Part shown: positions 1 to 64,000 of the stretch, one piece after another
Position numbering within the stretch: position 1 is the first letter of the stretch
Layout of the letters: each line of letters begins with the position of its first letter
Origin: Fidelibacterota bacterium
Lineage (GTDB): Bacteria > Fidelibacterota > Marinisomatia > Marinisomatales > TCS55
Assembly (NCBI GenBank): GCA_004124385.1
Contig: SCKN01000005.1
Coordinates: 62,001-126,000 of the forward strand
Reading direction: 5' to 3'
Length of the DNA stretch: 64,000 bases
Translations under genes and position numbers: made by a program
The notes under the pieces: model-generated
Told to the model about the DNA's origin: nothing
The model's input: only the letters and a program-made list of their open reading frames with translations
Databases searched by the model: none

Positions 1-1
1 T

Positions 2-439
2 AATAAGCCCTTTGAAACACTGGAGCTTCAGGATTTATTTTCAGACTTTTTTCCAGATGATGACGATATTTTAAAATTGGTTCCTGACGTTTATTTTGGC
101 GGGCCGGTTCTCGTGGAGCGGGGAATCGTTTTGCATTCAGCTGATTATGAAATTGAAAGCACTATAGCGATCGGGAATGATTTTTCATTAACCAGCAATA
201 AAACTATCATTAAGGAAATTGCAAAAAAGAAAGGGCCCAAACATTCTAAACTTATGCTGGGCCATGCCGGTTGGAAACAGTATCAATTAGAAGCAGAAAT
301 TGAAAATGGTGACTGGCTTTTACAGCATACAAATCTTGATTTTATTTTCAATACAGAAGAAAAGTTCATGTGGGATATGGCGACTAAATCCTTTGGTATT
401 AATATGTCTGAATTTTCCGGGCTGGGTGGATCGGCTTAA
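2..439 (+). CDS. YqgE/AlgH family protein (UPF0301), 5' end cut by the window edge
   Basis: The reading frame is open from base 2, so the gene starts left of the window; about 145 residues are visible. The family pattern is clear: GGPV then an LHS near the start of the conserved core, a GHAGWKQYQLEAEI segment (family G-x-A-G-W-x-x-x-Q-L-E-x-E-I), a WLL element and a closing S-G-L-G-G-S-A. Family members are about 185 residues, so roughly 40 are missing. The molecular role of this family is not settled; AlgH was first linked to alginate regulation in Pseudomonas. Its usual partner YqgF is not downstream here. Confidence 0.85.
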   Translation, partial: NKPFETLELQDLFSDFFPDDDDILKLVPDVYFGGPVLVERGIVLHSADYEIESTIAIGNDFSLTSNKTIIKEIAKKKGPKHSKLMLGHAGWKQYQLEAEIENGDWLLQHTNLDFIFNTEEKFMWDMATKSFGINMSEFSGLGGSA

Positions 440-486
440 CACTTATTTATTATTTTTAGATATACCCTTTCTGTAATTTCCTGCCC

Positions 487-1389
487 GTGAAAAGATACCT
501 TCCACCTCTTGCTGTCATTGCAGCTGCGTTTCTATGGAGTCTTGATGGATTACTTCGCCAAAAATTATTCAGCGTATCCTCTTTTTTAATCATTACATTG
601 GAACATGCATTAGGAGCTATCCTATTTTTACCTTTCTTGATTAAAGGTTGGAAAAATGTAAAAAAATTGAATCAGCGAAGTTGGGGTTCAATAATGTGGA
701 TCAGTATCTGCGGTGGAATTTTAGGTACGTTTTGTTACACAAAGGCATTGAGCTATATCAATTACATTGATCTTTCTGTTGTTGTATTGCTCCAAAAATT
801 TCAGCCCCTTTTTGCCATTATACTCGCAGCCGTTATATTAAAGGAAAAATTGACGAAGAGGTTTTTGTTGCTAGCTATTACTGCTTTTGTTGGTGGGTAT
901 CTGGTTACATTTGGAGTCAAACCAATAGCTGCTTGGGATGATAAAACAATTATCGCTTCCTTATTGGCTTTATTAGCCGCATTCAGTTGGGGCAGTTCCA
1001 CTGTACTGGGTAAGCACGCATTAAATAAATTGCCATTCCAGGTTGTAACATCATTAAGGCTTACTATTACCGCTTTCGTGGCAGGTTTAATTATGATAAG
1101 TATGGGGGACATATCCTCGATTACCTCATTAAATGCCGATCAATGGGGAGCTTTAGCTACCATTGTTATTTCCACTGGAGCGGTTGCACTTTTTATTTAT
1201 TATTACGGACTTAATCATTTGCCCGCATCGCACGCAACTATTTATGAATTATTCTGGCCGTTTTCTGCTATTTGTTTTGATTGGTTTATTCGAGGGCGAG
1301 CTATGTCACCCGCTCAAGCATCTGGTGCAATTATCCTGTTAACAGCTATTGTATTATTGACGCAGGAGCGGCAAAAGGCTCATGGTTGA
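487..1389 (+). CDS. EamA/DMT-superfamily transporter
   Basis: A 300-residue protein made almost wholly of about ten hydrophobic helices in two halves, the layout of EamA drug/metabolite transporters (inner membrane; substrate not predictable). The second half opens with ALLAAFSWGSSTVLGKHAL, a typical EamA repeat start, and a charged KEKLTKR loop ends the first half. Start is GTG at 487 with no strong ribosome site. Its end overlaps the next gene by 8 bases, so the two transporters are probably co-translated. Confidence 0.85.
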   Translation: MKRYLPPLAVIAAAFLWSLDGLLRQKLFSVSSFLIITLEHALGAILFLPFLIKGWKNVKKLNQRSWGSIMWISICGGILGTFCYTKALSYINYIDLSVVVLLQKFQPLFAIILAAVILKEKLTKRFLLLAITAFVGGYLVTFGVKPIAAWDDKTIIASLLALLAAFSWGSSTVLGKHALNKLPFQVVTSLRLTITAFVAGLIMISMGDISSITSLNADQWGALATIVISTGAVALFIYYYGLNHLPASHATIYELFWPFSAICFDWFIRGRAMSPAQASGAIILLTAIVLLTQERQKAHG

Positions 1390-2638
1390 ATTAACAAAAA
1401 AAAATCTTTCTCATAATTTATATTTAAACTGCTTTCATGAATTCAGCTGGGGGTTTGGTTTAGCGTTTCATACAACGTATGCAATTATACCATTGTTTTT
1501 AAAAAAACTGGGTGCCCCAGATAGTGTTATAATTTCAGTTGCCGGATTATTTAGTATTTTAATTGCATTTCCCATGTTTTTTTCTGCAATCCTTAGCCGA
1601 AATATTCGCAATATTAAAAAGGCTGTTTTTATATCTCATTTATTTGCTCTTCCACCTATGTTTTTTGCAGGATTTCTATTTGCATTTTTGACACCGACAG
1701 GACCAAATGCTTGGATGTATTACTATGCCTGTTTCATTTTATACTGTTTATCTTTGGGGTTTATTATTCCTATTTGGGCAGATTTTCTCTCCCATATTTT
1801 TCCGCGAAAATCCCGGGGTCATTATTTGGGTATTTCATTTGCATTTAATAGTGTTGGTGGTTTTTTTGGAGGTATTATTGTTAAAATACTGTTGAATAGT
1901 TCTGTCCCTTTTCCAAATAATTTTGGGTGGGGTTTCATCATTATGGGTGTTTCAATGGGTTTAGGTGTTTTTATTTACTTATTCTATAACGTTGAAAATA
2001 AATTAGAGAATACACCTCATAAAACAATTGCTGATTTTTGGCATGATACTAAAATGATCATCAAAACACATGAAAACTTTAAACGCTATTTATTAAGCCG
2101 AATTTTTATCACAGCTCATTTTCCCGCCATGAGTCTTTACGCAGTATACACTCAAGAGCTCTTTGGGTTTAAGGTTAGTTCAGCAGGGATATTTATTGTT
2201 TTACAGGTTATTGCATTTGGGTTGGGCAGTATTTTGTCTGGAAAATTCGGTGATCGCTGGGGACATAAAACAGCTATTACAATTTCTTTCAGCGGTTATC
2301 TACTAGCAATAATGTTTACAATTTTTGCAACATCCATGACCCATGTATATGCTATTTTTCTTGCATTAGGTTTGGGACACGGAGGATTTATGCCATCAGC
2401 TATGAACATGGTTTATGAATTTGCAGAATCGCGGGACAGTAAAACATATATGGCGCTCATCGATACATTTTTGGCACCTTTTGTTTTACTAATGATTGTG
2501 AGCGCAAGTCTATTGAATCCCATTATCGGCACTCGCAATTTATTCATATTGTCAGGGATACTCATCGCAATCGGTTTGTTATTACTTACTTTTTGGGTTA
2601 AAGAACCACGACTCCATCCACACAAGATGATTAGTTAA
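1382..2638 (+). CDS. Major facilitator superfamily transporter
   Basis: A 418-residue protein with about twelve membrane helices. The loop GKFGDRWGHKTA at the start of the second half is the MFS signature (G-x-x-x-D-R-x-G-x-K/R), and PRKSRGHYLGISFA in the first half is a related loop. Substrate unknown; the family includes solute exporters and sugar/nucleoside carriers of the inner membrane. ATG at 1382 lies inside the end of the EamA gene, which suggests one transcript. Confidence 0.85.
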   Translation: MVELTKKNLSHNLYLNCFHEFSWGFGLAFHTTYAIIPLFLKKLGAPDSVIISVAGLFSILIAFPMFFSAILSRNIRNIKKAVFISHLFALPPMFFAGFLFAFLTPTGPNAWMYYYACFILYCLSLGFIIPIWADFLSHIFPRKSRGHYLGISFAFNSVGGFFGGIIVKILLNSSVPFPNNFGWGFIIMGVSMGLGVFIYLFYNVENKLENTPHKTIADFWHDTKMIIKTHENFKRYLLSRIFITAHFPAMSLYAVYTQELFGFKVSSAGIFIVLQVIAFGLGSILSGKFGDRWGHKTAITISFSGYLLAIMFTIFATSMTHVYAIFLALGLGHGGFMPSAMNMVYEFAESRDSKTYMALIDTFLAPFVLLMIVSASLLNPIIGTRNLFILSGILIAIGLLLLTFWVKEPRLHPHKMIS

Positions 2639-2711
2639 ATTATGAGTAAATACAAAACTTTTCTCTTGTTTTCTTGACGGTACGCAATGAAATTCCATAC
2701 GGATTCCGAGG

Positions 2712-3071
2712 ATGATTAAACACCTGAAAAACATATTATTGACGCTTCTTGCTGTATTAGCATTTACAGGATGTAAAGAAGACCCGCAACGCCATTTACA
2801 ATTAGCGCAATGGTATTCTCAAAAAGGACTCATAGATGAAGCAATCCTGGAATATCGTGAAGTAACCCGCCTCTTGCCCGCTGACATTAAATCTTTAAGC
2901 CGGGCTGATTATGAATTGCTGGCCGATGCGCACTACCGGCTGGCGCTTATGTACACAAAAAAGGATTGGTGGGGTTACGCCCTTCAGGAAGCAGAAACAT
3001 GTTTTGAACTTCTGCCCACCCGGGAGCATTATGATATGGTCACACTTTTAAGAAAGCGGATTGACCTGTAG
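2712..3071 (+). CDS. Small TPR-like lipoprotein
   Basis: 119 residues. The N-terminus is a lipoprotein signal (hydrophobic stretch, then LAFTGC with the lipidated Cys at about residue 21). The rest is helical and looks like two degenerate tetratricopeptide units (YSQKGLIDEAILEYREV and YTKKDWWGYALQEAETC). It probably sits on a membrane facing the periplasm as a small scaffold. Function unknown. A GAGG ribosome site lies just before the ATG. Confidence 0.7.
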   Translation: MIKHLKNILLTLLAVLAFTGCKEDPQRHLQLAQWYSQKGLIDEAILEYREVTRLLPADIKSLSRADYELLADAHYRLALMYTKKDWWGYALQEAETCFELLPTREHYDMVTLLRKRIDL

Positions 3072-3109
3072 AATACAGAATCCTGATTAGTCTATATACC
3101 TTTCTCTAT

Positions 3110-3892
3110 CTAAAAAGACCCCGATCGGCTTTCGCCGCCATCACAATATATAATAGAACAATTTATAAAATCTGCTTCAGGGCGTAGTAGTAAGGAAATA
3201 GTATTAGCCACATCTTCGGGCTGTGTCGTCCGGCGCATGGGATTGCGCTTCTTTGTGTTTTCCACCCACGCTTCCCAATTATCAGTAATCTTTGTTAATG
3301 CTCGAGTTGGAGTCACTCCCGCTTGAATCGAATTTGCTGTAATACCAAACTGTCCAAGCTCCCAACCAATCTGGCGAATGATGGCCTCCATAGCCACTTT
3401 TGCAACACTGACCGGACCATAGCCTTCCATAGCCACATAATTCCCCTCACTGGTTAGCCCTAAAATGCGTGATCCTTTTGCAAGAAGTTTCGCGTCGTAC
3501 AACTTTTGTGTCCAATACAATATAGAGTTCCCCATAACATGAACAGTCATATCCATTTGTTTTTGGTTCACAGGTTTTTCACCAAAAAAGTTAGTGGTTG
3601 TGCCAAAAGCGATAGAGTGCAGCATTAGCTTCAGTGGTTGGCCCCCGGTAATTTCAGCAATCTTCGGAATGTATTTATCCATGGTTTCCAACGCAGCTGC
3701 ATTTGTATTAAAATAATGACAATTTCCACCCGTGGTCTCCTTGACTTCGGCAATGGTTTCGCCCGCAATTTTTTTTGCTTCCCCACGGTCAAAGTGAAAA
3801 GCAATAATACCATAACCATCTTTTGCTAATCGTTTAGCTGTAGCGGCGCCGTGACCAGTTGATCCACCTAAAATTAATACCCATTCAGACAT
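3110..3892 (-). CDS. SDR-family enoyl-ACP reductase-like protein (FabI/FabL type)
   Basis: 260 residues, a Rossmann fold opening with GGSTGHGAATAKRLA for NAD(P)H. The catalytic pair sits in GYGPVSVAKVAMEA: Tyr and Lys are seven positions apart (Y-x6-K), the spacing of enoyl-ACP reductases, not the Y-x3-K of ordinary SDRs. The nucleotide loop resembles FabL more than FabI. The C-terminus has IIYCDGG, matching the FabI/FabL ending. Predicted role: last reduction of the fatty-acid elongation cycle. The divergent neighbour is FabA, which supports this. A general SDR with another substrate remains possible. Confidence 0.75.
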   Translation of the reverse strand: MSEWVLILGGSTGHGAATAKRLAKDGYGIIAFHFDRGEAKKIAGETIAEVKETTGGNCHYFNTNAAALETMDKYIPKIAEITGGQPLKLMLHSIAFGTTTNFFGEKPVNQKQMDMTVHVMGNSILYWTQKLYDAKLLAKGSRILGLTSEGNYVAMEGYGPVSVAKVAMEAIIRQIGWELGQFGITANSIQAGVTPTRALTKITDNWEAWVENTKKRNPMRRTTQPEDVANTISLLLRPEADFINCSIIYCDGGESRSGSF

Positions 3893-4018
3893 GTTTTTAC
3901 TCCACTTTATTAAAGCATGAATTTAGGGAAGTCTTCAGCAAAGCCAAACCAAGAACACAAAAGAATAATGAGCAACTAATCATTATGATTAACTTCTATG
4001 CTTATAAAGGATATTATA

Positions 4019-4564
4019 ATGGATAAAAAGTCTTCATTTTCAAAACAAGATCTTCTAGACATTAGTTCTGGAAAAATGTTTGGCAAAGCCAATGGCAAAT
4101 TGCCAACGCCTCCAATGCTAATGATTGACCGCATCTTGGAAATTTCAGATTCCGGTGGAAAATACGACAATGGTTTTATAAAAGCTGAATTAGATGTTGA
4201 TCCGAAGAACTGGTTTTTTGATTGTCATTTCGTAAATGATCCGGTCATGCCAGGTTGTTTAGGATTAGATGGTTTTTGGCAATTAGTTGGATTTTTTCTT
4301 ACCTGGGCCGGTGGCAAAGGGCGCGGTAGAGCACTGGGTGTAAAAGAAGTAAAATTTAAAGGGCAAGTTAGACCTTATCATGACAAAATCACTTATCAGA
4401 TCGATATTCGAAAATTCATCACCCGTCCGATGTTTATGGCATGGGGAGATGCGGTATTACATGTAAAAGATAAAACGATTTATTTCGCCAAAGACTTGCA
4501 GGTTGGTTTATTTGAAAAACTGGTCTGGGATACAGGCATGGATCCCGCTCTCGATCCTTTTTAA
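4019..4564 (+). CDS. fabA: 3-hydroxyacyl-[ACP] dehydratase/isomerase FabA
   Basis: Cytosolic hot-dog enzyme that dehydrates 3-hydroxyacyl-ACP and can isomerise trans-2- to cis-3-decenoyl-ACP, the branch point to unsaturated fatty acids. The protein follows E. coli FabA throughout; the active site block CHFVNDPVMPGCLGLDGFWQ has the catalytic His and Asp. I choose ATG 4019 (181 residues) over an in-frame ATG at 3998: the protein then begins MDKKSSFSKQDLL like E. coli FabA, and AAGG lies about 8 bases upstream. No fabB is in the window. Confidence 0.93.
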   Translation: MDKKSSFSKQDLLDISSGKMFGKANGKLPTPPMLMIDRILEISDSGGKYDNGFIKAELDVDPKNWFFDCHFVNDPVMPGCLGLDGFWQLVGFFLTWAGGKGRGRALGVKEVKFKGQVRPYHDKITYQIDIRKFITRPMFMAWGDAVLHVKDKTIYFAKDLQVGLFEKLVWDTGMDPALDPF

Positions 4565-4583
4565 ATATCAGCAAACATCTAAT

Positions 4584-5684
4584 ATGGCATTACGCTGCGG
4601 TATCGTCGGGCTGCCCAATGTGGGCAAGTCCACCATTTTTAACGCTTTGACAGCTTCATCTGTCCCGGCTGAAAATTATCCCTTTTGTACAATTGATCCT
4701 CATGTAGGCATTGTAGAGCTTCCAGATTATCGATTGGAGAAATTAGCAGAAATCTTCAAACCGAAAAAAGTAACTCCTTCCACTGTTGAATTTATTGATA
4801 TTGCGGGCTTGGTTCGTGGTGCCAGTAAAGGTGAGGGGTTGGGAAACCAATTTCTGGGACAAATACGTCAAGCAGCAGCCATTATCCATGTGGTACGCTG
4901 TTTTGAAGATAATAATGTCACCCATGTAGAGGGCGGCGTTGATCCTGTTCGCGATGCAGATCTTATTGAAACAGAACTTCTTTTAGCAGATTTAGACACA
5001 CTGGAGAAACGATATACTAAAGCAGAAAAAGGAACGCGATCTGGTGTCAAAAAAGAACATTTGGAGTTCGATATTATTAAAAAATTATTGGATCATTGTA
5101 ATGAGGGTCACCGGGCACGGTCATTTCAAGCAAATGAAGATGAAATAGATATTATCCATTCATTGCACTTGCTAACACATAAACCAATTTTATATGTAGC
5201 TAATGTAGATGAAACAGAAATTACCCATAATAAAAGGGGTGAGCCGGAAGAAAAGCTCGCAACATTCGCAGAAAAAGAAGGCAATCTGGCTATACGTCTC
5301 TGTGGAAAACTTGAACAAGAAATTGCTGTATTACCAGATGAAGAAAAATCTATGTTCTTGGAAGAGTTTAATCTGACAGAACCGGGGTTAAATAAACTCA
5401 TTCATGCCGGATTCAAACTCCTCGAATTGGAAACATTTTTTACATGTGGACCAACTGAAGTCCGAGCTTGGACGATCAAACAAAGCGCCACCGCCCCAGA
5501 AGCTGCAGGGGAAATTCATACTGATTTTCAAAGAGGATTTATCAAAGCCGAAGTAATCAAATATAACGATCTGGTTCGGCTAGGATCAGAAAAAGCTGTG
5601 AAGGATGCCGGACTGGCAAAGCTTCAGGGTAAGGAATATGTGGTGAAAAATGGCGACTGTATTTATTTCCATTTCAATGTGTAG
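4584..5684 (+). CDS. ychF: Ribosome-binding ATPase YchF (OLA1 family)
   Basis: 366 residues from ATG 4584, against 363 in E. coli. It has the P-loop GLPNVGKST, a switch II region [17 protein letters not shown], and an ANVDE motif where GTPases have NKxD; that change is why this family prefers ATP. The C-terminal TGS-like domain ends with [18 protein letters not shown]. YchF binds the ribosome and takes part in translation and stress responses. It follows fabA by 19 bases and may share its transcript. Confidence 0.95.
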
Positions 5685-5692
5685 TTTCTGAT

Positions 5693-6169
5693 ATGTGGTT
5701 TTTCATGATTTTATCTTATATAATGGTCGCTGTGTCTGGAGTCGGTCTGGCGCTTGTCGGGCTGAACCATTATTTAAATTTCTGGCCCACAACTCATATT
5801 ACTTTGGACCTGCTGGTGAGTATTATCTTTATCGCCACTCAAACTTTGGTCATGTTCTTTTTTGTAGGAACAGGCGTAAACATAAAAGAATACACTCAAG
5901 ACCATCCTGAAATTGGCGATAAATTTTATAAAGGCGTTTTAGGAATCAAACGCAAACTCTATCCGCCCACAATGATGGTTACTATGCTGTTTATGGCAGC
6001 TGTTATTTTGGATGGTACTTATTATTTAGGCAAGGTCAATGAGTGGTGGTTTCATATATTTTACTGGCTTACGGTATATTATTTTATAAAAGCCACACGG
6101 GCTCAACACACAGCTTTTATCGGTAGTACAAATATTGTTTTGGCTATGACGGGGGTAGATAGAAAATAG
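5693..6169 (+). CDS. Hypothetical four-helix membrane protein
   Basis: 158 residues with about four hydrophobic helices (near residues 5-25, 40-60, 95-112 and 118-135) joined by short charged loops, for instance NIKEYTQDHPEIGDKFYKG. I do not recognise the family. It follows ychF by only 8 bases, so it is probably co-transcribed. The C-terminus is a small soluble tail. No metal or redox motif is visible. Confidence 0.7.
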   Translation: MWFFMILSYIMVAVSGVGLALVGLNHYLNFWPTTHITLDLLVSIIFIATQTLVMFFFVGTGVNIKEYTQDHPEIGDKFYKGVLGIKRKLYPPTMMVTMLFMAAVILDGTYYLGKVNEWWFHIFYWLTVYYFIKATRAQHTAFIGSTNIVLAMTGVDRK

Positions 6170-6175
6170 ATTGCT

Positions 6176-6289
6176 TCATAAAACAATATTTTGCGTATGA
6201 ATGCCATTTGGCGTTTCTAATCTAACTAAATACATCCCGGAACCCATCGGTTCATTTCTATTGTTGATGCCACTCCATTTAATAAAATA
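6176..6289 (-). pseudogene. Orphan fragment of a type IX-like C-terminal sorting domain
   Basis: On the minus strand about 34 codons ending in TGA at 6176 read W-S-G-I-N-N-R-N-E-P-M-G-S-G-M-Y, then LVRLETPNGIHTQNIVL. This is the last third of the sorting module found intact in the secreted proteins at 48529, 61552 and 63868 (W-D-G-x-N-x-x-G-x-x-x-x-S-G-x-Y-x-Y). No open frame or start lies upstream; the space is taken by the terminator of the next gene. I read it as the surviving 3' end of a deleted secreted-protein gene. Confidence 0.7.
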
Positions 6290-6297
6290 AAATTATA

Positions 6298-6324
6298 ATA
6301 AAAAAGGGCAGTCACCTGCCCTTT
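6298..6324 (-). terminator. Rho-independent terminator of the acidic-tail membrane protein
   Basis: A perfect 9-bp stem, AAAGGGCAG (6303-6311) and CTGCCCTTT (6316-6324), with a 4-base loop. On the minus strand it is followed by a run of six T. It lies 27 bases past the stop of the gene at 6351-6923. Confidence 0.8.
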
Positions 6325-6350
6325 CAACTGTGATCTAACGTGAGGTCCTG

Positions 6351-6923
6351 TTAGCCCTCTTCTTCATCCTCGTATTCATATTCATCATCTTCATCATAAT
6401 AATAGGGGTATTCATAATCATACTCATCATATTCTTCGTAGTCATCCTCTTCTTCATCGTCGTTGTTAACTTCTTCCGCTTCTTGCTTTACAACAATAAC
6501 CCGAGGGTCATCGTGCCCCTGTAAAGCTTTATCCACTAATTCTTTTTCCCTAGTTGTCAACGATTGTACGTCAGAAATACGTTGCCTAAACATGACGCCT
6601 ATCAAAGTACCAAAAAATAATACCATTAGCGCCATGACAGAGCCTTCTGTTTTGAACTCAATTCCACCCCAAATATTTTGCTCCCAGCCAAAATTCATAA
6701 ATACTGCCATAGCTAACAATACACCAAAAAGTATAATGAAATTACCCATGGTGTCGGGCGTTGCTGTATTCATCACCGCCAAATACAATAGCCAAATAAG
6801 AATTCCAGCCACCGCAAAGAAAATACCTAAAATGTAATTTTCAGCAATAATAGATAGAACAAAGCCAATAATGGCTCCGAATGGAATTAAAAACCCGATT
6901 CCGGTTTTAACGTTAGACGCCAT
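6351..6923 (-). CDS. Hypothetical membrane protein with an Asp/Glu/Tyr tail
   Basis: 190 residues. Four membrane helices occupy about residues 8-25, 29-50, 60-78 and 92-110. A cytosolic or periplasmic linker follows (QRISDVQSLTTREKELVDKA), then a tail of about 38 residues built almost only of Asp, Glu and Tyr, ending in EDEEEG. I do not know the family. Such a tail could bind cations or a basic partner, but nothing here shows which. A clear terminator follows. The gene stands alone between two convergent or divergent neighbours. Confidence 0.75.
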   Translation of the reverse strand: MASNVKTGIGFLIPFGAIIGFVLSIIAENYILGIFFAVAGILIWLLYLAVMNTATPDTMGNFIILFGVLLAMAVFMNFGWEQNIWGGIEFKTEGSVMALMVLFFGTLIGVMFRQRISDVQSLTTREKELVDKALQGHDDPRVIVVKQEAEEVNNDDEEEDDYEEYDEYDYEYPYYYDEDDEYEYEDEEEG

Positions 6924-7082
6924 TGAAAATATGTTTACCTCGGTTCATATTGTTAGACTTACCTCGAATGATGGTCTAAAATTGGTCGTTTTCTAAAGGA
7001 AAAGCAAGTGAATTTCTTTCAAGTTATTTTTTGGAACCCTTATAGTCTTTATAGTGTAGAAGTGTAATTTCCTCGATTATTT

Positions 7083-8072
7083 ATGGCTGATTTAATTTCT
7101 AAAATAGGTGTTATCGGTGTGGGCCACTTAGGCCAACACCATGTAAAACATCTGTCCAATAATAATGTATTTTCCTTCTCTGGAATCTTTGATGTTGACA
7201 CAGATCGAGCTAATAAAATAGCTGTTGAATACAATTGTAATGCGCATGATTCGCTTAATGATTTATTAAACAATTGTGATGCGGTGTCGATTGTAACACC
7301 TACGCTTACCCATGCGAAAATTGCCGAACAATGTATTATGGCAGGAAAGCACGTATTTATAGAAAAACCTATTACTAAAACTGTTGCTGAAGCTGATCGT
7401 CTGCTAAACCTAGCTGCTGAAAATAATGTACTCATCCAAGTAGGGCATATTGAGCGGCTAAACCCGGCATTAATTCCCCTGAAAAATTTTGAACTAAATC
7501 CAAAATATATTGAAGTCCAACGCTTGGCTCCCTATACGGTGCGCGGCACCGATGTACCCGTTGTTCTTGATTTGATGATTCATGATATTGATATCATTTT
7601 ATCTTTGGTTAATTCACCGGTAAAAAACATTCGAGCCAGCGGGGTGTCTATTTTGTCTGATTCGGTTGATATAGCCAACGCACGCCTGCGCTTTGAAAAC
7701 GGAACTGTTGCCAGCATAACATCCAGCCGAATCGCCCGGGATAAAGTCCGAAAAATTAAGATTTTTCAAAAAGATATGTACGTAACTATCGATTTTCTTT
7801 TAGGGCTTACAGAAATATATCGCGTTCTAGAGGCAGATCAAGATGACCCTGATGCATTGGAAACAGCTTCATTAGAAGCTTATGGGAATCATAAAAAGAT
7901 TGTGTACGAAAAACCGGACATCAATCAGTTTGATGCTCTAGAAATGGAATTAACAAATTTTATTCAATCAATAAATGGTAACGATAAACCAATTGTAAAT
8001 GGACAAGCTGGAAGAGATGCCCTGGACGTTGCTGTCAAAATTCATGATATGATCTTGGAGGATATTCATTGA
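7083..8072 (+). CDS. Gfo/Idh/MocA-family oxidoreductase, lipid A-associated
   Basis: 329 residues. The N-terminal Rossmann domain starts IGVIGVGHLGQHHVKHL and holds the family Lys in FIEKPITKT; the C-terminal alpha/beta domain has LDLMIHDIDIIL. Its place directly before lpxB, a DUF374 acyltransferase and lpxK matches lipid A clusters of other Gram-negatives in which a Gfo/Idh protein precedes lpxB. Some of these are GnnA, which oxidises the 3-OH of UDP-GlcNAc so that lipid A can carry a 3-amino sugar. That function is an inference; the partner aminotransferase GnnB is not in the window. Confidence 0.85.
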   Translation: MADLISKIGVIGVGHLGQHHVKHLSNNNVFSFSGIFDVDTDRANKIAVEYNCNAHDSLNDLLNNCDAVSIVTPTLTHAKIAEQCIMAGKHVFIEKPITKTVAEADRLLNLAAENNVLIQVGHIERLNPALIPLKNFELNPKYIEVQRLAPYTVRGTDVPVVLDLMIHDIDIILSLVNSPVKNIRASGVSILSDSVDIANARLRFENGTVASITSSRIARDKVRKIKIFQKDMYVTIDFLLGLTEIYRVLEADQDDPDALETASLEAYGNHKKIVYEKPDINQFDALEMELTNFIQSINGNDKPIVNGQAGRDALDVAVKIHDMILEDIH

Positions 8073-8127
8073 TGGATAAAATAATGTATTCTTTAAATAA
8101 TGAAAAATTGTTAAACATCACACAATC

Positions 8128-8183
8128 TTACACCACCCCTAAATTCCCTCCTCGTATGAGGAGGGAATTTAGGGGTGGTGTAA
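8128..8183. repeat. Perfect 26-bp inverted repeat with 4-base loop (MITE- or REP-like hairpin)
   Basis: Arms at 8128-8153 and 8158-8183 are exact reverse complements (core CACCCCTAAATTCCCTCC) around GTAT. The hairpin lies in the 175-base gap between the Gfo/Idh gene and the methyltransferase gene, in AT-rich sequence. No T-run follows on either strand, so it is not a standard terminator, and the stem is unusually long. It resembles dispersed palindromic repeats, but there is only one copy in this window. Confidence 0.8.
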
Positions 8184-8247
8184 ATTATAGTGTTAAAATC
8201 TTCTTTTCGCTTACGGTTTCTACAAATATATTTTGCAGATTGATATA

Positions 8248-8823
8248 ATGGATATTCGCAATTTCTTTTTCAAAAACCGCAGCTATACACCTATACCATT
8301 AGCAATATTAATCATTTATTATTCAAACCCTGCTTTTGCAATTATGGGGGTCGGGTTAACGTGTTTGGTCTTGGGTGAATTTATTCGTTTTTGGGCAGTA
8401 AGTTATGCCGGAGGAATTACCAGAACAATAAAAGTGGGTGCGCCTGCTCTTTGTTCTTCCGGGCCATTTACACATGTTCGCAATCCATTATACATTGGAA
8501 ACTTGTTTCTTTTTTCAGGAGTTGTTCTCATCGCAGGCGCACCGAATATTTGGTGTATGTTGTCTATTACATGGATATTTTTCCTTATTCAATATGCATT
8601 AATCATTTCTCTGGAAGAAGAAACGCTTGTTGGTTTATTTGGTGAGAGCTATGAAACCTACCTACAAAATGTGCCACGCTTGCTGCCGCGATTAACAACG
8701 TGGCAAAATAACGATAATCGGTCGACTATGACGTTTATAAAAACACTTAAAACTGAAAAACGTACATTGCAAAATATTATCCTAATTTTGCTTTGCATTA
8801 TACTACGCCAACAGTTTGTGTAA
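8248..8823 (+). CDS. Isoprenylcysteine carboxyl methyltransferase-family membrane methyltransferase
   Basis: 191 residues from ATG 8248; an upstream in-frame TTG at 8233 is less likely. Four to five membrane helices. The family SAM-binding block is present: GPFTHVRNPLYIGN, then an EE pair (SLEEETL) and FGESYETYLQNVPRLLPRL. Such ICMT/PEMT proteins methylate lipids or prenylated substrates at the membrane. It sits inside the lipid A block just before lpxB, so a lipid substrate is plausible but unproven. The last 40 residues, after the RLLPRL end of the family domain, are an unusual extension with a hydrophobic stretch. Confidence 0.8.
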   Translation: MDIRNFFFKNRSYTPIPLAILIIYYSNPAFAIMGVGLTCLVLGEFIRFWAVSYAGGITRTIKVGAPALCSSGPFTHVRNPLYIGNLFLFSGVVLIAGAPNIWCMLSITWIFFLIQYALIISLEEETLVGLFGESYETYLQNVPRLLPRLTTWQNNDNRSTMTFIKTLKTEKRTLQNIILILLCIILRQQFV

Positions 8824-8861
8824 TTTTGATTTGCATCCATAAAAATCTGTAGTCTATTTCT

Positions 8862-9983
8862 ATGACCTCTAGCCAAAATACAGTATTTTTTCTCGTGGCA
8901 GGAGAAGAGTCCGGTGATATACATGGGGCTCGACTCATTTCTGCTCTAAAAGAAAAATGCCCTGATGCTTCTTTTGTGGGACATGGTGGAAATAAGATGA
9001 AATCTGCAGGAATGGATATCCTTGAACATGTAGATGACTTGTCAATGATGGGTTTTACAGAAGTATTAAAGCATCTTCCTTATATGTTAAATGTAATGGG
9101 GAATACATTGGGGAAAATTCAGGAAATAAAACCCCATCGCTTAATTCTTATTGATTACCCCGGGTTTAACTTGCGTTTGGCAAAAAATATTCATCCTTTA
9201 GGATTGCCCATCACATATTTTATAATGCCTCAAGTGTGGGCCTGGAAAGAAAAACGGGTAAAGACAATCCGTAAATGTGTTGATCAAGCATTATGTATTT
9301 TCCCTTTTGAACAAGAATGGTTTGAACAACGTGGAGTCAATGCTTATTTTGTTGGGCATCCGTTTTCAGAATTCCACAAGCCTACAATGCATAAAGAAGC
9401 TTTTTTCCAGAAACACCATTTGGATATAAACAAACCATTGCTCGTTCTTTTCCCTGGTAGTCGCCAACAAGAGATAAATCGTCATCTTCCCATTTTTAAA
9501 AAAACAGTTTCTTTAATTAAAGATAGCAATCTTCAACTCATTATGGGCAAGGCACCCAACATATCATTGCCGTCCATCCCCAATAATTGGAAAATAGAAG
9601 AGGAGGATACGAGCCTTTGTCTGGAATATGGTACAGCCGTATTGACCTCTTCAGGAACAGCTACGCTCCAATCTGCCGTTCAGGATATTCCAGCCGTTGT
9701 GAGTTATAAACTTTCAGTCGGAAGCTGGCTCCTTGCCAAAAACTTGTCAAGAGTACCGTTTGCAGCTATGACCAATCTTATTGCCGGGAAACAAATCGTC
9801 CCGGAATTTCTACAATATGAAATGACAGCGGAAAACCTAGCTGAAGCTGTTAAACCATTGCTTTATAATTCTCATGAAAGAAAAAATATGCTTATGGAGT
9901 ACGAAGAAGTAAGAAGAACACTGGGTATGCCGGGAGCCTACGAACGCGCGGCAGATGCTATATTATCACGAACAGTTCGTTGA
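8862..9983 (+). CDS. lpxB: Lipid-A-disaccharide synthase LpxB
   Basis: 373 residues, full family length. It joins lipid X and UDP-2,3-diacylglucosamine to the lipid A disaccharide on the inner face of the cytoplasmic membrane. Family marks: AGEESGDIHGARL at the N-terminus, VGHGGNKMKSAGM, MGFTEVLKHLP, DYPGFNLRLAK, MPQVWAWKEKRV and the SSGTATLQ donor loop. It is followed within a few hundred bases by the DUF374 and lpxK genes on the same strand. Confidence 0.95.
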   Translation: MTSSQNTVFFLVAGEESGDIHGARLISALKEKCPDASFVGHGGNKMKSAGMDILEHVDDLSMMGFTEVLKHLPYMLNVMGNTLGKIQEIKPHRLILIDYPGFNLRLAKNIHPLGLPITYFIMPQVWAWKEKRVKTIRKCVDQALCIFPFEQEWFEQRGVNAYFVGHPFSEFHKPTMHKEAFFQKHHLDINKPLLVLFPGSRQQEINRHLPIFKKTVSLIKDSNLQLIMGKAPNISLPSIPNNWKIEEEDTSLCLEYGTAVLTSSGTATLQSAVQDIPAVVSYKLSVGSWLLAKNLSRVPFAAMTNLIAGKQIVPEFLQYEMTAENLAEAVKPLLYNSHERKNMLMEYEEVRRTLGMPGAYERAADAILSRTVR

Positions 9984-10111
9984 AATGAACTTTTCAAAAC
10001 AGAATAAAACCCCTCTTCGCTTCTACCCTATGAATGGGAGAAAGTTATTTTGAAAATCCATTATTTTTCCCCTCCGCTGACGCTAACATGGGAAACACAA
10101 AGGGATATATA

Positions 10112-10756
10112 ATGAAGAAAAAGATTCTCTTTTTTCTGGGTGTGTTTTTTGGAAAATGGGCATTGAAATTTCTTTATAGTACCAACCGATGGAATATCGA
10201 AGGTGATGGGCAAATTGAAAAATTACGTGCGGAAGGCAAGTCCATTATTTTTACAACGTGGCATGGAAATTTATTGCCCGGTTATTTATATGTGGCAGAT
10301 AAACAACCCTACGGTGTGGCGGGAAAACACGGAGATGCAGAAATCATTTCACGAATTGCTGTAAAACTTGGTTATAAAACAATCCGCGGTTCCAGTTCGG
10401 ATGGTGGGAGAGAGGCTTATAAACAAATTATAAATGTGTTAAATGAAAAAGGCTCCCTTGTGTTTATTACTCCGGATGGACCCAAAGGTCCGGCTAAAGA
10501 ACCCAAACCGGGAGCAGTAAAAGCTGCCATGCGAACCGGTGCCGTATTATTACCCACCGGGAGCTATGCTACAAAACACTGGGCGTCTACAAACTGGGAT
10601 ACCTTTTATGTAGCTAAACCCTTTGGTAAAATCCACTTGTTGATTGGCAAGCCGCTGGCGTTTTCTGAAAATGACGATTTTGATGAATGTTCAAATCTAT
10701 TAAAAAATGAGCTAGACAGATTGGAAGAGGAGGCCAAGCGTCGTGCCGCAGTTTGA
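10112..10756 (+). CDS. DUF374 lysophospholipid-acyltransferase-like protein of the lipid A cluster
   Basis: 214 residues from ATG 10112, which has AGGG about 9 bases upstream; an in-frame ATG at 10034 would add 26 residues unlike the family. The core has TTWHGNLLPG, RGSSSDGGREA and the signature TPDGPKGPAKEPKPGAVKAA. DUF374 proteins are related to LPLAT acyltransferases and often lie beside lpxK, suggesting a role in lipid A or LPS acylation. The first residues are a membrane-binding helix. Its end overlaps the start of lpxK by 14 bases. Confidence 0.85.
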   Translation: MKKKILFFLGVFFGKWALKFLYSTNRWNIEGDGQIEKLRAEGKSIIFTTWHGNLLPGYLYVADKQPYGVAGKHGDAEIISRIAVKLGYKTIRGSSSDGGREAYKQIINVLNEKGSLVFITPDGPKGPAKEPKPGAVKAAMRTGAVLLPTGSYATKHWASTNWDTFYVAKPFGKIHLLIGKPLAFSENDDFDECSNLLKNELDRLEEEAKRRAAV

Positions 10757-11774
10757 TCCCCAATCTATAAAAAAATACCGAATGTTTCTCTGGCCCCTGG
10801 GATTTTTCTATTGGCTGCTGATCTTCTGGCGGAACTTCTTTTATAATTTAGGCTTTTTTGTTTCCCGAAAATTGCCCTGCAAGGTGGTAAGTATTGGCAA
10901 TCTTTCTGTGGGCGGAACAGGCAAAACACCCTTTGTTTTATTTCTGGCCAATACTTTAAAAGCCACAGGATTGAAGGTTGCTGTTTTGAGCAGGGGCTAT
11001 AAACGTAAGTCAGCCGGAACGCTTGTCGTCAGTGATGGAAACGCAGTTCAATCAAACCTGGAAAATAGTGGCGATGAACCTTTTATGCTGGCCAATAAAT
11101 TAAAAGGAATACCCGTCGTTGTGGATGAGAACCGCTATCGGGGCGGGCAATTAATATGTAATGAATATAACCCTGATGTGATTCTCATGGATGATGCCTT
11201 CCAGCACCGGCGGGTGTTTCGGGATGTGGATATTGTTTTAATCAACAGCAATCACCGCCGTCCAAAACTGCTGCCTTACGGACTGCTCCGGGAACCATTG
11301 AGAAATATTAAACGTGCTGATGCAGTCATTTTCACCAAAGCTAATTTGACGCCCCCCGATGAAAAACTAGTCAATGCAGTATCTAACTATTGCAGTTTTA
11401 CTATGGAGTCTGATTTAATACCAAATACGCAGTTGATTGGATTAGATGGTTCAACAAAACCTGTAAGCGATTTCAATGGCCCCGTGGTGGCCGTTTCCGG
11501 CGTGGGCGATCCGGATAGTTTTGAAGTAATAATGGAAGAAGCTGGGTTGGATTATGTCCATCATTTTCGTCACGACAATCATGCGGATTATTCAGCTATG
11601 GATTTGGAAGTTATTCGGGAAGTATTTTTAGCGGCTGAAGCGCAGGCAATTATTACGACAGAAAAAGATTTAGCAAAACTAGAGGAGCTAAAAGACCTGC
11701 CTGTTTATGCTTTGCCAGTGGGTGTTTCGCTTTATACAAAAGACGAGGAGCAGTTAATAGATTTAGTGTGTTAA
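10743..11774 (+). CDS. lpxK: Tetraacyldisaccharide 4'-kinase LpxK
   Basis: 343 residues. Phosphorylates the 4' position of the lipid A disaccharide at the inner membrane. It has an N-terminal membrane helix (about residues 14-40), the P-loop GNLSVGGTGKTP at 52-63, LSRGYKRKS, GDEPFMLANKL, and DDAFQHRRVFRDVDIV. GTG 10743 is taken as start because the helix follows at once; ATG 10782 is the alternative. A small terminator follows at 11778. Confidence 0.93.
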   Translation: MPQFDPQSIKKYRMFLWPLGFFYWLLIFWRNFFYNLGFFVSRKLPCKVVSIGNLSVGGTGKTPFVLFLANTLKATGLKVAVLSRGYKRKSAGTLVVSDGNAVQSNLENSGDEPFMLANKLKGIPVVVDENRYRGGQLICNEYNPDVILMDDAFQHRRVFRDVDIVLINSNHRRPKLLPYGLLREPLRNIKRADAVIFTKANLTPPDEKLVNAVSNYCSFTMESDLIPNTQLIGLDGSTKPVSDFNGPVVAVSGVGDPDSFEVIMEEAGLDYVHHFRHDNHADYSAMDLEVIREVFLAAEAQAIITTEKDLAKLEELKDLPVYALPVGVSLYTKDEEQLIDLVC

Positions 11775-11777
11775 TGA

Positions 11778-11802
11778 GCCGTAGGCGACGGCGTTCTTTT
11801 TA
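11778..11802 (+). terminator. Probable terminator of the lpx operon
   Basis: Five-bp GC stem GCCGT/ACGGC around AGGCG, then GTTCTTTTTA. It begins four bases past the lpxK stop. The stem is short, so confidence is moderate. Confidence 0.55.
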
Positions 11803-11815
11803 CATAAGTTTCTAA

Positions 11816-13103
11816 TTATTGCAACAAAATAACTTTCTGATTCTCCACAAACTCACCACTCTGCAGCCGCACAAAATACACACCACTGGGTTGACTGCCG
11901 GCATTCCATACAATTTCATGCTCTCCTTGCGTAAGTGGTTCATCAATGAGCGTCTCCACCAACCGCCCGGTTATGTCGAATATTTGTATTTGCGACGATT
12001 GTGTCGAGGATAAGCTAAACCGGATTGGGGTAGTTTTGATGTAGAACGAATTTAAATGGTGTGAGTGGGAAGTCTTCAGTGGTAGAAACTACGTCGTACT
12101 CAAAAGCTCCCATGTCGGGGTCGGAGTCAACATATTCACCGGGACTCAAGTTAACAAGCGTATCGCCTTGCCAAACAAAGAACGCTGTGCCAGCATCAAT
12201 ACAAGGCGAACCGTTTTGGAGCGTGTAGTCGCCGCCGCTTTCGTCAGTAAAGAGCGGATCAGTGTCGATGTTGCCTGTTTCCCAATACACGGTGCCGTTA
12301 TTGTTAATTCCAATGCCGGCTGAATCTCCTTGAATATCAGAGTAGGCAATCATAATAGAATTAGAATTGAAAGAATCATCAAAATAAACCTCTTCCGGTG
12401 CATCATTCCACAAAATACTATTTGTAACGGTTGGAAAAGCCTGATAGCAATAGATGCCGCCCCCTTCTGGGGCCGAATTCTCTGTAATAGTACAGTTTAC
12501 TATATTGGGGGAATTATGCTGAACTACAATACCACCTCCTTTTCCTGGGCTGGTATTCCCAGATATTAGACAGTTCTTAATTTCAGCTGCAGATTGGTCA
12601 AGATTTAGCCCTCCACCCCACCACTCAGAGGTATTACCTGAAATAATACAGTTGATAACAATCGGAGAACAATAAGAAAAGTAAAGTCCGCTATTTTGAT
12701 TATTCTTTATAATACAATTTTTAATAGTCAAACTATTGCCCGAGATACACAAAATACCACCACCATCATTGCCATCATTAGGGGTTCCATTTTGTATTGT
12801 GAATCCATCTAATATTAGTGTAGCACCTTGTTCTTGGGGAAAGAGAAATCCTCTACCATTATTCTCACAGTCTATAATGGTTGATGTTGCCCCACTTGCT
12901 GATATAATAGTAATGGATTTTCCACCAATTTCAAGGTCTTTGTTTCCACTACCTGTATAAGTACCAGATTGAACAAGGACTGTATCGCCATTACTACTTG
13001 CATCAATGCCGGCCTGGATGGTGGTGTAGTCCGCAGGTACATGGATTGTTGTAGCAAATACAACTGTCGTATAAACAAATAAACTAATAATTAGACGCTT
13101 CAT
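11816..13103 (-). pseudogene. Secreted parallel beta-helix protein with sorting domain, frameshifted near the C-terminus
   Basis: The first frame (12015-13103, 362 residues) has a signal peptide, the opening HVPADYTTIQAGIDAS, and repeated right-handed beta-helix rungs such as NSLTIKNCIIKNN and IVNCTITENSAPEGGGIY, as in surface or secreted polysaccharide-related proteins. It ends FVLHQNYPNPV-stop where FNPTT is expected. A second frame continues at once with TTPIRFSLSSTQSSQIQIFD and QPSGVYFVRLQSGEFVENQK to TAA at 11816, which is the rest of the sorting domain. The break is at about 12018-12040. Without the tail the product should not be sorted correctly. Confidence 0.8.
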
Positions 13104-13216
13104 TTTGACCTCCCTGGTAAAATCATATTTTTAAGATATTAAATCTACCACAACCCAAATCTACCACCCCTACAACAGATTTTTTAAAGTAAAAAACTTA
13201 AGTCATTTAATACAGA

Positions 13217-16200
13217 TTAGAACTGCGCCACACCCCAGGCGAACATAACACCTACAAAGGTGAGCATGAGCGGCCAGCCGGTGCTCACAAAGCGGCGGGC
13301 ATCGGGGTTTTCAAATACATGAATCTGAAACTGGTGGGTCGTGGTGGCGCCCCGTTCATCAATGGCCGTAATGATCACATCTTGGGGCCCTAGCTGGCTG
13401 TTGCGGGGACGCCATTTAAACTGGCCTGTCTTTTTATTAAATGACGCATATTTGGGTAAGCGTATAGAACGGAAAGCCACACGGTCGCCATTCAAGTCTT
13501 CCGCAACAATTGTATAGCGGTACTCATAACCTGTTAAGCCCACAGGTTTAGGCTTGGAAATGATCGAGGGTGGAATATTCACAAAGACGCGTCCTGTTTG
13601 GTTATCTTCATGATAGCCGTCTGATACTTTTATAGAAAATGTATGCTTATTCACTTGGGACGATTTTGGAATCCAAACAATTTTCCCCGTGTTGGACATC
13701 TGCATGCCCTGGGGACCTTTCAAAAGTTCATAATGGAGCTCGGCATCGGCGTTTTTATCCTCCACCTGTACTTGATATTTATACATTTCTTCAACGAGCG
13801 CAGCTTTCGGCGCCTGGGATACAATCGTTGCCGGATGATTCACATATAGCTCAAATGATTGCTCATCTTTGGTATATCCATCAGACACCACCAATTTGAT
13901 AGGATAGGTATCGTATTGGTCTTTCCCCGGCGTCCATAACAATGTTCCGGTAAATTCATCCACTTCCATGCCATCGGGGAATTCTTCTAACGTGTAGCGA
14001 ATGGCGCTCCTGCGTTCTACAATGACTTTGGGCGGTTTACCTTTTGATCCCTGGAAAAATTCCCAGAGAACATCTTTAACACTCACAGAGCGATCATCTT
14101 TTTCTTCGATGATTACCATCAGCCGATCGTCCTCCCAAAAAATAGAGTGTACATAACGCTTCAAATTCAGGCGGCTGAATTCATCTGACTCCATCTCCCC
14201 TTGGCTGGTCATATAAACAACTTCAGCTGCATTCCAATCCCCGATATAGCGATCCACATTTTCACGATACACATCATCTGTAATATTGACTGCATACACT
14301 CGTGCTTTTTCTGTGTCTTCCAGTTTTACAACATGGCTAAAAGGTAAAAGGGATCCTTTATTCAGATCCGTCGTCATAATTTTATATTTATACTGCTGTC
14401 CCACCGTTGCCTGCATGACTGGAATCGATACCAATTTAATAGGGGAATTGATAAAAAAATCTGCTTCAATTATCCGGACATCTTTTCCGTCATCCACTTC
14501 GATCTTCAAATGACCAAAGTCCATTTCATCTCGGGTGGGTTCCCAGCGCAAACGTCCGGTAAAAGGATCCATGCGCATTCCATCAGGCATTTCCACAGCC
14601 GTATAGGTTAGGACGTCATTCACATTGGGATCTGTTACGTCCAATTGGAAATCCCAAACATAACCCAAATTAACCTTATTCATGGGCGGTGGTGCACGAT
14701 CAATAACCGGCGGATGGTTGACAAATAAAATAACTTCTTGTGTATCAGCCGCAACACCATGATTGGCGACGATTGCAAAATTTTGCGTATCAATTTGAGA
14801 AACGGCAGGTGTCCATTCGATTAATCCTAATTCAGACAAAGTCATGCCTTCCGGATGATAAAGCATTTTATATGTCAATTCCTGATCTAAATCCGGGCGC
14901 CAAACGTCCACCTTATATTTGAAAAGTTCATTCACGCGAATAATTGAATCTGCTTCTGACAGGATTTTTACACCGGCACGGGCAAACAGCTGAAACTCCT
15001 GGGCTGCGCGATCAAATCCATCGGAAGCAACAATGCGTACATCATAAATATTCACATGACTACTGTCCGTTTGCCAATACAGGGCACCGCTAGAATCCAT
15101 TTCCATACCATCAGGGGATACTTCCAGCATAAACTGAATCTTGGCATCTTCGTTATAATCATTAATAATCGGAGAATATGTAAATAGTGAGTTGGCAACA
15201 AATTCAGTAATGGCCGGTTCAGAAATAAATTCCGGAGCATCATTTACATAAATCCATAGGCGTTCATCATAACCTTCTAAATGGGGGACAACTTTGTATG
15301 TGAGTAAAAAACCAATTTCTTCAGATTCTAATTCAACCGTTTCACCTGTTTTCATTTCTACGTGATAAGCCAATTTATACGCACCCAGTTGTGTTCCGTT
15401 TGGCACCCATTGAATAGAACGTGTTTCATAATGGAAGAACATGCCTTTTGGAGGCGGAAGTAACCAGCGAAAACTATAAAACAGATTCGCTTCATCTTCC
15501 GGGATTGAATACACAAATAATTGTTCAACAGGAAGAACATGCCTGGGTAAAACGCCTTTAGGCAATGGTTGCCCTAACGATTTTATCGGTTTAATGCCTG
15601 CGGCCAGTGAGCCAATATCAAGACCGGTGATTTCCGGAAATATATCCAATAAATCTATGGGATCTGTTAACGTATCCTGTACCGTTGGTTTATCAACTGG
15701 CGGTGGTAAACCCAAGTCTGTTAGAAAAACGGATGTTTCATCACCATCCCAGCCGGCAGCAATTGTCGTACCAATATATTTGCCCTGTTTTATAATTGGA
15801 ATAGCTGAAAAAACCTGAATGTCCACTGTATCAACAGTGAGTGTAAAATAACTTTCACTTTTTTCTTCCGGTTTTTCTGCTCCAAAAGAAACGGTCATCA
15901 TATTCATTTCACCGGACACTAATAATAGGTCTGTATATGTGTCATGATCAAAATCAGCAATTTGTACGTCGGAAAGAGGCCCTGCTTCGTTGGGAATATT
16001 ATCTATATCAATCCCAGCTTGTGACAATGTTAATGCAATTAAATGACCGCTTTGGAATGGTGCAATTACATCCAAAAATCCATCAGCATCCCAATCCGTA
16101 ATTGTAATCGACCGATTAAGAAATCCATTCATTCCAGAAACTGTAATATAATTTTCTTCTCCTTGAATAAATGAACCGTTTTTATTAAAAAACGGTTGTG

Positions 16201-16885
16201 CCTTCATTACATTTCCTTCAGGGCTGAAACTGATTATATCATCAAAACCATCGTTATTCCAGTCTACTACTCCGACATATACAAAACCAGACCCGAAGCG
16301 CATTGCTTCTGGTTCCAAGCGATTACTTATAAAAAGCTGTCCGTCCTTATTCACATCAACAATAGCCAATCCGCGGACCGGGCTTCCCAGAGAAACAACC
16401 AATTCCTGATCGTCATCGCCGTCGCGGTTCAACAATTCAAAATTGTGACAGCGTAGAAATGTATTACGTTCTGATAGGTTTAATGTGCTCGCGGGCGTTT
16501 CGCTGAAACCTTCACCGTCCCAAGGATAATAATACACGATAGGTTGTAAAATGTGTTCCTCGTTTTCATCCGCGAGGTTCATTATAGTTATAAGTTCAGG
16601 AACGCCGTCACCATCCAAATCGCCCAATTTCAAATTCACAAAATTACCCAATAAACCATCCGGAGCAGCCAATTCCCAATTCAATTGCTGATATCCATCG
16701 CCATCAATCTCATAATAACGGATCATAGAAACGGATCTACCGTTGTCTTGCCCGGTTTCAATTGTAGCAAACTCATAAAGGCCATCCTGATCAAGATCAA
16801 ATGTTCCCTCCATATGAATAATCTGCAGATCCTTGCTGAAAACAAGGCTAAAAATTAGTAAAATGATTGTGGAGAGTCTATTCAT
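13217..16885 (-). CDS. Large surface protein: FG-GAP propeller plus repeated cadherin/He_PIG-like domains
   Basis: 1222 residues. A signal peptide is followed by an N-terminal region of about 330 residues with FG-GAP/VCBS calcium-loop repeats (DLDGDGVPELI, DWNNDGFDDIIS, DWDADGFLDVIAP). The rest is about seven Ig-like modules of the dystroglycan/He_PIG type, each with a P-x-G-M-x-(M/V) then G-x-(L/I)-x-W-x-P pattern, for example FPDGMEVDEFTGTLLWTP. It ends in one hydrophobic helix (WPLMLTFVGVMFAWGVAQF), not a sorting domain, so it is probably anchored by its C-terminus. A likely adhesin or envelope scaffold. It overlaps the upstream paralogue by 4 bases. Confidence 0.8.
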   Translation of the reverse strand: MNRLSTIILLIFSLVFSKDLQIIHMEGTFDLDQDGLYEFATIETGQDNGRSVSMIRYYEIDGDGYQQLNWELAAPDGLLGNFVNLKLGDLDGDGVPELITIMNLADENEEHILQPIVYYYPWDGEGFSETPASTLNLSERNTFLRCHNFELLNRDGDDDQELVVSLGSPVRGLAIVDVNKDGQLFISNRLEPEAMRFGSGFVYVGVVDWNNDGFDDIISFSPEGNVMKAQPFFNKNGSFIQGEENYITVSGMNGFLNRSITITDWDADGFLDVIAPFQSGHLIALTLSQAGIDIDNIPNEAGPLSDVQIADFDHDTYTDLLLVSGEMNMMTVSFGAEKPEEKSESYFTLTVDTVDIQVFSAIPIIKQGKYIGTTIAAGWDGDETSVFLTDLGLPPPVDKPTVQDTLTDPIDLLDIFPEITGLDIGSLAAGIKPIKSLGQPLPKGVLPRHVLPVEQLFVYSIPEDEANLFYSFRWLLPPPKGMFFHYETRSIQWVPNGTQLGAYKLAYHVEMKTGETVELESEEIGFLLTYKVVPHLEGYDERLWIYVNDAPEFISEPAITEFVANSLFTYSPIINDYNEDAKIQFMLEVSPDGMEMDSSGALYWQTDSSHVNIYDVRIVASDGFDRAAQEFQLFARAGVKILSEADSIIRVNELFKYKVDVWRPDLDQELTYKMLYHPEGMTLSELGLIEWTPAVSQIDTQNFAIVANHGVAADTQEVILFVNHPPVIDRAPPPMNKVNLGYVWDFQLDVTDPNVNDVLTYTAVEMPDGMRMDPFTGRLRWEPTRDEMDFGHLKIEVDDGKDVRIIEADFFINSPIKLVSIPVMQATVGQQYKYKIMTTDLNKGSLLPFSHVVKLEDTEKARVYAVNITDDVYRENVDRYIGDWNAAEVVYMTSQGEMESDEFSRLNLKRYVHSIFWEDDRLMVIIEEKDDRSVSVKDVLWEFFQGSKGKPPKVIVERRSAIRYTLEEFPDGMEVDEFTGTLLWTPGKDQYDTYPIKLVVSDGYTKDEQSFELYVNHPATIVSQAPKAALVEEMYKYQVQVEDKNADAELHYELLKGPQGMQMSNTGKIVWIPKSSQVNKHTFSIKVSDGYHEDNQTGRVFVNIPPSIISKPKPVGLTGYEYRYTIVAEDLNGDRVAFRSIRLPKYASFNKKTGQFKWRPRNSQLGPQDVIITAIDERGATTTHQFQIHVFENPDARRFVSTGWPLMLTFVGVMFAWGVAQF

Positions 16886-18939
16886 CGTATATTTATTCGA
16901 GAAGAATCTACAACAACACTATCTACACCCATAAACTCTAGAATTTGAAATTTCATTTCTTTTAACCGTTTGGTAAAATTTTCACGGTTATACATTTCGG
17001 CATGTATACTGTAGGGGTAAAATTCACCTGTAAAAGTGATGGTTGTATTCACGATTTTATTTCCAAGGCTATCCATTTTTACATCCCCGGTAATATTCCA
17101 CAATTCGACAGCTTTCATGCTAATTGAAATATTGTGTCCATTTTCAGATAATGGGGTTAATACTGAAATATATGAATTATTTTTGGTTTTCAACCCTGCT
17201 TCACTAGAGTATAAAAAAATTCCATTATCACTATCACCCAAACGCATGGATTCAGGGAATCCCTCAAATTCATACATGGGATAATGTTGTAAGGTTGACC
17301 GCCAGTTTGATGGATTCAAGCTTGATATTGTATTCAGTGAATCTATAGTCGGTTCAATTTTTGCGTAAATAATATTTTCTGTCAAATCGTGATTCAGCAT
17401 TAGGGTCATCATTTTATCACTACTGTCTTTGTTTGATGTGTAAGAAAAATTGACATGTTTATCAATATTGACTCTCCCAAGATTCGCAAATATTGAATGG
17501 GAAAAGGATGGGTATTTTGGAATATCTATTTCATTAACCGATACACTAAAAGGAGGTACGCCATCAAAAAGAAAGCGTTCATTCCCGGCTGCTTTTCTGG
17601 GAGTGAGCACCAGAACACTATAGGGCTCATAAGGAGGTGGAACATAAATAATAGGCGGTTTTGTCGTATCAATTACAATAACCGCATAGGAGCGCTCTAA
17701 TCCTTCTAGAACGGGGAAGATTCTATGACGATCACCTAAATCGTCTTCATCCGATACCAGTTCTTCGTTTAATCGTTGTTCTATAAAAAATTTGATTTCA
17801 TGTACTCCAATATCTTCTCGTCTTGGTATCCATGAAATAGTTCCTGAACTCGGGTCAAAATAGGCATTGGATGGAGGTTTTAATAACCAATTAAAACTAT
17901 AAAATTCTATAGCCGTATCCACTGCTGCTTTATAATTGAGTGTATCCCCCAGTCTTAAAGTATCATCGGGAATGATAGATATTATAGTATCTGGTTCGGG
18001 TATTTTAACTAAATCATACACTCCAAGATCTGCTCTATTAGATAGAATTTCATTTATCCTTTTCGAATCGGCGCTATCTGGAAGGATGAAAAGATTTTGT
18101 CCGCTCAAATCACTTTCGGATAAAACCAACAAACTATCGAGAAACGCCAAGGTTAATACTTCGCCACTGATAAATGGTAATTGAAGTTCTTCAAAATCAT
18201 TTTTATCTAAATCTGTTTTTTGGATTGCGGAACCTATCAAGTTGCGAGCGCCGTTCAAGGGAAATATGTTTTCTGTTACGACTACAGCTTTTTCATCGGC
18301 ACGATACAATACAACTTTTAATGAATCATTTTCCGGGCTAAATACGGCCAAGTGGGCCTCGCCAGATAAATTCATAAAACTAGAAAACACAGGTCCAAAC
18401 CCATTGCGTAGCTTATCGGGCAATTCAATATTCATAGTTGAACCAGTAAGGCTTTCTTCTTGATTTTGAACCTCAAGCAATACGGCTGCTCGATAAGGCG
18501 TGCCAACGGCTATTGATAGTACTCTAGACTGCGCATCAATATCACAATTATTTGGATGCAATAAATCGTCATTATCCATTTCAATGGATTGCGGAACAAA
18601 AAGAGAATCTGCCCAAGAAAATAAATGGAGCCACTTATTTTCCTTACTGCGCTTACCGGGCAAATAATCAGCCACAATTATTAAATTTATTTTACCATCA
18701 TTGTTAATATCGTAAATATTGGCATCTTTTATTATATAATTGTCTGGAATAATTTCCCACATTAATACATGTGATCCATCGTTTAGAATTTCAACATACC
18801 GTAGATGATTTTCATTAAACAGGAGCGCTTCGTCCATATTATTATTATTGAGATCAAATGGACCGCCAATATTTAATGTGCCTGCATGGATACTCATCTG
18901 CAGAAAAACTGCGTATATATACAACTTATTTGAGTTCAT
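16882..18939 (-). CDS. Secreted FG-GAP / Ig-like protein, shorter paralogue of the downstream gene
   Basis: 685 residues with a signal peptide. The N-terminal region has FG-GAP-like loops (DLNNNNMDEALLF, DINNDGKINLIIVADYL). At about 340-390 it has a module that matches the neighbour closely: YSFNWLLKPPSNAYFDPSSG followed by TISWIPRRE, against YSFRWLLPPPKGM and IQWVPN in the 1222-residue protein. The remaining 300 residues are unfamiliar and probably beta-rich. Stop and start of the two genes overlap by 4 bases, so they form one translational unit and probably one complex. Confidence 0.75.
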   Translation of the reverse strand: MNSNKLYIYAVFLQMSIHAGTLNIGGPFDLNNNNMDEALLFNENHLRYVEILNDGSHVLMWEIIPDNYIIKDANIYDINNDGKINLIIVADYLPGKRSKENKWLHLFSWADSLFVPQSIEMDNDDLLHPNNCDIDAQSRVLSIAVGTPYRAAVLLEVQNQEESLTGSTMNIELPDKLRNGFGPVFSSFMNLSGEAHLAVFSPENDSLKVVLYRADEKAVVVTENIFPLNGARNLIGSAIQKTDLDKNDFEELQLPFISGEVLTLAFLDSLLVLSESDLSGQNLFILPDSADSKRINEILSNRADLGVYDLVKIPEPDTIISIIPDDTLRLGDTLNYKAAVDTAIEFYSFNWLLKPPSNAYFDPSSGTISWIPRREDIGVHEIKFFIEQRLNEELVSDEDDLGDRHRIFPVLEGLERSYAVIVIDTTKPPIIYVPPPYEPYSVLVLTPRKAAGNERFLFDGVPPFSVSVNEIDIPKYPSFSHSIFANLGRVNIDKHVNFSYTSNKDSSDKMMTLMLNHDLTENIIYAKIEPTIDSLNTISSLNPSNWRSTLQHYPMYEFEGFPESMRLGDSDNGIFLYSSEAGLKTKNNSYISVLTPLSENGHNISISMKAVELWNITGDVKMDSLGNKIVNTTITFTGEFYPYSIHAEMYNRENFTKRLKEMKFQILEFMGVDSVVVDSSRINIR

Positions 18940-19181
18940 TTAATCACCGTTTTGAATTCCCTCGAATCAACCCTTGGAAGGAAAACGAATTAAATAAGCA
19001 TCAAAATGTCTCTTAAATGACGTTCCCTTACCTCAACTGAAAAGGAATATAGTTTCCATATCTCGAAAAATACAAGGAAAAGGGCCTGTTTTACCCATAG
19101 AATTGTCTAAATTTGTTACAATATTTCCCTTCTCAAATTGAAGTCTGCAAATATAAATTAAATAACGTATTGCACAGAAAA

Positions 19182-20102
19182 ATGCTGAAACGAATATTTT
19201 TCATATCACAATTAATTCCGCTGTTATTAAGCGCTCAAAGCGACTTATACCCAATACAGGACTATTTTGGTGGTGGGGTTGGGTATAGCCCAATGTATAT
19301 CTCATTGGATTCAATTCCCGGAACCAAAATGATGACAGCTTTGGGATTAAATACGAAAAATTTTGATAGTCCATTTATCGTTCACGGGGGGGAAGGTTTT
19401 ACTCATATTTCAGGTCGTTGGCGACTTGGCGGTTACGCTGGAATTGGATCTTCAAGAATCAGCAATATTATGGATGTGTATTTTTACCAAGAGACCAATG
19501 ATTCTATTGGTATTCAGCAAAATTCGTTACCGTTGTTAAATGATGGGGATAAAATCGTCCCATATGAAGGCAGTTTTCGTCCGACGGTAACTGCAAAGTT
19601 TTCTTTTACACTTGGGGCTGTTATATTAGAATACGTTGTGCCTATCTTCAGGGATTTGGAAATTTCAGGCGGTGTATTAATGGGACTTGGGCGAGTGAAT
19701 ATCAGCATTGATCAACATACCGGCGAGGCACAATGGAGCAATTTGTTTTCTAACGCATATGGAACTGTTTCAAATGGCGCTTTATACTTCAGCGTTGATT
19801 CTTCTTTAACAGATTCTGCTGCGAATGATCTTATAGAAACCATGCAGGGAACGACCCTTTCTCCGGTAAATGGATATGGTGGAATGACTGACTTGAGTGG
19901 CACATTTTTTAATTTTCAACCTTATGTAGCTATAAAATGGCAAATTATGGATCGTGTGGGATTACGTTTGAGCCTTGGCTATAACCAGGGAACTATTGAC
20001 GCAGGAGAATGGCGTTTGAATGATCGCAAACAAATTGCTGACTCTCCAAAATCGACATTACAAGGCATAACTATACGCACCATGTTTTATTTTGGTTTAT
20101 AG
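19182..20102 (+). CDS. Putative outer-membrane beta-barrel protein
   Basis: 306 residues from ATG 19182 (MLKRIFFISQLIPLLLSAQ, a signal peptide); an upstream TTG at 19113 would add an unlikely leader. The mature part is rich in alternating aromatic/hydrophobic strands and Gly (WRLGGYAGIGSSRI, LEISGGVLMGLGRVNIS, VGLRLSLGYNQG) and ends in TMFYFGL with a C-terminal aromatic-hydrophobic strand as in outer-membrane barrels. Function unknown. It is divergent from the FG-GAP gene pair and precedes the S41 protease on the same strand. Confidence 0.6.
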   Translation: MLKRIFFISQLIPLLLSAQSDLYPIQDYFGGGVGYSPMYISLDSIPGTKMMTALGLNTKNFDSPFIVHGGEGFTHISGRWRLGGYAGIGSSRISNIMDVYFYQETNDSIGIQQNSLPLLNDGDKIVPYEGSFRPTVTAKFSFTLGAVILEYVVPIFRDLEISGGVLMGLGRVNISIDQHTGEAQWSNLFSNAYGTVSNGALYFSVDSSLTDSAANDLIETMQGTTLSPVNGYGGMTDLSGTFFNFQPYVAIKWQIMDRVGLRLSLGYNQGTIDAGEWRLNDRKQIADSPKSTLQGITIRTMFYFGL

Positions 20103-20143
20103 TTTCTCGCTGGCTTCGTTTTACTTATCTTAAAATTAATCAA

Positions 20144-21751
20144 ATGAAAAATAAGACACTCTTCAAAAAAGTTCCTTTTGTGCTGATGCTTATTACCGTC
20201 ACATTATTTGCATTAATACCACTTTCACAGATTGTATATTCCAAAAATCCTTACAGCGCCATTGAAAGCAAGCTTAAGGTTATGAATCAAATATTATATT
20301 ATATCAACCAACTGTATTTTGAAGATGTTGATATGGATGAACTTATGGAAGGCGCTTTTCAAGGCATATTCAAACAATTGGACCCTCATTCAATTTATAT
20401 CCCAGCGAAACAACAAGAAGAAATCGAGGAGCTCTTTCGAGGCTCTTTCCAAGGCATTGGAATTGAGTTCGATGTTTTAAATGGTTATATTACCGTTATT
20501 TCCCCTGTGGCAGATAGTCCATCAGAGCGGGCAGGGCTCATGCCCGGTGATCAAATAATTGCAATCGATGGTGAAGATGCATATGAAATCACTAAAAAAG
20601 ATGTGTTTAAAAAACTGCGTGGGCCAAAAGGGACTAGTGTTGAAATCACCATTTTGCGATTAGGCGGAGATAAATTTGATGTAACAATTATACGTGATGA
20701 TATTCCCATTTATAGCGTTCGAGCAGCATTAATGTTGGATAATGAAACAGGGTATATCTGGCTAACCCGCTTTTCAGCAACCACAGACGAAGAAGTCCGC
20801 ACTGCATTTAATCAGCTTGAAGCACAAGGAATGAAAAGGTTGCTTTTGGATCTCCGTAATAATAGTGGTGGATATTTAGAACAGGCCGCAGCTATCAGTA
20901 ATTTATTTATTGCCCGTAAAGACACGCTTGTCTTTACGAAAGGAAAAAGCAAAAAAATGGAACAGGTGTTTATTGCTGACCCCAAGCAAGGGAGAGAAGA
21001 TTATCCCTTGATTGTATTAATCAATCGCGGTTCTGCAAGTGCCAGTGAAATCGTTGCTGGGGCCATCCAAGATCTTGATCGAGGACTTGTAGTAGGCGAA
21101 ACCAGCTTTGGTAAAGGCCTTGTCCAACGACAGTTGCCATTAAATGACGGATCAGCTATGCGCGTTACAATAGCCCGCTATTATACTCCTAGCGGCCGTC
21201 TTATTCAACGACCATATACAAATGGTAATGCAAAAGAATATTATAAAGATCTATATATTGAAAATCGTGAAACGGTTTTGGATTCGTTAAAGGAGCTCAG
21301 ACCTAAATATAAAACGCGTTTAGGAAGAATTGTATATGGTGGTGGTGGTATCACCCCCGATCAATATATAGCTTGGGATTTAAAGCTTCAAAAAAATACT
21401 CAAAAATTACTTACTCATTCTAAACGTCCATTTTTCAATTGGGGTTCAAATTATGCCAACAGTCACCGCGATGAATTCGAAACATATGAAAATTTTAATT
21501 CTTACTGGATTCTTGATCAAAATGACTTTCTTACATTTTTAGATTATGTTCGTAATCAGGAGATTGAGTTAAATTTAGACGAGCTTGAAATTGATAAAGA
21601 TTATATCTTAAACATGTTGAAATCAGAAATTGCTAGTTCTTATTGGGGAAAAGATGAAGCAATTGGTATTCGTTTACGATATGATAATCAAGTTATGAGT
21701 GCTTTAAATTATTTTAATGAGGCAGCTGGTTTCATCAAAATTTCTCAGTAA
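20144..21751 (+). CDS. S41-family C-terminal processing peptidase (CtpA/Prc-like)
   Basis: 535 residues. One membrane helix (about 10-32), a PDZ domain (about 95-175, with GIEFDVLNGYITVISPVADS and GLMPGDQIIAIDGED), then the tail-specific protease core. The catalytic Ser is in GSASASEIVAGA (about residue 299) and the Lys in SFGKGLVQ (324), 25 apart as in Prc. The C-terminal 170 residues extend past the usual CtpA length. Likely a periplasmic, membrane-tethered protease that trims C-termini of envelope proteins. Confidence 0.92.
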   Translation: MKNKTLFKKVPFVLMLITVTLFALIPLSQIVYSKNPYSAIESKLKVMNQILYYINQLYFEDVDMDELMEGAFQGIFKQLDPHSIYIPAKQQEEIEELFRGSFQGIGIEFDVLNGYITVISPVADSPSERAGLMPGDQIIAIDGEDAYEITKKDVFKKLRGPKGTSVEITILRLGGDKFDVTIIRDDIPIYSVRAALMLDNETGYIWLTRFSATTDEEVRTAFNQLEAQGMKRLLLDLRNNSGGYLEQAAAISNLFIARKDTLVFTKGKSKKMEQVFIADPKQGREDYPLIVLINRGSASASEIVAGAIQDLDRGLVVGETSFGKGLVQRQLPLNDGSAMRVTIARYYTPSGRLIQRPYTNGNAKEYYKDLYIENRETVLDSLKELRPKYKTRLGRIVYGGGGITPDQYIAWDLKLQKNTQKLLTHSKRPFFNWGSNYANSHRDEFETYENFNSYWILDQNDFLTFLDYVRNQEIELNLDELEIDKDYILNMLKSEIASSYWGKDEAIGIRLRYDNQVMSALNYFNEAAGFIKISQ

Positions 21752-21770
21752 AATTAATTTATTGGATTCA

Positions 21771-21799
21771 TTGACATTCCCATTTGAAATTGATAATTT
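21771..21799 (+). promoter_or_regulatory. Sigma70-like promoter of the exbB-exbD-exbD-tonB operon
   Basis: TTGACA at 21771-21776, a 17-base spacer, then TAATTT at 21794-21799. It lies 55 bases upstream of exbB, whose ATG has a strong GGAGG ribosome site at 21844-21848. The -10 box is a weak match. Confidence 0.5.
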
Positions 21800-21853
21800 C
21801 AGCGTCAATTTTTTCGATTAATATAAACAATCAATAGAAGAACGGAGGACTAG

Positions 21854-22480
21854 ATGCTAGTCGAATATTTCGTAAACGGCGGACCTTTCATGTGGCCCAT
21901 TTTACTGTCACTTGTTTTTGGTCTTGCTTTTGCAGGTGAACGCTTTTATTCATTAATTATGTCATCAATAAACGCACAGAAGTTTTTTGAGGATGTAAAT
22001 AATACATTAGACAATGAAGGGGTAGATGCTACACTTGAGTTGTGTGAAAAAACAAACGGCCCAGTTGCTGAAATTTTCCACGCTGGACTTTCTCGAGTTC
22101 ATCGTGGAATTATAGAAGTAGAAAAAGCTATTCAAAATGCTGGTTCGATAGAAATGTCTTTTCTGGAAAAAAACATGATCTGGCTCAATGCAGTTATCAC
22201 GATTGCGCCTATGCTAGGATTTACAGGTACAGTGGCTGGTATGGTAAATGCTTTTGATGCAATTGCAGCTGCAGACGATATTTCACCTGCGGTTGTGGCG
22301 GGTGGAATTTCTCAGGCATTATTAACAACTGCCTTTGGTTTGATCGTGGCAATGATTATTCAAATTTTTCAGAATATCTTTGTATCCCGAATTGATAAAT
22401 TGGTTCTAGATATGGAAGAGAATTCCATAAAACTTGTTGACCATCTTTACGAGATGGAAGTAAAGAAGAAAAAGAAATAA
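21854..22480 (+). CDS. exbB: MotA/TolQ/ExbB proton channel family protein
   Basis: 208 residues with three membrane helices: about 10-30, 108-130 and 150-172. The family core is present: LNAVITIAPMLGFTGTVAGMVNAF and ISQALLTTAFGLIVAMI, including the channel-lining Thr/Pro pattern. With ExbD it uses the proton gradient to energise TonB in the inner membrane. It heads a four-gene operon with two ExbD genes and TonB. The C-terminus is a lysine run (KKKKK). Confidence 0.92.
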   Translation: MLVEYFVNGGPFMWPILLSLVFGLAFAGERFYSLIMSSINAQKFFEDVNNTLDNEGVDATLELCEKTNGPVAEIFHAGLSRVHRGIIEVEKAIQNAGSIEMSFLEKNMIWLNAVITIAPMLGFTGTVAGMVNAFDAIAAADDISPAVVAGGISQALLTTAFGLIVAMIIQIFQNIFVSRIDKLVLDMEENSIKLVDHLYEMEVKKKKK

Positions 22481-22492
22481 ACCAATAGTATA

Positions 22493-22888
22493 ATGAAAAA
22501 GAAACGCCGCTTTCGACGCGGAGAAATCCCCACAGCTTCTATGGCCGATATAGCCTTTTTGTTGCTCATATTTTTTCTAGTGACTACTACAATTGATATG
22601 GACAAAGGACTGGGTATTGTTCTACCCGCTGAGGGAGAAGAGATAGAGATTAAAAAAGATAATATTCTCAATTGTTTGATTAATTCAAGTGGAAATGTTT
22701 TGTTGGGTGGTGAACCAATTAAAACAAAGGATATTGGAAAAGAGGTTCGGCGGAAAATTGCTGAAAATCAAAAACTGATTATTTCTGTTAAGGCTCATGC
22801 AAAAACAAAATATAGTGATTATATCGCTGTTATAGATCAACTCAAAATGGCGAATGCAAAACGTATATCTATTGCGGAAGTTGAATAG
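22493..22888 (+). CDS. exbD: ExbD/TolR-family protein, first copy
   Basis: 131 residues: a basic cytosolic N-terminus (MKKKRRFRRGEIPTASMAD), a membrane helix with the conserved proton-carrying Asp (ADIAFLLLIFFLVTTTIDM), and a periplasmic domain. The periplasmic half matches the family pattern (ILNCLINSSGNVLLGGEPI). It works with ExbB. The last base of its stop codon is shared with the GTG of the second ExbD. Confidence 0.92.
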   Translation: MKKKRRFRRGEIPTASMADIAFLLLIFFLVTTTIDMDKGLGIVLPAEGEEIEIKKDNILNCLINSSGNVLLGGEPIKTKDIGKEVRRKIAENQKLIISVKAHAKTKYSDYIAVIDQLKMANAKRISIAEVE

Positions 22889-23298
22889 TGAAACTCAAAC
22901 GTAAAACAAAAATATCGAGCGAAATCCCAACAGCATCTATGCCGGATATCATTTTCATGTTGCTGATATTTTTTATGGTTACAACTGTCCTGCGTAAATA
23001 TTCCGGCCTTCCCGTGGAACTCCCCAGGGCAAAACGGATTGAAAAGCTTAAATCAAAACGACACACGTCTAATATCTGGGTTTCAAAAGAAGGATTAGTT
23101 TCAATTCAAGACAAATTACATAGCGTTGAAAATATTCGTCATGTGATGTATGATATTCGCGCTGCAGACCCATTGTTAACCGTTTCTTTAAAAGCGGATA
23201 AATCTGCAAAAATGGGCTTGATTTCGGAGATTCATAATGAATTGAGAAAAGCAGATGCGTTGAAATTAAATTATTCAACCAAAACAGCTGTTGAATAA
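22888..23298 (+). CDS. exbD: ExbD/TolR-family protein, second copy
   Basis: 136 residues starting with GTG at 22888, overlapping the first ExbD by one base. Same layout: KISSEIPTASMPDIIFMLLI with the conserved Asp, then a periplasmic domain. The two copies share the SEIPTASM/GEIPTASM segment but differ after the helix, so they are old paralogues. Tandem ExbD pairs are common in Bacteroidetes-type TonB systems and may form a heterodimer in the ExbB pore. Confidence 0.92.
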   Translation: MKLKRKTKISSEIPTASMPDIIFMLLIFFMVTTVLRKYSGLPVELPRAKRIEKLKSKRHTSNIWVSKEGLVSIQDKLHSVENIRHVMYDIRAADPLLTVSLKADKSAKMGLISEIHNELRKADALKLNYSTKTAVE

Positions 23299-23300
23299 AT

Positions 23301-23915
23301 ATGGTTAAATATTCCCCCGTATTAAAATTCAACTACCCTGTTATAGTGCGTATAGCAGGTTTTTCTGGTATTTTAATTATAACTTTTGGGTTTTTATTTA
23401 CCCCTCGAAACTTTGATGTTTTTATATTAGATGAAGCCAATCAAATTATTATTGAACAGATAGATATTCCGCAAACCCAGCAGTTAGATTTGCCGCCACC
23501 GCCAGCAAGACCCTCTGTGCCCATTGAATCAGAGGATGAAGATTTAGAAGATGTTACAATTGAAGAAACCGATTTGGAAAGTTTTGAAGCGTGGGATGCC
23601 CCTCCACCTCCACCAGAGGGACCTAGAGTTAAATTTATTCCTTATGATGATCCCCCGAGGCCGCTCACGCCTATTCGCCCAAAATATCCTGAAATTGCTC
23701 AAGAAGCTGGAATCGAGGGGACTGTTATTGTTCAGGTCTTTGTAGATAAAAAAGGACGAGTAAAAGAAACAATTATTTTAAAAGGTATCCCAAACACTGG
23801 GTTGGATGAAGCAGCTATAAAGGCAATCCGTAAAACCCGCTTTTTCCCGGCTAAGCAGCGTGAACGGGCTGTGGGTGTTTGGATATCTATTCCAGTGAAT
23901 TTCAGATTGAAATAA
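23301..23915 (+). CDS. tonB: Energy transducer TonB
   Basis: 204 residues. One N-terminal membrane helix (about 13-33), a periplasmic stretch rich in Pro and acidic residues (LDLPPPPARPSVP, DAPPPPPEGPRV), and a C-terminal TonB domain from about 120 (IRPKYPEIAQEAGIEGTVIV, then RKTRFFPAKQRERAVGVWIS). It passes energy from ExbB/ExbD to outer-membrane receptors. No TonB-dependent receptor lies in the window. Confidence 0.92.
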   Translation: MVKYSPVLKFNYPVIVRIAGFSGILIITFGFLFTPRNFDVFILDEANQIIIEQIDIPQTQQLDLPPPPARPSVPIESEDEDLEDVTIEETDLESFEAWDAPPPPPEGPRVKFIPYDDPPRPLTPIRPKYPEIAQEAGIEGTVIVQVFVDKKGRVKETIILKGIPNTGLDEAAIKAIRKTRFFPAKQRERAVGVWISIPVNFRLK

Positions 23916-23922
23916 ACTAAAA

Positions 23923-23950
23923 AGTCCCGATATTCATCAGGGGTTTTTTA
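23923..23950. terminator. Bidirectional terminator between tonB and sdhB
   Basis: A hairpin of TCCCGAT and ATC(A)GGG around ATTC (one bulged A), followed by six T on the plus strand and by CTTTTTAG on the minus strand. It lies between two convergent operons, a few bases past the tonB stop. Confidence 0.6.
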
Positions 23951-23983
23951 TATAATAAAATTTTTGTTGATTTTAAAATTTTA

Positions 23984-24733
23984 TTAGTTACGTTTAAAAA
24001 TTTTCCTATATAACCACATAACAGGATCATAATATTTATCTACCACTCGTTCCTTTAGGGGAATAATCCCATTATCTGTTATTTGTATATGTTCTGGACA
24101 GACATCTGTACAACAGCGGGTAATATTACACATGCCTGCCCCAAATTCTTCTTTAATAGCTGGAATGCGGTCTGCTTCATCCAGAGGGTGCATTTCTAAA
24201 GAAGCTAAACGTATCATAAATCTTGGACCTATAAATTTATCTTTTTTATTGTGATCTCGCAAAACATGGCATACATCTTGACAAAGAAAACATTCTATAC
24301 ATTTTCTGAATTCTTGAATTCTTTCTACATCCCGTTGAAACATTCTATGGTTACCATCTTTATCTCTTGCTCTAATCTTAAGCGGTTGAATTCTTTTATT
24401 CTGTTCATAGTTCCAGGAAAAATCAGCAACCAAATCCTTGATTATGGGAAAGGCCTTAATGGGCTGTATTGTTATTTCTTCATCTTCTCTATAATCATTT
24501 AATCTAGTCATGCAGGCTAATTTTGGTTTACCATTTATCTCAACACTGCAAGACCCACATTTTCCTGCTTTACAATTCCAGCGAACAGCAAGATCAGATG
24601 CATGTTCGGTTTGAATACGATGCACTGCATCTAAAACAACCATTCCTTGTTCAACTGCTACAGAATATGAAATAAATTCCCCGCTCTTTTTATTCCCTCG
24701 CCAAACCTTAAATTTACGATCCACTTGATTCAC
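23984..24733 (-). CDS. sdhB: Succinate dehydrogenase/fumarate reductase iron-sulfur subunit
   Basis: 249 residues. The [2Fe-2S] site is CKAGKCGSCSVEING with a later Cys in LACMTRL; the [4Fe-4S] site is CIECFLCQDVCHV; the last cluster is in CNITRCCTDVCPEHI. It carries electrons from the flavoprotein to quinone. Its start overlaps the end of sdhA by 20 bases. Gene order is anchor, A, B. Confidence 0.93.
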   Translation of the reverse strand: MNQVDRKFKVWRGNKKSGEFISYSVAVEQGMVVLDAVHRIQTEHASDLAVRWNCKAGKCGSCSVEINGKPKLACMTRLNDYREDEEITIQPIKAFPIIKDLVADFSWNYEQNKRIQPLKIRARDKDGNHRMFQRDVERIQEFRKCIECFLCQDVCHVLRDHNKKDKFIGPRFMIRLASLEMHPLDEADRIPAIKEEFGAGMCNITRCCTDVCPEHIQITDNGIIPLKERVVDKYYDPVMWLYRKIFKRN

Positions 24734-26546
24734 CTTCTAATTCTGACAATGTGGCAAAAGCAATATCCGATAATTCTTTAGGAGGTTCTTCGCGGTGTCT
24801 TTTTTCAGCTACCATACCAGAGGATGTATTTCGGATAACAACATTATACTTCATCCCCTCTTCGCTCTCACCTTCAAAATCTAATCGAGTATGTGCACCG
24901 CGACTCTCTTCCCTTAAAAATGCAGCTTTAGTGACAGCTTCGGCAGTTACCATGAGATTTTTTAAATCAAGAGCTTCATTCCAGCCTGGATTATATTGAG
25001 GTGATGCGTGGGCATACACTCTACCCACATCTTCTTTGATCTTTTCAAGTTTTTCAAGCCCTAATTGAAGCTCATCGCCCGTTCGAACAATACCAACATA
25101 CTTTTGCATGGTTTCTTGTAATTTTTCATGAAGAACAAACGGGTTAATGCCTTCATCTCGATTTAATATATCTGTAGCAGATGTAATAATTTCTTTTATT
25201 TTTAAATTGTTGATTTGCGGTTTATTCGAAAGATTATTAATATAATTTGTTACTCCATCACCGGCCAACTTTCCAAAAACAAGTAAATCTGAAAGTGAAT
25301 TTCCACCTAATCGGTTAGCGCCATGCATACCTCCGGCACATTCACCGCAAGCAAATAAACCGGGAATATTTGTTTCCTGTGAATTGCTATCCACGCGAAT
25401 ACCACCCATAAAATAATGTAGGGTTGGACCAACTTCCATGGGGACCTCGGTAATATCAATAACGGCCAATTCTTTAAACTGATGATACATAGAAGGCAAT
25501 TTTCGCTTTATAAATTCTGCTGATTGTTGTGATGCAATGTCTAAAAAGACACCGCCATTCGGAGAACCGCGCCCAGCTTCAACTTCAGCCTTAATAGCTC
25601 TTGCAACAACATCTCTAGTTAATAATTCTGGTGGTCGCCTAGCATCTCGATCTCCAGACAGCCATAGATTTGCTTCTTCAACGGTATCAGCTGTTTCACT
25701 CGCAAATATCTTTGGTATATAATCAAACATAAAGCGCTTCCCGTCACTATTTTTCAATATACCGCCATCACCACGAACACCTTCTGTAACAAGAATACCT
25801 CGAACTGAAGGTGGCCACACCATTCCCGTTGGGTGAAATTGAGTAAATTCCATATCAATTAATTCAGCGCCTGCTCTATAGGCCATCCCTAAACCGTCTC
25901 CAGAATATTCCCAAGAATTAGACGTTATCCGCCATGCTTTACCACCGCCGCCCGTAGCAAATATAACCGCTTTTGCTTTAAATAAAATAAACCTGCCAGT
26001 TTCTCTCCAATAACCAACCAATCCTGCGACACGCCCATTATCAAGCACTAGGTCAAGACCGGTACATTCCATGTGGGTGTGAATTCCTTTATGAATGCAA
26101 AAATCTTGAAGGGTACGTAAAATTTCCAATCCTGTACGATCACCCACATGTGCTAATCGGGGATAACGGTGACCGCCAAAATTGCGCTGGTTAATCAAGC
26201 CATTCTCTGTACGATCAAAAACAGCACCCCATTCTTCTAGTTCGCGCACGCGTTCTGGGGCTTGTTTAGCATGTAATTCAGCCATTCGCCATTGATTTAA
26301 GAATTTTCCCCCACGCATTGTATCTCTAAAATGAATTTTCCAATTATCTCTGGAATCCACATTCCCCATCGCTGCGGCCACTCCACCTTCCGCCATAACC
26401 GTATGGGCCTTCCCCAGTAATGATTTAGAAATCATTCCAGTGTTTAACCCATTTTGAGCACATTCAACAGCGGCGCGAATTCCAGCGCCACCAGCACCAA
26501 CAACTAACACATCATGTTCAACTGTTTGAATATCAGAAAAATCCAC
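24714..26546 (-). CDS. sdhA: Succinate dehydrogenase/fumarate reductase flavoprotein subunit
   Basis: 610 residues. FAD-binding GAGGAGIRAAVECAQNG at the N-terminus, AEGGVAAAMG, NFGGHRYPRLAHVGDRTG, and the active site region FTQFHPTGMVWPPSVRGILV with RGDGG. The FAD-linking His of the family sits in KAHTVMAEGG. It oxidises succinate (or reduces fumarate) on the cytosolic side. Direction of the reaction cannot be told from sequence. It starts right at the stop of the membrane anchor. Confidence 0.93.
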   Translation of the reverse strand: MDFSDIQTVEHDVLVVGAGGAGIRAAVECAQNGLNTGMISKSLLGKAHTVMAEGGVAAAMGNVDSRDNWKIHFRDTMRGGKFLNQWRMAELHAKQAPERVRELEEWGAVFDRTENGLINQRNFGGHRYPRLAHVGDRTGLEILRTLQDFCIHKGIHTHMECTGLDLVLDNGRVAGLVGYWRETGRFILFKAKAVIFATGGGGKAWRITSNSWEYSGDGLGMAYRAGAELIDMEFTQFHPTGMVWPPSVRGILVTEGVRGDGGILKNSDGKRFMFDYIPKIFASETADTVEEANLWLSGDRDARRPPELLTRDVVARAIKAEVEAGRGSPNGGVFLDIASQQSAEFIKRKLPSMYHQFKELAVIDITEVPMEVGPTLHYFMGGIRVDSNSQETNIPGLFACGECAGGMHGANRLGGNSLSDLLVFGKLAGDGVTNYINNLSNKPQINNLKIKEIITSATDILNRDEGINPFVLHEKLQETMQKYVGIVRTGDELQLGLEKLEKIKEDVGRVYAHASPQYNPGWNEALDLKNLMVTAEAVTKAAFLREESRGAHTRLDFEGESEEGMKYNVVIRNTSSGMVAEKRHREEPPKELSDIAFATLSELEGESSGS

Positions 26547-27392
26547 TTATAGGCTCCACGTATTAAAATCAGTCCAGTTTCCCATAGCAACCATCCGTAC
26601 ATAAATGTCTGCAAAAGCTACCCATATCATACTTATCCATGCCCAAAACATATGTCTGTCATTTAACGAAGAAATACCCTTCCATAATTTATGTTTAAAT
26701 TTTTCTTTACCATTTGGACATGAAAAACAATCCATTCTACCGCCAGACAAGTGTCGTAAAGCATGGCAGCCGAATGTGTAACCCGCTAACAATATGGGGT
26801 TAATAAGTAATATTATAGATCCAACACCTATACCGAGCTTACCATCGCGAAAAAATGATAAAACCGCATCGTAAGATAGAACAGCAATAATTCCAAAGGC
26901 TATATATAATGTATAGCGATGAATATTTTGAATTACCAAAAGTACTGTTTCCCCTGAATAATTTTTTTGGGTTACTCCACCGACAGCACATCCCGGAGGG
27001 GATAAGAAAAATGATCGGTAATAAAATTTTCTATAATAATAACATGTTAAACGAAACGATAAGGGTCCAGCTAAAATTAGAATTGCCGGTGTCATTGGAA
27101 TTAAGCTTGGCCACCAACCAGGGAATGAGCCGAGCCAAGCATGAGCCGCTGGAGCGGCTCCTGCAACTGTTGGGTTAATAAATATCAAAGGAGAATAAAA
27201 AGGGGATAAATACCCTCCAAACCCTTCTTGTCCGGCACTCCACCAATAATACTCTCCCTGTAACATAGACCAAGTTGTATAGACAACAAAAGCAATAAAG
27301 CCTAGTCCTGTAAGTGTAGGCTCAATCCACCATCTATCTTCTCTATTAGTAGATAAAAACCCTTGTTTGTGTCCGCCTGTTGGTTGATTCAT
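26547..27392 (-). CDS. Membrane anchor of an Sdh1-type succinate dehydrogenase
   Basis: 281 residues with about five membrane helices, longer than classical SdhC or SdhD and the only anchor in the operon. Segments RLTCYYYRKFYYRSFFL and SPPGCAVGG, and SSLNDRHMFWAWIS match the anchor of actinobacterial Sdh1-type enzymes as I remember it. A Cys/His cluster lies at C209-H210, H214, C222 and C225 (GCHALRHLSGGRMDCFSC). In mycobacterial Sdh1 the anchor holds a membrane-embedded Rieske-type cluster; whether this Cys/His set does the same is an inference. Confidence 0.75.
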   Translation of the reverse strand: MNQPTGGHKQGFLSTNREDRWWIEPTLTGLGFIAFVVYTTWSMLQGEYYWWSAGQEGFGGYLSPFYSPLIFINPTVAGAAPAAHAWLGSFPGWWPSLIPMTPAILILAGPLSFRLTCYYYRKFYYRSFFLSPPGCAVGGVTQKNYSGETVLLVIQNIHRYTLYIAFGIIAVLSYDAVLSFFRDGKLGIGVGSIILLINPILLAGYTFGCHALRHLSGGRMDCFSCPNGKEKFKHKLWKGISSLNDRHMFWAWISMIWVAFADIYVRMVAMGNWTDFNTWSL

Positions 27393-27486
27393 TATAAAAT
27401 TAGATTAAAGTAAATAATTATTAATTATCTAGGTAATAAATTAAAAATTATCTAACAACTAATGAAACTAATTCATGGAAAATTAT

Positions 27487-27897
27487 TTAATAATGACCCG
27501 CTAATCCTGCACCTAAATGGCTTCCGTAAAATAAAATACATACAGAAATAACCCCTAAAATATAATACCCCGCTGGCGGCCTTGTATGTATATGGTTATT
27601 ACTATAACGCCATAAACATAAACCAATAAAGAAAATAGCTGCTATAATTTGTGTAGATCCATGTGTTTGAAATATTGGAAATGGTTCAGACATATGCCCA
27701 TAAACTATATCCGCGATAAACCCAGTTATTATGGCAACAACTGATAAAAGAGCACCTGTCAATAATGTACACCAACCTGAAAAAAACAATTTGTGATTTT
27801 TAAAATAAATAGCCAAAAAATCAAAAAATATACTTATTGATAATAATGCAATCGGGAAGTGAATAACTTGATGATGTAAATAATCCAGGCTAAACAT
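27487..27897 (-). CDS. DUF2231-like small membrane protein
   Basis: 136 residues, four membrane helices. It begins YLHHQVIHFPIALLSIS, the H-x-x-x-(V/I)-H-F-P-I-A-L opening of DUF2231 proteins, and has GFIADIVYGHM and a closing HLGAGLAGHY rich in His and Gly. The conserved His residues suggest haem or metal binding, but this is not shown. It overlaps the end of the glutamate-cysteine ligase gene by 8 bases. Confidence 0.65.
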   Translation of the reverse strand: MFSLDYLHHQVIHFPIALLSISIFFDFLAIYFKNHKLFFSGWCTLLTGALLSVVAIITGFIADIVYGHMSEPFPIFQTHGSTQIIAAIFFIGLCLWRYSNNHIHTRPPAGYYILGVISVCILFYGSHLGAGLAGHY

Positions 27898-29197
27898 AGG
27901 TGGTCTTTTCCAGTAAAAATTCTTTTATTGGGATATTCTGTTTAGCAAATCGTTGTTGAGTTTGCAATGAAAATACATCCTTTGAAAACACACTTTCAAA
28001 AAATGGTTCAATATATTTTCGTTCCGATTCAATATTTAATCGCTCTGATCGCTCATCCAAACTATCATAAACTAAGCCCGCTAACCATTCAAGCGCTTGA
28101 AGAATTGTTTTGCCGTTTACAGCAGATTGTTTCATGTCTAATGTGGAGGCTTTTAAGTTTAAATCAATACGTTCAGATAAGGGCCAACAACTAACTTCTT
28201 CCAATAATATATTGCGCGTTTTCCCTTGTTCCATAAGAGCGAGCCAAAATGCAACGGGGGCTAATTCTAATCCAATAGGTGGTCGATCTGTAGAACGAAT
28301 TTCCAGTACTGTTTTATAACGTTCATGAGTAAAAATCTGGTGAAGAGCCGTTTTAATATCTTTTGAATTAAGTTCATTGTTTACAGCTGTTATTTCTAAC
28401 CATTGTTGAATCGTCCCATCGAAAGATCCTACTTCACCTGATAAATTAGGTGTCGTAAAAATAACGGGTACGTCTAAAATATAATTACAATATTGAGTCA
28501 AAAGGTTTGTACTACCATATAAACCATGATCCATTAAATGACCGCATCGAATCGGATCTGTATCCTCCCAAATCCGATAACGCATATTATCATAACCAGT
28601 AGGATTATTATTAATAAAAGGTGCATTTGAAAAAAGTATAGTTGCCAATGGGCTGATACAATCAGCAATGAATCCACATTCTTCTGCGTCCTGCTTATCC
28701 AATAAATCGATATTTACTTGCACGCTTGCAGTATTGCGCATCATCCAGGGACCGTATTTACCAACACCAACAAAACGTTCATGCATCAATTTGTATTTGC
28801 GTTGATTAATTAATATTATATCTGAAGGCTGATAAATTGGCTCTAGGGCTAAATCAATAATTGTAAGTTGGTTTTCTGTACATATACTTTTTATTGTATT
28901 GTCAATTGCATCCCATTCTTTCTGAATATCATGCAAATTAAATGCAGGCTGCGAGGCCCATTCTACTTGACCGCCAGGCTCTAGAGAACAGGTAACATAT
29001 GCACCTATATCTCTATATATGGACTCTATGTCCATAATAACATCTACGGCTGAGTATTTTGGACAGGGATTAACTGGGATTCGTTCTCCATCATTATTAT
29101 ATATTATAGTCTCAATTTCTACTCCTATGGCCCTTTCTTGGCCATATGTACATCCGGAGAGAATATGGGTTTCTATTTGTTCAGCAAAATGATTCAA
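27890..29197 (-). CDS. gshA: Glutamate-cysteine ligase, plant-type (GCS2 family)
   Basis: 435 residues. Makes gamma-glutamylcysteine from Glu, Cys and ATP, the first step of glutathione (or a related thiol). Family marks: ERAIGVEIETII, SLEPGGQVEWAS, KYGPWMMRNTASVQVNID, NMRYRIWEDTDP and an ending EIRSTDRPP. This is the plant/proteobacterial GCS2 lineage, not the E. coli GshA lineage. No glutathione synthetase is in the window, so the final thiol is unknown. Confidence 0.88.
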   Translation of the reverse strand: MNHFAEQIETHILSGCTYGQERAIGVEIETIIYNNDGERIPVNPCPKYSAVDVIMDIESIYRDIGAYVTCSLEPGGQVEWASQPAFNLHDIQKEWDAIDNTIKSICTENQLTIIDLALEPIYQPSDIILINQRKYKLMHERFVGVGKYGPWMMRNTASVQVNIDLLDKQDAEECGFIADCISPLATILFSNAPFINNNPTGYDNMRYRIWEDTDPIRCGHLMDHGLYGSTNLLTQYCNYILDVPVIFTTPNLSGEVGSFDGTIQQWLEITAVNNELNSKDIKTALHQIFTHERYKTVLEIRSTDRPPIGLELAPVAFWLALMEQGKTRNILLEEVSCWPLSERIDLNLKASTLDMKQSAVNGKTILQALEWLAGLVYDSLDERSERLNIESERKYIEPFFESVFSKDVFSLQTQQRFAKQNIPIKEFLLEKTTYV

Positions 29198-29248
29198 TAT
29201 TTACCTTTTTTTAATATAATTTGATTAAATTGGGTTTATAATAGTCCT

Positions 29249-29285
29249 GAAAATAAAACAGCCTTCGCATTCAGCGGAGACTGTT
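29249..29285 (-). terminator. Terminator of the FliG/FliF/MotAB operon
   Basis: On the minus strand AACAGTCTCCGC pairs with GCGAAGGCTGTT (11 of 12 positions, one G-T wobble, one mismatch) around a 5-base loop, followed by TTTTATTTTC. It separates the motor operon from gshA. Confidence 0.8.
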
Positions 29286-29315
29286 TATAATAATAAGCGG
29301 TTTTTAATATAATGC

Positions 29316-30248
29316 TTATTCTACCATTTCACCGCCGCCAACCAAATCTGCTAGATTGAAAGCTCCATCTTTTTCCATCTGTTTTGCCGATGCAACAATT
29401 GTCTTTCTTGCTAGTTCTACTTCCCGCTTTGCAACAGCTCTTTCTACAGGATCAAACATAGCTTGTTTTTTCTTTGGTAGGTTTTCAATTACACGATTAG
29501 TTATGTCTTCTGACATCCCCTTCAAGGCCATTGCTATTGTATCAAGCTCCACAGAATTCATTAAATCCCGTATAATACTATCGGTTAATAAATCAAATAG
29601 AGCATCCCACGTTAGGTGATATTTTTTCACTTCAGCAGCAAGATCAGGGTTTTCTCTGGCAATATTTTCCAAAAATTGTGCTTCTTCTTCGGAACTTAAA
29701 CCACCCAAAATTTCCGCAACTTCTTTACCTCCACCCCGTGAAAATGCAACTGTTTTAGGTAAAAATTTTGATTTTTTATGGAGATCATTAGCCACGTTCA
29801 CCATAGCCTCTAATGGAATATCGTTTAAATTTCCCATCTCCATTATAATTTTTCCTTTTGATTCGGCAGATAAACTGTTTATCACTTTATTGCGACGTTC
29901 TCCAGGAATTTGAGCAAGTGCAATTGCTGCAACTGAATCCGATTCGGGTTTAACGAGAGCAATTAGCTGCTCATCTGTTAAATCGTCCAAAAATATAAAG
30001 GGTTTTTTTGGTTCATCAGATTCTTCATCTTGAAATTTTTCACTAACGAAACTGAAGTAAAATTCTTCCATTACATGTTTTTTCACAGCAAATGATACAT
30101 TATCAAGATCGCGCATTGCCGCTCGAACTTTACGTACCGATGTTTTTGATAAATCTTTTACCAACGTAAGGGCAAGCCCTTCTCCTAAAACAGAGAACAG
30201 TATTGCTGCCTTTTGAAGGCCTGAAAGTCTGTTAATATCTGTAATCAT
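29316..30248 (-). CDS. FliG-like rotor protein without the FliM-contact motif
   Basis: 310 residues alignable with FliG over all three domains. N domain (about 7-66): LSGLQKAAILFSVLGEG and KKHVMEEF, the part that binds FliF. Middle domain (about 84-163): where FliG has EHPQ this protein has ESDS (102-105). C domain (about 170-300): GGGKEVAEILGGLS, ENPDLAAEVKK, HLTW (211-214) in place of MFVF, the conserved ALKG (241-244) and a charged torque-helix region (KKK 259-261, DPVER 266-270). It should meet MotA at its C domain. No FliM or FliN is present. Last gene of its operon. Confidence 0.85.
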   Translation of the reverse strand: MITDINRLSGLQKAAILFSVLGEGLALTLVKDLSKTSVRKVRAAMRDLDNVSFAVKKHVMEEFYFSFVSEKFQDEESDEPKKPFIFLDDLTDEQLIALVKPESDSVAAIALAQIPGERRNKVINSLSAESKGKIIMEMGNLNDIPLEAMVNVANDLHKKSKFLPKTVAFSRGGGKEVAEILGGLSSEEEAQFLENIARENPDLAAEVKKYHLTWDALFDLLTDSIIRDLMNSVELDTIAMALKGMSEDITNRVIENLPKKKQAMFDPVERAVAKREVELARKTIVASAKQMEKDGAFNLADLVGGGEMVE

Positions 30249-30257
30249 GAGATTGCC

Positions 30258-31802
30258 TTATTTTTTCTTCTTTTTTTTCTTTTTATCGCCATCATCTTCT
30301 GTTTCAGCGGGAGTAGCCGCAACCACTGGCTCTGGTTCGGGTGGGGGTGTATCATCTTCCATCCATTCCTTTACTATTCGCGTCGCAGTGCTTGGCTGAC
30401 TAACACTCATAGATACAACTGCCTGACGCATATCAGAAATCTCGCTCTGCAAAACACTGGTGTCTTCCACGGGGGTGGATACTGCTTGTATGGCTGTCGC
30501 TTGTGGTGCTGGTTTCAACGATGTGTTTTTACTTTTTTTTTTCCGGGGTCGAGGAGGATACATCCACGGTGGGGGTAATTGTTGTTTCTGCCTATTACCC
30601 ATAATCATGATTGCCAACACAACAACAAGCACAATCACCAATGCCCCCAATAAAGATACGAATACAATCATCATTGTTGATGACCCACCTCCTCTGTTCA
30701 TACTACGATCTAAATCTGATTGCACAGCATCAAGCATGGCCAGTTTTTCAGCTATCTGAGAGTCTAATGCTGCTTTTTCACTCACTTTTTCACCCATGGC
30801 ATTTTTTGCTTGGGCGGCTTCATCTCCTGAAATATCATCAGAAGACATCATAGATTTTAAGCTGGTAATTTCATCGTTAAGCGCTTGTAGTTTTAATGAA
30901 TCGCGGCGCAAAATATCTCTTTTTTCTGCTTGATATGCTCTTTCTCGGGCAGCGGATTCTAGGTTTGTTAATTGTTGTTGAAAATACATTTTGTCTTGTT
31001 CTCGACGCGCTTCTTCCTGTGCTTTATAATTGTCTAACTCCTCTTTCCAGTTTACCAGACCATCACCCGATTGCCGTTGTTCCAATGATTCAAGTTTTTC
31101 AGCTATATTCTTCAATAAAATTTGTTCGGCTGTTTTCTCATCACGCCGTTCTTTAAACGTCGCTGTCATAATACTTAAAGCATCGTTTCGAGCACGATTA
31201 AATCGGGAAGCAACCATTACAACCTGCCGGATATTTTCTATGAGTTCCGGTGCTGCACCCTCTTGCAAAATAATGCTGATATCTAGTTTTTTAATATACG
31301 CAGTTGAAGGACGTCTACTGGTTACTGTGCGTGAAAGAACTTTGTTGTATCCATTATTAGACTGAACTGAAACAGGAGATTCCGCTGGAGATGTGATTTC
31401 ATTCATAGCAGGGGTAGTCATTTTACCCGCATCAGATTCAAACTCAAAACCGGGAATGGGTAAGCCCATAGAAATACCACTATTTTTGTTGTATGTAAAA
31501 TGATCAACTTTATTCGACGACTCGGTAGATATTGCTTCCAGTACTTGTCTGGGGCTTTGTTGACCATCGTCCACAATTGTAATTTGTTCCTCTGTCCCGG
31601 CACTGATTTCAATATCAGCATTTACATCAATGACATATTTCCGATCGTCAATTATTTTTGACAATGCGTTTGTTATGCGCTGACGAAGATCGTTTTCTAC
31701 CATCAATTTTTGTGCCAAGTAACCACTGCCTTGCCCAAAAAGCATACTTAAGCAGAAAATTGCTGTCAAAAATTGTTTATAAAATACTTTATAATTACTC
31801 AT
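30258..31802 (-). CDS. Reduced FliF-like ring protein (RBM3 domain, membrane helix, FliG-binding tail)
   Basis: 514 residues from ATG 31802, which has AAAGGAG 6 bases upstream. A signal or membrane segment (5-25) is followed by the FliF_C pattern (31-67: LRQRITNALSKIIDDRKYVI), then KLDISIILQ (172-180) and VASRFNRARNDALSIMTATF, matching the A-G-x-x-x-x-R-G-D-x-(I/L)-x-V end of that domain. The first two FliF ring domains are absent. A coiled coil (about 220-370), a membrane helix (about 373-402) and a cytosolic tail follow. The tail has QPSTATRIVKEWM (about 469-481), like the P-x-V-A-x-x-I-R-x-W-M that anchors FliG, and ends in eight Lys. Confidence 0.82.
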   Translation of the reverse strand: MSNYKVFYKQFLTAIFCLSMLFGQGSGYLAQKLMVENDLRQRITNALSKIIDDRKYVIDVNADIEISAGTEEQITIVDDGQQSPRQVLEAISTESSNKVDHFTYNKNSGISMGLPIPGFEFESDAGKMTTPAMNEITSPAESPVSVQSNNGYNKVLSRTVTSRRPSTAYIKKLDISIILQEGAAPELIENIRQVVMVASRFNRARNDALSIMTATFKERRDEKTAEQILLKNIAEKLESLEQRQSGDGLVNWKEELDNYKAQEEARREQDKMYFQQQLTNLESAARERAYQAEKRDILRRDSLKLQALNDEITSLKSMMSSDDISGDEAAQAKNAMGEKVSEKAALDSQIAEKLAMLDAVQSDLDRSMNRGGGSSTMMIVFVSLLGALVIVLVVVLAIMIMGNRQKQQLPPPWMYPPRPRKKKSKNTSLKPAPQATAIQAVSTPVEDTSVLQSEISDMRQAVVSMSVSQPSTATRIVKEWMEDDTPPPEPEPVVAATPAETEDDGDKKKKKKKK

Positions 31803-31837
31803 GATAGCTCCTTTGCTTATCAAATATAAATTCCTTT

Positions 31838-32686
31838 TTAATTAGTCGTTTTACCATCGTTCCCTACATAACTTGCTGAGTGGTGCGCTGGTTTCAAAAA
31901 TGTTATTTCTATTCTCCTGTTTCTGCCTTTTTTCTCCGGTGTATCATTGAATTTTAAGACAGTTTCCCTATCAAGAGATTTAAGCGCTAAACCGGCATCG
32001 CCCCTGTCACGTGGAACCCAATCAGCATAACCTGCAGCAACTAGGCGAGTAGGGTCAACCCCTTGAGTAATAATATTTCTCACCACTGCTGCGCCTCGCG
32101 ACGTTGACAGCTCCCAGTTCGATGGAAATTGTTTGTGAAAAACTTTTGGCAATTGATCGCTATCAGTGTGGCCTGCTACTTCAATTTGAAAGATCGAATT
32201 GTTTATTTCGCGAACAATATTATTTTTCAACAATTTTATTAAACCTGGGCTTAATTCAGAACTTCCAGATGCAAAACTGAAATCGCCGCTAATTTCCAAA
32301 GTTACTCCTTTAGGGCTTGTGGTTATCTCTACTGGAGGATCCCCTTTAGTGTCTTTCATTTCTGCTTTTATTTCTTTTACCATTTCTTTTAATGATGCTT
32401 TTACTTCAACCAACTTTGTTGCTTTTTTATCAAACCTACCTTCAAGTTCTGCTCTGCCTTCTATTTTAATTTTACTTCCTAATGATTTTCCTGCAGAGTT
32501 TGCCATCTCCATAATTTTTACTGGATCCATTGTAGACAATGCAGCTAACAAAACAAAAAACGCAAAGAGAAGTGTCATCATATCAGCAAACGTTCCAAAC
32601 CAACCAGGTAACCCTTCATCAACTTGGGATTTCCCCTTTTTAATTCCAGCTTTAAATGCTTTTTTTTCTCCTGACGTTTTTGCCAT
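31838..32686 (-). CDS. motB: MotB-type stator subunit with OmpA-like peptidoglycan-binding domain
   Basis: 282 residues. A short basic cytosolic N-terminus, then one membrane helix with the proton- or sodium-carrying Asp35 in GTFADMMTLLFAFFVLLAAL. A periplasmic linker (about 60-130) leads to an OmpA-like domain with EVAGHTDSD, NWELSTSRGAAVVRNII and GRNRRIEI. This is the MotB architecture, distinct from ExbD/TolR and from GldM/PorM. It should anchor MotA to the cell wall. Four bases separate it from motA. Confidence 0.92.
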   Translation of the reverse strand: MAKTSGEKKAFKAGIKKGKSQVDEGLPGWFGTFADMMTLLFAFFVLLAALSTMDPVKIMEMANSAGKSLGSKIKIEGRAELEGRFDKKATKLVEVKASLKEMVKEIKAEMKDTKGDPPVEITTSPKGVTLEISGDFSFASGSSELSPGLIKLLKNNIVREINNSIFQIEVAGHTDSDQLPKVFHKQFPSNWELSTSRGAAVVRNIITQGVDPTRLVAAGYADWVPRDRGDAGLALKSLDRETVLKFNDTPEKKGRNRRIEITFLKPAHHSASYVGNDGKTTN

Positions 32687-32690
32687 TTAA

Positions 32691-33473
32691 TTATTCTTCT
32701 TTTTTCCATTCCTTCGGCGGTATAAAAGAATTCAATTTTTCCCTAACGATCAAAGGATGTTTCTTTTGATGAATAAGACGAGCTGCTTCAACCAGCATCG
32801 CCTGCAATGTACTCGTGAAACTCATTCGTGTGTTTAATTTTTCACTCATTGGCAGAAAAAATAGGTTCGCGAATACAGTACCATAAAATGTTGTAATCAA
32901 CGCAGCCGACATACCGGGGCCCAATGCATCCGCGCCACCCTCTCCACCAAAACCTGACAACATAATAACCAGCCCAATCAACGTTCCGATCATACCCCAG
33001 GCGGGAGCCATGGTCCCCATAGATTTAAACAATCCTGCCTGTGTTTTTTCACGTATTTCCCGATATTCAATTCGTGTTTCTAATATTTCAGTTAATTCAT
33101 CTAAGCTATAACCATCCACTACCATTTGTACACCATCCCTGAAAAATGGATTTTTTATACTTTCAACTGATTTTTCAAGTTCAACTACGCCTTTACGACC
33201 TACCTCTGCTGTTTCTATAGCATCATCAACTACTGCACCCAGCTTAACTTCCCCGCCTTTAAAGACAGCGCCTATAGCGGAACCCAGCTTGAGAACATCT
33301 GACAAAGGAAAAGCAACCGATACCGATGCTATCATTCCTCCAAAAACAATTGCAAAGCTTGATGGTGAAATAAATCCGCCCATTCCTGCATTAGCAGCTG
33401 AAGCGGCTAAAAATATTCCGCCAAAAATTGATACCAAGCCAAGAATAATTCCTACTAATGTTGCAATATCCAT
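32691..33473 (-). CDS. motA: MotA-type stator subunit
   Basis: 260 residues from ATG 33473 (AGGGAG upstream; a TTG at 33494 is less likely). Four membrane helices with the large cytosolic loop of MotA between helices 2 and 3. Both family prolines are there: P157 in MAPAWGMIGTLIGLVIM and P208 in FANLFFLPMSEKL. With MotB it forms an ion-driven stator that pushes on FliG. It starts seven bases after the stop of the barrel-TPR gene. Confidence 0.93.
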   Translation of the reverse strand: MDIATLVGIILGLVSIFGGIFLAASAANAGMGGFISPSSFAIVFGGMIASVSVAFPLSDVLKLGSAIGAVFKGGEVKLGAVVDDAIETAEVGRKGVVELEKSVESIKNPFFRDGVQMVVDGYSLDELTEILETRIEYREIREKTQAGLFKSMGTMAPAWGMIGTLIGLVIMLSGFGGEGGADALGPGMSAALITTFYGTVFANLFFLPMSEKLNTRMSFTSTLQAMLVEAARLIHQKKHPLIVREKLNSFIPPKEWKKEE

Positions 33474-33480
33474 AGTCTCC

Positions 33481-34905
33481 CTACTCCTCCACAATGCTCG
33501 TGGAATTTAAACGGTTTTCGTGCAAAGCCTTTAAAATATTACGCACATCATCATATTCGGGATCCAGACGCAAGGCCAAATTCCAGTTAATCGTTGCCCG
33601 TTGCGTATCCCCAAGTTTATAATATATTGAGCCTCGTCGAGCATAAGCTAAGGCCATATTTGGATTCAAATCTAAAGCTGATTCCACTTCTTGCAATGCG
33701 GCTCGGTAGTCTCCGGCATAAAAATAGCGTAATGATCGAGATAAGTGACGCATGGCTTCATTCATATTTTTTTCGTCAACATTTCGACTCAATTTCATTG
33801 ATAATAATGAATCTTCTAAAAATTGAGACTGCTGCTCTATAGCCGCTAATTGGACCATTAAATTACGCATTTCATTTCTTAACATGTTCATAGAGTCCCG
33901 AACTGTATGAACAGCAAAATCAGCCATAGCCAAAGTGGAGTCCATAGAGGATGATAATGTTTCATATTGACCTGTCGCAGGTAGTTTAAGCTGTCCCCTG
34001 GGCAAAGGTGAGGGCACCCCTGAACGACCAGAACCTTTTTTAAATCCGCGTGGTACTGCCATATCAAATCCCAAAGTAATACCGGGATGACCTTCCCAAT
34101 ATCTGGATTTCCAGTCCGGCAGTTTTTCTATGTGGGTGAACCCTAGGTTCAAGCGATAATCCGAGGTAAGGGGGATGCGGAGTCCCACATTGATGCCTGT
34201 CCCGTCGAATTCACCCACAATATCTATTCCACCCCATTTTTTCAAATAGGGTGTATTCATAATTACGCCCACAAATACACCAGATTTAGTGCCTCCAGAC
34301 GTTGTTACTTCTGTAGTAGAAGATGATGTTTCTTCAGACGTACTTAAAGCCTTTATTGTATCTGCAGGTGCAAATCCACCCGACCCAAAACCCATAAAAG
34401 TGCTTAAATGATATTTACCCAAATCTTTTTCACTGCTTACCACAACAAAAAACGATAATTGTTCTGGGTCTAGACTTAAACCGCTTCCTCCGCTTGTTTC
34501 TGCATTTTGAAACACAATATCCTGCAAACCCAATGAAAGCGAAACATTATTGTATGTATAGACGCGCTGCTGCAAATGAAATCCAAATTCTACGGGCGGC
34601 GTGTATCCCGTTTTTCCCAGAAGAGCGGGGGCAGTGCTGTCTGCTGTCTGTACAGATGAAAAACCCAATGTGAAATTCTTTCCTAGCTCCATATCAAAAT
34701 AGATACCTTTAGCCGAGTTAAAAGGGTCAAATCTGTGAAGCTCTATACCAAAACCTGTACGGAATAAATATGGAGCTTGGGTTGTGCTGGATGTTGGAAT
34801 TTTCATCATAAACCCGGGACGAGTGTATGCAACACGAGACGCACCTGAGGATACTGACATTAACACCAAAAACGGTAATAAATAAACATATGATCGTCTT
34901 TTCAC
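33481..34905 (-). CDS. Outer-membrane beta-barrel protein fused to a coiled coil and TPR domain
   Basis: 474 residues. Signal peptide, then about 280 residues of alternating beta strands typical of an outer-membrane barrel (GFGIELHRFDPF, IYFDMELGKNFTLGFSS, YHLSTFMGFGSGGF, GINVGLRIPLTSDYRLNLGF). A linker leads to a coiled coil (about 325-375) and two or three TPR units near the C-terminus (RYFYAGDYRAALQEVESAL, YARRGSIYYKLGDTQRATI). The TPR part should sit in the periplasm. It could link the MotAB/FliF/FliG complex to the outer membrane; that link is an inference from operon position. Confidence 0.7.
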   Translation of the reverse strand: MKRRSYVYLLPFLVLMSVSSGASRVAYTRPGFMMKIPTSSTTQAPYLFRTGFGIELHRFDPFNSAKGIYFDMELGKNFTLGFSSVQTADSTAPALLGKTGYTPPVEFGFHLQQRVYTYNNVSLSLGLQDIVFQNAETSGGSGLSLDPEQLSFFVVVSSEKDLGKYHLSTFMGFGSGGFAPADTIKALSTSEETSSSTTEVTTSGGTKSGVFVGVIMNTPYLKKWGGIDIVGEFDGTGINVGLRIPLTSDYRLNLGFTHIEKLPDWKSRYWEGHPGITLGFDMAVPRGFKKGSGRSGVPSPLPRGQLKLPATGQYETLSSSMDSTLAMADFAVHTVRDSMNMLRNEMRNLMVQLAAIEQQSQFLEDSLLSMKLSRNVDEKNMNEAMRHLSRSLRYFYAGDYRAALQEVESALDLNPNMALAYARRGSIYYKLGDTQRATINWNLALRLDPEYDDVRNILKALHENRLNSTSIVEE

Positions 34906-35798
34906 TGCAACACCAGCTCCCCTCGCTTTATTTCTAATGTTGCTAATCGTAAGTATTCACTTTCAGGATGACCCACCACTACTTTTTTAAAAGAGTTCAA
35001 AGCTAAACCCAAATCGCCTTGATCTTTATAGAGTAATCCTTTTTTAACTAATGCATCATCAACCATATCTGATTTTTTATATGATAATAATTCATTTAAA
35101 ACTGTTAAAGCGCGTTCATAATCATGCATTTGTAAATATGCATCCGCTTTCCAATATAGAACATTTTCAATTTTATCAAGATCCGCTGATTGTAAGTTAA
35201 GGTCATCAAAACAATGCAGTGCAGTAGCAAGGTTTCCGCATTGGTATGCAAACATACCCGCCATATATAAATCCATGTCAAATCGTTTTGGTTGTTCCGG
35301 CAAAACCAGTACAATACTTTTTACTATTGGCAGTTCTTTAATGTCAATATTTTCCAGTATCTGTGGATCAATAAGCGCCATGTTGATTTCTGGAAGATCG
35401 GGTTTCTCTAATGCTGGTATAGAGAGATCTGTAAGTATTTGCTGTAGTTTAATATTTTCTGATACTAACACCATTACTTCATTGTGGAAAAATGTTTCCA
35501 AGTTCATCAATCGAGTATTAATTCTATCAATAGCAGTTAAAAGCTCCTGGTTTGCTATTGTATTCAATGTTCCGCTTTTAACCTGCTTAACCCTAATATT
35601 AACTTCTTTTGAAGGGCTTTCTATGTGGCGATTATAAACAACAACCCCACTAGACGGTTCAATAACAACACCAAGATCTAAAAGGTAAATCTCTGATAAA
35701 GATGATGATGGGTGCTGTTGGCCACTAATTGGAATCGTTAGGGAAAAAGTTATTCCCAGTCCGAATAAAACACGGCGGTAAAGAGATACCGCTGTCAT
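34902..35798 (-). CDS. Periplasmic TPR protein of the motor operon
   Basis: 298 residues from ATG 35798, whose A is the last base of the upstream stop codon (TAATG). A signal peptide (to about ISGQ) is followed by an unfamiliar region, a possible coiled coil (about 90-125), and a C-terminal TPR block (MAGMFAYQCGNLATALHCF, YLQMHDYERALTVLNELL, YKDQGDLGLALNSFKKVV). It overlaps the next gene by 4 bases. Likely a periplasmic scaffold of the same complex. Confidence 0.7.
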   Translation of the reverse strand: MTAVSLYRRVLFGLGITFSLTIPISGQQHPSSSLSEIYLLDLGVVIEPSSGVVVYNRHIESPSKEVNIRVKQVKSGTLNTIANQELLTAIDRINTRLMNLETFFHNEVMVLVSENIKLQQILTDLSIPALEKPDLPEINMALIDPQILENIDIKELPIVKSIVLVLPEQPKRFDMDLYMAGMFAYQCGNLATALHCFDDLNLQSADLDKIENVLYWKADAYLQMHDYERALTVLNELLSYKKSDMVDDALVKKGLLYKDQGDLGLALNSFKKVVVGHPESEYLRLATLEIKRGELVLQ

Positions 35799-36930
35799 TA
35801 TTCGTATTCCTCCCAATCAATGACATAAGAGTATCCGATAAAGGATCCAAAATCATTGGGCAAGAATAATTCAAACGCTCCAAACGCCCCCGGGAGTAAA
35901 GTGGCATCTGTGGTGATGCCGGAGTCGAAGGTGTGGTATGTTCCGCGTAAAAACGTAGTGAGTGTCTTGGTCTCACCGCTCCAGTTTTTACGAAATACAA
36001 AATCAACTTTCACAAAATCTGCCCGGCGGCCGCCAATGTTTTTAATCTCTCCTGTAAAGATAATTGCACCCTGATTATCCTTGCGCTCACTGATATTGCC
36101 AACCAGAACACAATTCGCAGAATATCTTTTTCCAGCTGAACGACTAAATGGATCAGCTGATGTATATTTGGGTTGTGCCAGTTTGGGCATGGGCGGTGGG
36201 GAGTAACTATCGCGAATCTGTTCTGGTACATATTCTTGTGTTTCCTCTGTTACCACATTATCAATAACCCTGACTATATTTTTACGTTCAATAATCAGAT
36301 AACCCAATAAAGTTTCGATTTTTAGTGTTTCTTCATCTTGATAAATAATCTTACCAAATACTGTGCTACCGTTTTGAAGTATTATTTCTTTTGAATAAAT
36401 AGCCAGTGGGTTTATCCACATTTTGCTTAAAGCCTTCAAGTCTTCCAGTTCGGAATTAAGATACTTGATTTCTGCAGATAGCTTTTTTAGTTCAAAACTT
36501 AATTCTGTTGTTACATAATCCGCATCGGTACCAGGAATATCTCCACCCCCTTTTAATACGACTTCTTTTTTGACTTCTGCTTTTACAGATAATACTAATT
36601 CTAAATCTTCTAAATCATCATTTGAAACAGTAATGGGGATACTGGCTTTCCCTTTTTTACCAGCATCTGCTTTTAAAACATAGTCACCAGGAAGGACTTT
36701 TTTAAATTTGAACGTAACCACCGCCCATACCCATCGCTTTTGGATGATTCCGTGCGTTGGGATTCAACGCCATCTGATGTAAGTAATAAAACGGTTGTTC
36801 TGCCAACTTTTTCACCATCTGCATCAAATACAGTACCTTTAACTTTGTAACCTTTTGCATTGAGGGTGGAGCTATAAGCAAAAATACTAAGTACAATAAG
36901 TGTGTATTTAAACAGCGATTTTATGTTCAT
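35798..36930 (-). CDS. Carboxypeptidase-regulatory-like/coiled-coil/Sm-like protein with an apparent frameshift
   Basis: Two frames join into one protein of about 377 residues. Frame 1 from ATG 36930 (GAGGT upstream) gives a signal peptide and KGYKVKGTVFDADGEKVGR, the start of a CarboxypepD_reg domain, up to SDGYGR. The rest of that domain, VTFKFKKVLPGDYVLKAD, is in another frame from about 36721. One extra base in the G-rich stretch at 36713-36725 would restore it. After this come a coiled coil (ELSFELKKLSAEIKYLNSEL) and a small beta-barrel-like unit (LQNGSTVFGKIIYQDEETLK). First gene of the motor operon. It may be a real mutation or a sequence error. Confidence 0.65.
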
Positions 36931-36983
36931 AAAGTTACCTCGGGTATGCAAGAATCAAGACGAACTACTGCCTTGGATAGATG

Positions 36984-37013
36984 AGTTTACCTACAACTCT
37001 GACCAAGTGTCAA
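36984..37013 (-). promoter_or_regulatory. Candidate sigma70-like promoter of the motor operon
   Basis: On the minus strand TTGACA (37008-37013), an 18-base spacer and TAAACT (36984-36989), 54 bases before the ATG at 36930. The -35 is perfect and the -10 matches four of six positions. Confidence 0.45.
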
Positions 37014-37177
37014 GTAGAAATATAAGAGTATTTTATCGAGGAGAAATCAGTTTTAGTTTTAACCTGACTTACATATTATTATATAAGAACTAAATTCTAT
37101 ATTGTGATTGTGCGGGGTGTGATAAATGAACAATTGAATGAAATGTTACCAATAGAGATTCGGTTTAATTCTTTAAC

Positions 37178-37207
37178 GCTTTAACGCTTTAATCAAAGCG
37201 TTAAAGC
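37178..37207 (-). terminator. Hairpin overlapping the stop of the PmbA-like gene
   Basis: Perfect 13-bp stem GCTTTAACGCTTT / AAAGCGTTAAAGC around AATC; the stop codon of the gene lies in the loop. A further partial copy of CTTTAACG lies at 37171. There is no T-run on the minus strand, so it may act as a 3' stabiliser more than a strong terminator. Confidence 0.5.
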
Positions 37208-38515
37208 AAAAGAGTCTACAAGGATACCAGGACATGTTGTTGCGCCTAAGGATCGACCGCCATATGTTTCTACTTCCGGGTTTACACTAAATTTATCTTC
37301 TACTTCAATCAGCCTTCCTCCAAAGAAGTTGTAAAACGAATCATCAAACCTCATCGTTTCAATGGGAGCAATGATTTCTCCGTTTTCTACCCAAAAGCAT
37401 GCGTATCTTGTTAATCCAGTTATTCGGCCACCCGCATTATCACTCCAGTTTAAATAATGAATATTTGAAAGATATAATCCCTCTCCAATTTCACTAACCA
37501 CATTTTCATGGTTCAGGCTTCCAGTGGACATTTTAGGAGAACGCATATATTCACCGGATTCGGCATAGTTGGACTCCACACCATATTCTTTTGCAGATCT
37601 GGAGCTCACTAATGTGTTTTTCAACTCTCCGTTTTCAATCAAGGATAGTTTCTCTGCAGACACTTCTCCATTAGAATTGAATTTGGGGCAAAATCCCGAA
37701 GAGAAATCTTCAACAATAGAAAACTTTGGAGACAAACGAATATCATCATGCCGCATACGGCCAAAACCACTACAACCTTGGCGCAACGATGCTTCAGAGA
37801 TTCCATTCCATGAAAACATTCCCAAGAAATCGGCTACAGCCGCTGATTCAAACCAGGTTCGATAATTACCCGTATTAATTTTTATGGGCTTTCTTTCCAT
37901 AAGAATTAATTTTTCTCGGGATCGTTTTACATAAGATTCATAGTCTTCCTGATTCCAATTGTTTCCTGTAAATGAACCCTTCACCATTTGGTGTTCCGGT
38001 GTAACCAGAGAATAATCTAAACTGAATGATTCTGTCTCGAACCAATGTTTTTGTCCTAGGCTATTTGCATTGCCGCGGAACATTCGTCCATTGGCCCAAA
38101 CACCAACGAAATCAACTCCGGACATGGCTGGCAAAATTGCATCCACCGCATGTTCGAACGGCAAACTTTTGGCTGGTTTTATTTCATGGCTGGAACCAGT
38201 GTTCTCTGGAAAAACAACAAATGGATCTTCTGGAATTTCCTGGGCCTCCAATCTCATTCGTGCAATCTCTGACTTACCGCGAGCAACATCTATATCAAAA
38301 TTACCCGACACAGTAAACCCGCCGCGGATAGTTCTATTGTTGGCGATAAATTTTAAACCTAAGTTTGTATCGTCGACTAAACCAGTCTGGCGAACAGCTG
38401 CATTATTAAACCGAATAAATTGACTGGTTTCTCCTGAAAAAGAAAGAATCAGGTTTTCCCCGTTTTGTAATTCAGAAAAAAGACTTTCACTCAATTGATT
38501 AAAAATTTGTTCCAT
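37193..38515 (-). CDS. pmbA: TldD/PmbA-family protein, PmbA (TldE) type
   Basis: 440 residues, non-catalytic partner type: it lacks the HExxxH motif of its neighbour but has the family C-terminal fold (GLYLSNIHYLNWSDNAGGRI, TRYACFWVENGEIIAPIETM). TldD/TldE form a heterodimeric zinc protease that degrades or matures unfolded peptides. It lies two bases after the TldD gene, as expected for a pair. The closing GATTCPGILVDSFALTL is a common end of PmbA proteins. Confidence 0.88.
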   Translation of the reverse strand: MEQIFNQLSESLFSELQNGENLILSFSGETSQFIRFNNAAVRQTGLVDDTNLGLKFIANNRTIRGGFTVSGNFDIDVARGKSEIARMRLEAQEIPEDPFVVFPENTGSSHEIKPAKSLPFEHAVDAILPAMSGVDFVGVWANGRMFRGNANSLGQKHWFETESFSLDYSLVTPEHQMVKGSFTGNNWNQEDYESYVKRSREKLILMERKPIKINTGNYRTWFESAAVADFLGMFSWNGISEASLRQGCSGFGRMRHDDIRLSPKFSIVEDFSSGFCPKFNSNGEVSAEKLSLIENGELKNTLVSSRSAKEYGVESNYAESGEYMRSPKMSTGSLNHENVVSEIGEGLYLSNIHYLNWSDNAGGRITGLTRYACFWVENGEIIAPIETMRFDDSFYNFFGGRLIEVEDKFSVNPEVETYGGRSLGATTCPGILVDSFALTL

Positions 38516-38517
38516 AA

Positions 38518-39960
38518 TTAAACACCTCCAAAGACTTGTATGTTTTCAAATAGACAGGCGGGCGAAGCATGTCCAACACGTATGACCTGGTTTGGCTCAC
38601 CCTTTCCACAATTCGGCGTTCCATAAATACCAAAAGTATCCACATTCCCCACACCTTTCAGACTGCGCCAAAACGGATTGGAAATGCCACGATAATTCGG
38701 GTTTTTGACTGTCTTTGTCATTTTACCATTTTCAATCAATTTGCCATATTCACAACCAAACTGGAATTTGTTTCTGTAGTCATCAATGGACCAGGATTTA
38801 TTACTTTCCATATAAACACCGTACTCAACTTGGGATATTAATTCATCAAATGAACTGTTGCCTGGTTCGAGATTTATATTAGCCATACGGTCGATGGGCG
38901 CTCTATTCCAACCGCTGGCTCGGAAATTTGCAACACCATTAAGCCCTGAACGAATCTGGCTTTCTTGTCCACCCAATCCACGAACCAATAAACCCTCTTT
39001 TATTAAATATTCCTTCGTTGCTTTCAACCCGCCGTCATCAAAGGCATAGGATGCAAATTCTGATTCCAATGTTGGGTCAAAGGTAATATTCATAAGTTTT
39101 GACCCGTACTGCAGCTTTCCAAAATCTTCTAATTTCACAAAGCTCCAACCGGCATAATTCCGTTCATCCCCGAGGATTCGATCAACTTCCAACGCATGAC
39201 CAATGCTTTCATGGATTTGCATCATCATTTGGTCTGGTGCAATAACAACATCCATTTCTCCCGTTGGACAATCATCAGCAGATAATAGTTCTAGAGCTTG
39301 TTCTCCAATTCGATTTGCATTTGCAAGGATCTCATATTTATCAAAGTATTCCATTCCTATTTGTCGGCAAGTACCGCGCATTCCGCCAAAGGTTCGAGTC
39401 TGTTGATTTGGCCCGTCCGCAGCTGTGGCGCTTAAGTCAAATTCAAGCATTAGAAAATCCTGATGAATATCACTCCCATTTGAGCTCACAAAACGAAACG
39501 TTGTCTCAATTACCTGACACAAAGAAGAGGCGCTTACAATTTTATCAGATACCTTTAGATGGTTGTAAGCTTCCAATAAAATCTCATTCAATTTCCCCGC
39601 AGAAAGATCATTCCGGTTTTTAGTAAAAGGAGATTGATAGCTTCCTTGGTGGCTTGGGCGGGCGCTTTCATCAAATTGATAATGGGCGTTGTGAGATGCA
39701 ATTTCCGCCTGCCGATATGCTTTTTTAGCAGCCTTTGCGATGCTTTCCGGCGACATATCCGGTGTTCCATAATAGCCAAACTGACCATTGACCAACACTT
39801 CTACCATGATTCCATGAGTAGATACTCTGCCGTTTGCAACTGGAACTCCATCCCGTATCATTCTTGGTGTATGTGCTTCGTATACTTCTCGCAGACCCAC
39901 CCATTGCGCCGGTACGTCTACAGCATTTAATAATTGTTTTATATCTATATCTAATTTCAT
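38518..39960 (-). CDS. tldD: TldD-type metalloprotease
   Basis: 480 residues. The zinc motif is HESIGHALEVDRI (HExxxH form), followed by the GWSFVKLEDFGKLQYGSKLM strand and GNVDTFGIYGTPNCGKGEP near the end. With the PmbA-like protein it forms the TldD/E protease; substrates are modified peptides and unfolded chains. Both genes are at full length and intact. Confidence 0.9.
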   Translation of the reverse strand: MKLDIDIKQLLNAVDVPAQWVGLREVYEAHTPRMIRDGVPVANGRVSTHGIMVEVLVNGQFGYYGTPDMSPESIAKAAKKAYRQAEIASHNAHYQFDESARPSHQGSYQSPFTKNRNDLSAGKLNEILLEAYNHLKVSDKIVSASSLCQVIETTFRFVSSNGSDIHQDFLMLEFDLSATAADGPNQQTRTFGGMRGTCRQIGMEYFDKYEILANANRIGEQALELLSADDCPTGEMDVVIAPDQMMMQIHESIGHALEVDRILGDERNYAGWSFVKLEDFGKLQYGSKLMNITFDPTLESEFASYAFDDGGLKATKEYLIKEGLLVRGLGGQESQIRSGLNGVANFRASGWNRAPIDRMANINLEPGNSSFDELISQVEYGVYMESNKSWSIDDYRNKFQFGCEYGKLIENGKMTKTVKNPNYRGISNPFWRSLKGVGNVDTFGIYGTPNCGKGEPNQVIRVGHASPACLFENIQVFGGV

Positions 39961-39983
39961 TGCTTATCTTTCAGTTTATATTT

Positions 39984-40562
39984 CTATTTCCAAAAATCTT
40001 CATATATCTTTTGTTTTTTCAACATTATGCTTAATCGCTGTTCTGTGTCTTTTGTTAGATTTTCATCCAAAATGCCTTCTAACGATTTTTGATATGACTC
40101 AATAATAAGTTCAAAATCTTTTGAATCTTTTTTTTCATAGGTTCGACCCATCCAATAATAAGGTTCATTCTTTTCGGGGTTATAATATGCAGCTTTACCA
40201 TACTGTTCCAAGGCCTTCCACAGCGCTGAATTACTTCCTTTCTTGAAAAAACGATGCCCAGATATCATCGCCAGGCCATATTTGGCTGATTTATTTTTAG
40301 TTTGAATTTTTAGCACATTGTTAAATTGTAATTCTGCTGATGAATAATCGCCATCAGCCAACGCTTTGGTTCCCAAATTATTGTGGGCGCTTACAATCGC
40401 CTGAATTATTTCGTCCGATATATTTTCTCCCTTTAACAACTCTTCTTTATTAGCAATAATGGTTTCGGGTTCAGACTCTGCCAATTCGGTCACAGTAGGA
40501 ACACAGCCAACTATTATTAGAGTTAACACCATCAATAGGTGTTTTTTGTTCGGGACCATCAT
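39984..40562 (-). CDS. TPR lipoprotein
   Basis: 192 residues. A lipoprotein signal with LIIVGC as lipobox (Cys about residue 20), then TPR-like helices (LGTKALADGDYSSAELQFNN, LWKALEQYGKAAYYNPEKNE, YYWMGRTYEKKDSKDFELII). Function unknown; it probably faces the periplasm. It ends 23 bases before tldD and starts 4 bases after the hydroxylase gene on the same strand, so these may be one transcript. Confidence 0.75.
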   Translation of the reverse strand: MMVPNKKHLLMVLTLIIVGCVPTVTELAESEPETIIANKEELLKGENISDEIIQAIVSAHNNLGTKALADGDYSSAELQFNNVLKIQTKNKSAKYGLAMISGHRFFKKGSNSALWKALEQYGKAAYYNPEKNEPYYWMGRTYEKKDSKDFELIIESYQKSLEGILDENLTKDTEQRLSIMLKKQKIYEDFWK

Positions 40563-40566
40563 GTAA

Positions 40567-41517
40567 CTATCCTAAATACCAAAATAAGTCTTTATTTTCA
40601 TTAAAGGATTTGTATAATTCTGACATAGAGTCAACAACATAATACCTATCCTGTATTTCACTGTAGTCAAAACAAGTCATCACAACCTCTTCGATATTAA
40701 AGGGAAGAAATTTTGAATGGGTTGAAAGACCTTTGGCGCATGCTTCAATATTCTTTGTTTCGTCGTAAGACGATATAATTCCTGCCCCATAAATTTCATA
40801 ATCAATATCGTTTGCTTTGCGTCTGAATTTGTCCGTTTCGCCATTATTTTTGACCAATCCAAACTCATATGTCCACCATGCAAAGTTTTGGAGACGTTTC
40901 AAATTATGATCAATCAGCTCCTGCCCCAATCCTTTTTCATCTTTTATTATTTCAAGACCTAACTTTCCCATATCACATAAAAAATTCGCATAATTAATAT
41001 TCATTAAAAAAGGAGCGTGGCCTTGAACATCATGAAAAATATCTGGTTCAGGTGTATAGCCTTCATCGTTTTGAATATTTATTCCTTCATACTTTTTTTT
41101 AAATCGAGGTGATTGGCGGATAATATCTGTTACCGGAAACATACGCTTTGAATTCATTTCAAAAAATAATTCTTCCTCCAAAAAACCCGCCACAGGAACC
41201 AATACCCAACCTGTGGAGTTTTCAATCAATGGCGAAACAGTTTTAAACTCGGGGAAACGATCGTTCGGTATTGGTAATGTGCGTAATCCAATTAAATACT
41301 CTCGGGATGCATATTGATTAAGCAACAATTCAAGTTTTACAAAAAGATCTTCCCATATTTTATTTTCCAGATTGGTTACTTCGCTGTATTTTTGAGGTTT
41401 TTGATATGGATCATTTTTTCCATAAATACGAATTCCGCCAATAGCGTTTGGAATAATGTTTCTAAATAAATAATCGTATTTGGTATAATCTTCAGTCATA
41501 ATGTGGTTTATAGCCAT
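40567..41517 (-). CDS. phhA: Pterin-dependent aromatic amino acid hydroxylase (phenylalanine 4-monooxygenase-like)
   Basis: 316 residues. The iron site is PEPDIFHDVQGHAPFL (two His five residues apart) and AWWTYEFGLVKNNG (the Glu ligand), as in Phe, Tyr and Trp hydroxylases; YGAGIISSYDE is also conserved. It would convert Phe to Tyr with tetrahydrobiopterin and O2, so aerobic. The substrate choice between Phe and Trp cannot be read with certainty. No pterin carbinolamine dehydratase is nearby. Confidence 0.85.
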   Translation of the reverse strand: MAINHIMTEDYTKYDYLFRNIIPNAIGGIRIYGKNDPYQKPQKYSEVTNLENKIWEDLFVKLELLLNQYASREYLIGLRTLPIPNDRFPEFKTVSPLIENSTGWVLVPVAGFLEEELFFEMNSKRMFPVTDIIRQSPRFKKKYEGINIQNDEGYTPEPDIFHDVQGHAPFLMNINYANFLCDMGKLGLEIIKDEKGLGQELIDHNLKRLQNFAWWTYEFGLVKNNGETDKFRRKANDIDYEIYGAGIISSYDETKNIEACAKGLSTHSKFLPFNIEEVVMTCFDYSEIQDRYYVVDSMSELYKSFNENKDLFWYLG

Positions 41518-41550
41518 TTAATTTACGCCAAGCGATCACAATGGTTCAAT

Positions 41551-41874
41551 CTACCAAAGCCATATATATGTTACAGAACGGTTTTTAGTTCCATAATGAG
41601 GGTCTTTCGGCAAACCACATACAGAGCGCATATCCACGCTCTCTTGATGAAACATATCATATTTTTCTCCAGGAATAACAGCTTTAAACCGACCCTCTTG
41701 TTCATTGCACCATGTGCGCACAGCGGTGCGAAGCGTCCCTTCTCCATGTCCGTGAATAATTTTCAATGCTCTGATTTTTCCTTCATGGAGAGCAGTGCTG
41801 ACGTTTGTTTCTAAAATAGACAGTGCTTTATCCAAGTGATGGTTTTGGTGGCCGATATCTATTGTTTTTAACAT
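41551..41874 (-). CDS. Stand-alone Smr-domain protein
   Basis: 107 residues: a single Smr domain with the motif IIHGHGEGTLRTAVRTW and, before it, DIGHQNHHLDKALSIL at the start. Smr domains are nucleases that nick or cleave DNA or RNA; some act in ribosome rescue or recombination. Here there is no MutS2 part. The C-terminal 40 residues (DMFHQESVDMRSVCGLP) are an unusual tail. Confidence 0.7.
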   Translation of the reverse strand: MLKTIDIGHQNHHLDKALSILETNVSTALHEGKIRALKIIHGHGEGTLRTAVRTWCNEQEGRFKAVIPGEKYDMFHQESVDMRSVCGLPKDPHYGTKNRSVTYIWLW

Positions 41875-41937
41875 AATATTTCCAAACCAAGTTTACGCTT
41901 GTTCAGGCTAATTTTGCCTTTAAATCAAAGGGGATAA

Positions 41938-42900
41938 ATGAAACAAATTACACTAGGTAGAACCAAAGCTGTTGTATCGGCTATTAGTTTAGGAACGTGG
42001 TCTTATGGCGGTGGAAATACATCTGGGGAAATTCCCGTAGGCTGGGCCGGACAACGCGATGATGATTCAAAATCCGCACTTATAAAATGTTGGAATAAGG
42101 GGATTAACCACTGGGATACAGCAGATGTGTATGGTGATGGTCGTTCAGAACAAATCATTGGATCCATGTGGAAAATTATTCCTCGAAACGATATTTTTCT
42201 AGCCACAAAAATTGGATGGAACCAAGGTTCGTTTGACTATTGGTATAATCCTCAACACATGAGAATTCAAATGGAGAATTCGTTGGTGAATTTAAAAACG
42301 GAATGTGTTGACCTTATGTATCTTCACCATTGCGGGTTTGGTAAACAAGGTGAATATTTTGACGATGCTTTGGACGTTATTAAGCGTTTTCAAGAAGAAG
42401 GAAAAACACGTTTTATAGGATTGTCTGATTGGAATCTTTCCAAAATTATGCGTTATATTAATCAAGTTGATCCGGACGTGGTGCAACCTTATAGAAATGT
42501 GTGGGATGATACCTACGCATCAAGCGGTTTACAGAAATATGTAGAGAAAAATAATATTGGTGTCTGTTTTTTCTCACCTTTAATGCACGGATTACTAACA
42601 GGTAAATATTTAGAACCTGCTACCTTTGATAAAGGAGATTTTAGAAATAATGTAAAAGCGTTTAAAAATCAGGGTATTATTGATAAAATAAAAGAAAACG
42701 CCCATTTTCTTCAGGAGCGCTTTTCAAATCATCCCAATCCAGTTTTGAGAGGTATCGTTGATACCCTCATTTCAGACTCATCAAATAGTTGTGTATTGTT
42801 AGGACAACGAAATGTTGATCAGGTCAATATTGCAACAACGCTTGGTGAGTGTTTATCAGAAGAAGACGCAAATTGGGTAAAACAACTTTATAATCACTAA
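41938..42900 (+). CDS. Aldo/keto reductase
   Basis: 320 residues. The catalytic tetrad is visible: Asp and Tyr in HWDTADVYGDGRSE, Lys in FLATKIGWNQG, His in LMYLHHCGFG. NADPH-dependent reductase of carbonyl compounds; substrate unknown. The sequence belongs to the oxidoreductase/AKR7-12-like group with the RFIGLSDWN segment. It heads a plus-strand operon with pirin, Gfo/Idh, Tag and a hypothetical gene. Confidence 0.9.
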   Translation: MKQITLGRTKAVVSAISLGTWSYGGGNTSGEIPVGWAGQRDDDSKSALIKCWNKGINHWDTADVYGDGRSEQIIGSMWKIIPRNDIFLATKIGWNQGSFDYWYNPQHMRIQMENSLVNLKTECVDLMYLHHCGFGKQGEYFDDALDVIKRFQEEGKTRFIGLSDWNLSKIMRYINQVDPDVVQPYRNVWDDTYASSGLQKYVEKNNIGVCFFSPLMHGLLTGKYLEPATFDKGDFRNNVKAFKNQGIIDKIKENAHFLQERFSNHPNPVLRGIVDTLISDSSNSCVLLGQRNVDQVNIATTLGECLSEEDANWVKQLYNH

Positions 42901-42911
42901 CGGCTCCACGA

Positions 42912-43724
42912 ATGGGTAGACGTCAAATCAAGCAGATTGTAGATGGTCTGAAAACAACAGATGGTGCCGGAGTAAATCTCACTCGTTTTATTGGCGGCCC
43001 TGAATTAAACATGTTGGACCCCTTCCTTTTGTTAGATGAATTCGGGAGCGACAATCCAGATGATTATCTCGCCGGTTTCCCACCCCATCCCCACCGCGGA
43101 TTTGAAACAATAACCTATATGTTAAATGGGAAGTGGCAACACAAGGATTCTGTGGGGAACGAGGGTTTGCTGGGCGATGGTTCCGTACAATGGATGACGG
43201 CCGGTCGTGGGGTCGTCCATAGCGAAATGCCCATCCAAACCGATGGGCTTGTACGGGGATTCCAACTTTGGCTTAATTTGCCAAAAGAGAAAAAAATGAT
43301 TGAACCAGCCTATCAGGATATCCATGTTGAAGAAATTCCTATTATTGAAGAACAGTCTGGAACTGTGAAAATCATTTCAGGAAATTTTCGAGGTACGCTG
43401 GGACCGGGACTCTCTCATACACCTGTTTTAATCTTGGATATAAGATTAAATAGGGAGAGCGAAATATCTATCCCCGTAACGGACGGTTGGAATGTTTTTA
43501 GTTTTGTTTATGAGGGCGATGCACTAACGCACTCTAAAGGCCAATTGGCCGTCTATGAAAAAACCGGGGATATTCATTTCAAAACCAACAAATCAAAAGC
43601 AGGTATTTATCTTGCTGCTGGGGAACCCTTGAATGAGCCCATCGTCCGGGGCGGCCCATTTGTTATGAATACACGGGGCGAAATATTGCAAGCATTTGAA
43701 GATTATCAGAATGGTAAATTTTGA
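42912..43724 (+). CDS. Pirin-family cupin protein
   Basis: 270 residues, two cupin domains. The metal site is PHPHRGFETITYMLNG with Q-H-K-D-S and VVHSEM, giving His, His, His and Glu. Pirins include quercetin 2,3-dioxygenases and redox-sensing regulators; the job here is open. It begins 11 bases after the aldo/keto reductase and ends 2 bases before the next gene. Confidence 0.9.
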   Translation: MGRRQIKQIVDGLKTTDGAGVNLTRFIGGPELNMLDPFLLLDEFGSDNPDDYLAGFPPHPHRGFETITYMLNGKWQHKDSVGNEGLLGDGSVQWMTAGRGVVHSEMPIQTDGLVRGFQLWLNLPKEKKMIEPAYQDIHVEEIPIIEEQSGTVKIISGNFRGTLGPGLSHTPVLILDIRLNRESEISIPVTDGWNVFSFVYEGDALTHSKGQLAVYEKTGDIHFKTNKSKAGIYLAAGEPLNEPIVRGGPFVMNTRGEILQAFEDYQNGKF

Positions 43725-43726
43725 TT

Positions 43727-44725
43727 ATGAAAAAAATACGTTGGGGAATATTAAGTACGGGAAATGTCGCAAATAGCTTTGTGAAAGATATTAAGCATGT
43801 TCCTGATGCGGAGGTGATTGCTGTGGGTTCCAGAAATCAGGAAACGGCAGATACCTTCGGACAAAAATATAATATACCTCATTGTTATTCTTCTTACGAA
43901 GCCTTGGCAAATGATCCTGATGTAGACGTTATTTATATTGCAACACCTCATGTATTTCATGCGGAAAACAGTATTTTATGTATGGAAGCTGGAAAAGCAG
44001 TCCTGTGTGAAAAGGCATTTTCTATCCATGCGGGCGAGGCGAGGACTATGATACAGGTGGCTCGTCAGAATAATGTTTTTCTCATGGAGGCATTAATTAC
44101 TCGACATTTCCCTGTGATCCATCAAGTCCTGGATTGGGTCAATACGGGGCAAATTGGAGAGGTTCGACTTGTACAGGCTAATCGATGTGTTCGGGGAGAA
44201 TTCACGCCAGAAAGCCGTGTTATGAAGCGTGAATTAGGTGGCGGAAGTTTATTGGATCTTGGAATTTATGTTATTGGGTTTTCATCAATGATTTTTGGAC
44301 AAGCACCTCAACACATTTCCGGATTTGGGTTTGTCGGAGACTATGGGCCTGATGAGCAAGGTGCCTCATTGCTAGAATATGAACAAGGTGCAATGGCTGT
44401 TTTGACCTTTGCATTGCGAACAGACACCGTTAATGAAGCTTATATTTATGGCACCAAAGGTTATATTAAACTACCGGATCTTTTTGCAGTTCCCCATAAA
44501 GCATCCTTACATATTAAGGGACAATCAGAGATTGAATTTGAAAAACCCATCATCGGAAACGGTTTATATTACCAGGTAAAAGAAGTTCATCGTTGTTTAC
44601 GAGAGAGTTTGTTAGAAAGTCCCCGTATGCCATTGGAAGAATCTCTACAGATCATGGAAACCATGGATGCGATTCGTTCATCTTGGGATTTGACATATCC
44701 AAACGATTCAAACCAAAGTTTATGA
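43727..44725 (+). CDS. Gfo/Idh/MocA-family oxidoreductase (dihydrodiol dehydrogenase-like)
   Basis: 332 residues from ATG 43727. The Rossmann domain begins RWGILSTGNVANSFVKDI and has CEKAFSIHAGEA, with the family Lys but Ala for the usual Pro. The C-terminal domain has GGGSLLDLGIYVIGF. This variant resembles trans-1,2-dihydrobenzenediol/D-xylose dehydrogenases. It is not the lipid A-linked copy at 7083. Its stop overlaps the start of tag (ATGA). Confidence 0.88.
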   Translation: MKKIRWGILSTGNVANSFVKDIKHVPDAEVIAVGSRNQETADTFGQKYNIPHCYSSYEALANDPDVDVIYIATPHVFHAENSILCMEAGKAVLCEKAFSIHAGEARTMIQVARQNNVFLMEALITRHFPVIHQVLDWVNTGQIGEVRLVQANRCVRGEFTPESRVMKRELGGGSLLDLGIYVIGFSSMIFGQAPQHISGFGFVGDYGPDEQGASLLEYEQGAMAVLTFALRTDTVNEAYIYGTKGYIKLPDLFAVPHKASLHIKGQSEIEFEKPIIGNGLYYQVKEVHRCLRESLLESPRMPLEESLQIMETMDAIRSSWDLTYPNDSNQSL

Positions 44726-45291
44726 TACGCTGCGAATGGGGAGGTACTAGCCCCCTTTATCAACAATACCACGACGAAGAATGGGGCGTTCCGGTTCATG
44801 AGGACAGAACCCTGTTTGAATTCCTGATTTTGGAAGGTGCCCAGGCAGGATTAAGCTGGGAAACCATTTTAAAGAAAAGAAACGGATACCGTGAAGCTTT
44901 TGACCAATTTGATGTGGATAAAGTTTCCACTTTTTCAGAATCCAAAATAGAAGCTCTTCTCCAAAATCCAAAGATTGTCCGTAACAGACTCAAGGTGAAT
45001 TCCGCTGTTTTGAATGCAAAATTGTTTTTAGATGTCCAAAAAGAGTTTGGCAGTTTTGATCAATATATTTGGCAATTCACCGCTGGAAAAACTATCCAAA
45101 ATTCATTTAAGAAAATGTCGGATCTACCAGCAAACACGCCTGAATCAGATGCCATGAGTATAGACTTAAAAAAGCGAGGTTTTAAATTTATCGGTACCAC
45201 CGTCTGCTATGCCTTCATGCAAGCAACAGGTATGGTAAATGACCATGTAATTAGTTGTTTTAGATATAAGGAATTGTTGACTCAATTATAA
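44722..45291 (+). CDS. tag: DNA-3-methyladenine glycosylase I (Tag)
   Basis: 189 residues from ATG 44722. Removes 3-methyladenine from alkylated DNA. The start MIRCEW, YHDEEWGVP, EGAQAGLSWETILKKR and KKRGFKFIGTTVCYAFMQA match E. coli Tag, and the zinc ligands are present (Cys4, His in YHDEEW, His and Cys in NDHVISC). Nothing in the operon suggests a specific alkylation response. Confidence 0.95.
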   Translation: MIRCEWGGTSPLYQQYHDEEWGVPVHEDRTLFEFLILEGAQAGLSWETILKKRNGYREAFDQFDVDKVSTFSESKIEALLQNPKIVRNRLKVNSAVLNAKLFLDVQKEFGSFDQYIWQFTAGKTIQNSFKKMSDLPANTPESDAMSIDLKKRGFKFIGTTVCYAFMQATGMVNDHVISCFRYKELLTQL

Positions 45292-45299
45292 TTCAGTTA

Positions 45300-45713
45300 A
45301 TGTTGCCCAATGACGAGTCTCATTATTTAAATAAATTATTCAATGAAGAAATTCAAGCAGCGTTGGATGAAATTAACAAAAATCACAATGACTGTTCGTG
45401 CGAAGAAGCGGCAGGACTAATATTAAAACATTTTGGTATTGGCTTGAATACGCCACTGGAAAAACAATTAAAAAGTTCAACTCAATTAGATAAATACCCA
45501 CCTAATGAAATCTATCGATTAGCATTGGAGTTTGTAGAATCAAAAGAAGCAGCTATGCAAATGGCAATTGCAATGGGTATTTATGGTGAAATATATATAT
45601 TGGGGAAAATATCCACAGGGGTATTCTCATTCGCCGATTTAGAAAGTAATTATCAAGGATTTCTATTTGCCTTAAATCTATGCAATTCTGGCGAACCTTG
45701 GGTGGGGCTGTAG
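45300..45713 (+). CDS. Hypothetical protein with a 3' end rewritten by a rearrangement
   Basis: 137 residues, mostly helical, no family recognised (EEAAGLILKHFGIGLNTPLE, YRLALEFVESKEAAMQMAIA). It follows tag by 8 bases. Its last 20 codons overlap, antisense, the end of the aminotransferase remnant at 45653-45865, so the final residues (NSGEPWVGL) probably come from the breakpoint and not from the original gene. Confidence 0.6.
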   Translation: MLPNDESHYLNKLFNEEIQAALDEINKNHNDCSCEEAAGLILKHFGIGLNTPLEKQLKSSTQLDKYPPNEIYRLALEFVESKEAAMQMAIAMGIYGEIYILGKISTGVFSFADLESNYQGFLFALNLCNSGEPWVGL

Positions 45714-45865
45714 GTCAATTCTGTATTGAGGATCTCATTGATATCATCCTGAAAAAAAAGATCATTTATAGTTCCGGGGTGCACACCCCTCTCCGAAAGG
45801 TTATAATGCACCTCATTTTCCCAGAGAGACTGTTCTCTCTCCAGTACAAATGTCTCGAATTTCAT
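45653..45865 (-). pseudogene. N-terminal remnant of a PLP aminotransferase
   Basis: 70 codons from ATG 45865: KFETFVLEREQSLWENEVHY then NLSERGVHPGTINDL and TYSPTQGSPELHR. This is the N-terminus of class I/II aminotransferases (E-R-x-Q-S-x-W-E-x-x-V-x-x-N-L-S-E-S-G-V, then Y-x-x-x-x-G-x-x-x-L-R). After ELHR the match stops and the frame ends a few codons later. About 300 residues, including the PLP lysine, are missing. The promoter side of the gene survives, the rest was deleted. Confidence 0.7.
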
Positions 45866-45872
45866 TTAGGGG

Positions 45873-46466
45873 CTATTTGGCGAATTTTATAGCACAACCC
45901 AGCGCTTTGGTGGCTGCCGGGTCAATGGCGCTTCCAGTCAGCATATTATCGATAGCATCCGCTAAATATGTGTTTTCAACTTGATCCGGTTTGCGGGCAT
46001 TGTCATCGATGGCGCCCCGGTAGACAAGCTTGTCTTTTTTGTCAAAAAGATAGATATGGGGTGTTCTAGTAGCTCCAAATTCGCTTGCTAATTTTGAACC
46101 ATTATCCATGGTATAATAAAAATTATATCCCTGCTCTTTGGCGTGCGCCTGCATCTCTTCCATGCTGTCAACAGTTTCAAATTGTTTTTCGTTGGAATTA
46201 ATCGCAACTATACCCACACCCTTGTCTTTGTACGTTTCAGCCAGTTCAACATAGCGGTCTTCCCAGGCGATGACCCAAGGACAGGTATTGCAGGAAAAAA
46301 TGACCAATAGACCATTCTTTCCTTTTGCATCGTTCAAGGATACGTCCTTTCCGCTGATATCTGCCATTTTGATATCCCCCAATGGCAATATTGACCCAAG
46401 GTCCAGTTCCTTTGCGGATAGTATGGTCAAACATCCTATTAAAATTAAACTGATAAATTTTTTCAT
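45873..46466 (-). CDS. Secreted thioredoxin-fold (redoxin) protein
   Basis: 197 residues with a signal peptide. The redox site is FSCNTCPWVIAWEDRYVEL (Cys-x-x-Cys), followed by GVGIVAINSNE and ATRTPHIYLFDKKDKLVYRG, including the cis-Pro. It belongs to the AhpC/TSA-like redoxins with a C-N-T-C-P-W site. It would act on periplasmic thiols. It lies 8 bases downstream of the second thioredoxin-fold gene. Confidence 0.85.
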   Translation of the reverse strand: MKKFISLILIGCLTILSAKELDLGSILPLGDIKMADISGKDVSLNDAKGKNGLLVIFSCNTCPWVIAWEDRYVELAETYKDKGVGIVAINSNEKQFETVDSMEEMQAHAKEQGYNFYYTMDNGSKLASEFGATRTPHIYLFDKKDKLVYRGAIDDNARKPDQVENTYLADAIDNMLTGSAIDPAATKALGCAIKFAK

Positions 46467-46474
46467 TTACATAG

Positions 46475-46951
46475 CTATGAATTTATTGCGTTAATAATTG
46501 CTTTTCTAAATCGTTTTTCAGGCTGCTCGCCTTCCCAGAAATCTACAACTTCTCCGCTGGTTTTTCCGTATAGAATTGTAAAAGGCAAAGCGCCGCTCCA
46601 CTCTTCATGGATGCCGTTGATGAATGCATTGTCTTTCTCATCTTTGATAAATGTGGTCCAGGTGACCCCTTGATCTTTTAAGAATGATAAAACTTTATCC
46701 TCTTCATCCAGCCAGTCAACACTGATGAAATAGACTGCCAGATCATTTTTATATTCATTCGCAAGGTCTACGATTATTGGGAATTCTGCCATACAGGGCT
46801 CACACCACGTGGCCCAAAAATTCAAGAGAATAGCTTGATTATCTTTTTCTGACTCAATATTTTTTTGAATGGACTTTGCTGTGGCATGATAAAGGATTGG
46901 CTGCTCGCAGCTAAAAAGTATCAGTGATATTGTAATTAAATATCTACACAT
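46475..46951 (-). CDS. TlpA/ResA-like thioredoxin lipoprotein
   Basis: 158 residues from ATG 46951; a GTG/ATG further up would add residues before the signal. The N-terminus CRYLITISLILFSCEQP is a lipoprotein signal (LFSC box). The redox site is NFWATWCEPCMAEFPII (WCxPC), then ISVDWLDEEDKVLSFLKDQG and a cis-Pro region SGALPFTILYG. Likely a membrane-bound reductase of periplasmic disulfides, paired with the redoxin downstream. Confidence 0.85.
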   Translation of the reverse strand: MCRYLITISLILFSCEQPILYHATAKSIQKNIESEKDNQAILLNFWATWCEPCMAEFPIIVDLANEYKNDLAVYFISVDWLDEEDKVLSFLKDQGVTWTTFIKDEKDNAFINGIHEEWSGALPFTILYGKTSGEVVDFWEGEQPEKRFRKAIINAINS

Positions 46952-47065
46952 TTGCGGGAACGCCTGGGAATCGAACCTAATAAACTCACAACAATATTTG
47001 AATTTAGAGAAAAATGTGACCATTTTGTTTCGATTATTTACTCCTATTGCCAGACCCTCACAAAC

Positions 47066-47090
47066 AAAAAACCCCGCTATTGGGCGGGGC
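47066..47090 (-). terminator. GC-rich terminator with no gene directly upstream
   Basis: CCCCGC (47072-47077) and GCGGGG (47084-47089) around six bases, with six T following on the minus strand. The nearest minus-strand gene upstream is the HAD gene 765 bases away, so it probably belonged to a lost gene. Confidence 0.6.
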
Positions 47091-47118
47091 TTATTATTAT
47101 TAAAAGATTAATACCATC

Positions 47119-47262
47119 ATGTCAAACTTTATTTACTTAGTTTTAGTTATAGTCTTCATTATTATCGCCACAACACGATTAAAGATCCATCCTTTCTTAA
47201 CGCTTCTTGTGGCTGTAAATATTACGATAGATAGTAAAACGGTTGTTCACCTGCGGGTTTAG
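47119..47262 (+). pseudogene. N-terminal fragment of a GntP-like permease
   Basis: 47 codons from ATG 47119: FIYLVLVIVFIIIATTRLK then IHPFLTLLVAV, matching the first helix and the (L)K-x-H-P-F-(L)-A-L-L motif of GntP-type gluconate/organic acid permeases. After LLVAV the match is lost and a stop follows at 47260. About 400 residues are missing. No ribosome site is visible. Confidence 0.55.
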
Positions 47263-47274
47263 CGAATATAAACA

Positions 47275-47307
47275 ATAAACGGACATGGATTTTCCATGTC
47301 CGTTTAT
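47275..47307. repeat. Perfect 15-bp inverted repeat with a 3-base loop
   Basis: ATAAACGGACATGGA and TCCATGTCCGTTTAT pair exactly around TTT. No T-run follows on either strand. It sits just after the GntP fragment and may be the terminator stem of a lost gene or a protein-binding palindrome. Confidence 0.75.
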
Positions 47308-47854
47308 CATCTCGCTCCCCTTGCGTTACCATTCCTATTACAAAAAACAGAGAATTTGTAGAGAGAATCATTCATTTTCCTTCATCAATTGGTATCGTCG
47401 TTACCTAGTTAATGAAAATTTTGATCTATTTTATGGGAATTCGTGTTAACCAGCAGGTTTGGAAAAATGTAGAATAAGCAGAGAATCGACTCTCTCTTTG
47501 TTAACCAAGGCCGAATTCTTTTTTTTACCTTAGTAAAATAATAACTGGTTAACAGTCATCAGGTGCGAATTGGGAGAGGCGGGAGGAGATGTGGCGAGAA
47601 CTAAAACAATAAACTATCAAGGGACTGTGATCGCTTGACTTTTTCTATAGAAAAATTGGACTTGATCAAATTGTCAATATCTAAACAAAATGGTTATATC
47701 TCAGTATGGATTTAGTTTTTGGAAGGGACAGTACTCGAGAATTGCACAATGCAGACAATAAGTAAATTAAGTATAGTTGATACTCTCTTCATAATTACTC
47801 CAAAAATTAGTTCAACGACTAATATACTTCACAGTCAATTTCAATGGTAATGGC
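47308..47854. other. Non-coding stretch, no gene seen
   Basis: About 550 bases with no supported open frame on either strand. Three GTTAACC/GGTTAAC boxes lie at 47445, 47500 and 47547. The remainder is AT-rich, without tRNA-like or coding structure that I can support. Together with the GntP fragment it forms the largest gene-poor gap in the window. Confidence 0.6.
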
Positions 47855-48532
47855 TTACATTGGTGCTTTATTGCCAATATTATGCCAGTATCTTATCTGC
47901 CACTGATTCGCTTTAGCTATCGAGAGCATCTCCTTCCTAGGATTAATTACAACAGGATAACCCACTTTTTCCAGAAGTGGAACCTCTGTAATACTATCGG
48001 CAAAATACGTGACTCTATCGAGATCAATTTTCCTTTTTGAGCATAAATCATCCGCACTCTTAAACTTTGCCTCTTTCATTAGGAGGGGTCCATCAATTCT
48101 TCCCGTAAAATAACCATCCTCAATTTCAGGTTCTGTCGCAATTAGTCTACTTACACCTAATGATTTAGCAATTGGATTTGCAATAATCCGATTAGTCCCA
48201 GTTAACAAAATTGTATCGATTTCATCATGATTAAATTTATCAATCACATTTCTTGCTTGTAGATAAATAAGCTTTCTAACCCGTTGTTCGAAATGTCTAT
48301 CTGCAATTGTTCGAATTTCAGCGATAGATCGACCTGCAAATTCGCTCAATTGAAATTCTATAAATTCAATTATGGGTGTGCGTCCCTTCTTATAGAGATC
48401 CAGGAATCGATCTGCTTCATCACGATGGGCAGGGGGAGCAAAGCCTTCGTCAACTAAGAAATATTTCCACGAATGGTCACAATCAATACCTAGCACAGTG
48501 TGATCCATATCGAATATGGCGAGTTCTATCAA
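47855..48532 (-). CDS. HAD-superfamily (IB) hydrolase
   Basis: 225 residues. The nucleophile motif is FDMDHTVLGIDCDHSW (D-x-D-x-T), motif II is LLTGTNRIIA and the Lys/Asp motifs are in KFKSADDLCSKRK and YFADSITEVPLL. It is the SerB-like IB group of small phosphatases (phosphoserine, glycerol phosphate and similar). Substrate unknown. Its start overlaps the secreted phosphoesterase gene by 4 bases. Confidence 0.88.
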   Translation of the reverse strand: MIELAIFDMDHTVLGIDCDHSWKYFLVDEGFAPPAHRDEADRFLDLYKKGRTPIIEFIEFQLSEFAGRSIAEIRTIADRHFEQRVRKLIYLQARNVIDKFNHDEIDTILLTGTNRIIANPIAKSLGVSRLIATEPEIEDGYFTGRIDGPLLMKEAKFKSADDLCSKRKIDLDRVTYFADSITEVPLLEKVGYPVVINPRKEMLSIAKANQWQIRYWHNIGNKAPM

Positions 48533-50937
48533 AATAGCACCATTTTCTTGGTCTGCACAAACTCACCCTCTTGCCCGCTGTTTATCTGGCGGGCCTGTAT
48601 CTGATAAAGGTAAATCCCAGCACTGACTGGCATGCTGTAGTCATTGGTAGCATCCCAGATCACTGATCTGTAGCCTGCATCTTGGGTTTGATTTACCAGT
48701 GTTCTTACTTCTCTGCCAAGGATATCATAGATGGTTATGTTAACCAAAGCATCTTCGGGTAAATCATAGTGTAGCGTAGTGGTAGGGTTAAAGGGATTGG
48801 GGAAATTCTGGTGTAAAACAAATTTATTTGGTAGTGAAATATCTTCAGTCAAGTCAGTGCCAACCGTTGCGCAGGATTCATCCTTCAGAACCTTTAAAAA
48901 TAGATCATCAAAATAGCTGTCATTATCCGTACCTGCGTGTCGTGTTCCGGTAAGGGTGTATTTTATTTCCCGTGTTCCCGGTGGAATGAGAATTGAAGTA
49001 TTAAATTCTGTCCAAATACTGTTTAAGGTCGTAAGGGATTCACTTGTGCCTAAAACGTCATTATCCTCATTTAAAAAGGAAATATGTATTTCCGGCTGAT
49101 CACTACCGCTCCAGTTAGATAAATATCCACCAAAAACAGTTGTGGCAGCGGAATCATCAATACAATCGGAGAATTCTGAAACATCAATCATCTGATACAC
49201 TTCCGCGTATGGACTCTCATTACATAATCCTCCTACACAAAAATAATATTGCCCTGAGTGGGGTGTTACTCCACTGCATTGATGAGCTTCCAAAGATTCA
49301 AAAATTCCTTCTTGAAGAATCCAGCCGGTAATCCCTGATTCTCCTCCTGGATTTACCACAATATTATCAGAGTACATGGATCTCCCGGTGGTAAATGACT
49401 GAGGTTCAGACCATTCACTCCACATCAGACCACGGTCCCGATATCGTACCCGCCAGCAATATTCACTATATCCATTCAGCCCTATTATCATTTCCTTTGT
49501 CAGATCATTTCCTTCCTGTGTATTTTGGTAATAAAACCAATTCTCATGGGATTCATAAATGTCCCTCACAGGATTTGTGAAATTATCACAGTCGTTCAAA
49601 ATCTGCCAATGGGAATAGCCGTGTTCATCTTGGTCAGAATCGGCATACCCGCTACCCCAAAGCCAAAGGGTATCTGGATTGACACCATTGCCAAGTGGAT
49701 AGATGGGATTCGGTGTTGAAGGAGGATCGTTAAAGGTTCTAATGGTGAATTCATCTCGTAATTCATTATCCCTAAAAAGATTCTCATTCCCCCGGCTAAT
49801 CCGTTTTACAGTGAATTGCGGATTATCTCCGGCGGTAATATCCACAACCACAAATCCCCATTCATCCTGAGACACTGAAAATTCATCGTAATCCGCCTGA
49901 GCATACTCCCCCCAGTAATCGATATTGCCTCCAGCCGTTGCCACATTGATCATGACATGTTGATGATCTTTAGATTGGCCCCGTGAATATCCGTGGGTAT
50001 GCCCGAAAAAATGGATACTGGGTTTTCCACAATCGCTGGTGAACTGTTCCAGTCTTTCTATAACTTCTCCGGTGAAATCTGTTTCCCCGGGGACCCATAA
50101 TTCAGATTTATGGGGATGATGGAGTTGTGCAAAAACAAAATCAATGTTTGGATCAATGCAGGCTTCTTCCAACACATCTTCAAGCCAATCTAACTGGACG
50201 TTTAATTGGTAATCCCAGTTCGAGTCCAATCCAATGATACGAACATTCGAAAAATCTGCCCACCACCAATGTTCCAAATATCCGGGCGACCCATTAGCGG
50301 GAAGATTGAAATACCGGAAATAATAAGGTGTATTATTTTCATGATTCCCCAATACCGGATAAAGTGGTACATGGGAGAAAAGTGGATTAGACGGTTCAAA
50401 AAAGTGGCCTGCCCATTGGCCGTGTACTAACCCATCATCAACGAGGTCGCCAGCAATAAGTACCAGGTCTAATTCTTCTGAAAGATGAGTACTATCGTTA
50501 ATTCCAAGATACGAAAGGATTCCGTCATTTATGATTTCTTCAAATTTATAATAATTTGAATTATCCTTCTGTGGATCACTCATGGCAACCAATCGAATAG
50601 ACGATTCAATCTCAACATCAGTGGGGGTAATGAAGTCATATATTTCAGATTCCAGAGTTCCCGTAACTGATTTGTAATAATATCTGGTGTTTGAATTTAA
50701 ACCAGTAAGATAAACATCATGAATTTTATAATTACCTGTATTGGAAATTGCGACACCGTTTGTAGTTATTCCCAATGATTCTGTCTCGCCCCAGCGAACA
50801 ATGCTTTCTTCTCCATTTAATGTTTCCCACATAATATGAATAGAATTGGGTGTCACATTTTGCACGTAAGGATTTACATTGAAAGTTTGTGATAACGCAA
50901 ACGAATAGAAAAAAAAATGTAAATGAACTTTTCTCAT
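48529..50937 (-). CDS. Secreted purple-acid-phosphatase-like metallophosphoesterase with C-terminal sorting domain
   Basis: 802 residues from ATG 50937 (signal peptide ending near ALSQ). An N-terminal fibronectin-like domain (NVTPNSIHIMWETLNGEESI) precedes the phosphoesterase domain: LVAMSDPQKDN, LIAGDLVDDG, VLGNHENNTP and FFGHTHGYSRGQ, with the metal ligands D, N and H. A second region (SGITGWILQEGIFESLEAHQ) is a jelly-roll module. It ends in the sorting domain FVLHQNFPNPFNPTTTLHYD and KKMVLF. Likely scavenges phosphate outside the cell. Confidence 0.88.
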   Translation of the reverse strand: MRKVHLHFFFYSFALSQTFNVNPYVQNVTPNSIHIMWETLNGEESIVRWGETESLGITTNGVAISNTGNYKIHDVYLTGLNSNTRYYYKSVTGTLESEIYDFITPTDVEIESSIRLVAMSDPQKDNSNYYKFEEIINDGILSYLGINDSTHLSEELDLVLIAGDLVDDGLVHGQWAGHFFEPSNPLFSHVPLYPVLGNHENNTPYYFRYFNLPANGSPGYLEHWWWADFSNVRIIGLDSNWDYQLNVQLDWLEDVLEEACIDPNIDFVFAQLHHPHKSELWVPGETDFTGEVIERLEQFTSDCGKPSIHFFGHTHGYSRGQSKDHQHVMINVATAGGNIDYWGEYAQADYDEFSVSQDEWGFVVVDITAGDNPQFTVKRISRGNENLFRDNELRDEFTIRTFNDPPSTPNPIYPLGNGVNPDTLWLWGSGYADSDQDEHGYSHWQILNDCDNFTNPVRDIYESHENWFYYQNTQEGNDLTKEMIIGLNGYSEYCWRVRYRDRGLMWSEWSEPQSFTTGRSMYSDNIVVNPGGESGITGWILQEGIFESLEAHQCSGVTPHSGQYYFCVGGLCNESPYAEVYQMIDVSEFSDCIDDSAATTVFGGYLSNWSGSDQPEIHISFLNEDNDVLGTSESLTTLNSIWTEFNTSILIPPGTREIKYTLTGTRHAGTDNDSYFDDLFLKVLKDESCATVGTDLTEDISLPNKFVLHQNFPNPFNPTTTLHYDLPEDALVNITIYDILGREVRTLVNQTQDAGYRSVIWDATNDYSMPVSAGIYLYQIQARQINSGQEGEFVQTKKMVLF

Positions 50938-50981
50938 ACTTACACTCTTCAACCCCTATTTTATTTTTTAATAAATTTGAT

Positions 50982-51853
50982 TCAATATAATATTTTGATT
51001 TGATAAAGTTCAACCATATCTGATGTTTCATCGTCCAATTCAAAGAATTTTACAGATAGTGTTTGAGGAGAGCTTATTGTATTGACTTCTGCAAAACCAT
51101 AAACTGCACCAATCACTGGTGGTGTTTCTGCAAGACCCTCAACGGAAACGTTCACCGGCGGTACTTTCTCGATCGTGTTTTTTGGCATTCCCCAATCAAC
51201 ACGGAATATTTCATAAGAGTAGAGATTATTATCCTGGTTCTCTGGAATGAGTGGATGCCTTGTTGCCCTTTTATAGTTTAGATGAGACGCAGAAAAATCA
51301 AAAACGGCAGTCCCTAAATCTTTGAGCGAATATTCAATTGATTTTTCAAGTTGCGAAATATGTTTCAATGGAGGATACCAATTTAGAATGTGCGCGCTGG
51401 GATAATGTTGATCGCTGGAAAACACAAGAACACCCTGAATATGATTGTCTTTAATAAAGGACAAAATCTTTTCTCGCTCAAATTTGTAGTCCATCCAACT
51501 ATCGTATCCTGTCCTTCTGGACGATGTGTCACCACCATAATCGTTCAGGGAAGTACTTGAAAAGAAAATTTTGAACGTCAAGGTCGATTCTTTAAGCCCG
51601 TTAAGCAACCAATCAAGTTGTTCATAACCCAGCATCTTCTTCTCTACAGTATCTTCATTTTGCATGGGAGAACGGTACCATCGTTGTTAATATCAGATAC
51701 AACCAATCCTGTTAATAGTGGTGAACCAAACGAAGCGTCAATAGGTAAGGGTAAAGAAAATAATAATTGGGGTTGGGATTGGCTTTTTGCTATGTCCAAA
51801 ACCAAGAAATGTGAAAAAAATAGGTAAATATATATTACTAGTGAATTTTTCAT
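50982..51853 (-). pseudogene. Chimeric remnant: signal peptide fused out of frame to the C-terminal half of a PhoD-like phosphatase
   Basis: The 5' part (51853 to about 51660) is a signal peptide and FSLPLPIDASFGSPLLTG, then SDINNDGT, an FG-GAP-like opening. Out of frame with it, from ATG 51665 to 50982, are 227 residues of a PhoD-type phosphatase: EKKMLGYEQLDWLLNGL, DSWMDYKFEREKILSFI and VLVFSSDQHYPSAH, where PhoD has S/G-D-x-H. The N-terminal half with most metal ligands is gone. Two genes seem to have been joined by a deletion. Confidence 0.7.
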
Positions 51854-51979
51854 ATTTAAGTGTATATATAAAATATCAATTGAAAGTTAAAAAAGGTGTT
51901 ATTATTTTTTTTGAATAATTAATCGCATTTAGATTTTGGTTCTCTATTTATCTTAACAGCTTTCTAATGAATTCATATT

Positions 51980-54676
51980 TTAATCTAATTCAGCTTGAGC
52001 TGCTGCCAGGCGAGCAATGGGAACACGGAAAGGAGAACAACTCACATAATCCAAACCCTGTTTTTTGCAAAAATGTATTGACGCAGGATCACCTCCATGT
52101 TCACCACAAATGCCAATTTTTAAACTGTCATTTACACCGCGACCCAATTCAACAGCCATGGAAATCAGTTTTCCCACACCGTTTATATCCAAACTTTGAA
52201 ATGGATCGCCCGGAAGAATCTTTCTTTCTAAATAGTCCGGGAGGAAGGAACCAATATCATCACGGCTGAATCCGTAGGTGGTTTGCGTTAAATCATTGGT
52301 ACCGAAGCTGAAAAATTCTGCATGTTCTGCAATTTCATCTGCTGTGAGACACGCCCTCGGAAGTTCAATCATTGTTCCTACCATAAATTCAAAAGAAACG
52401 CCTGTTTCATTTAATACCTTTTCTGCGACTTTTCTGACAATCGCTTCCTGATCGGTGTATTCGGTTACAGTTCCTACTAACGGTATCATAATTTCCGGGT
52501 AGACAGACACGCCTTCTTTGGTGAGTTCCGCTGCTGCTTCAAAAATAGCCCGCGCTTGCATTTCTGTGATTTCCGGATAAACAATTCCAAGTCGACAGCC
52601 GCGATGGCCCAGCATGGGATTCAACTCATGTAAACTTGCGACTCGTTTCTCCACTTGAGATTTGTCCAATCCCACATGATTGGCCAATTCCTGCATTTGC
52701 TCATCAGACAATGTTATGAATTCATGGAGCGGGGGATCCAGGAGGCGGATTGTAACCGGTTTTCCCTCCATGACTTTTAAAATACCTTTAAAATCTTTTT
52801 TCTGGAATGGGAGTAATCCCATAACTGCAGCTCGCCGATCTGTTTCATTATCAGCCAAAATCATTTTCCGCATAGCAAGAATTCGTGTTTCATCAAAAAA
52901 CATATGTTCGGTTCGACAGAGACCAATCCCTTCGGCGCCAAATCGAATAGCTTGTGCTGCATCAGCAGGGCTTTCTACGTTTGTTCTAATTTTTAATTGG
53001 CGAATTTCATCAGCCCAAGTCATAAGCTGTTTATATTCGGGGTGAGTGTCGGGGTTGGCTGGTGTTAGTTCCAGCGTATCTTTATAAATATTACCCAATG
53101 TTCCGTTCATGGTAATCCAATCGCCCTCTTTTAAAACGATATTCCCTATTTGTACTTCCCGATTAGCAATGTCAATGTGCACTGCGCTACAACCAACAAT
53201 ACAGCACTTCCCCCAACCTCGCGCCACAAGGGCAGCGTGGGACGTCATACCGCCCTTGGATGTCAAAATGGCTTCGGCAGCATGCATACCATGAATATCT
53301 TCTGGTGATGTTTCTTTTCTTATTAATATAACCTGTTCACCACGAGCGTGCCACGCTTCAGCATCATCTGCAGTAAAAACAATCTTTCCTGATGCACCGC
53401 CTGGGCCAGCTGGTAATCCTTTAGCTAATAAAATAGCTGTTTTTTCACTTTCACTATCTAACATCGGGTGTAAAAGTTCATCTAATTGTTCGGGTTTTAC
53501 GCGCTGCAGTGCTGTTTTTTTATCAATCATTCCTTCGTGAACCATATCAACTGCAATTTTAATAGCAGCTGCTCCTGTGCGTTTTCCTGTTCTGGTTTGC
53601 AGCATCCATAAGCGTCCGTTTTCTATGGTGAATTCAATATCCTGCATATCTTTATAATGTGTTTCTAGCTTTACTCTGATTGCAGCCAATTGTCCATATT
53701 CATCCGGTTGTGATAATTCTAATGAAGGTAAATTTTTTGTCTCTGGTATTTTTGTCGCTTCGTTTAAAGGGTTGGGTGTTCGCGTTCCTGCCACCACATC
53801 TTCACCTTGGGCATTGGTTAGCCACTCACCATAAAATTTGTTTTCTCCCGTTGCCGGATTTCGTGTGAAAGCAACACCCGTTGCCGATTCTTCACCTGTA
53901 TTCCCAAAAACCATGGCTTGAACATTGATCGCGGTACCCCATTTATCGGATAGGTTTTCGATACGTCTGTAGTTTACTGCGCGCTTGCCCTGCCAGCTTT
54001 GGAACACAGCCTTAATACCCCCCCAAAGCTGCTCCATGGGATCGTCTGGAAATTCATTTCCTAGTGTTGTGTTTATTTCTTCTTTGAAAGTCTCAGATAT
54101 TTTTTTCCAATCGTTCGCAGAAAGATCCGTATCCTTTGTATAGTTATTCTTTTCTTTATACTCTTCAAGAATTGATTCCAGTTTCTGGCGGATACCCTGC
54201 CCTTCTTCCGGTTCAATGCCGACCGCTTTTTCCATTACAACATCTGCATACATCATAATGAGTCGACGATACGCATCATAAACAAATCGTTCGTTATTTG
54301 TTTTTGCTATAAGCCCGGGTATTGTTTTTGTCGTTAACCCAACGTTCAACACTGTTTCCATCATTCCCGGCATGGATATTCTTGCGCCGGAACGGACAGA
54401 AACAAGTAGTGGGTCCGATTCATCCCCAAATATTTTTCCCATATCGTTTTCTACAGTTTTGAGAGCATCAAGTACTTGTGCAGAAAGTTCGTCCGGCAAA
54501 GATCGTTTATTATCATAATAATGTGTACATACTTTTGTGCTAATTGTAAAGCCGGGAGGAACAGGTAGATCCATATTGCACATTTCTGCAAGATTGGCGC
54601 CTTTGCCGCCGAGTTCGTTTTTCATCTCGGCAGACCCTTCTGCTTTTCCAGTTATAAAAGAATAAACGTATTTCAT
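51980..54676 (-). CDS. ppdK: Pyruvate, phosphate dikinase
   Basis: 898 residues. Interconverts PEP and pyruvate with ATP/AMP and PPi/Pi. N-terminal ATP-grasp start FITGKAEGSAEMKNELGGKG, phospho-His domain GGMTSHAALVARGWGKCCIV, C-terminal PEP domain with GIGLCRTEHMFF, MLGHRGCRLGIVYPEI and FGTNDLTQTTYGFSRDD. Full length. It follows pyruvate kinase by 3 bases, so two enzymes that work on the same node are made together. Confidence 0.96.
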   Translation of the reverse strand: MKYVYSFITGKAEGSAEMKNELGGKGANLAEMCNMDLPVPPGFTISTKVCTHYYDNKRSLPDELSAQVLDALKTVENDMGKIFGDESDPLLVSVRSGARISMPGMMETVLNVGLTTKTIPGLIAKTNNERFVYDAYRRLIMMYADVVMEKAVGIEPEEGQGIRQKLESILEEYKEKNNYTKDTDLSANDWKKISETFKEEINTTLGNEFPDDPMEQLWGGIKAVFQSWQGKRAVNYRRIENLSDKWGTAINVQAMVFGNTGEESATGVAFTRNPATGENKFYGEWLTNAQGEDVVAGTRTPNPLNEATKIPETKNLPSLELSQPDEYGQLAAIRVKLETHYKDMQDIEFTIENGRLWMLQTRTGKRTGAAAIKIAVDMVHEGMIDKKTALQRVKPEQLDELLHPMLDSESEKTAILLAKGLPAGPGGASGKIVFTADDAEAWHARGEQVILIRKETSPEDIHGMHAAEAILTSKGGMTSHAALVARGWGKCCIVGCSAVHIDIANREVQIGNIVLKEGDWITMNGTLGNIYKDTLELTPANPDTHPEYKQLMTWADEIRQLKIRTNVESPADAAQAIRFGAEGIGLCRTEHMFFDETRILAMRKMILADNETDRRAAVMGLLPFQKKDFKGILKVMEGKPVTIRLLDPPLHEFITLSDEQMQELANHVGLDKSQVEKRVASLHELNPMLGHRGCRLGIVYPEITEMQARAIFEAAAELTKEGVSVYPEIMIPLVGTVTEYTDQEAIVRKVAEKVLNETGVSFEFMVGTMIELPRACLTADEIAEHAEFFSFGTNDLTQTTYGFSRDDIGSFLPDYLERKILPGDPFQSLDINGVGKLISMAVELGRGVNDSLKIGICGEHGGDPASIHFCKKQGLDYVSCSPFRVPIARLAAAQAELD

Positions 54677-54679
54677 GTA

Positions 54680-56092
54680 TTAAGCCCTTTGTATTGAAAG
54701 GTAGTTTGTGGTTCCTGGAGTTCCAACCGGCACACCGCCTGTAATAATATATTTTTTTCCTGATTTAATGATATTTCGTGCAATCAGCTCTTTTTCGATA
54801 ATAGCTGTAATATCTTCTGTGTTTTTGTATTCAATTGTCTTAAAAGGAGAAATTCCCCAAACAATCGCTAATCTGCGACATGTTTTTCTGATAGGCGTCA
54901 GCGCTATTACGCGTCCATTAGGTCGGTATCGTGAAATCATTCTTGCTGTGCTGCCGCTATGAGTCATCGTTACGATACACTCAACAGCTACATCTTGAGC
55001 AACTTGACACGTGGCATGGCTTATAGCGTCTGCTGTTTTTTTATTTTGCCCTATGGGTTGACGTACTAAATCAAAATTGATCGTTTTTTCAGTTTCTAAA
55101 ATTACCTTTTTTAGAACTTTAATCACTTCAACCGGGTGCATTCCTATAGCGGTTTCACCTGTAACCATTAAGGCATCGGAGCCATCAAATATTGAATTGG
55201 CAATATCGCTCACCTCTGCCCGCGTTGGCACTGGTTCAGAAACCATAGATTCTAGCATTTGTGTAGCAATTATGACCGGCTTGCCCATTGTGTTGGCTTG
55301 TTTAATAATCATTTTTTGTGCAAGTGGTACTTGTTCCTGCGGGGTTTCTACTCCCAAGTCTCCCCTCGCAACCATAACAGCATCAAATTTGTGGATTATT
55401 GCATTGAGATCTTGTAATGCTTCCCACTTTTCAATTTTTGCTATAATAGGTATTGTGACTTTTAAATTTTTTAATTCTTTATCTATTTCAGCTTTGTCAT
55501 TTGCAGAGCGCACAAACGAGAGGGCAATCCAATCAACTTTTTCAGCTGTTGCTAATTTTAAGTCTTTACGGTCTTGAATGGTAAGAGTGGGGAGTTGAAG
55601 CGTTACTCCGGGGAAGTTTACTCCTTTTCCTTTTTCGATTATTCCACCAATTGTTGCAATACATTGTAATAGTGTAGGGGAAAGTTTTTTTTCAACCTTT
55701 AACTGAATTCGTCCATCATTAATTTTTATACTTGCACCTTTTTTAACTTTTGAAAACTTGATTCCCCTAGAAACAATAATCGTTTTGTCATTTATCGCAT
55801 TTTCACTGCTAATCAAGACCTTTTCTCTGTTTTTAATTTCAAATTCGTTGAATGTTTTTCGTACACGAATTTTAGGGCCAGCCAAATCAGCAATAATACA
55901 GGGCCTTTCTCCATTGGGCATTTCTAACTGTTTGAGCTGCCGTATAATTTCTTTCTTATCCTTTTGACTTCCATGAGACATATTTACCCGAAAGGCGTTT
56001 ACGCCCGCATTAACCATTTTTTTTAAAGTGGACATTTTTATACAAGCGGGGCCTACGGTTGCAATAATTTTTGTTCTATTTTGAATCATCAA
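54680..56092 (-). CDS. pyk: Pyruvate kinase
   Basis: 470 residues. PEP to pyruvate with ADP. It opens RTKIIATVGPACIKMSTLKK, and has the catalytic strand ALSFVRSANDKAEID, the Lys motif PIIAKIEKWEAL, the active-site loop VMVARGDLGVETPQEQVPLA and TQMLESM. The C-terminal domain ends VPVGTPGTTNYLSIQRA. Middle gene of apaG-pyk-ppdK. Confidence 0.96.
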   Translation of the reverse strand: MMIQNRTKIIATVGPACIKMSTLKKMVNAGVNAFRVNMSHGSQKDKKEIIRQLKQLEMPNGERPCIIADLAGPKIRVRKTFNEFEIKNREKVLISSENAINDKTIIVSRGIKFSKVKKGASIKINDGRIQLKVEKKLSPTLLQCIATIGGIIEKGKGVNFPGVTLQLPTLTIQDRKDLKLATAEKVDWIALSFVRSANDKAEIDKELKNLKVTIPIIAKIEKWEALQDLNAIIHKFDAVMVARGDLGVETPQEQVPLAQKMIIKQANTMGKPVIIATQMLESMVSEPVPTRAEVSDIANSIFDGSDALMVTGETAIGMHPVEVIKVLKKVILETEKTINFDLVRQPIGQNKKTADAISHATCQVAQDVAVECIVTMTHSGSTARMISRYRPNGRVIALTPIRKTCRRLAIVWGISPFKTIEYKNTEDITAIIEKELIARNIIKSGKKYIITGGVPVGTPGTTNYLSIQRA

Positions 56093-56114
56093 AATTTATA
56101 TTTTATTCGAAGGT

Positions 56115-56498
56115 TTAATTAACCGAAAACGGAATGGCTAGTTTGAAGGGTTTTATTCGAGCTTCAAACGCATCTCCATCAACAGGGGCCATGTGAAAAA
56201 CACCGTGCATAACTCCAAACTCTGTAGGCAAAGGACAGAAGCTGGTATATTCAAACGCTTCACCCGCCTTTAGGCTTGGTTGTTTTCCTACAACTCCCGG
56301 ACCTCGAACTTCTTCAACGTTACCGTTCGAATCAGTAATGTGCCAGTAACGGCTCATAAGTTGAATTGTATTATCAGATTCGTTTGTTATAGTTATGTGG
56401 TATGCGAAAATATATATTGGCTTAGTGGGATCAGATCGCTGGGGAACATATTCTGATTCTACCTGAATTCTAATTCCTTTGGTGAGTGTATTTGACAC
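56115..56498 (-). CDS. apaG: ApaG protein
   Basis: 127 residues, the usual length. A small beta-sandwich of the FN3 type with the family block YHITITNESDNTIQLMSRYW, then HITDSNGNVEEVRGPGVVGK and TSFCPLPTEFGVMHGVFHM. ApaG binds nucleotides, and is linked to diadenosine tetraphosphate turnover by its operon in E. coli. The first gene of the pyk-ppdK operon here. Confidence 0.93.
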   Translation of the reverse strand: MSNTLTKGIRIQVESEYVPQRSDPTKPIYIFAYHITITNESDNTIQLMSRYWHITDSNGNVEEVRGPGVVGKQPSLKAGEAFEYTSFCPLPTEFGVMHGVFHMAPVDGDAFEARIKPFKLAIPFSVN

Positions 56499-56565
56499 GG
56501 TAACTTCCTAAATTTAAAAGATCTACAGACTACTAATTTACCTAAGTAAACTAACGGAATTAAAC

Positions 56566-58341
56566 ATGATTAAGTTTTTAACATTTATTTTATTCTTCAC
56601 AGTCCTATTTGCAAACAGTGAAAAAACTGTTGATGATAAAAAGAATATTACCGCCGATGAAATTCGGGATCACATTAAATTTTTATCCTCAGATAAATTA
56701 AAAGGGCGCCGTCCGGGAACCCGGGGATCTAAACAAGCGATTCGCTATATTGAAAAAGAATGGAAATCTTCTGGGGTGTTACCGGCAGGGGAAAGGGGCT
56801 TTAAACAATCTTTCATATTTACCAGCGGTGTATCCATTTCGGGTTATAACCGTTTAAAGATAGATGAATTACGTAAAACGTTTCGGGTAAAACAGGATTT
56901 TATGCCCCTCGGTTTTTCAGCAGTTGGATTGGTAAAAGCAGATGTTGTTTTTGCCGGTTATGGCTTTAGCACAGAAGACAGTATTTCTTGGAATGATTAT
57001 TCCAATATTGATGCTAATGGGAAATGGGTGTTAATTTTTCGAGGAAGCCCTGATGGAAGCAGCCCCCATTCTACATTTTCTGATTATGCGCCACTTCGTA
57101 AAAAATATATGGCAGCTAGAGATAATAGTGCGGCCGGCGTCCTGTTTGTAAACCCGTTCAATGATGATGAATTAGAAAAATTTGTTGCGTTACGCTTTGG
57201 ACCATCCACGACAAGGGGATCTATACCGGCAATTCATATCTCACAAGAAGTTGCCCAACAACTGCTTCCACAGAACACATCGTTGAAAAACTTGCAGAAT
57301 GCGTTAGACACTAATCGAGCCAGTGTTTCCTTCGACTTAAATATCAGTGTTAGCGCCACTATTAGTTTAAAAATAATAAAATCAAGAGGGACAAACGTCT
57401 TAGGTGTTGTCCGCGGGGACGGTTCTACTGATGAAATTATTATCATTGGGGCGCATATGGACCATTTAGGGTTAGGGGGTGAGGGAAGCGGTTCTCTACG
57501 ACCAGATGAAGAAGCAATACATAATGGGGCCGACGATAACGCTTCAGGAATTGCTGGGTTACTAGAAATGGCTGAAAAAATAGCTATTAATTCAGAACAG
57601 TTAAAAAGAGATGTTTTATTTATCGCTTTTGATGCAGAAGAAAAAGGGCTTTTAGGGTCCAAGTATTTTGTAGACAACCCAAATATCAATTTAGAAAATG
57701 TTTCAGCAATGATTAACATGGATATGGTGGGTCGATTGAAAGATTCATCGTTAACGGTCGGCGGCACCGGAACGTCCCCCATGTTTGAACCCCTCTTGGA
57801 TTCATTACAAAATATACATAATCTAAATATTTCTTATAGCAAAGAAGGTTTTGGCCCAAGTGACCACAGCAGTTTTTATATAAAAGATATTCCTGTTTTA
57901 TTCTTTTTTACTGGAACCCATGAAGACTATCATAAGCCCAGTGATGATTGGGAAAAAATTAATGCCACGGGAGAAAAAATAATTCTTGATCTTATCTATG
58001 ACGTTACAAAACATCTTGGGTTTTTAGATAAAAAACCTGTCTTTACTATTGCGGGGCCTAAAGAAAGATCCCAAAACCAACGAGGGTTTAAGGTAACTTT
58101 TGGAATTGTTCCATCTTATTCAAGCGGCGGTCCCGGGCTAACGATTGATGGTGTTCGCCCAGAGGGTCCGGCTGAAATCGCCGGTATTCAGTCTGGGGAT
58201 ATTATAATAGAAATAGGAGGAAAAGATGTTCAGGATATTTATGACTACATGCACCGGCTGGGTGATCTCAAAAAAGGACAGCGTGTTGCTGTTACAATCA
58301 AACGGGGAGAGGATACTCTAGAATTGGTCGTTAATCTCTGA
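56566..58341 (+). CDS. Secreted M28 zinc peptidase with PA and PDZ domains
   Basis: 591 residues. A signal peptide, a PA-like insertion (about 125-240), the M28 catalytic domain with AHMDHLGLGGEGSG, NGADDNASGIAGLLEM, FIAFDAEEKGLLGSKY, NMDMVGR and GPSDHSSFYIKDIPVLFFF (zinc ligands His, Asp, Glu, Asp, His), and a C-terminal PDZ domain (TIDGVRPEGPAEIAGIQSGD). An aminopeptidase-type exoprotease acting outside the inner membrane. Its 3' end overlaps the convergent transglycosylase gene by 24 bases. Confidence 0.92.
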   Translation: MIKFLTFILFFTVLFANSEKTVDDKKNITADEIRDHIKFLSSDKLKGRRPGTRGSKQAIRYIEKEWKSSGVLPAGERGFKQSFIFTSGVSISGYNRLKIDELRKTFRVKQDFMPLGFSAVGLVKADVVFAGYGFSTEDSISWNDYSNIDANGKWVLIFRGSPDGSSPHSTFSDYAPLRKKYMAARDNSAAGVLFVNPFNDDELEKFVALRFGPSTTRGSIPAIHISQEVAQQLLPQNTSLKNLQNALDTNRASVSFDLNISVSATISLKIIKSRGTNVLGVVRGDGSTDEIIIIGAHMDHLGLGGEGSGSLRPDEEAIHNGADDNASGIAGLLEMAEKIAINSEQLKRDVLFIAFDAEEKGLLGSKYFVDNPNINLENVSAMINMDMVGRLKDSSLTVGGTGTSPMFEPLLDSLQNIHNLNISYSKEGFGPSDHSSFYIKDIPVLFFFTGTHEDYHKPSDDWEKINATGEKIILDLIYDVTKHLGFLDKKPVFTIAGPKERSQNQRGFKVTFGIVPSYSSGGPGLTIDGVRPEGPAEIAGIQSGDIIIEIGGKDVQDIYDYMHRLGDLKKGQRVAVTIKRGEDTLELVVNL

Positions 58342-59148
58342 TTCAACCTTTTTTTGTAATTCATCGCGCAAAGCCAATACGGCTTTAACATAATTATCAG
58401 AATGATTATAGGCATACACTGCCTTGTATACTTTTTCACTGTTTGAATAATCGTTTGCTGGATAACCATTCTTTACCAAATAATTTGCGATGCTTGCCAT
58501 AACATCCAGCCATTCATATGCTCGGCGTATTCCATCTTTGTCAAAATCAACTGCATAATTATTAAAACTAGATGGAATAAACTGCCCGTAGCCAAATGCC
58601 CCCGCATAAGACCCGTACACGCTATGGGGGGGAATGCTATCTTTATAACAATATGCAAGGAATTCCACCATTTCTTTTTTTGCCCATCTCGCTCTTTTTG
58701 GCATGACTGCAATTTGAGTATACAATGAATTAAACACCGTAAACTGTTTGTGGTGACTGCCGTAGTTACTTTCTACACCTAAAATGCTCAATATTAAAAA
58801 TGGCTCTACTCCGTAACTGTCTGCTACTTTATTAAGATCGTTTTTTTGGTTGTTATAAAATTGGACACCTTTTTCAATACGCGACTTTTTTACAAATATT
58901 TTTTTGTATTCTTCCCATGTTTTCTTTTCGTATGGTCGGGAAAATCGTTCTGGAATTACAGAATAAATTTTGATCTTTTCACTCTCAAAAGAACTAATTA
59001 TAAAAGCATTGGGAATACCTTTTTCTACCGCAAGCTGTGCTATTTCTTCACGCACTGAATTCTTTTTTTCTGATGAGGGTGCTTCTCCGGCGAATAAAAA
59101 AGGGATTAACAGATATATAAACATATTTCGTATCGTTAATCTGCCCAT
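58318..59148 (-). CDS. MltB-like lytic murein transglycosylase
   Basis: 276 residues with a signal peptide (the in-frame ATG 59124, MFIYLLIPFLFAG, is an alternative start). The catalytic Glu is in ILGVESNYGSHHKQFTVFN, followed by SYAGAFGYGQFIPSSFNNYA and WLDVMASIANYLVKNGY. It cleaves peptidoglycan glycan strands to 1,6-anhydroMurNAc ends. The start overlaps the end of the TolB-like gene by 13 bases. Confidence 0.9.
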   Translation of the reverse strand: MGRLTIRNMFIYLLIPFLFAGEAPSSEKKNSVREEIAQLAVEKGIPNAFIISSFESEKIKIYSVIPERFSRPYEKKTWEEYKKIFVKKSRIEKGVQFYNNQKNDLNKVADSYGVEPFLILSILGVESNYGSHHKQFTVFNSLYTQIAVMPKRARWAKKEMVEFLAYCYKDSIPPHSVYGSYAGAFGYGQFIPSSFNNYAVDFDKDGIRRAYEWLDVMASIANYLVKNGYPANDYSNSEKVYKAVYAYNHSDNYVKAVLALRDELQKKVESEINDQF

Positions 59149-60188
59149 TCACATATAAATATGTTTGTATCCCCGCGCTTGGCTTGATTGCGGTTTGAAG
59201 CAAAAACAATAAATTTACCATCTAGGCTAAACATTGGGAAGCCGTCAAATCCATCAAAATATGTAATGCGTTCAAGGTTTTCTCCATTAATATCAACCGC
59301 ATATAGGTCAAAGTTCCTTTTCTTTGGGTCGTTCATATTAGAAGAAAAAATAATTCGTTTATCATCCGGGAAAAAGAAAGGCCCAAAATTTGCTGCATCA
59401 TTATGGGTAATTTGTTTTTTGTTTTTTCCTTCAGCATCCATAATTCTGATTTGTAAAGCCATGGGTCGGATAGCATTTGTTTTTAACAAATCTTTATAGT
59501 CTGCTATTTCCTCCTCCGTTTTTGGATAATAAGCTCTCCATACAATTTTTGATCCGTCATGACTGAAAAAAGGACCGCCGTCATAGCCAAGCTCTTCTGT
59601 TAGTTGGGTTTTATTTGAGCCGTCTGGATTCATTGTCCACACCTCTAAATCGCCGCTGGATATTGATGTATAAACAATTTTTGAACCGTCAAAAGCGTAT
59701 GTTGCTTCTGCGTCGTAACCATAAGAGCTTGTAAGTCGTTCCATTTTTGTTCCATTGGAATTAGCTCGAAACACATCATAGTCAGGATACAGTTTCCAAA
59801 TATAACCTAAGCTATAATCTGGTTTTGGTGGACAATCTTTGCCGCCTAAATATGTTGAAGCATAAATAATTTTTGAGTCGTTTGGATATTCAAAATAACT
59901 ACACGTTGTTACACCGCCTCCGGTGGAAACCTGCTTTGTGGCGCCGCTCACTAAATCCATAATAAATATTTGGTCACATTGTTCCATGCTGTCGTGGGCT
60001 TGATAAATAAGCTTTGTTCCATCTGGGCTGAAATATGCTTCTGCGTTTTCACCTGAAAACGTTAGTTGGCGCATATTATCAAAATGTAGTTCTCCATCAA
60101 CTAAAAGATTTTCACCACTTATTAATAAGCTTGTGGCTAATATCCCTGTTATAAAATTATATATTGTTTTCTTCAGCATATAATTCAA
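59136..60188 (-). CDS. TolB-like beta-propeller protein
   Basis: 350 residues (or 347 from ATG 60179). Signal peptide, then six or so WD40-like blades of the PD40 type: AEAYFSPDGTKLIYQAHDSM, AEATYAFDGSKIVYTSISSG, GPFFSHDGSKIVWRA, GPFFFPDDKRIIFSSNMNDP and FPMFSLDGKFIVFASNRNQA. TolB propellers bind partners in the periplasm. Which partner is not clear. It overlaps plsC by up to 32 bases. Confidence 0.85.
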   Translation of the reverse strand: MNYMLKKTIYNFITGILATSLLISGENLLVDGELHFDNMRQLTFSGENAEAYFSPDGTKLIYQAHDSMEQCDQIFIMDLVSGATKQVSTGGGVTTCSYFEYPNDSKIIYASTYLGGKDCPPKPDYSLGYIWKLYPDYDVFRANSNGTKMERLTSSYGYDAEATYAFDGSKIVYTSISSGDLEVWTMNPDGSNKTQLTEELGYDGGPFFSHDGSKIVWRAYYPKTEEEIADYKDLLKTNAIRPMALQIRIMDAEGKNKKQITHNDAANFGPFFFPDDKRIIFSSNMNDPKKRNFDLYAVDINGENLERITYFDGFDGFPMFSLDGKFIVFASNRNQAKRGDTNIFICEWAD

Positions 60189-60870
60189 TTCGTTTATCTC
60201 CTTTAACTATACCGTGAGTTTCTTTCGGCAATAGCGCTGCAATTCTGCAAATTATATTTTCACCAATTGTTTTTATTTGAATTTCTCTATCTAATGCTTC
60301 TTTAACACCGCCTTTGGGTAAAAAAGGTTTTCCTATTTGAATAATTACATTTGGTCGAACACCTTTAAACCAATTTGGCCACACGTTCATAAGCCCGTGA
60401 ATACTAACAGGTAAAATAGGAGTGTTGTTTAGAATCGACAAATATACTATTCCTCTTTTTGCTTCCCTTAGCGTTCTTTCGGTTGATGTTCCTTCAGGAA
60501 ATATACCCAAAATGTTATTTGTTTTTAAAACACGCTTTGCGGATTTAATTGTTGATGGTGCAAGACGTGTTCTGTTTGTAGGAATAAAACCGTAAAGCCA
60601 GGCAGCCCATTTAAAATACCATTTGATAGCATGGTCGCTTGCAGCTAGAAACGTAATTGGTCTCTGTAGGGCATAGACAACGAAAGGCGGATCTATATAG
60701 CTGAAATGATTTGCTGCCACAACATATGGTCCTGATTCTGGAATATTATTTCGTCCTTTCACTTTTACTTTAGTTAATACACACACCATAAAAAGCGCAA
60801 AATACCCCAACAAATAACGCATCCATTTTGGTCTGGGTGAATAGTTGTCTAGTTCTGTACGGGCGCTCAT
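60157..60870 (-). CDS. plsC: 1-acyl-sn-glycerol-3-phosphate acyltransferase (PlsC family)
   Basis: 237 residues. The HX4D motif is NHFSYIDPPFVVYAL and the second motif FPEGTSTERTLREAKRG. Near the N-terminus are a membrane helix and PESGPYVVAANHF. It makes phosphatidate from lysophosphatidate in the inner membrane. Located just after ssb. Confidence 0.9.
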   Translation of the reverse strand: MSARTELDNYSPRPKWMRYLLGYFALFMVCVLTKVKVKGRNNIPESGPYVVAANHFSYIDPPFVVYALQRPITFLAASDHAIKWYFKWAAWLYGFIPTNRTRLAPSTIKSAKRVLKTNNILGIFPEGTSTERTLREAKRGIVYLSILNNTPILPVSIHGLMNVWPNWFKGVRPNVIIQIGKPFLPKGGVKEALDREIQIKTIGENIICRIAALLPKETHGIVKGDKRIELYAEENNI

Positions 60871-60915
60871 AGTTGTTTAAATCGCATTTTGATAGGGCCA
60901 AAAAATAAACCAGTC

Positions 60916-60940
60916 GGGGGTCAAAAAAGACCCCCTTTTA
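60916..60940. terminator. Hairpin between ssb and plsC
   Basis: GGGGGTC and GACCCCC pair around AAAAAA and TTTTA follows on the plus strand. For the minus-strand genes the T-run is weak, so it may be an attenuator or a stabiliser. Confidence 0.55.
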
Positions 60941-60973
60941 TAACTGTTTTAATCTATGGTTTAATTCATAGAA

Positions 60974-61369
60974 TCAAAAAGGGAGATCATCGTCTCCACT
61001 TGCGTCAGTGGGCGCTGCGCTCTGGTTTTCATTTTTACGACCCAGCATAGTGAACCGATCACCTAATACTTCTGTCGTATAGCGTTTCATTCCGTCTTTA
61101 TCTTCCCATGAGCGAGTACGAATACGTCCTTCAATGTACACCAATTGTCCTTTTTTCATGTACTCATTCGCTGTTTCAGCTGCTTTTCCAAAAAGAACAA
61201 TGCGGTGCCATTCTGTTTTATCTTCATACTCACCTTCGCTGTTTTTCCATGATTCATTTGTTGCCATGTTGAAGGTTGTTACCGCTACGCCCGATGGCGT
61301 AAAGCGGCTTTCTGGATCGGCGCCCAGATGTCCAACCAATACTACTTTATTTACGCTTCCTTTTTGCAT
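60974..61369 (-). CDS. ssb: Single-stranded DNA-binding protein
   Basis: 131 residues. OB fold with VNKVVLVGHLGADPESRFTP, TEWHRIVLFGKAAE and GQLVYIEGRIRTRSWEDKDG, and the acidic C-terminal tip DDDLPF that binds partner proteins. Shorter than E. coli SSB because the linker is brief. A GGAG ribosome site precedes the ATG, and TATAAT at 61392-61397 (minus) is a possible -10 box. Confidence 0.96.
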   Translation of the reverse strand: MQKGSVNKVVLVGHLGADPESRFTPSGVAVTTFNMATNESWKNSEGEYEDKTEWHRIVLFGKAAETANEYMKKGQLVYIEGRIRTRSWEDKDGMKRYTTEVLGDRFTMLGRKNENQSAAPTDASGDDDLPF

Positions 61370-61507
61370 AATTATACTCCTTTTCTTATCTATTATACTT
61401 CAAAGCGATACTCTTAACCTGCGATTTTTGCCTCGCACATTATTATTTACTACTGGATTTGAATATATGTCAAGCGTTTTTTGTAGATTAGAAATATATT
61501 AAAAAAA

Positions 61508-61527
61508 TAGGGGCCCTGAGGCCCCTA
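61508..61527 (-). terminator. Terminator of the sorted secreted protein
   Basis: TAGGGGCC and GGCCCCTA pair perfectly around CTGA; seven T follow on the minus strand. It lies 25 bases past the stop of the gene at 61552. Confidence 0.85.
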
Positions 61528-61551
61528 TAAATTTGCATTATTTTTTCAAAC

Positions 61552-63738
61552 TTATTTAAGCAGTACCAGTTTTTCCATGGCTATATAGCTTCCCGCATGC
61601 AGTTTATACAAATACATACCAGAAGGCAATTCCTCTCCATTGTCGTTTTTTCCATCCCATTGTGTAATATGATAACCGGGTTCTACTGCGCCATGAAACA
61701 GCGTGCGCACACGCTGGCCCAATAAATTATAAATCTCCATACGAGCAAAACTCAACTCCGGAATATCAAAACGAATGCTTGTTACGGGGTTAAACGGGTT
61801 GGGATAGTTTTGGTGAAGCGCAAAAACGCCAGGAACACCTTCGGAAATATCAACTCCAGATTCACCGACGGACATACCGATACTCACGCTTACCTCATAT
61901 GCTGTACTTCCGTCCGGTCTTGAGGCGGTTAGCACAGCTGTTTCATTAGCACTAAAACCATCCATGATACCATAGACCCCCACAGTGATGTCTATTGTAT
62001 CTCCAGCTCCAACAGTGCCTTCATAAGGAGAAAGAGTTAACCAGGAATAATCATCGCCGTGTTTAATTGCAATATTGTCTACACCAATTCCATAGCCCCA
62101 GTTTCCGCCGCAATCTGTATAATGAACAGCAACTTGAATAATCTGGTTTCCGGTGGTATATGGTGTAATATTATACAACAGCTTATCCCACCCCACGACT
62201 TCATAGTCTGGACCATTAAACCAATTGCTAAAACTACTGTCGAGCATGGTCCAGGTATTACCGCCATCTGTAGAAATAAGCAGCTCCGCAAAATCTGCAT
62301 AACTGCCATTATTACCACAAGGTCCTCCCCATTGGGGATAAAACATATCCAGCATAAGATATATTTTTTCATTTCCATTAATTATGACAATATTTGAAGT
62401 TAAATAGCTGTCTACAGAATCTGTATCTTCGCCGGCAAAATCATCATTATAATATGCAAACAAACCATCGCTTTCCGGATATGGCAAATATGAAGAAGAG
62501 GCGCCTGTAGAATCTCCAATAAGCCAAAGGCCTTCAGCGTCGTAGACCTCATCCCAAAGTCCCATATTAAAATCAGCCTCCATAAAAACAACGGCCACTT
62601 CCAGATTTGAGATTTCCATGCTGAAAATTGAAAAATCAAGAGCGATTGTATCGTGGTTTGCAACGGCAATAGTTGTTTCGATATATTCATCCACGCCAAC
62701 TGTTATTGTTATTTCGTCTGGATCAACAATAAACGGATCTAGGGGGGTAGCGCAGGATGAATAAGATGTGTCCGATTCTCCTTCTGCATATTGAGCGGTA
62801 ATATTAAAACAATACTCAGTAAAATTTATTAATCCATCAACAATATATGTTGTCTCTTCTGTGCTTCCAACCAAATTTCCGTTTGCATAAATATTATATG
62901 TTTGAAAGGTTCCACAAGGGCTTGTGCGGTCTGAACTATTTTGTGTGAAGCTGGACATGCTTGTAATAATTCGAGTGGTGTATTCCAATCCGTTTTCTTT
63001 TTTACCGATTGGAGTAATATTGCCAATAGACCCGTTAGTCAAAAACCTCGCTGTTCTGGCTCCTGTTCCACCCCAAACGCGAATATTATCAACATACCAT
63101 GCCTCTCCATAACCTGTTGCATCAAAATACCGAAAAGCTATTTGAAAAGACTGACCGGCATAAGACGAAAGATCGATGGTTGTTCCAATAATTGTATTGC
63201 CAATATCCCAGGGCAAGGAAGAATAGACAACGTCCCACGTTGCTCCGCTGTCTGTAGAGATTTCAACCATATTTGAATCCCACGCATCTTCACTATAGGC
63301 ATATCCTTCTACAAACTCCAAGATAGCTGTGGTATAATTTGTTAAATCCAAACTACCTGTAATTAAACGACTGTCTACAGGGGTTGCTTCAGAAGAATAA
63401 ACAGCGATTGCACTATAATTGTCACTTCCGCCATCATTACAAGGAATCATGCCCGTACCACACGATGACGTATCCCCGGACGAATTGCGAAACCAGCCGC
63501 CCGTTCCATTGTCAACAGCGTGAGAAACAGTAAAAATATTTATTGCATCATCACAATCGGAAAAACATTCTGATAATAAAATGTCTCCATAAAATACTGT
63601 GTCTGGGGCGGACCAAAATAGCGATACTTCCCTGTCTCCTGGGCTTGCATTAAGAAAAGACGGGGGGCACAATGTTTGTCCAAACGTTATTGTTAAGGAT
63701 ATTAAAAAGAAAATTAAATATGTGGTTAATTTATTCAT
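61552..63738 (-). CDS. Large secreted protein with jelly-roll modules, FN3 domain and C-terminal sorting domain
   Basis: 728 residues. A signal peptide, an FN3-like segment (CPPSFLNASPGDREVSLFWS), two jelly-roll modules of the choice-of-anchor type (DNGTGGWFRNSSGDTSSCG and EAWYVDNIRVWGGTG; NGSYADFAELLISTDGGNTW and IGVDNIAIKHGDD), and the sorting domain VFALHQNYPNPFNPVTSIRF with WDGKNDNGEELPSGMYLYKL. No catalytic motif is visible. Probably a cell-surface adhesin or structural protein. Confidence 0.85.
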   Translation of the reverse strand: MNKLTTYLIFFLISLTITFGQTLCPPSFLNASPGDREVSLFWSAPDTVFYGDILLSECFSDCDDAINIFTVSHAVDNGTGGWFRNSSGDTSSCGTGMIPCNDGGSDNYSAIAVYSSEATPVDSRLITGSLDLTNYTTAILEFVEGYAYSEDAWDSNMVEISTDSGATWDVVYSSLPWDIGNTIIGTTIDLSSYAGQSFQIAFRYFDATGYGEAWYVDNIRVWGGTGARTARFLTNGSIGNITPIGKKENGLEYTTRIITSMSSFTQNSSDRTSPCGTFQTYNIYANGNLVGSTEETTYIVDGLINFTEYCFNITAQYAEGESDTSYSSCATPLDPFIVDPDEITITVGVDEYIETTIAVANHDTIALDFSIFSMEISNLEVAVVFMEADFNMGLWDEVYDAEGLWLIGDSTGASSSYLPYPESDGLFAYYNDDFAGEDTDSVDSYLTSNIVIINGNEKIYLMLDMFYPQWGGPCGNNGSYADFAELLISTDGGNTWTMLDSSFSNWFNGPDYEVVGWDKLLYNITPYTTGNQIIQVAVHYTDCGGNWGYGIGVDNIAIKHGDDYSWLTLSPYEGTVGAGDTIDITVGVYGIMDGFSANETAVLTASRPDGSTAYEVSVSIGMSVGESGVDISEGVPGVFALHQNYPNPFNPVTSIRFDIPELSFARMEIYNLLGQRVRTLFHGAVEPGYHITQWDGKNDNGEELPSGMYLYKLHAGSYIAMEKLVLLK

Positions 63739-63806
63739 GTCGAACGCTCCTTTATTTCAATTTATCAATATTAATACTTGAATATGAATTAGGTCAAGAA
63801 TAAAAT

Positions 63807-63844
63807 AAAAAGCCCCATTCAACAAAAGAAGAACAGGGCTTTTT
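63807..63844. terminator. Hairpin terminator downstream of the right-edge gene
   Basis: AAAAAGCCC and GGGCTTTTT pair around a 20-base loop, with T-rich flanks on both strands. It follows the stop at 63868 on the minus strand. Confidence 0.6.
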
Positions 63845-63867
63845 ATTTATTAAGGTTAAAACGTATT

Positions 63868-64000
63868 CTACTTCATTAATACCAGTTTTTTCACTGAAGT
63901 GAATTTGCTGGATTGGATTCTGTAAATATACATACCAGACGCCAATGGTTTACCCATATCATTTGTTCCATCCCAACGTACAGCGTGGAATCCCGGCTGC
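63868..64000 (-). CDS. C-terminal sorting domain of a secreted protein, cut by the right edge
   Basis: The last 44 codons of a minus-strand gene: AGIPRC-type frames are closed, and the open one reads PGFHAVRWDGTNDMGKPLAS, then GMYIYRIQSSKFTSVKKLVL and a stop at 63868. This is the final part of the same sorting domain seen at 48529 and 61552. The rest of the protein lies outside the window. Confidence 0.9.
   Translation of the reverse strand, partial: QPGFHAVRWDGTNDMGKPLASGMYIYRIQSSKFTSVKKLVLMK

Follow-up and report, generated by a model that had tools for sequence, protein, structure and literature searches.

FliG and FliF are generally regarded as flagellar proteins, and the known non-flagellar ion-driven motors (Ton, Tol, Agl, Gld and Zorya) are not known to have a FliF-FliG ring. 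The operon described here, found in a 64,000-nucleotide stretch of DNA that we refer to as the window, carries homologues of both proteins next to a MotA/MotB stator and three envelope proteins. The question that it raises is what such a set of genes is for. We found that the operon very probably encodes a flagellar-type motor that operates outside the flagellum, and this motor probably acts on the outer membrane or the cell surface. Any single specific output, be it surface movement, secretion or envelope upkeep, is proposed only tentatively.

Seven genes lie on the minus strand between 29316 and 36930 of the window, overlapping or separated by 4-14 bases, which bears out the close packing on one strand described in the original prediction. 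They are transcribed in the order envelope protein, periplasmic TPR protein, outer-membrane protein with TPRs, MotA, MotB, FliF-like protein and FliG (Table 1). The genes had also been placed between a promoter-like site and a strong terminator. The terminator-like hairpin stood out from shuffled sequences, but the promoter did not, as the consensus scan found promoter-like sites in the region at the shuffle level (27 found against a mean of 22.7, sd 4.3). The operon genes are under purifying selection, with dN/dS values of 0.03-0.24 where these were not saturated.

Several neighboring genes were also noted. Upstream of the operon are two genes (37193-39960) that look like a pair of the TldD/TldE type, and beyond this pair lies a minus-strand gene for a TPR protein with a lipoprotein-like start (39984-40562). 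A separate ExbB-ExbD-ExbD-TonB locus is encoded on the plus strand at 21854-23915, ~5 kb from the motor operon, and similar genes were encountered near the operon in two other families. Flanking genes recur beside the operon in seven families at most, and those recurrent neighbors that were identified are mostly housekeeping genes.

Table 1. Features of the operon and of its boundaries, given in window coordinates.
Feature	Coordinates	Strand	Basis
Terminator-like hairpin with T-rich tail, 3' of fliG	29256..29286	-	Sequence and fold (z = -2.97 against shuffles)
fliG-like gene (310 aa) encoding all three FliG domains (N, M, C)	29316..30248	-	Pfam, PDB phmmer, residue counts, tree
fliF-like gene, 521 aa (ATG at 31802 is the probable start)	30258..31823	-	Pfam, AlphaFold model, Foldseek, tail comparison
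motB, 282 aa; plug region, channel residue Asp35 and an OmpA-like domain that binds peptidoglycan	31838..32686	-	Pfam, residue count
motA, 267 aa (ATG at 33473 is the probable start); FliG-facing loop with Arg100 and Glu107	32691..33494	-	Pfam, PDB, residue counts
Outer-membrane protein of 474 aa; signal peptide, then a predicted barrel (12 strands), a helix of 75 residues and a TPR tail	33481..34905	-	AlphaFold, Foldseek, alignment
Periplasmic TPR protein, 304 aa	34902..35816	-	Pfam TPR_2 (6.5e-9), synteny
First gene, envelope protein, frameshifted	35798..36930	-	ORFs, sequence, alignment, Pfam on an orthologue
Promoter-like site (TTGACA-N18-TAAACT), 5' of the first gene	36984..37013	-	Consensus scan

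Rotor, stator and envelope proteins

The four flagellar-motor homologues named in the original prediction, which are MotA, MotB, FliG and the C-terminal domain of FliF, all scored above the curated Pfam cut-offs. FliG matched each of its three domains (FliG_C 1.4e-19, FliG_N 3.9e-18 and FliG_M 1.8e-10), and a phmmer search of the PDB matched it to the FliG of T. maritima at 7e-18. The residue equivalent to K264 is Lys in 39/39 operon FliGs and the residue equivalent to R281 is Lys or Arg in all 39, both in presumed E. coli numbering. It was noted that the acidic pair D288/D289 is out of register in the operon FliGs, with an acidic residue nearby. The FliM-docking motif EHPQ is nearly invariant in 51 flagellar FliGs and is lost in the operon FliGs, among which neither its His nor its Gln was present in any of the 39 counted.

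The stator proteins were examined in the same manner. MotA matched the MotA_ExbB family (7.3e-28) and MotA in the PDB (1e-40), and MotB matched the plug (3.4e-14) and OmpA (6.7e-10) families. Among the operon sequences, the FliG-facing residues of MotA (Arg in 40/40, Glu in 38/40) and the channel Asp of MotB (40/40) were found to be kept. Models of flagellar stators fit the pair far better than models of the Ton/Tol type (ExbB/TolQ and ExbD/TolR).

The FliF-like protein matched YscJ_FliF_C (7.6e-9), and Pfam gave no match to the N-terminal FliF domain YscJ_FliF (RBM1/RBM2), so the earlier description of this protein as FliF with RBM3 only holds. The AlphaFold model comprises a signal or transmembrane helix, one RBM3-like domain, a periplasmic coiled coil of ~150 residues, a transmembrane helix and a cytoplasmic tail. 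When this model was compared with Foldseek, the 18 best matches were solved FliF rings (2e-7 to 1e-5), and the next match stood at 0.07. Flagellar FliF proteins end in a motif that is known to bind FliG. The tail of the window's protein, QPSTATRIVKEWMEDD, has this motif in common with flagellar FliF tails such as KPEEAAEIIRSWLVAD, and its Trp is invariant across 40/40 operon FliFs. The original prediction had allowed that profile searches might fail to place the FliG- and FliF-like proteins; profile and fold searches put both in their families.

The three remaining genes encode the envelope partners. For the outer-membrane protein, the strands, long helix and TPR helices predicted by AlphaFold agree with the barrel fused to TPRs that had been proposed, the PDB matches to the model were barrels and TPRs, and few regions of the operon are as well conserved as the TPR tail. 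TPRs were found above the curated Pfam cut-offs both in this gene and in that of the periplasmic TPR protein, which had likewise been anticipated. The latter protein shows the lowest conservation in the operon and occurs in one or two copies in relatives.

The first gene had been read as encoding a coiled-coil protein, of which the coiled coil stood and the intact gene did not. It is split in the window into two ORFs (36673-36951 and 35798-36721), with the frame broken near 36700-36750, and in close relatives it is a single ORF of about 390 aa; the frame change could reflect faulty assembly or a genuine loss in the window's genome. The 5' part (36673-36930) encodes a signal sequence and a carboxypeptidase-regulatory-like domain, which is an addition in the window's order, and the 3' part (35798-36721) encodes the coiled coil, a small beta domain and a strongly conserved C-terminal domain. 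In distant lineages, a lipobox-like Cys follows the signal sequence, giving the protein a lipoprotein-like start.

Distribution in Marinisomatota and independence from flagella

A comparison of gene order in Marinimicrobia genomes had been suggested as a check. We found the seven genes in one fixed order in loci from about 20 families of Marinisomatota (Fidelibacterota), which excludes a chance arrangement. The phylum implied by that suggestion agrees with this phylum-wide distribution. A profile of the FliF-like protein, against which flagellar FliFs score weakly, matched 103/149 genomes of the phylum, and the other 46/149 were without this homologue.

The original prediction held that FlhA, FliM and FliN are missing, and took flagellar loci elsewhere in the same genome as evidence against itself. 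In the window's genome (2.09 Mb, 96.8% complete), neither FlhA, the type III export gate, nor the FliM/FliN C-domain was found, and the only copy of FliG is the operon's own. Because FlhA and FliM/FliN are absent, rod, hook and flagellin are presumably absent from this genome as well, and no export, rod, hook or filament genes were found within the operon. FlhA was also not found in most of the carriers and is present in 34/149 genomes of the phylum. Some genomes possess both systems, such as G010, in which the flagellar locus lies elsewhere and two FliGs are encoded.

We also noted a genome in one contig (G017; 2,788,509 bp) that carries the operon, lacks FlhA and has the operon's FliG as its sole FliG. 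This genome appears to be that of Fidelibacter multiformis IA91 (2.79 Mbp), and a cultured carrier of the operon therefore probably exists. Strain IA91 has been described as non-motile (PMC11652737). The non-motility of this probable carrier counts against swimming but does not bear on slow surface movement.

Additional motor genes were observed in two of the Marinisomatota genomes. In G017, about 7 kb from the motor operon, another MotA gene precedes two MotB-like genes (L267:3148-5358). G026 carries the seven-gene operon and a flagellar FliG, together with a second, fused FliF-FliG gene and two TPR proteins at L214:6580-10149, with no adjoining MotA/MotB.

Other phyla were searched as well. 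In the KSB1 phylum the FliF profile gave weak or partial matches only (11/82 genomes), and the first-gene profile, in a search run without an internal positive control, had no match in 28 single genomes of other phyla. Several proteins with FliG_C were considered and set aside as not belonging to the operon's system, namely a Cloacimonadota protein that joins FliG_C to a domain of the ribose/galactose isomerase RpiB (L210:7106-7807), a 144-aa FliG_C protein in a Bacteriovoracaceae genome and a short FliG_C protein in a Planctomycetota genome.

A fused relative in the Bacteroidota phylum and the FliG tree

The Bacteroidota-phylum set comprised 396 genomes, all from the phylum to which a Balneola MAG belongs. 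FliG_C was found in proteins of about 590-700 aa in 23 of these genomes, and 20 of the 23 loci were fetched. All 20 encode a natural fusion of a FliF-RBM3 protein and FliG, the ring part of which matched the operon FliF with 99% probability (E = 5.5e-18) in a profile comparison. In 19/20 fusion loci the fusion is accompanied by MotA, MotB and a TPR protein that is a homologue of the tail of the barrel, the remaining locus being cut off by a contig end, and the same set occurs at a further locus in the Balneola MAG (L211).

Three arrangements were distinguished among the fusion loci. The first includes a 360-400-aa protein that is possibly a small barrel, and the second runs TPR-MotA-MotB-fusion, an order shared with Marinisomatota. 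The third includes small secreted pilin-like proteins, a PapD-like chaperone and a roughly 1000-aa barrel-like protein. In this third arrangement, one small secreted protein scored above the DUF4402 cut-off, the PapD match was weak, no protein matched the usher family, and profile searches against the PDB turned up no informative relative for the chaperone-like or usher-like proteins. The C-terminus of the barrel-like protein is the same TPR as the operon barrel's tail, and this arrangement points to the TPR as a link between the motor and an outer-membrane channel or fiber. An example is L253:1206-12035, where the fusion, MotA and a long MotB with a SPOR domain lie beside pilin-like (DUF4402), PapD-like and barrel-like genes; L248, L251, L256-L259, L264 and L265 resemble it.

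The relationships among the FliGs were assessed in an unrooted tree of 68 sequences. The flagellar FliGs fall on one side of a branch with a support of 98, and those from operon-bearing genomes group with the other flagellar FliGs. A separate group (support of 89) holds the Marinisomatota operon FliGs, and the Bacteroidota fusions make up the third group, the one exception being the long-branched L214. Since the operon FliGs stand apart from all sampled flagellar FliGs in this unrooted tree, the operon might be a preserved older use of the flagellar engine.

A candidate envelope-spanning motor and competing readings

From this examination, the operon probably encodes an ion-driven rotary motor that is non-flagellar, spans the envelope and delivers force to the outer membrane or surface. 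The absence of FlhA, FliM and FliN, the family placements, and the torque and channel residues that are kept all support the ion-driven, non-flagellar envelope rotor originally predicted. FliF, FliG and MotAB belong to their families and conserve their interface residues, and these components would be expected to assemble into a ring that rotates. In such a motor, an RBM3-only FliF ring would hold the FliG ring under the inner membrane, and MotA/MotB units, anchored to peptidoglycan through MotB, would push the FliG ring. Rotation would then be transmitted through the FliF collar, with its coiled coil in the periplasm, to an outer-membrane complex of the barrel, the TPR protein and the first-gene protein, with the 75-residue helix and TPR tail of the barrel reaching into the periplasm. 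We infer that this complex is the target because no export gate, FliM or FliN was found and the operon contains no gene of the flagellum proper, and the invariant co-occurrence and predicted topology of the proteins suggest that the FliF collar acts on the barrel complex. The most likely output would be force on the outer membrane or surface that moves a surface structure or energizes an outer-membrane channel, and not swimming. As FliM is missing, the motor probably turns one way only. Counted against the motor reading were the acidic FliG pair, the frameshifted first gene, the non-motile probable carrier and the genomes of the phylum that lack the FliF homologue (46/149).

We compared the operon with known systems. 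The flagellar motor has a homologous stator and rotor, with the MotA Arg/Glu, the MotB Asp, the basic FliG residues and the FliF tail all kept in the operon. The operon differs from it in having a FliF of RBM3 alone, a lost EHPQ motif, a separate FliG clade and a genome without FliM/FliN and FlhA, and in always including the outer-membrane barrel, the TPR protein and the envelope protein. Chaperone-usher pili are resembled by one Bacteroidota class of the related motor, with its pilin-like (DUF4402), PapD-like and large barrel-like proteins, but the PapD and DUF4402 matches are weak, no usher family was matched and none of these genes occurs in the window's operon. To our knowledge, classical ushers work without an ion motor. 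The Agl-Glt system of Myxococcus (AglRQS with Glt) likewise joins a MotAB-type motor to periplasmic TPR and outer-membrane proteins (PMC9389320). However, it is not known to include FliG or FliF, and the operon gave only weak, sub-threshold matches to the GltJ and GltE models.

By homology the engine belongs with the flagellar motor, and as a machine it would be new. In the open-access library that was searched, no description was found of a non-flagellar FliG/FliF motor in Marinimicrobia or its Bacteroidota relatives, and a 2025 survey on MotAB evolution leaves the carrier phyla unnamed. It is conceivable, as a more speculative proposal, that Marinisomatota and the Bacteroidota phylum share an undescribed class of machine in which a MotAB stator and a FliF-FliG rotor turn or energize a barrel. 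In one branch this would be a large barrel of a chaperone-usher-like pilus, and a surface fiber would be rotated or exported without flagellar export. A conserved operon that retains the engine without the flagellum would indicate that the engine can be a standalone module and would make the origin of the flagellar motor easier to test. It would also point to an unrecognized energized surface activity in an abundant, mostly uncultured marine phylum.

Among the competing readings, the one that survives best, although unlikely, is that the operon is the energy-coupling motor of the T9SS and replaces GldL/GldM. GldLM, which serves the T9SS and Bacteroidota gliding, is also an ion-driven motor of the 5:2 type tied to outer-membrane machinery, but in the operon MotAB is combined with FliG/FliF. 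The model of the SprA translocon finds 147/149 genomes of the phylum, yet the GldM model matches 0/149; the latter model works in the Bacteroidota phylum, where 94/396 genomes are over the cut-off. GldM is over the cut-off in 0/23 carriers of the FliF-FliG fusion, against about 5.5 expected if the two were independent, a mutual exclusion that may merely mirror lineage. However, the operon is not a general requirement for the T9SS, since roughly one genome in three in the phylum, some of them streamlined to near 0.9 Mb, has SprA and lacks the operon, and no T9SS genes were found in or beside the operon.

Slightly less likely again is a Tol-Pal-like motor for envelope maintenance, which would keep the outer membrane attached or move lipids and would serve no surface structure. 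The operon consists exclusively of envelope proteins, is present in genomes with and without flagella and has a probable cultured carrier that is non-motile, all of which would fit such a role. TolQR-Pal and ExbBD-TonB are also ion-driven inner-membrane units that work on the outer membrane, but they are not known to use a FliF-FliG rotor ring. The window moreover has its own separate ExbB-ExbD-ExbD-TonB locus, one Bacteroidota class is linked to pilin-like and barrel-like genes, and many genomes lack the operon.

A static gate, scaffold or sensor, in which the ring and stator are present and do not rotate, appears improbable. Rotation is a step that we infer, and the acidic torque pair of FliG is out of register, which would suit a static assembly; against it, the basic torque residues, the MotA Arg and Glu, the MotB Asp and the FliF-FliG link are all kept. 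The proposal of a decaying flagellum remnant, to which the four flagellar homologues, the missing export genes and the frameshifted first gene in the window could point, is largely refuted and highly improbable, as the operon FliGs make up a clade of their own that excludes the flagellar FliGs found in the phylum, flagellated genomes hold both systems, the gene order is fixed across the phylum, the genes are under purifying selection, and the three non-flagellar partners are always included.

Follow-up and report, generated by a model that had tools for sequence, protein, structure and literature searches.

The window, by which we mean the whole stretch of 64,000 nucleotides that was analysed, carries on its minus strand a run of seven genes that encode, in order, an Ig-like protein, a TPR protein, an outer-membrane barrel with a TPR tail, MotA, MotB, a shortened FliF (mini-FliF) and, in last place, FliG. 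Inspection of the open reading frames showed that 29316..30248 is the FliG frame (minus strand, 310 aa); the plus strand of the same interval has no long open frame. The gene is a real FliG with N, M and C domains, as seen in Pfam (FliG_N 66, FliG_M 41 and FliG_C 71 bits, all over the cut-offs), in the family alignment and in a PDB search, where it aligned with FliG chains, best with 1lkv. Against the flagellar equivalog TIGR00207 it scored 94.5 bits, below the curated cut-off of 226.7, and it is the single FliG of a genome of 2.09 Mb that is 96.8% complete.

The neighbouring mini-FliF (30258..31823, minus strand, 521 aa) matches YscJ_FliF_C (PF08345) with 36.6 bits, and the Pfam search returned no match to the YscJ_FliF N-terminal domain (RBM1/RBM2); with TIGR00206 it reached 22.8 bits, the cut-off being 129.75. 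A 40-copy mini-FliF profile searched against the PDB found FliF chains (8z4d, E 1.7e-05), and in a second, weak stretch of this profile the tail was aligned to the FliG-binding C-terminus of FliF in 8z4d. This tail reads ATRIVKEW, resembling the FliG-binding tail of FliF, and its tryptophan (W487) is invariant in all 40 copies. From sequence and alignment we infer a topology with an N-terminal hydrophobic segment, the RBM3/collar part only, a predicted periplasmic coiled coil, visible as a long helical-looking stretch between the ring domain and the membrane anchor, one C-terminal TM segment and a cytoplasmic tail.

The stator genes follow upstream, a MotB/PomB-like subunit at 31838..32686 and a MotA/PomA-like subunit at 32691..33494 (both minus strand; MotA with 97 bits in Pfam). 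Together they show the MotA_ExbB domain, the MotB plug, the OmpA domain and the ion-binding Asp of MotAB/PomAB, and in 12 relatives MotA is 67-90% identical to the window copy. The only other stator-type unit with a PF01618 match in the window genome is an ExbB, also in the window, that lies close to the operon on the plus strand, together with two ExbD genes and a TonB-like gene (21854-23915).

The three remaining genes, likewise on the minus strand, are those of the predicted outer-membrane and exported proteins. For the barrel protein (33481..34905), an AF2 model with a mean pLDDT of 76 shows strands over residues 46-285, a long helix of 75 residues (323-397) and a C-terminal TPR domain; with this model, Foldseek returned generic barrel and TPR matches (FapF, OmpG, OMPLA and TPR proteins). 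The putatively exported TPR protein (34902..35816) has weak YbgF/BamD/SprE-like TPR matches. By profile match and model (pLDDT 78, with generic Ig-fold matches in Foldseek), the likewise exported Ig-like protein (35798..36951) has a carboxypeptidase-regulatory-like Ig domain, a helix and beta domains. In relatives it is a single open frame of about 390 aa, and in the window it is broken across frames, three of which are matched in tblastn by the protein of a related locus (L062); the split may be either an assembly error or a real break.

Conservation of the operon and of the FliG motifs

A contig scan with two peptide patterns yielded 93 relatives, of which 80 loci were kept. The record titles of the scanned relatives name Marinimicrobia/Neomarinimicrobiota, 'FCB group bacterium', unnamed bacteria and, once, SAR86. 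This last record (L114, JAKUUL010000067.1) is a 4-kb contig in a SAR86 bin, carrying a FliG of the non-flagellar type and a mini-FliF at 56% identity, and is probably a mis-binned Marinimicrobia contig. Gene order was colinear in 80 of 80 loci, with mini-FliF directly upstream of FliG in 77 and the other three at contig edges. Fifty-one loci extend far enough upstream for a full count, with over 7.5 kb between FliG and the start of the locus; all seven genes are present in 44 of them, the TPR gene being undetected in seven and the Ig-like gene in one. When searched with the FliG alignment, 168 of the 245 genomes of the phylum gave a match, 156 of them strong (E below 1e-30) and 12 weak, the latter probably being flagellar FliG. 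Genomes scored without FliG are found in families f15 (small genomes) and f13, in two f23 genera and among the incomplete bins; in one of them (G012), barrel, MotA, MotB and mini-FliF are present up to the contig end.

The residues of FliG were compared in an alignment of the 80 non-flagellar loci and the window (81 copies) against four flagellar FliGs of flagellated bacteria within the same order, with six plasmid-borne flagellar FliGs as further controls. (The other alignments, with copies picked for spread, comprise 12 each in A1 and A2, 40 in A3 and 36 each in A4 and A5.) EHPQ and MFxF are treated here as motifs of flagellar FliG, EHPQ being its FliM contact. The original prediction had held that EHPQ is replaced by ESDS in the middle domain and MFVF by HLTW in the C domain, and the residues are indeed as claimed: ESDS occupies the EHPQ position (residues 102-105, 29934..29945, minus strand; window PESDSVAA against flagellar NEHPQTxA), and HLTW the MFxF position (residues 211-214, 29607..29618, minus strand; window KYHLTWDAL against flagellar SLMFxFEDI). 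Homologues from the same operon type agree, since none of the 81 copies retains EHPQ, which is present in all four flagellar FliGs of the phylum; the plasmid-borne controls have EHPQ (4), ELPQ (1) or EYPQ (1), making E[HLY]PQ in 10 of 10 flagellar controls. At this position the non-flagellar copies keep E in 81/81 and lack Q in 81/81. Their MFxF position, which mostly reads HLTF, has lost the M-F pair in every copy and kept the last aromatic residue in every copy (F 68, W 12, Y 1).

With EHPQ in none of 81 copies and both Q and the M-F pair absent from all of them, the motif change is not a matter of chance or sequencing error, and a frameshift is ruled out by the same 81 copies. The alignment supports loss of the FliM contact as a family property of the non-flagellar FliG. 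The word 'loss', which the original prediction had used, holds as far as the family-wide absence goes, but it presumes a flagellar ancestor that the unrooted tree does not show. In this tree of 36 of the 91 rows (26 of 81 non-flagellar, all 10 flagellar), which has long branches, the two types are split by a branch of length 1.63 with support 100/100; being unrooted, it is silent on which type arose first. When plasmids were searched with the FliG of the window, the 10 of 18 records listed had identities of at most 25% and, where annotated, were flagellar FliG.

The side of FliG that faces the stator had been predicted to be kept, and this is true in part. In what we take to be E. coli numbering (K264, R281, D288, D289, L290), the lysine of ALKG (K264; residues 241-244, 29517..29528, minus strand) is invariant in 81/81 copies, and the R281 position is Lys, hence still basic, in 81/81. 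The torque helix itself is changed: its remodelled region LPKKKQAM (residues 257-264, 29457..29480, minus strand) stands directly before a three-residue deletion over D288-L290 that is found in all 81 non-flagellar FliGs. On the stator side, the equivalents of R90 and E98, presumably the MotA residues that face the torque helix in flagella, are invariant in operon MotA (69 copies longer than 200 aa, window included), and so is the ion-binding Asp of TFADMMTLL in operon MotB (72 copies longer than 200 aa, window included). The acidic charge of the helix is gone, its net charge being zero or above in 78 of 81 non-flagellar copies and negative in nine of ten flagellar ones, with the tenth at zero; a negatively charged torque helix in flagellar FliG is also stated in PMC11087270. 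With the torque helix altered and the key residues of MotA and MotB invariant, the FliG-stator contact reads from the sequences as present yet remodelled relative to flagella, and it would be unlike the flagellar one because both D288-L290 and the negative charge have gone from the helix.

Switch, export gate and flagella in the phylum

In the window genome, domain searches found no FliM/FliN-type SpoA domain, no FlhA (the type III export gate) and no CheW. The original prediction of an absent FliM/FliN is thus borne out in a genome that is 96.8% complete, and its reading of a rotor without a switch complex or Che-driven reversal fits, as the genome has no SpoA, second FliG, FlhA or CheW; we regard such a switch-less rotor as well supported by gene content. 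Among 61 relatives, SpoA occurs in seven, FlhA is over the cut-off in the same seven, and CheW is found in two genomes, both SpoA-bearing. Operon-type FliG is present in 47 of the 61, 41 without and six with SpoA. Co-occurrence of FliM/FliN with the operon had been named as evidence against the prediction, and these six genomes do show it, but as flagellar clusters, with FlhA in the same genomes. Three of them (G013, G041, G045) hold, besides the operon-type FliG, a separate flagellar FliG with EHPQ; in G008, G015 and G053 a flagellar FliG did not turn up, their FliM/FliN contigs ending at about its expected place. A flagellar-type FliG was seen in four of the seven SpoA genomes, the fourth (G049) having no strong match to the operon type.

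Type IX secretion and the operon

Of the 61 genomes, 60 have SprA, the type IX translocon; the window genome carries it on contig C4 and the operon on C7. The run of genes around SprA (L176, G000:C4:23000-42000) also encodes a PorV-family protein that exceeds the NCBI cut-off, a PorQ-like one, a further protein with a weak match to a T9SS-type C-terminus, and an M28 peptidase that on visual inspection resembles glutaminyl cyclases. C-terminal sorting tails (Por_Secre_tail), which with SprA and the PorV-family carrier make up the type IX components found in the window genome outside the operon, occur in 61 of 61 genomes and at least 78 times in the window genome. Such tails have already been noted in SAR406 (PMC5596340); a 2016 survey placed T9SS in Bacteroidetes only (PMC4793230). 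GldM was not found in the window genome and was over the cut-off in one of 61 (G019), GldN neither in the window genome nor over the cut-off in any of the 61, the GldN search being one without a positive control. The GldM search does work, as it found gldM on a 5.2-kb contig of G019 (L179, G019:C43), which serves as its positive control and also carries gldK and gldL, seen nowhere else; this contig, from a Marinimicrobia bin with 4% contamination, is likely a contaminant, with horizontal transfer as the alternative.

Operon and T9SS cargo were compared in 98 genomes at least 90% complete and do not match cleanly. Twenty-three of these lack operon-type FliG: eight, all of f15, have 2-4 tails, and 15 have from 14 to at least 52. 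The few tails of f15 may reflect mere streamlining, because these genomes are small (0.8-1.0 Mb). Two genera of f23 (g63 and g64) have 30-48 tails and no operon-type FliG, and two f13 genomes out of the 15 (G048 and G059, with 44 and 23 tails) have SprA, no GldM, no operon-type FliG and ExbB-type stators only. In operon-less f13, two loci (L184, G048:C2; L193, G084:C311) carry a barrel-like gene that is followed by an additional ExbB-ExbD unit, the former also with a TonB-like gene, the latter ending inside ExbD; the unit might be a replacement drive.

A putative envelope-spanning rotor

Taken together, the operon is likely, though by no means certain, to encode a rotor and stator powered by ions, a non-flagellar machine reaching across the cell envelope. 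In such a machine, mini-FliF would assemble into a small inner-membrane ring whose tails bear a second, cytoplasmic ring made of FliG; MotAB, fixed to the cell wall, would drive the FliG ring, and the coiled coil of mini-FliF would transmit the motion through the periplasmic proteins to the outer-membrane barrel. The motor would be expected to turn in one direction only, because FliM/FliN and Che proteins are absent. Its load is the least certain step: it may be work at the outer membrane connected with gliding or type IX secretion, where the operon would substitute for a GldLM that is missing. This is the likeliest candidate in our eyes and a tentative one.

Two alternatives would deny the machine altogether. 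A reduced flagellum or relic of one that has stopped turning, with FliF and FliG as a scaffold and MotAB as an ion channel, would agree with the absent switch and export gate and with the changed torque helix; it is nevertheless very improbable, given the strong conservation of MotA, the invariant ion-binding and rotor-facing residues, the fixed gene order (80/80 loci) and the genomes in which the operon and flagellar genes occur side by side as separate sets. Gene decay was rejected on the first three of these grounds. That FliG is an ordinary flagellar one, with FliM/FliN merely missing from incomplete assemblies, has a negligible chance: the genomes are mostly MAGs and seven of 61 relatives do have SpoA genes, but 41 of the 47 relatives with operon-type FliG have none, three genomes (G013, G041, G045) hold both FliG types, EHPQ is in no copy, and mini-FliF lacks the match to the YscJ_FliF N-terminal domain. 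The distribution of SpoA, the two FliG types within one genome and the motif data together rule out a flagellar FliG that has lost its neighbour.

The other two alternatives concern the load. The operon could be the motor of the Marinimicrobia type IX/gliding apparatus, FliG/MotAB replacing GldLM and pushing the barrel in the outer membrane, with its partner proteins, in the way that GldLM of Bacteroidota moves the GldKN track. In Bacteroidota, cargo release by T9SS needs energy supplied by GldLM (PMC10994853), and a moving track containing GldK carries outer-membrane proteins (PMC12635249). The near-universal SprA with its PorV-family neighbour, the many sorting tails, the absence of GldM from all but the G019 contig and of any GldN over the cut-off (no positive control), and the operon-less f15 genomes with their 2-4 tails (8/8) all speak for such a motor; against it stand f13, which has SprA and tails without operon-type FliG, GldM or a MotA-type stator, the tail-rich f23 genera, the possible streamlining of f15, and SprA and operon lying on different contigs. 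As 15 of 23 FliG-lacking genomes are rich in tails and G048 and G059 have SprA, we put this forward as a conjecture that is rather unlikely as it stands. Alternatively, the operon may, much as AglRQS or TolQR do, drive another envelope process, such as T9SS-independent surface movement, polymer export, or tension of the outer membrane or wall, the co-occurrence with SprA being phylum history. This is a possibility to be taken seriously, if still not a probable one: outside f15, the presence of the operon does not go along with that of T9SS cargo, the model of the barrel looks like porins and exporters of a general kind (FapF, OmpG, OMPLA), and the TPR protein has its YbgF-like match; yet no operon gene is recognisable as a polymer-export or Tol part, and the genome has a T9SS translocon with no match to its usual motor.

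We thus favour the envelope-spanning rotor. In titles and abstract openings of the open-licence PMC literature we found no description of this operon, and given the conserved rotor-core genes, the tie to the outer membrane and the lack of a switch or export gate, Marinimicrobia probably hold an ion-driven machine of an undescribed type. Its fullest version, a phylum-wide, one-directional FliG/MotAB machine with neither switch, export gate nor filament, coupled to the outer membrane and doing the work of GldLM in type IX secretion and surface movement, is doubtful as a whole. If it were true, parts of the rotor to which FliG is regarded as belonging, the flagellar one, would be used twice, as a propeller and as an outer-membrane drive. 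As a concrete and conserved candidate, the operon combines FliG with a FliF and a stator of its own and with partners at the outer membrane, in a marine phylum that is widespread. It would provide a natural minimal rotor (FliF RBM3 and FliG without FliM/FliN) for asking what the C-ring contributes, as well as a different stator interface for comparison, in which the torque helix lacks D288-D289 and MotA still has R90 and E98. It also raises the question of where Marinimicrobia, lacking a match to GldM, draw the energy for a type IX translocon.

With the core of the flagellar motor (FliF/FliG and MotAB/PomAB), the operon shares a three-domain FliG, the RBM3 of FliF with a FliG-binding-type tail, the R90/E98 equivalents of MotA, and the Asp and plug of MotB. 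It differs in that the window genome lacks FliM/FliN, FlhA and CheW, mini-FliF has a long coiled coil and no RBM1/RBM2 match, the torque helix of FliG is three residues shorter and no longer acidic, and the operon adds a barrel of the outer membrane together with exported proteins of the TPR and Ig-like kinds. Neither AglRQS-Glt of Myxococcus nor TolQR/ExbBD is known to have a FliG/FliF rotor. What these systems do share with the operon is a MotA/MotB-type motor for non-flagellar use with TPR and outer-membrane partners (see also PMC9389320). The FliF-FliG fusion of Chlamydiaceae, as far as it is described in the cited part of PMC4768692, is a further case of flagellar rotor parts without flagella and with a shortened FliF. 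However, the fusion carries the M region of FliG only, whereas the Marinimicrobia FliG is complete and has its own MotAB; its FliF part lacks the SpoIIIAG-like domain, exactly the third ring domain that mini-FliF keeps; and it coexists with FlhA and an injectisome, while no FlhA was found in the window genome. GldLM of Bacteroidota, finally, likewise sits in the inner membrane as a motor driven by ions and belongs to cells that have SprA, PorV-family proteins and T9SS tails. The window genome has no match to GldM or GldN, however, and while GldLM itself reaches across the periplasm, the motor of the operon would be MotAB pushing a ring of FliG.

Follow-up and report, generated by a model that had tools for sequence, protein, structure and literature searches.

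In a 64,000-nucleotide stretch of the genome of a Fidelibacterota bacterium (the window, hereafter), a FliF-like protein reduced to the RBM3 domain is encoded in an operon together with a flagellar-type stator, a FliG and an outer-membrane-like partner. This operon probably specifies a dedicated, non-flagellar rotary motor that has the FliF-like protein as its ring subunit and is coupled to the outer membrane. The supporting evidence comes from the domain make-up of the FliF-like protein, from the conservation of the operon across 245 genomes of Candidatus Marinimicrobia (SAR406, Fidelibacterota), and from the separation of the operon from the flagellum.

The operon and its encoded proteins

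The operon reads, 5' to 3', carboxypeptidase-regulatory-like gene, TPR, outer-membrane-like TPR, MotA, MotB, FliF-like and FliG, with the following features:

35798..36951, minus strand: first gene, with a carboxypeptidase-regulatory-like domain and a conserved region; heads the block in relatives
34902..35816, minus strand: probable periplasmic TPR protein with YbgF/CpoB-like repeats, likely start 35798 (Pfam TPR; NCBIfam tol_pal_ybgF 6.1e-9, under cut-off)
33481..34905, minus strand: outer-membrane-like protein with a putative N-terminal beta-barrel-like region, a coiled coil and C-terminal TPRs (Pfam TPR)
32691..33494, minus strand: MotA-like stator subunit of the flagellar MotP/PomA type, likely start 33473 (NCBIfam MotP 1.7e-53, PomA 2.8e-45)
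31838..32686, minus strand: MotB-like stator subunit with plug and OmpA-like peptidoglycan domain (Pfam MotB_plug 3.4e-14, OmpA 6.7e-10)
30258..31802, minus strand: FliF-like protein, RBM3 only, 514 aa (Pfam PF08345 7.4e-9; NCBIfam fliF 3.7e-5; AlphaFold, Foldseek)
29316..30248, minus strand: FliG-like rotor protein of 310 aa, built of N, M and C domains (Pfam FliG_C 1.4e-19, FliG_N 3.9e-18, FliG_M 1.8e-10)

In the window the first gene is split over two frames (36673-36951 and 35798-36721) by small insertions or deletions near 36720, and in close relatives it is a single open reading frame of about 384-396 aa; the split could be an assembly error. The outer-membrane-like TPR protein had no relative in the PDB or Pfam outside its TPRs; its beta-barrel-like region was called by eye, and its beta-strand amphipathicity showed little contrast (0.98 vs 0.85). 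On the opposite strand of the window (21854-23915, plus), genes for a TolQ/ExbB-like protein, two TolR/ExbD-like proteins and a TonB-family protein lie in a row.

The stator is of the flagellar type, with a match of the operon MotA to TolQ reaching only 0.009 (NCBIfam), and its ion-channel residues are retained. MotA residues E98, P173 and P222 are kept in 54 of 54 sequences, and the MotB channel aspartate (E. coli position 32) is present in all 44 aligned sequences. The MotA R90 residue itself is not kept; an R-K pair lies beside that site in the MotA of the window.

The three FliG domains all scored above the Pfam cut-offs, and the profile of the operon FliG family matched the PDB FliG structure 1lkv (E=3.6e-40). 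Against the NCBIfam model TIGR00207 the operon FliG scored 94.5 bits, which is below the equivalog cut-off of 226.7 bits. Of the torque-face charges, the basic positions are kept: K264 is present in 47 of 47 operon FliGs, and at the R281 position 42 of them have K and 5 have R. The acidic pair, E. coli D288/D289, is altered, being mostly replaced (P plus a gap in 40/47) in a shortened region that still has an acidic residue nearby. The EHPQ motif, through which FliG binds FliM, does not occur in any of the 26 operon FliGs of the alignment searched (A5); among flagellar FliGs of the same phylum it was present in 24 of 25, the 25th reading ENPQ. The FliM-binding site is lost from the operon FliG. 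In a FastTree phylogeny of the 47 operon FliGs, 25 flagellar FliGs, the E. coli protein and a Thermotoga fragment, in which the root is not fixed, a long branch (1.33, support 0.92) separates the operon FliGs from all the others.

An RBM3-only FliF-like protein

The FliF-like reading frame is intact, with its ATG at 31802 and the last base of its stop codon at 30258, and its product can be divided as follows:

31731..31802, minus strand: hydrophobic N-terminus, residues 1-24, probably a signal peptide (predicted helix 4-23; conserved G-Q end)
31155..31727, minus strand: RBM3 domain, residues 26-216 (Pfam, PDB profile match, AlphaFold, Foldseek)
31332-31580, minus strand: collar insertion within RBM3, residues 75-157, low confidence (AlphaFold)
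30672..31139, minus strand: long helical segment between RBM3 and the membrane, residues 222-377 (AlphaFold helices, spacer lengths)
30597..30671, minus strand: membrane helix, residues about 378-402 (hydropathy peak 378-396)
30354..30461, minus strand: putative FliG-binding-type tail, residues 448-483 (profile-profile score; predicted helices 448-468 and 470-483)

An earlier note on this DNA had proposed that the protein is a minimal FliF, lacking RBM1 and RBM2 but keeping RBM3, the second membrane helix and a FliG-binding tail. The analysis supports RBM3 as the sole ring-building motif, the absence of RBM1-RBM2 and a tail of the FliG-binding type. The YscJ_FliF_C model, which spans RBM3 and the collar, matched residues 47-216 above the Pfam cut-off, whereas PF01514 (YscJ_FliF, RBM1-RBM2) was found neither in the protein nor in the whole genome; control searches with the same model were positive in E. 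coli, B. subtilis, Caulobacter and Thermotoga. The protein falls far short of the equivalog cut-off of the NCBIfam FliF model TIGR00206 (22.9 bits vs 129.75 bits). An NCBIfam match to the gliding protein GltJ (8.5e-4), which covers the membrane and proline-rich region, was not accepted as homology. Hydropathy indicated a single strong membrane helix at about 378-396, downstream of RBM3, with the N-terminal helix 4-23 lying under the membrane-helix threshold used and resembling a signal peptide.

The fold was compared with that of RBM3 by AlphaFold (input alignment of 34 relatives) and Foldseek. The predicted order of elements was alpha-beta-(collar)-beta-alpha-beta, running from helix 26-50 and strand 56-74 through a disordered collar to strand 158-180, helix 185-198 and strand 208-214. 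The pLDDT was 91-95 in the ordered parts, and the whole-chain pTM was only 0.31. All 16 Foldseek matches against the PDB at E<0.001 were FliF rings (best 1.5e-6), the next match having E=0.087, and an unrelated fold was not seen. The profile of the 34 relatives additionally matched the M-ring FliF structure 8z5s across RBM3 (E=5.6e-5); a second, weak match of 3.1 bits covered the final 25 residues of that chain. When the FliF-like family was compared with flagellar FliFs profile to profile, RBM3 alone aligned (E=1.3e-5, probability 81%).

Beyond RBM3, helices were predicted at residues 222-246, 249-320 and 326-402, followed by the two tail helices. The note had suggested that an inserted coiled coil substitutes for RBM1-RBM2; this does not hold, as the helical segment, of about 160 residues, instead separates RBM3 from the membrane helix. 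In the model this segment could form either a hairpin or an extended shaft. In family f13 the FliF-like protein is longer (594 aa at locus L054) and matches in two pieces, which suggests an extra insertion in the helical segment.

The tail appears to be of the FliG-binding type. Aligned separately, the tails of 26 FliF-like sequences and of 13 canonical FliFs (12 from the same phylum plus E. coli) gave a profile-profile score of 33.05, compared with a mean of 9.05 and a maximum of 23.49 for column-shuffled controls (n=200). The conserved stretch QPSTATRIVKEWM corresponds to residues 469-481 of the FliF-like protein. The FliF-like and FliG genes share a reading frame across the FliF stop, and a read-through chain of FliF tail and FliG was modelled purely as a device. 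Its FliG domains matched known FliG, and the pLDDT of the tail in ten-residue blocks rose modestly from 77, 63 and 72 alone to 78, 78 and 84 with FliG. The protein closes with a lysine run (30258-30290, minus strand) that many relatives within the order share but distant ones have lost.

Compared with flagellar FliF (TIGR00206; Salmonella, Vibrio, E. coli), the FliF-like protein shares RBM3 with its collar, the membrane helix that follows, a probable FliG-binding tail and an adjoining fliG. It differs in having no RBM1-RBM2, no strong first membrane helix detected and no export apparatus in the genome. Its spacer between RBM3 and the membrane helix is 130-207 residues long in the phylum relatives measured, where the E. 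coli FliF sequence, judged by eye, has about 15; in flagellated relatives it is also separate from the canonical FliF. SpoIIIAG, which is part of the sporulation channel, is not known to have a FliG-binding tail or a stator. As described in PMC4768692, SpoIIIAG is a member of the sporulation complex with a split RBM3-like ring-building domain, and this type of domain is its likeness to the FliF-like protein. The same paper describes a chlamydial FliF that is fused to FliG and is without the RBM3-like domain (PMC4768692); it resembles the FliF-like protein in being reduced and tied to FliG, but RBM3 is what the FliF-like protein keeps, and its FliG is a separate gene.

Distribution, selection and separation from the flagellum

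The FliF-like protein was detected in 162 of the 245 genomes (71/94 good genomes) and the outer-membrane-like TPR protein in 164, the two occurring together in 159 and discordantly in 3 + 5. The block was collinear in every one of the 20 regions compared from across the phylum, some of which were ended by contig edges; in a few of them one gene was undetected or the TPR gene doubled. Its order is also kept in a further set of relatives, as far as the contigs reach; the relatives found are Marinimicrobia MAGs. The FliF-like protein is absent from reduced-genome lineages, including family f9. In family f16 it has diverged strongly (E about 1e-5 to 1e-19), with the TPR protein still clear (about 1e-30 to 1e-93).

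The operon is under strong purifying selection. With dN/dS estimated by NG86 between the window and locus L003, and approximate because dS is near saturation, the values were 0.039 for FliF-like, 0.046 for MotA, 0.059 for the outer-membrane-like TPR protein and 0.065 for FliG, with 0.14 for the periplasmic TPR protein and 0.24 for MotB; GshA gave 0.18.

Neither FlhA nor the FliM/FliN C-domain (PF01052) was found in the genome of the window (2.09 Mb, 96.8% complete). Of the 245 genomes of the phylum, 42 had FlhA above its cut-off; the FliF-like protein occurs alongside FlhA in 33 genomes and without it in 129. A search for the canonical FliF N-domain covered 38 genomes, 33 FlhA-positive and five FlhA-negative, and was positive in 29 of the 38 but in none of the FlhA-negative five. 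In most of the 33 FlhA-positive genomes FliG also matched at two separate sites, strongly at one and weakly at the other. Since a canonical FliF and a second FliG are present elsewhere in most of the FlhA-positive carriers examined, the operon is a separate system rather than a relic.

That it is a degenerate remnant of a lost flagellum would fit the absence of any flagellar export gene from the genome and the loss of two domains from the FliF-like protein, yet this reading is highly improbable and was rejected, being contradicted by the strong purifying selection, the phylum-wide gene order, the dedicated partner genes and the coexisting canonical FliF and FliG. It is scarcely credible that the operon is instead the motor of an ordinary flagellum with its remaining genes located elsewhere or missed. 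The stator, FliG and FliF are of flagellar type, as such a motor would have; however, FlhA, an RBM1-RBM2 FliF and FliM/FliN are all absent from a genome that is about 97% complete, and flagellated members of the phylum have a separate canonical FliF. A hidden flagellum was rejected on these grounds. Found across most of this marine phylum whether or not the genome has a flagellum, the operon suggests a rotary machine whose load, moved or pulled on, is something non-flagellar.

A putative trans-envelope motor and its output

Because no export apparatus is found in the genome, a ring that could carry torque without secreting is the natural reading of the FliF-like protein, which may form a ring and transmit torque. 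The flagellar MS ring has about 34 subunits. RBM3 alone can form rings in the case of Salmonella FliF (PMC8786727), and the ring of the proposed motor would be built from FliF-like subunits through this domain. MotA and MotB would act as the ion-driven stator, anchored to peptidoglycan, and FliG, attached to the FliF-like tail, would be driven round by MotA. Without a FliM-FliN switch the motor would probably turn in one direction and be free of chemotactic control, and it would have no export gate. Torque may pass from the FliG ring through the helical segment of the FliF-like protein to the periplasmic RBM3 ring, and from there to the outer-membrane-like TPR protein and periplasmic partners, with mechanical work at the outer membrane as the output. 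Taken together, a stator, a rotor, a ring and an outer-membrane-like protein that almost always goes with them speak for a rotary motor that spans the envelope. As a guess, the driven load might be a surface adhesin or an envelope structure moved in a gliding-like manner.

GldL-GldM and Tol-Pal are ion-driven inner-membrane motors that work on the outer membrane, and their tasks were weighed as alternatives. The operon differs from both in using FliG and FliF-type rotor parts, and GldM was not found in the genome of the window. A role as the motor that type IX secretion seems to lack in this phylum, in place of GldL-GldM, was considered because the translocon component SprA is present in 233/245 Marinimicrobia genomes vs GldM (PF12081) in 2/245, the genome of the window not being among the latter; type IX secretion in the phylum either lacks the known motor or has a divergent one. 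The sole other MotA/ExbB-type protein of the genome sits in a TolQ/R-TonB-like cluster, which also favours this role. It is nevertheless unlikely, as the distribution gave it no support: 76 SprA-positive genomes, including those of reduced-genome family f9, are without the FliF-like protein. The association of SprA with the FliF-like protein was not significant (157 genomes with both, 5 with FliF-like alone, 76 with SprA alone, 7 with neither; Fisher p=0.11, uncorrected for relatedness and, the genomes being related, descriptive only). Moreover, a divergent GldM or GldL could evade a Pfam model, the search having covered GldM, and in the genome of the window the operon lies on contig C7 and SprA on contig C4.

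Quite unlikely, too, is a Tol-Pal-like task in envelope maintenance, in which a flagellar-type stator would pull the outer membrane to the peptidoglycan. The operon does encode a YbgF/CpoB-like TPR protein and an OmpA-type MotB, but Tol-Pal needs neither a FliG nor a FliF ring, a separate TolQ/R-like cluster is already present in the genome, and reduced-genome lineages, in which a function of this kind should have persisted, are without the operon. Its absence there is easier to reconcile with a surface activity that cells can dispense with than with core upkeep of the envelope.

To our knowledge, Fidelibacter multiformis is the only cultured member of the phylum. The isolate is described as non-motile (PMC11652737), and genome G003, which is probably its genome, carries the operon; this speaks against plain motility as the role under those conditions and would also suit the Tol-Pal-like task.

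In a 2025 survey, 11% of non-motile species were found to have FliG, FliM or FliN without filament proteins, and an alternative function was raised (PMC12199754); a text search of that survey returned no mention of FliF or Marinimicrobia. A description of the operon was not found in the open-access literature searched. Its parts belong to known families; their combination, a FliF with RBM3 only and a long spacer, and a partner of the outer-membrane-like kind were likewise not met with in that literature. Tentatively, the operon may represent a new class of trans-envelope rotary machine, independent of the flagellum and phylum-wide (whether ancestral or spread), in which the ring protein would serve as the output shaft to an outer-membrane complex.

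The operon is a candidate answer to the question of what a partial flagellar motor can serve for. Strong selection keeps a stator, a FliG and an RBM3-only FliF in one set although export, switch and filament are missing, and this motor core persists beside complete flagella in relatives. It therefore offers a minimal set for asking whether a flagellar-type rotor can deliver torque to the outer membrane.
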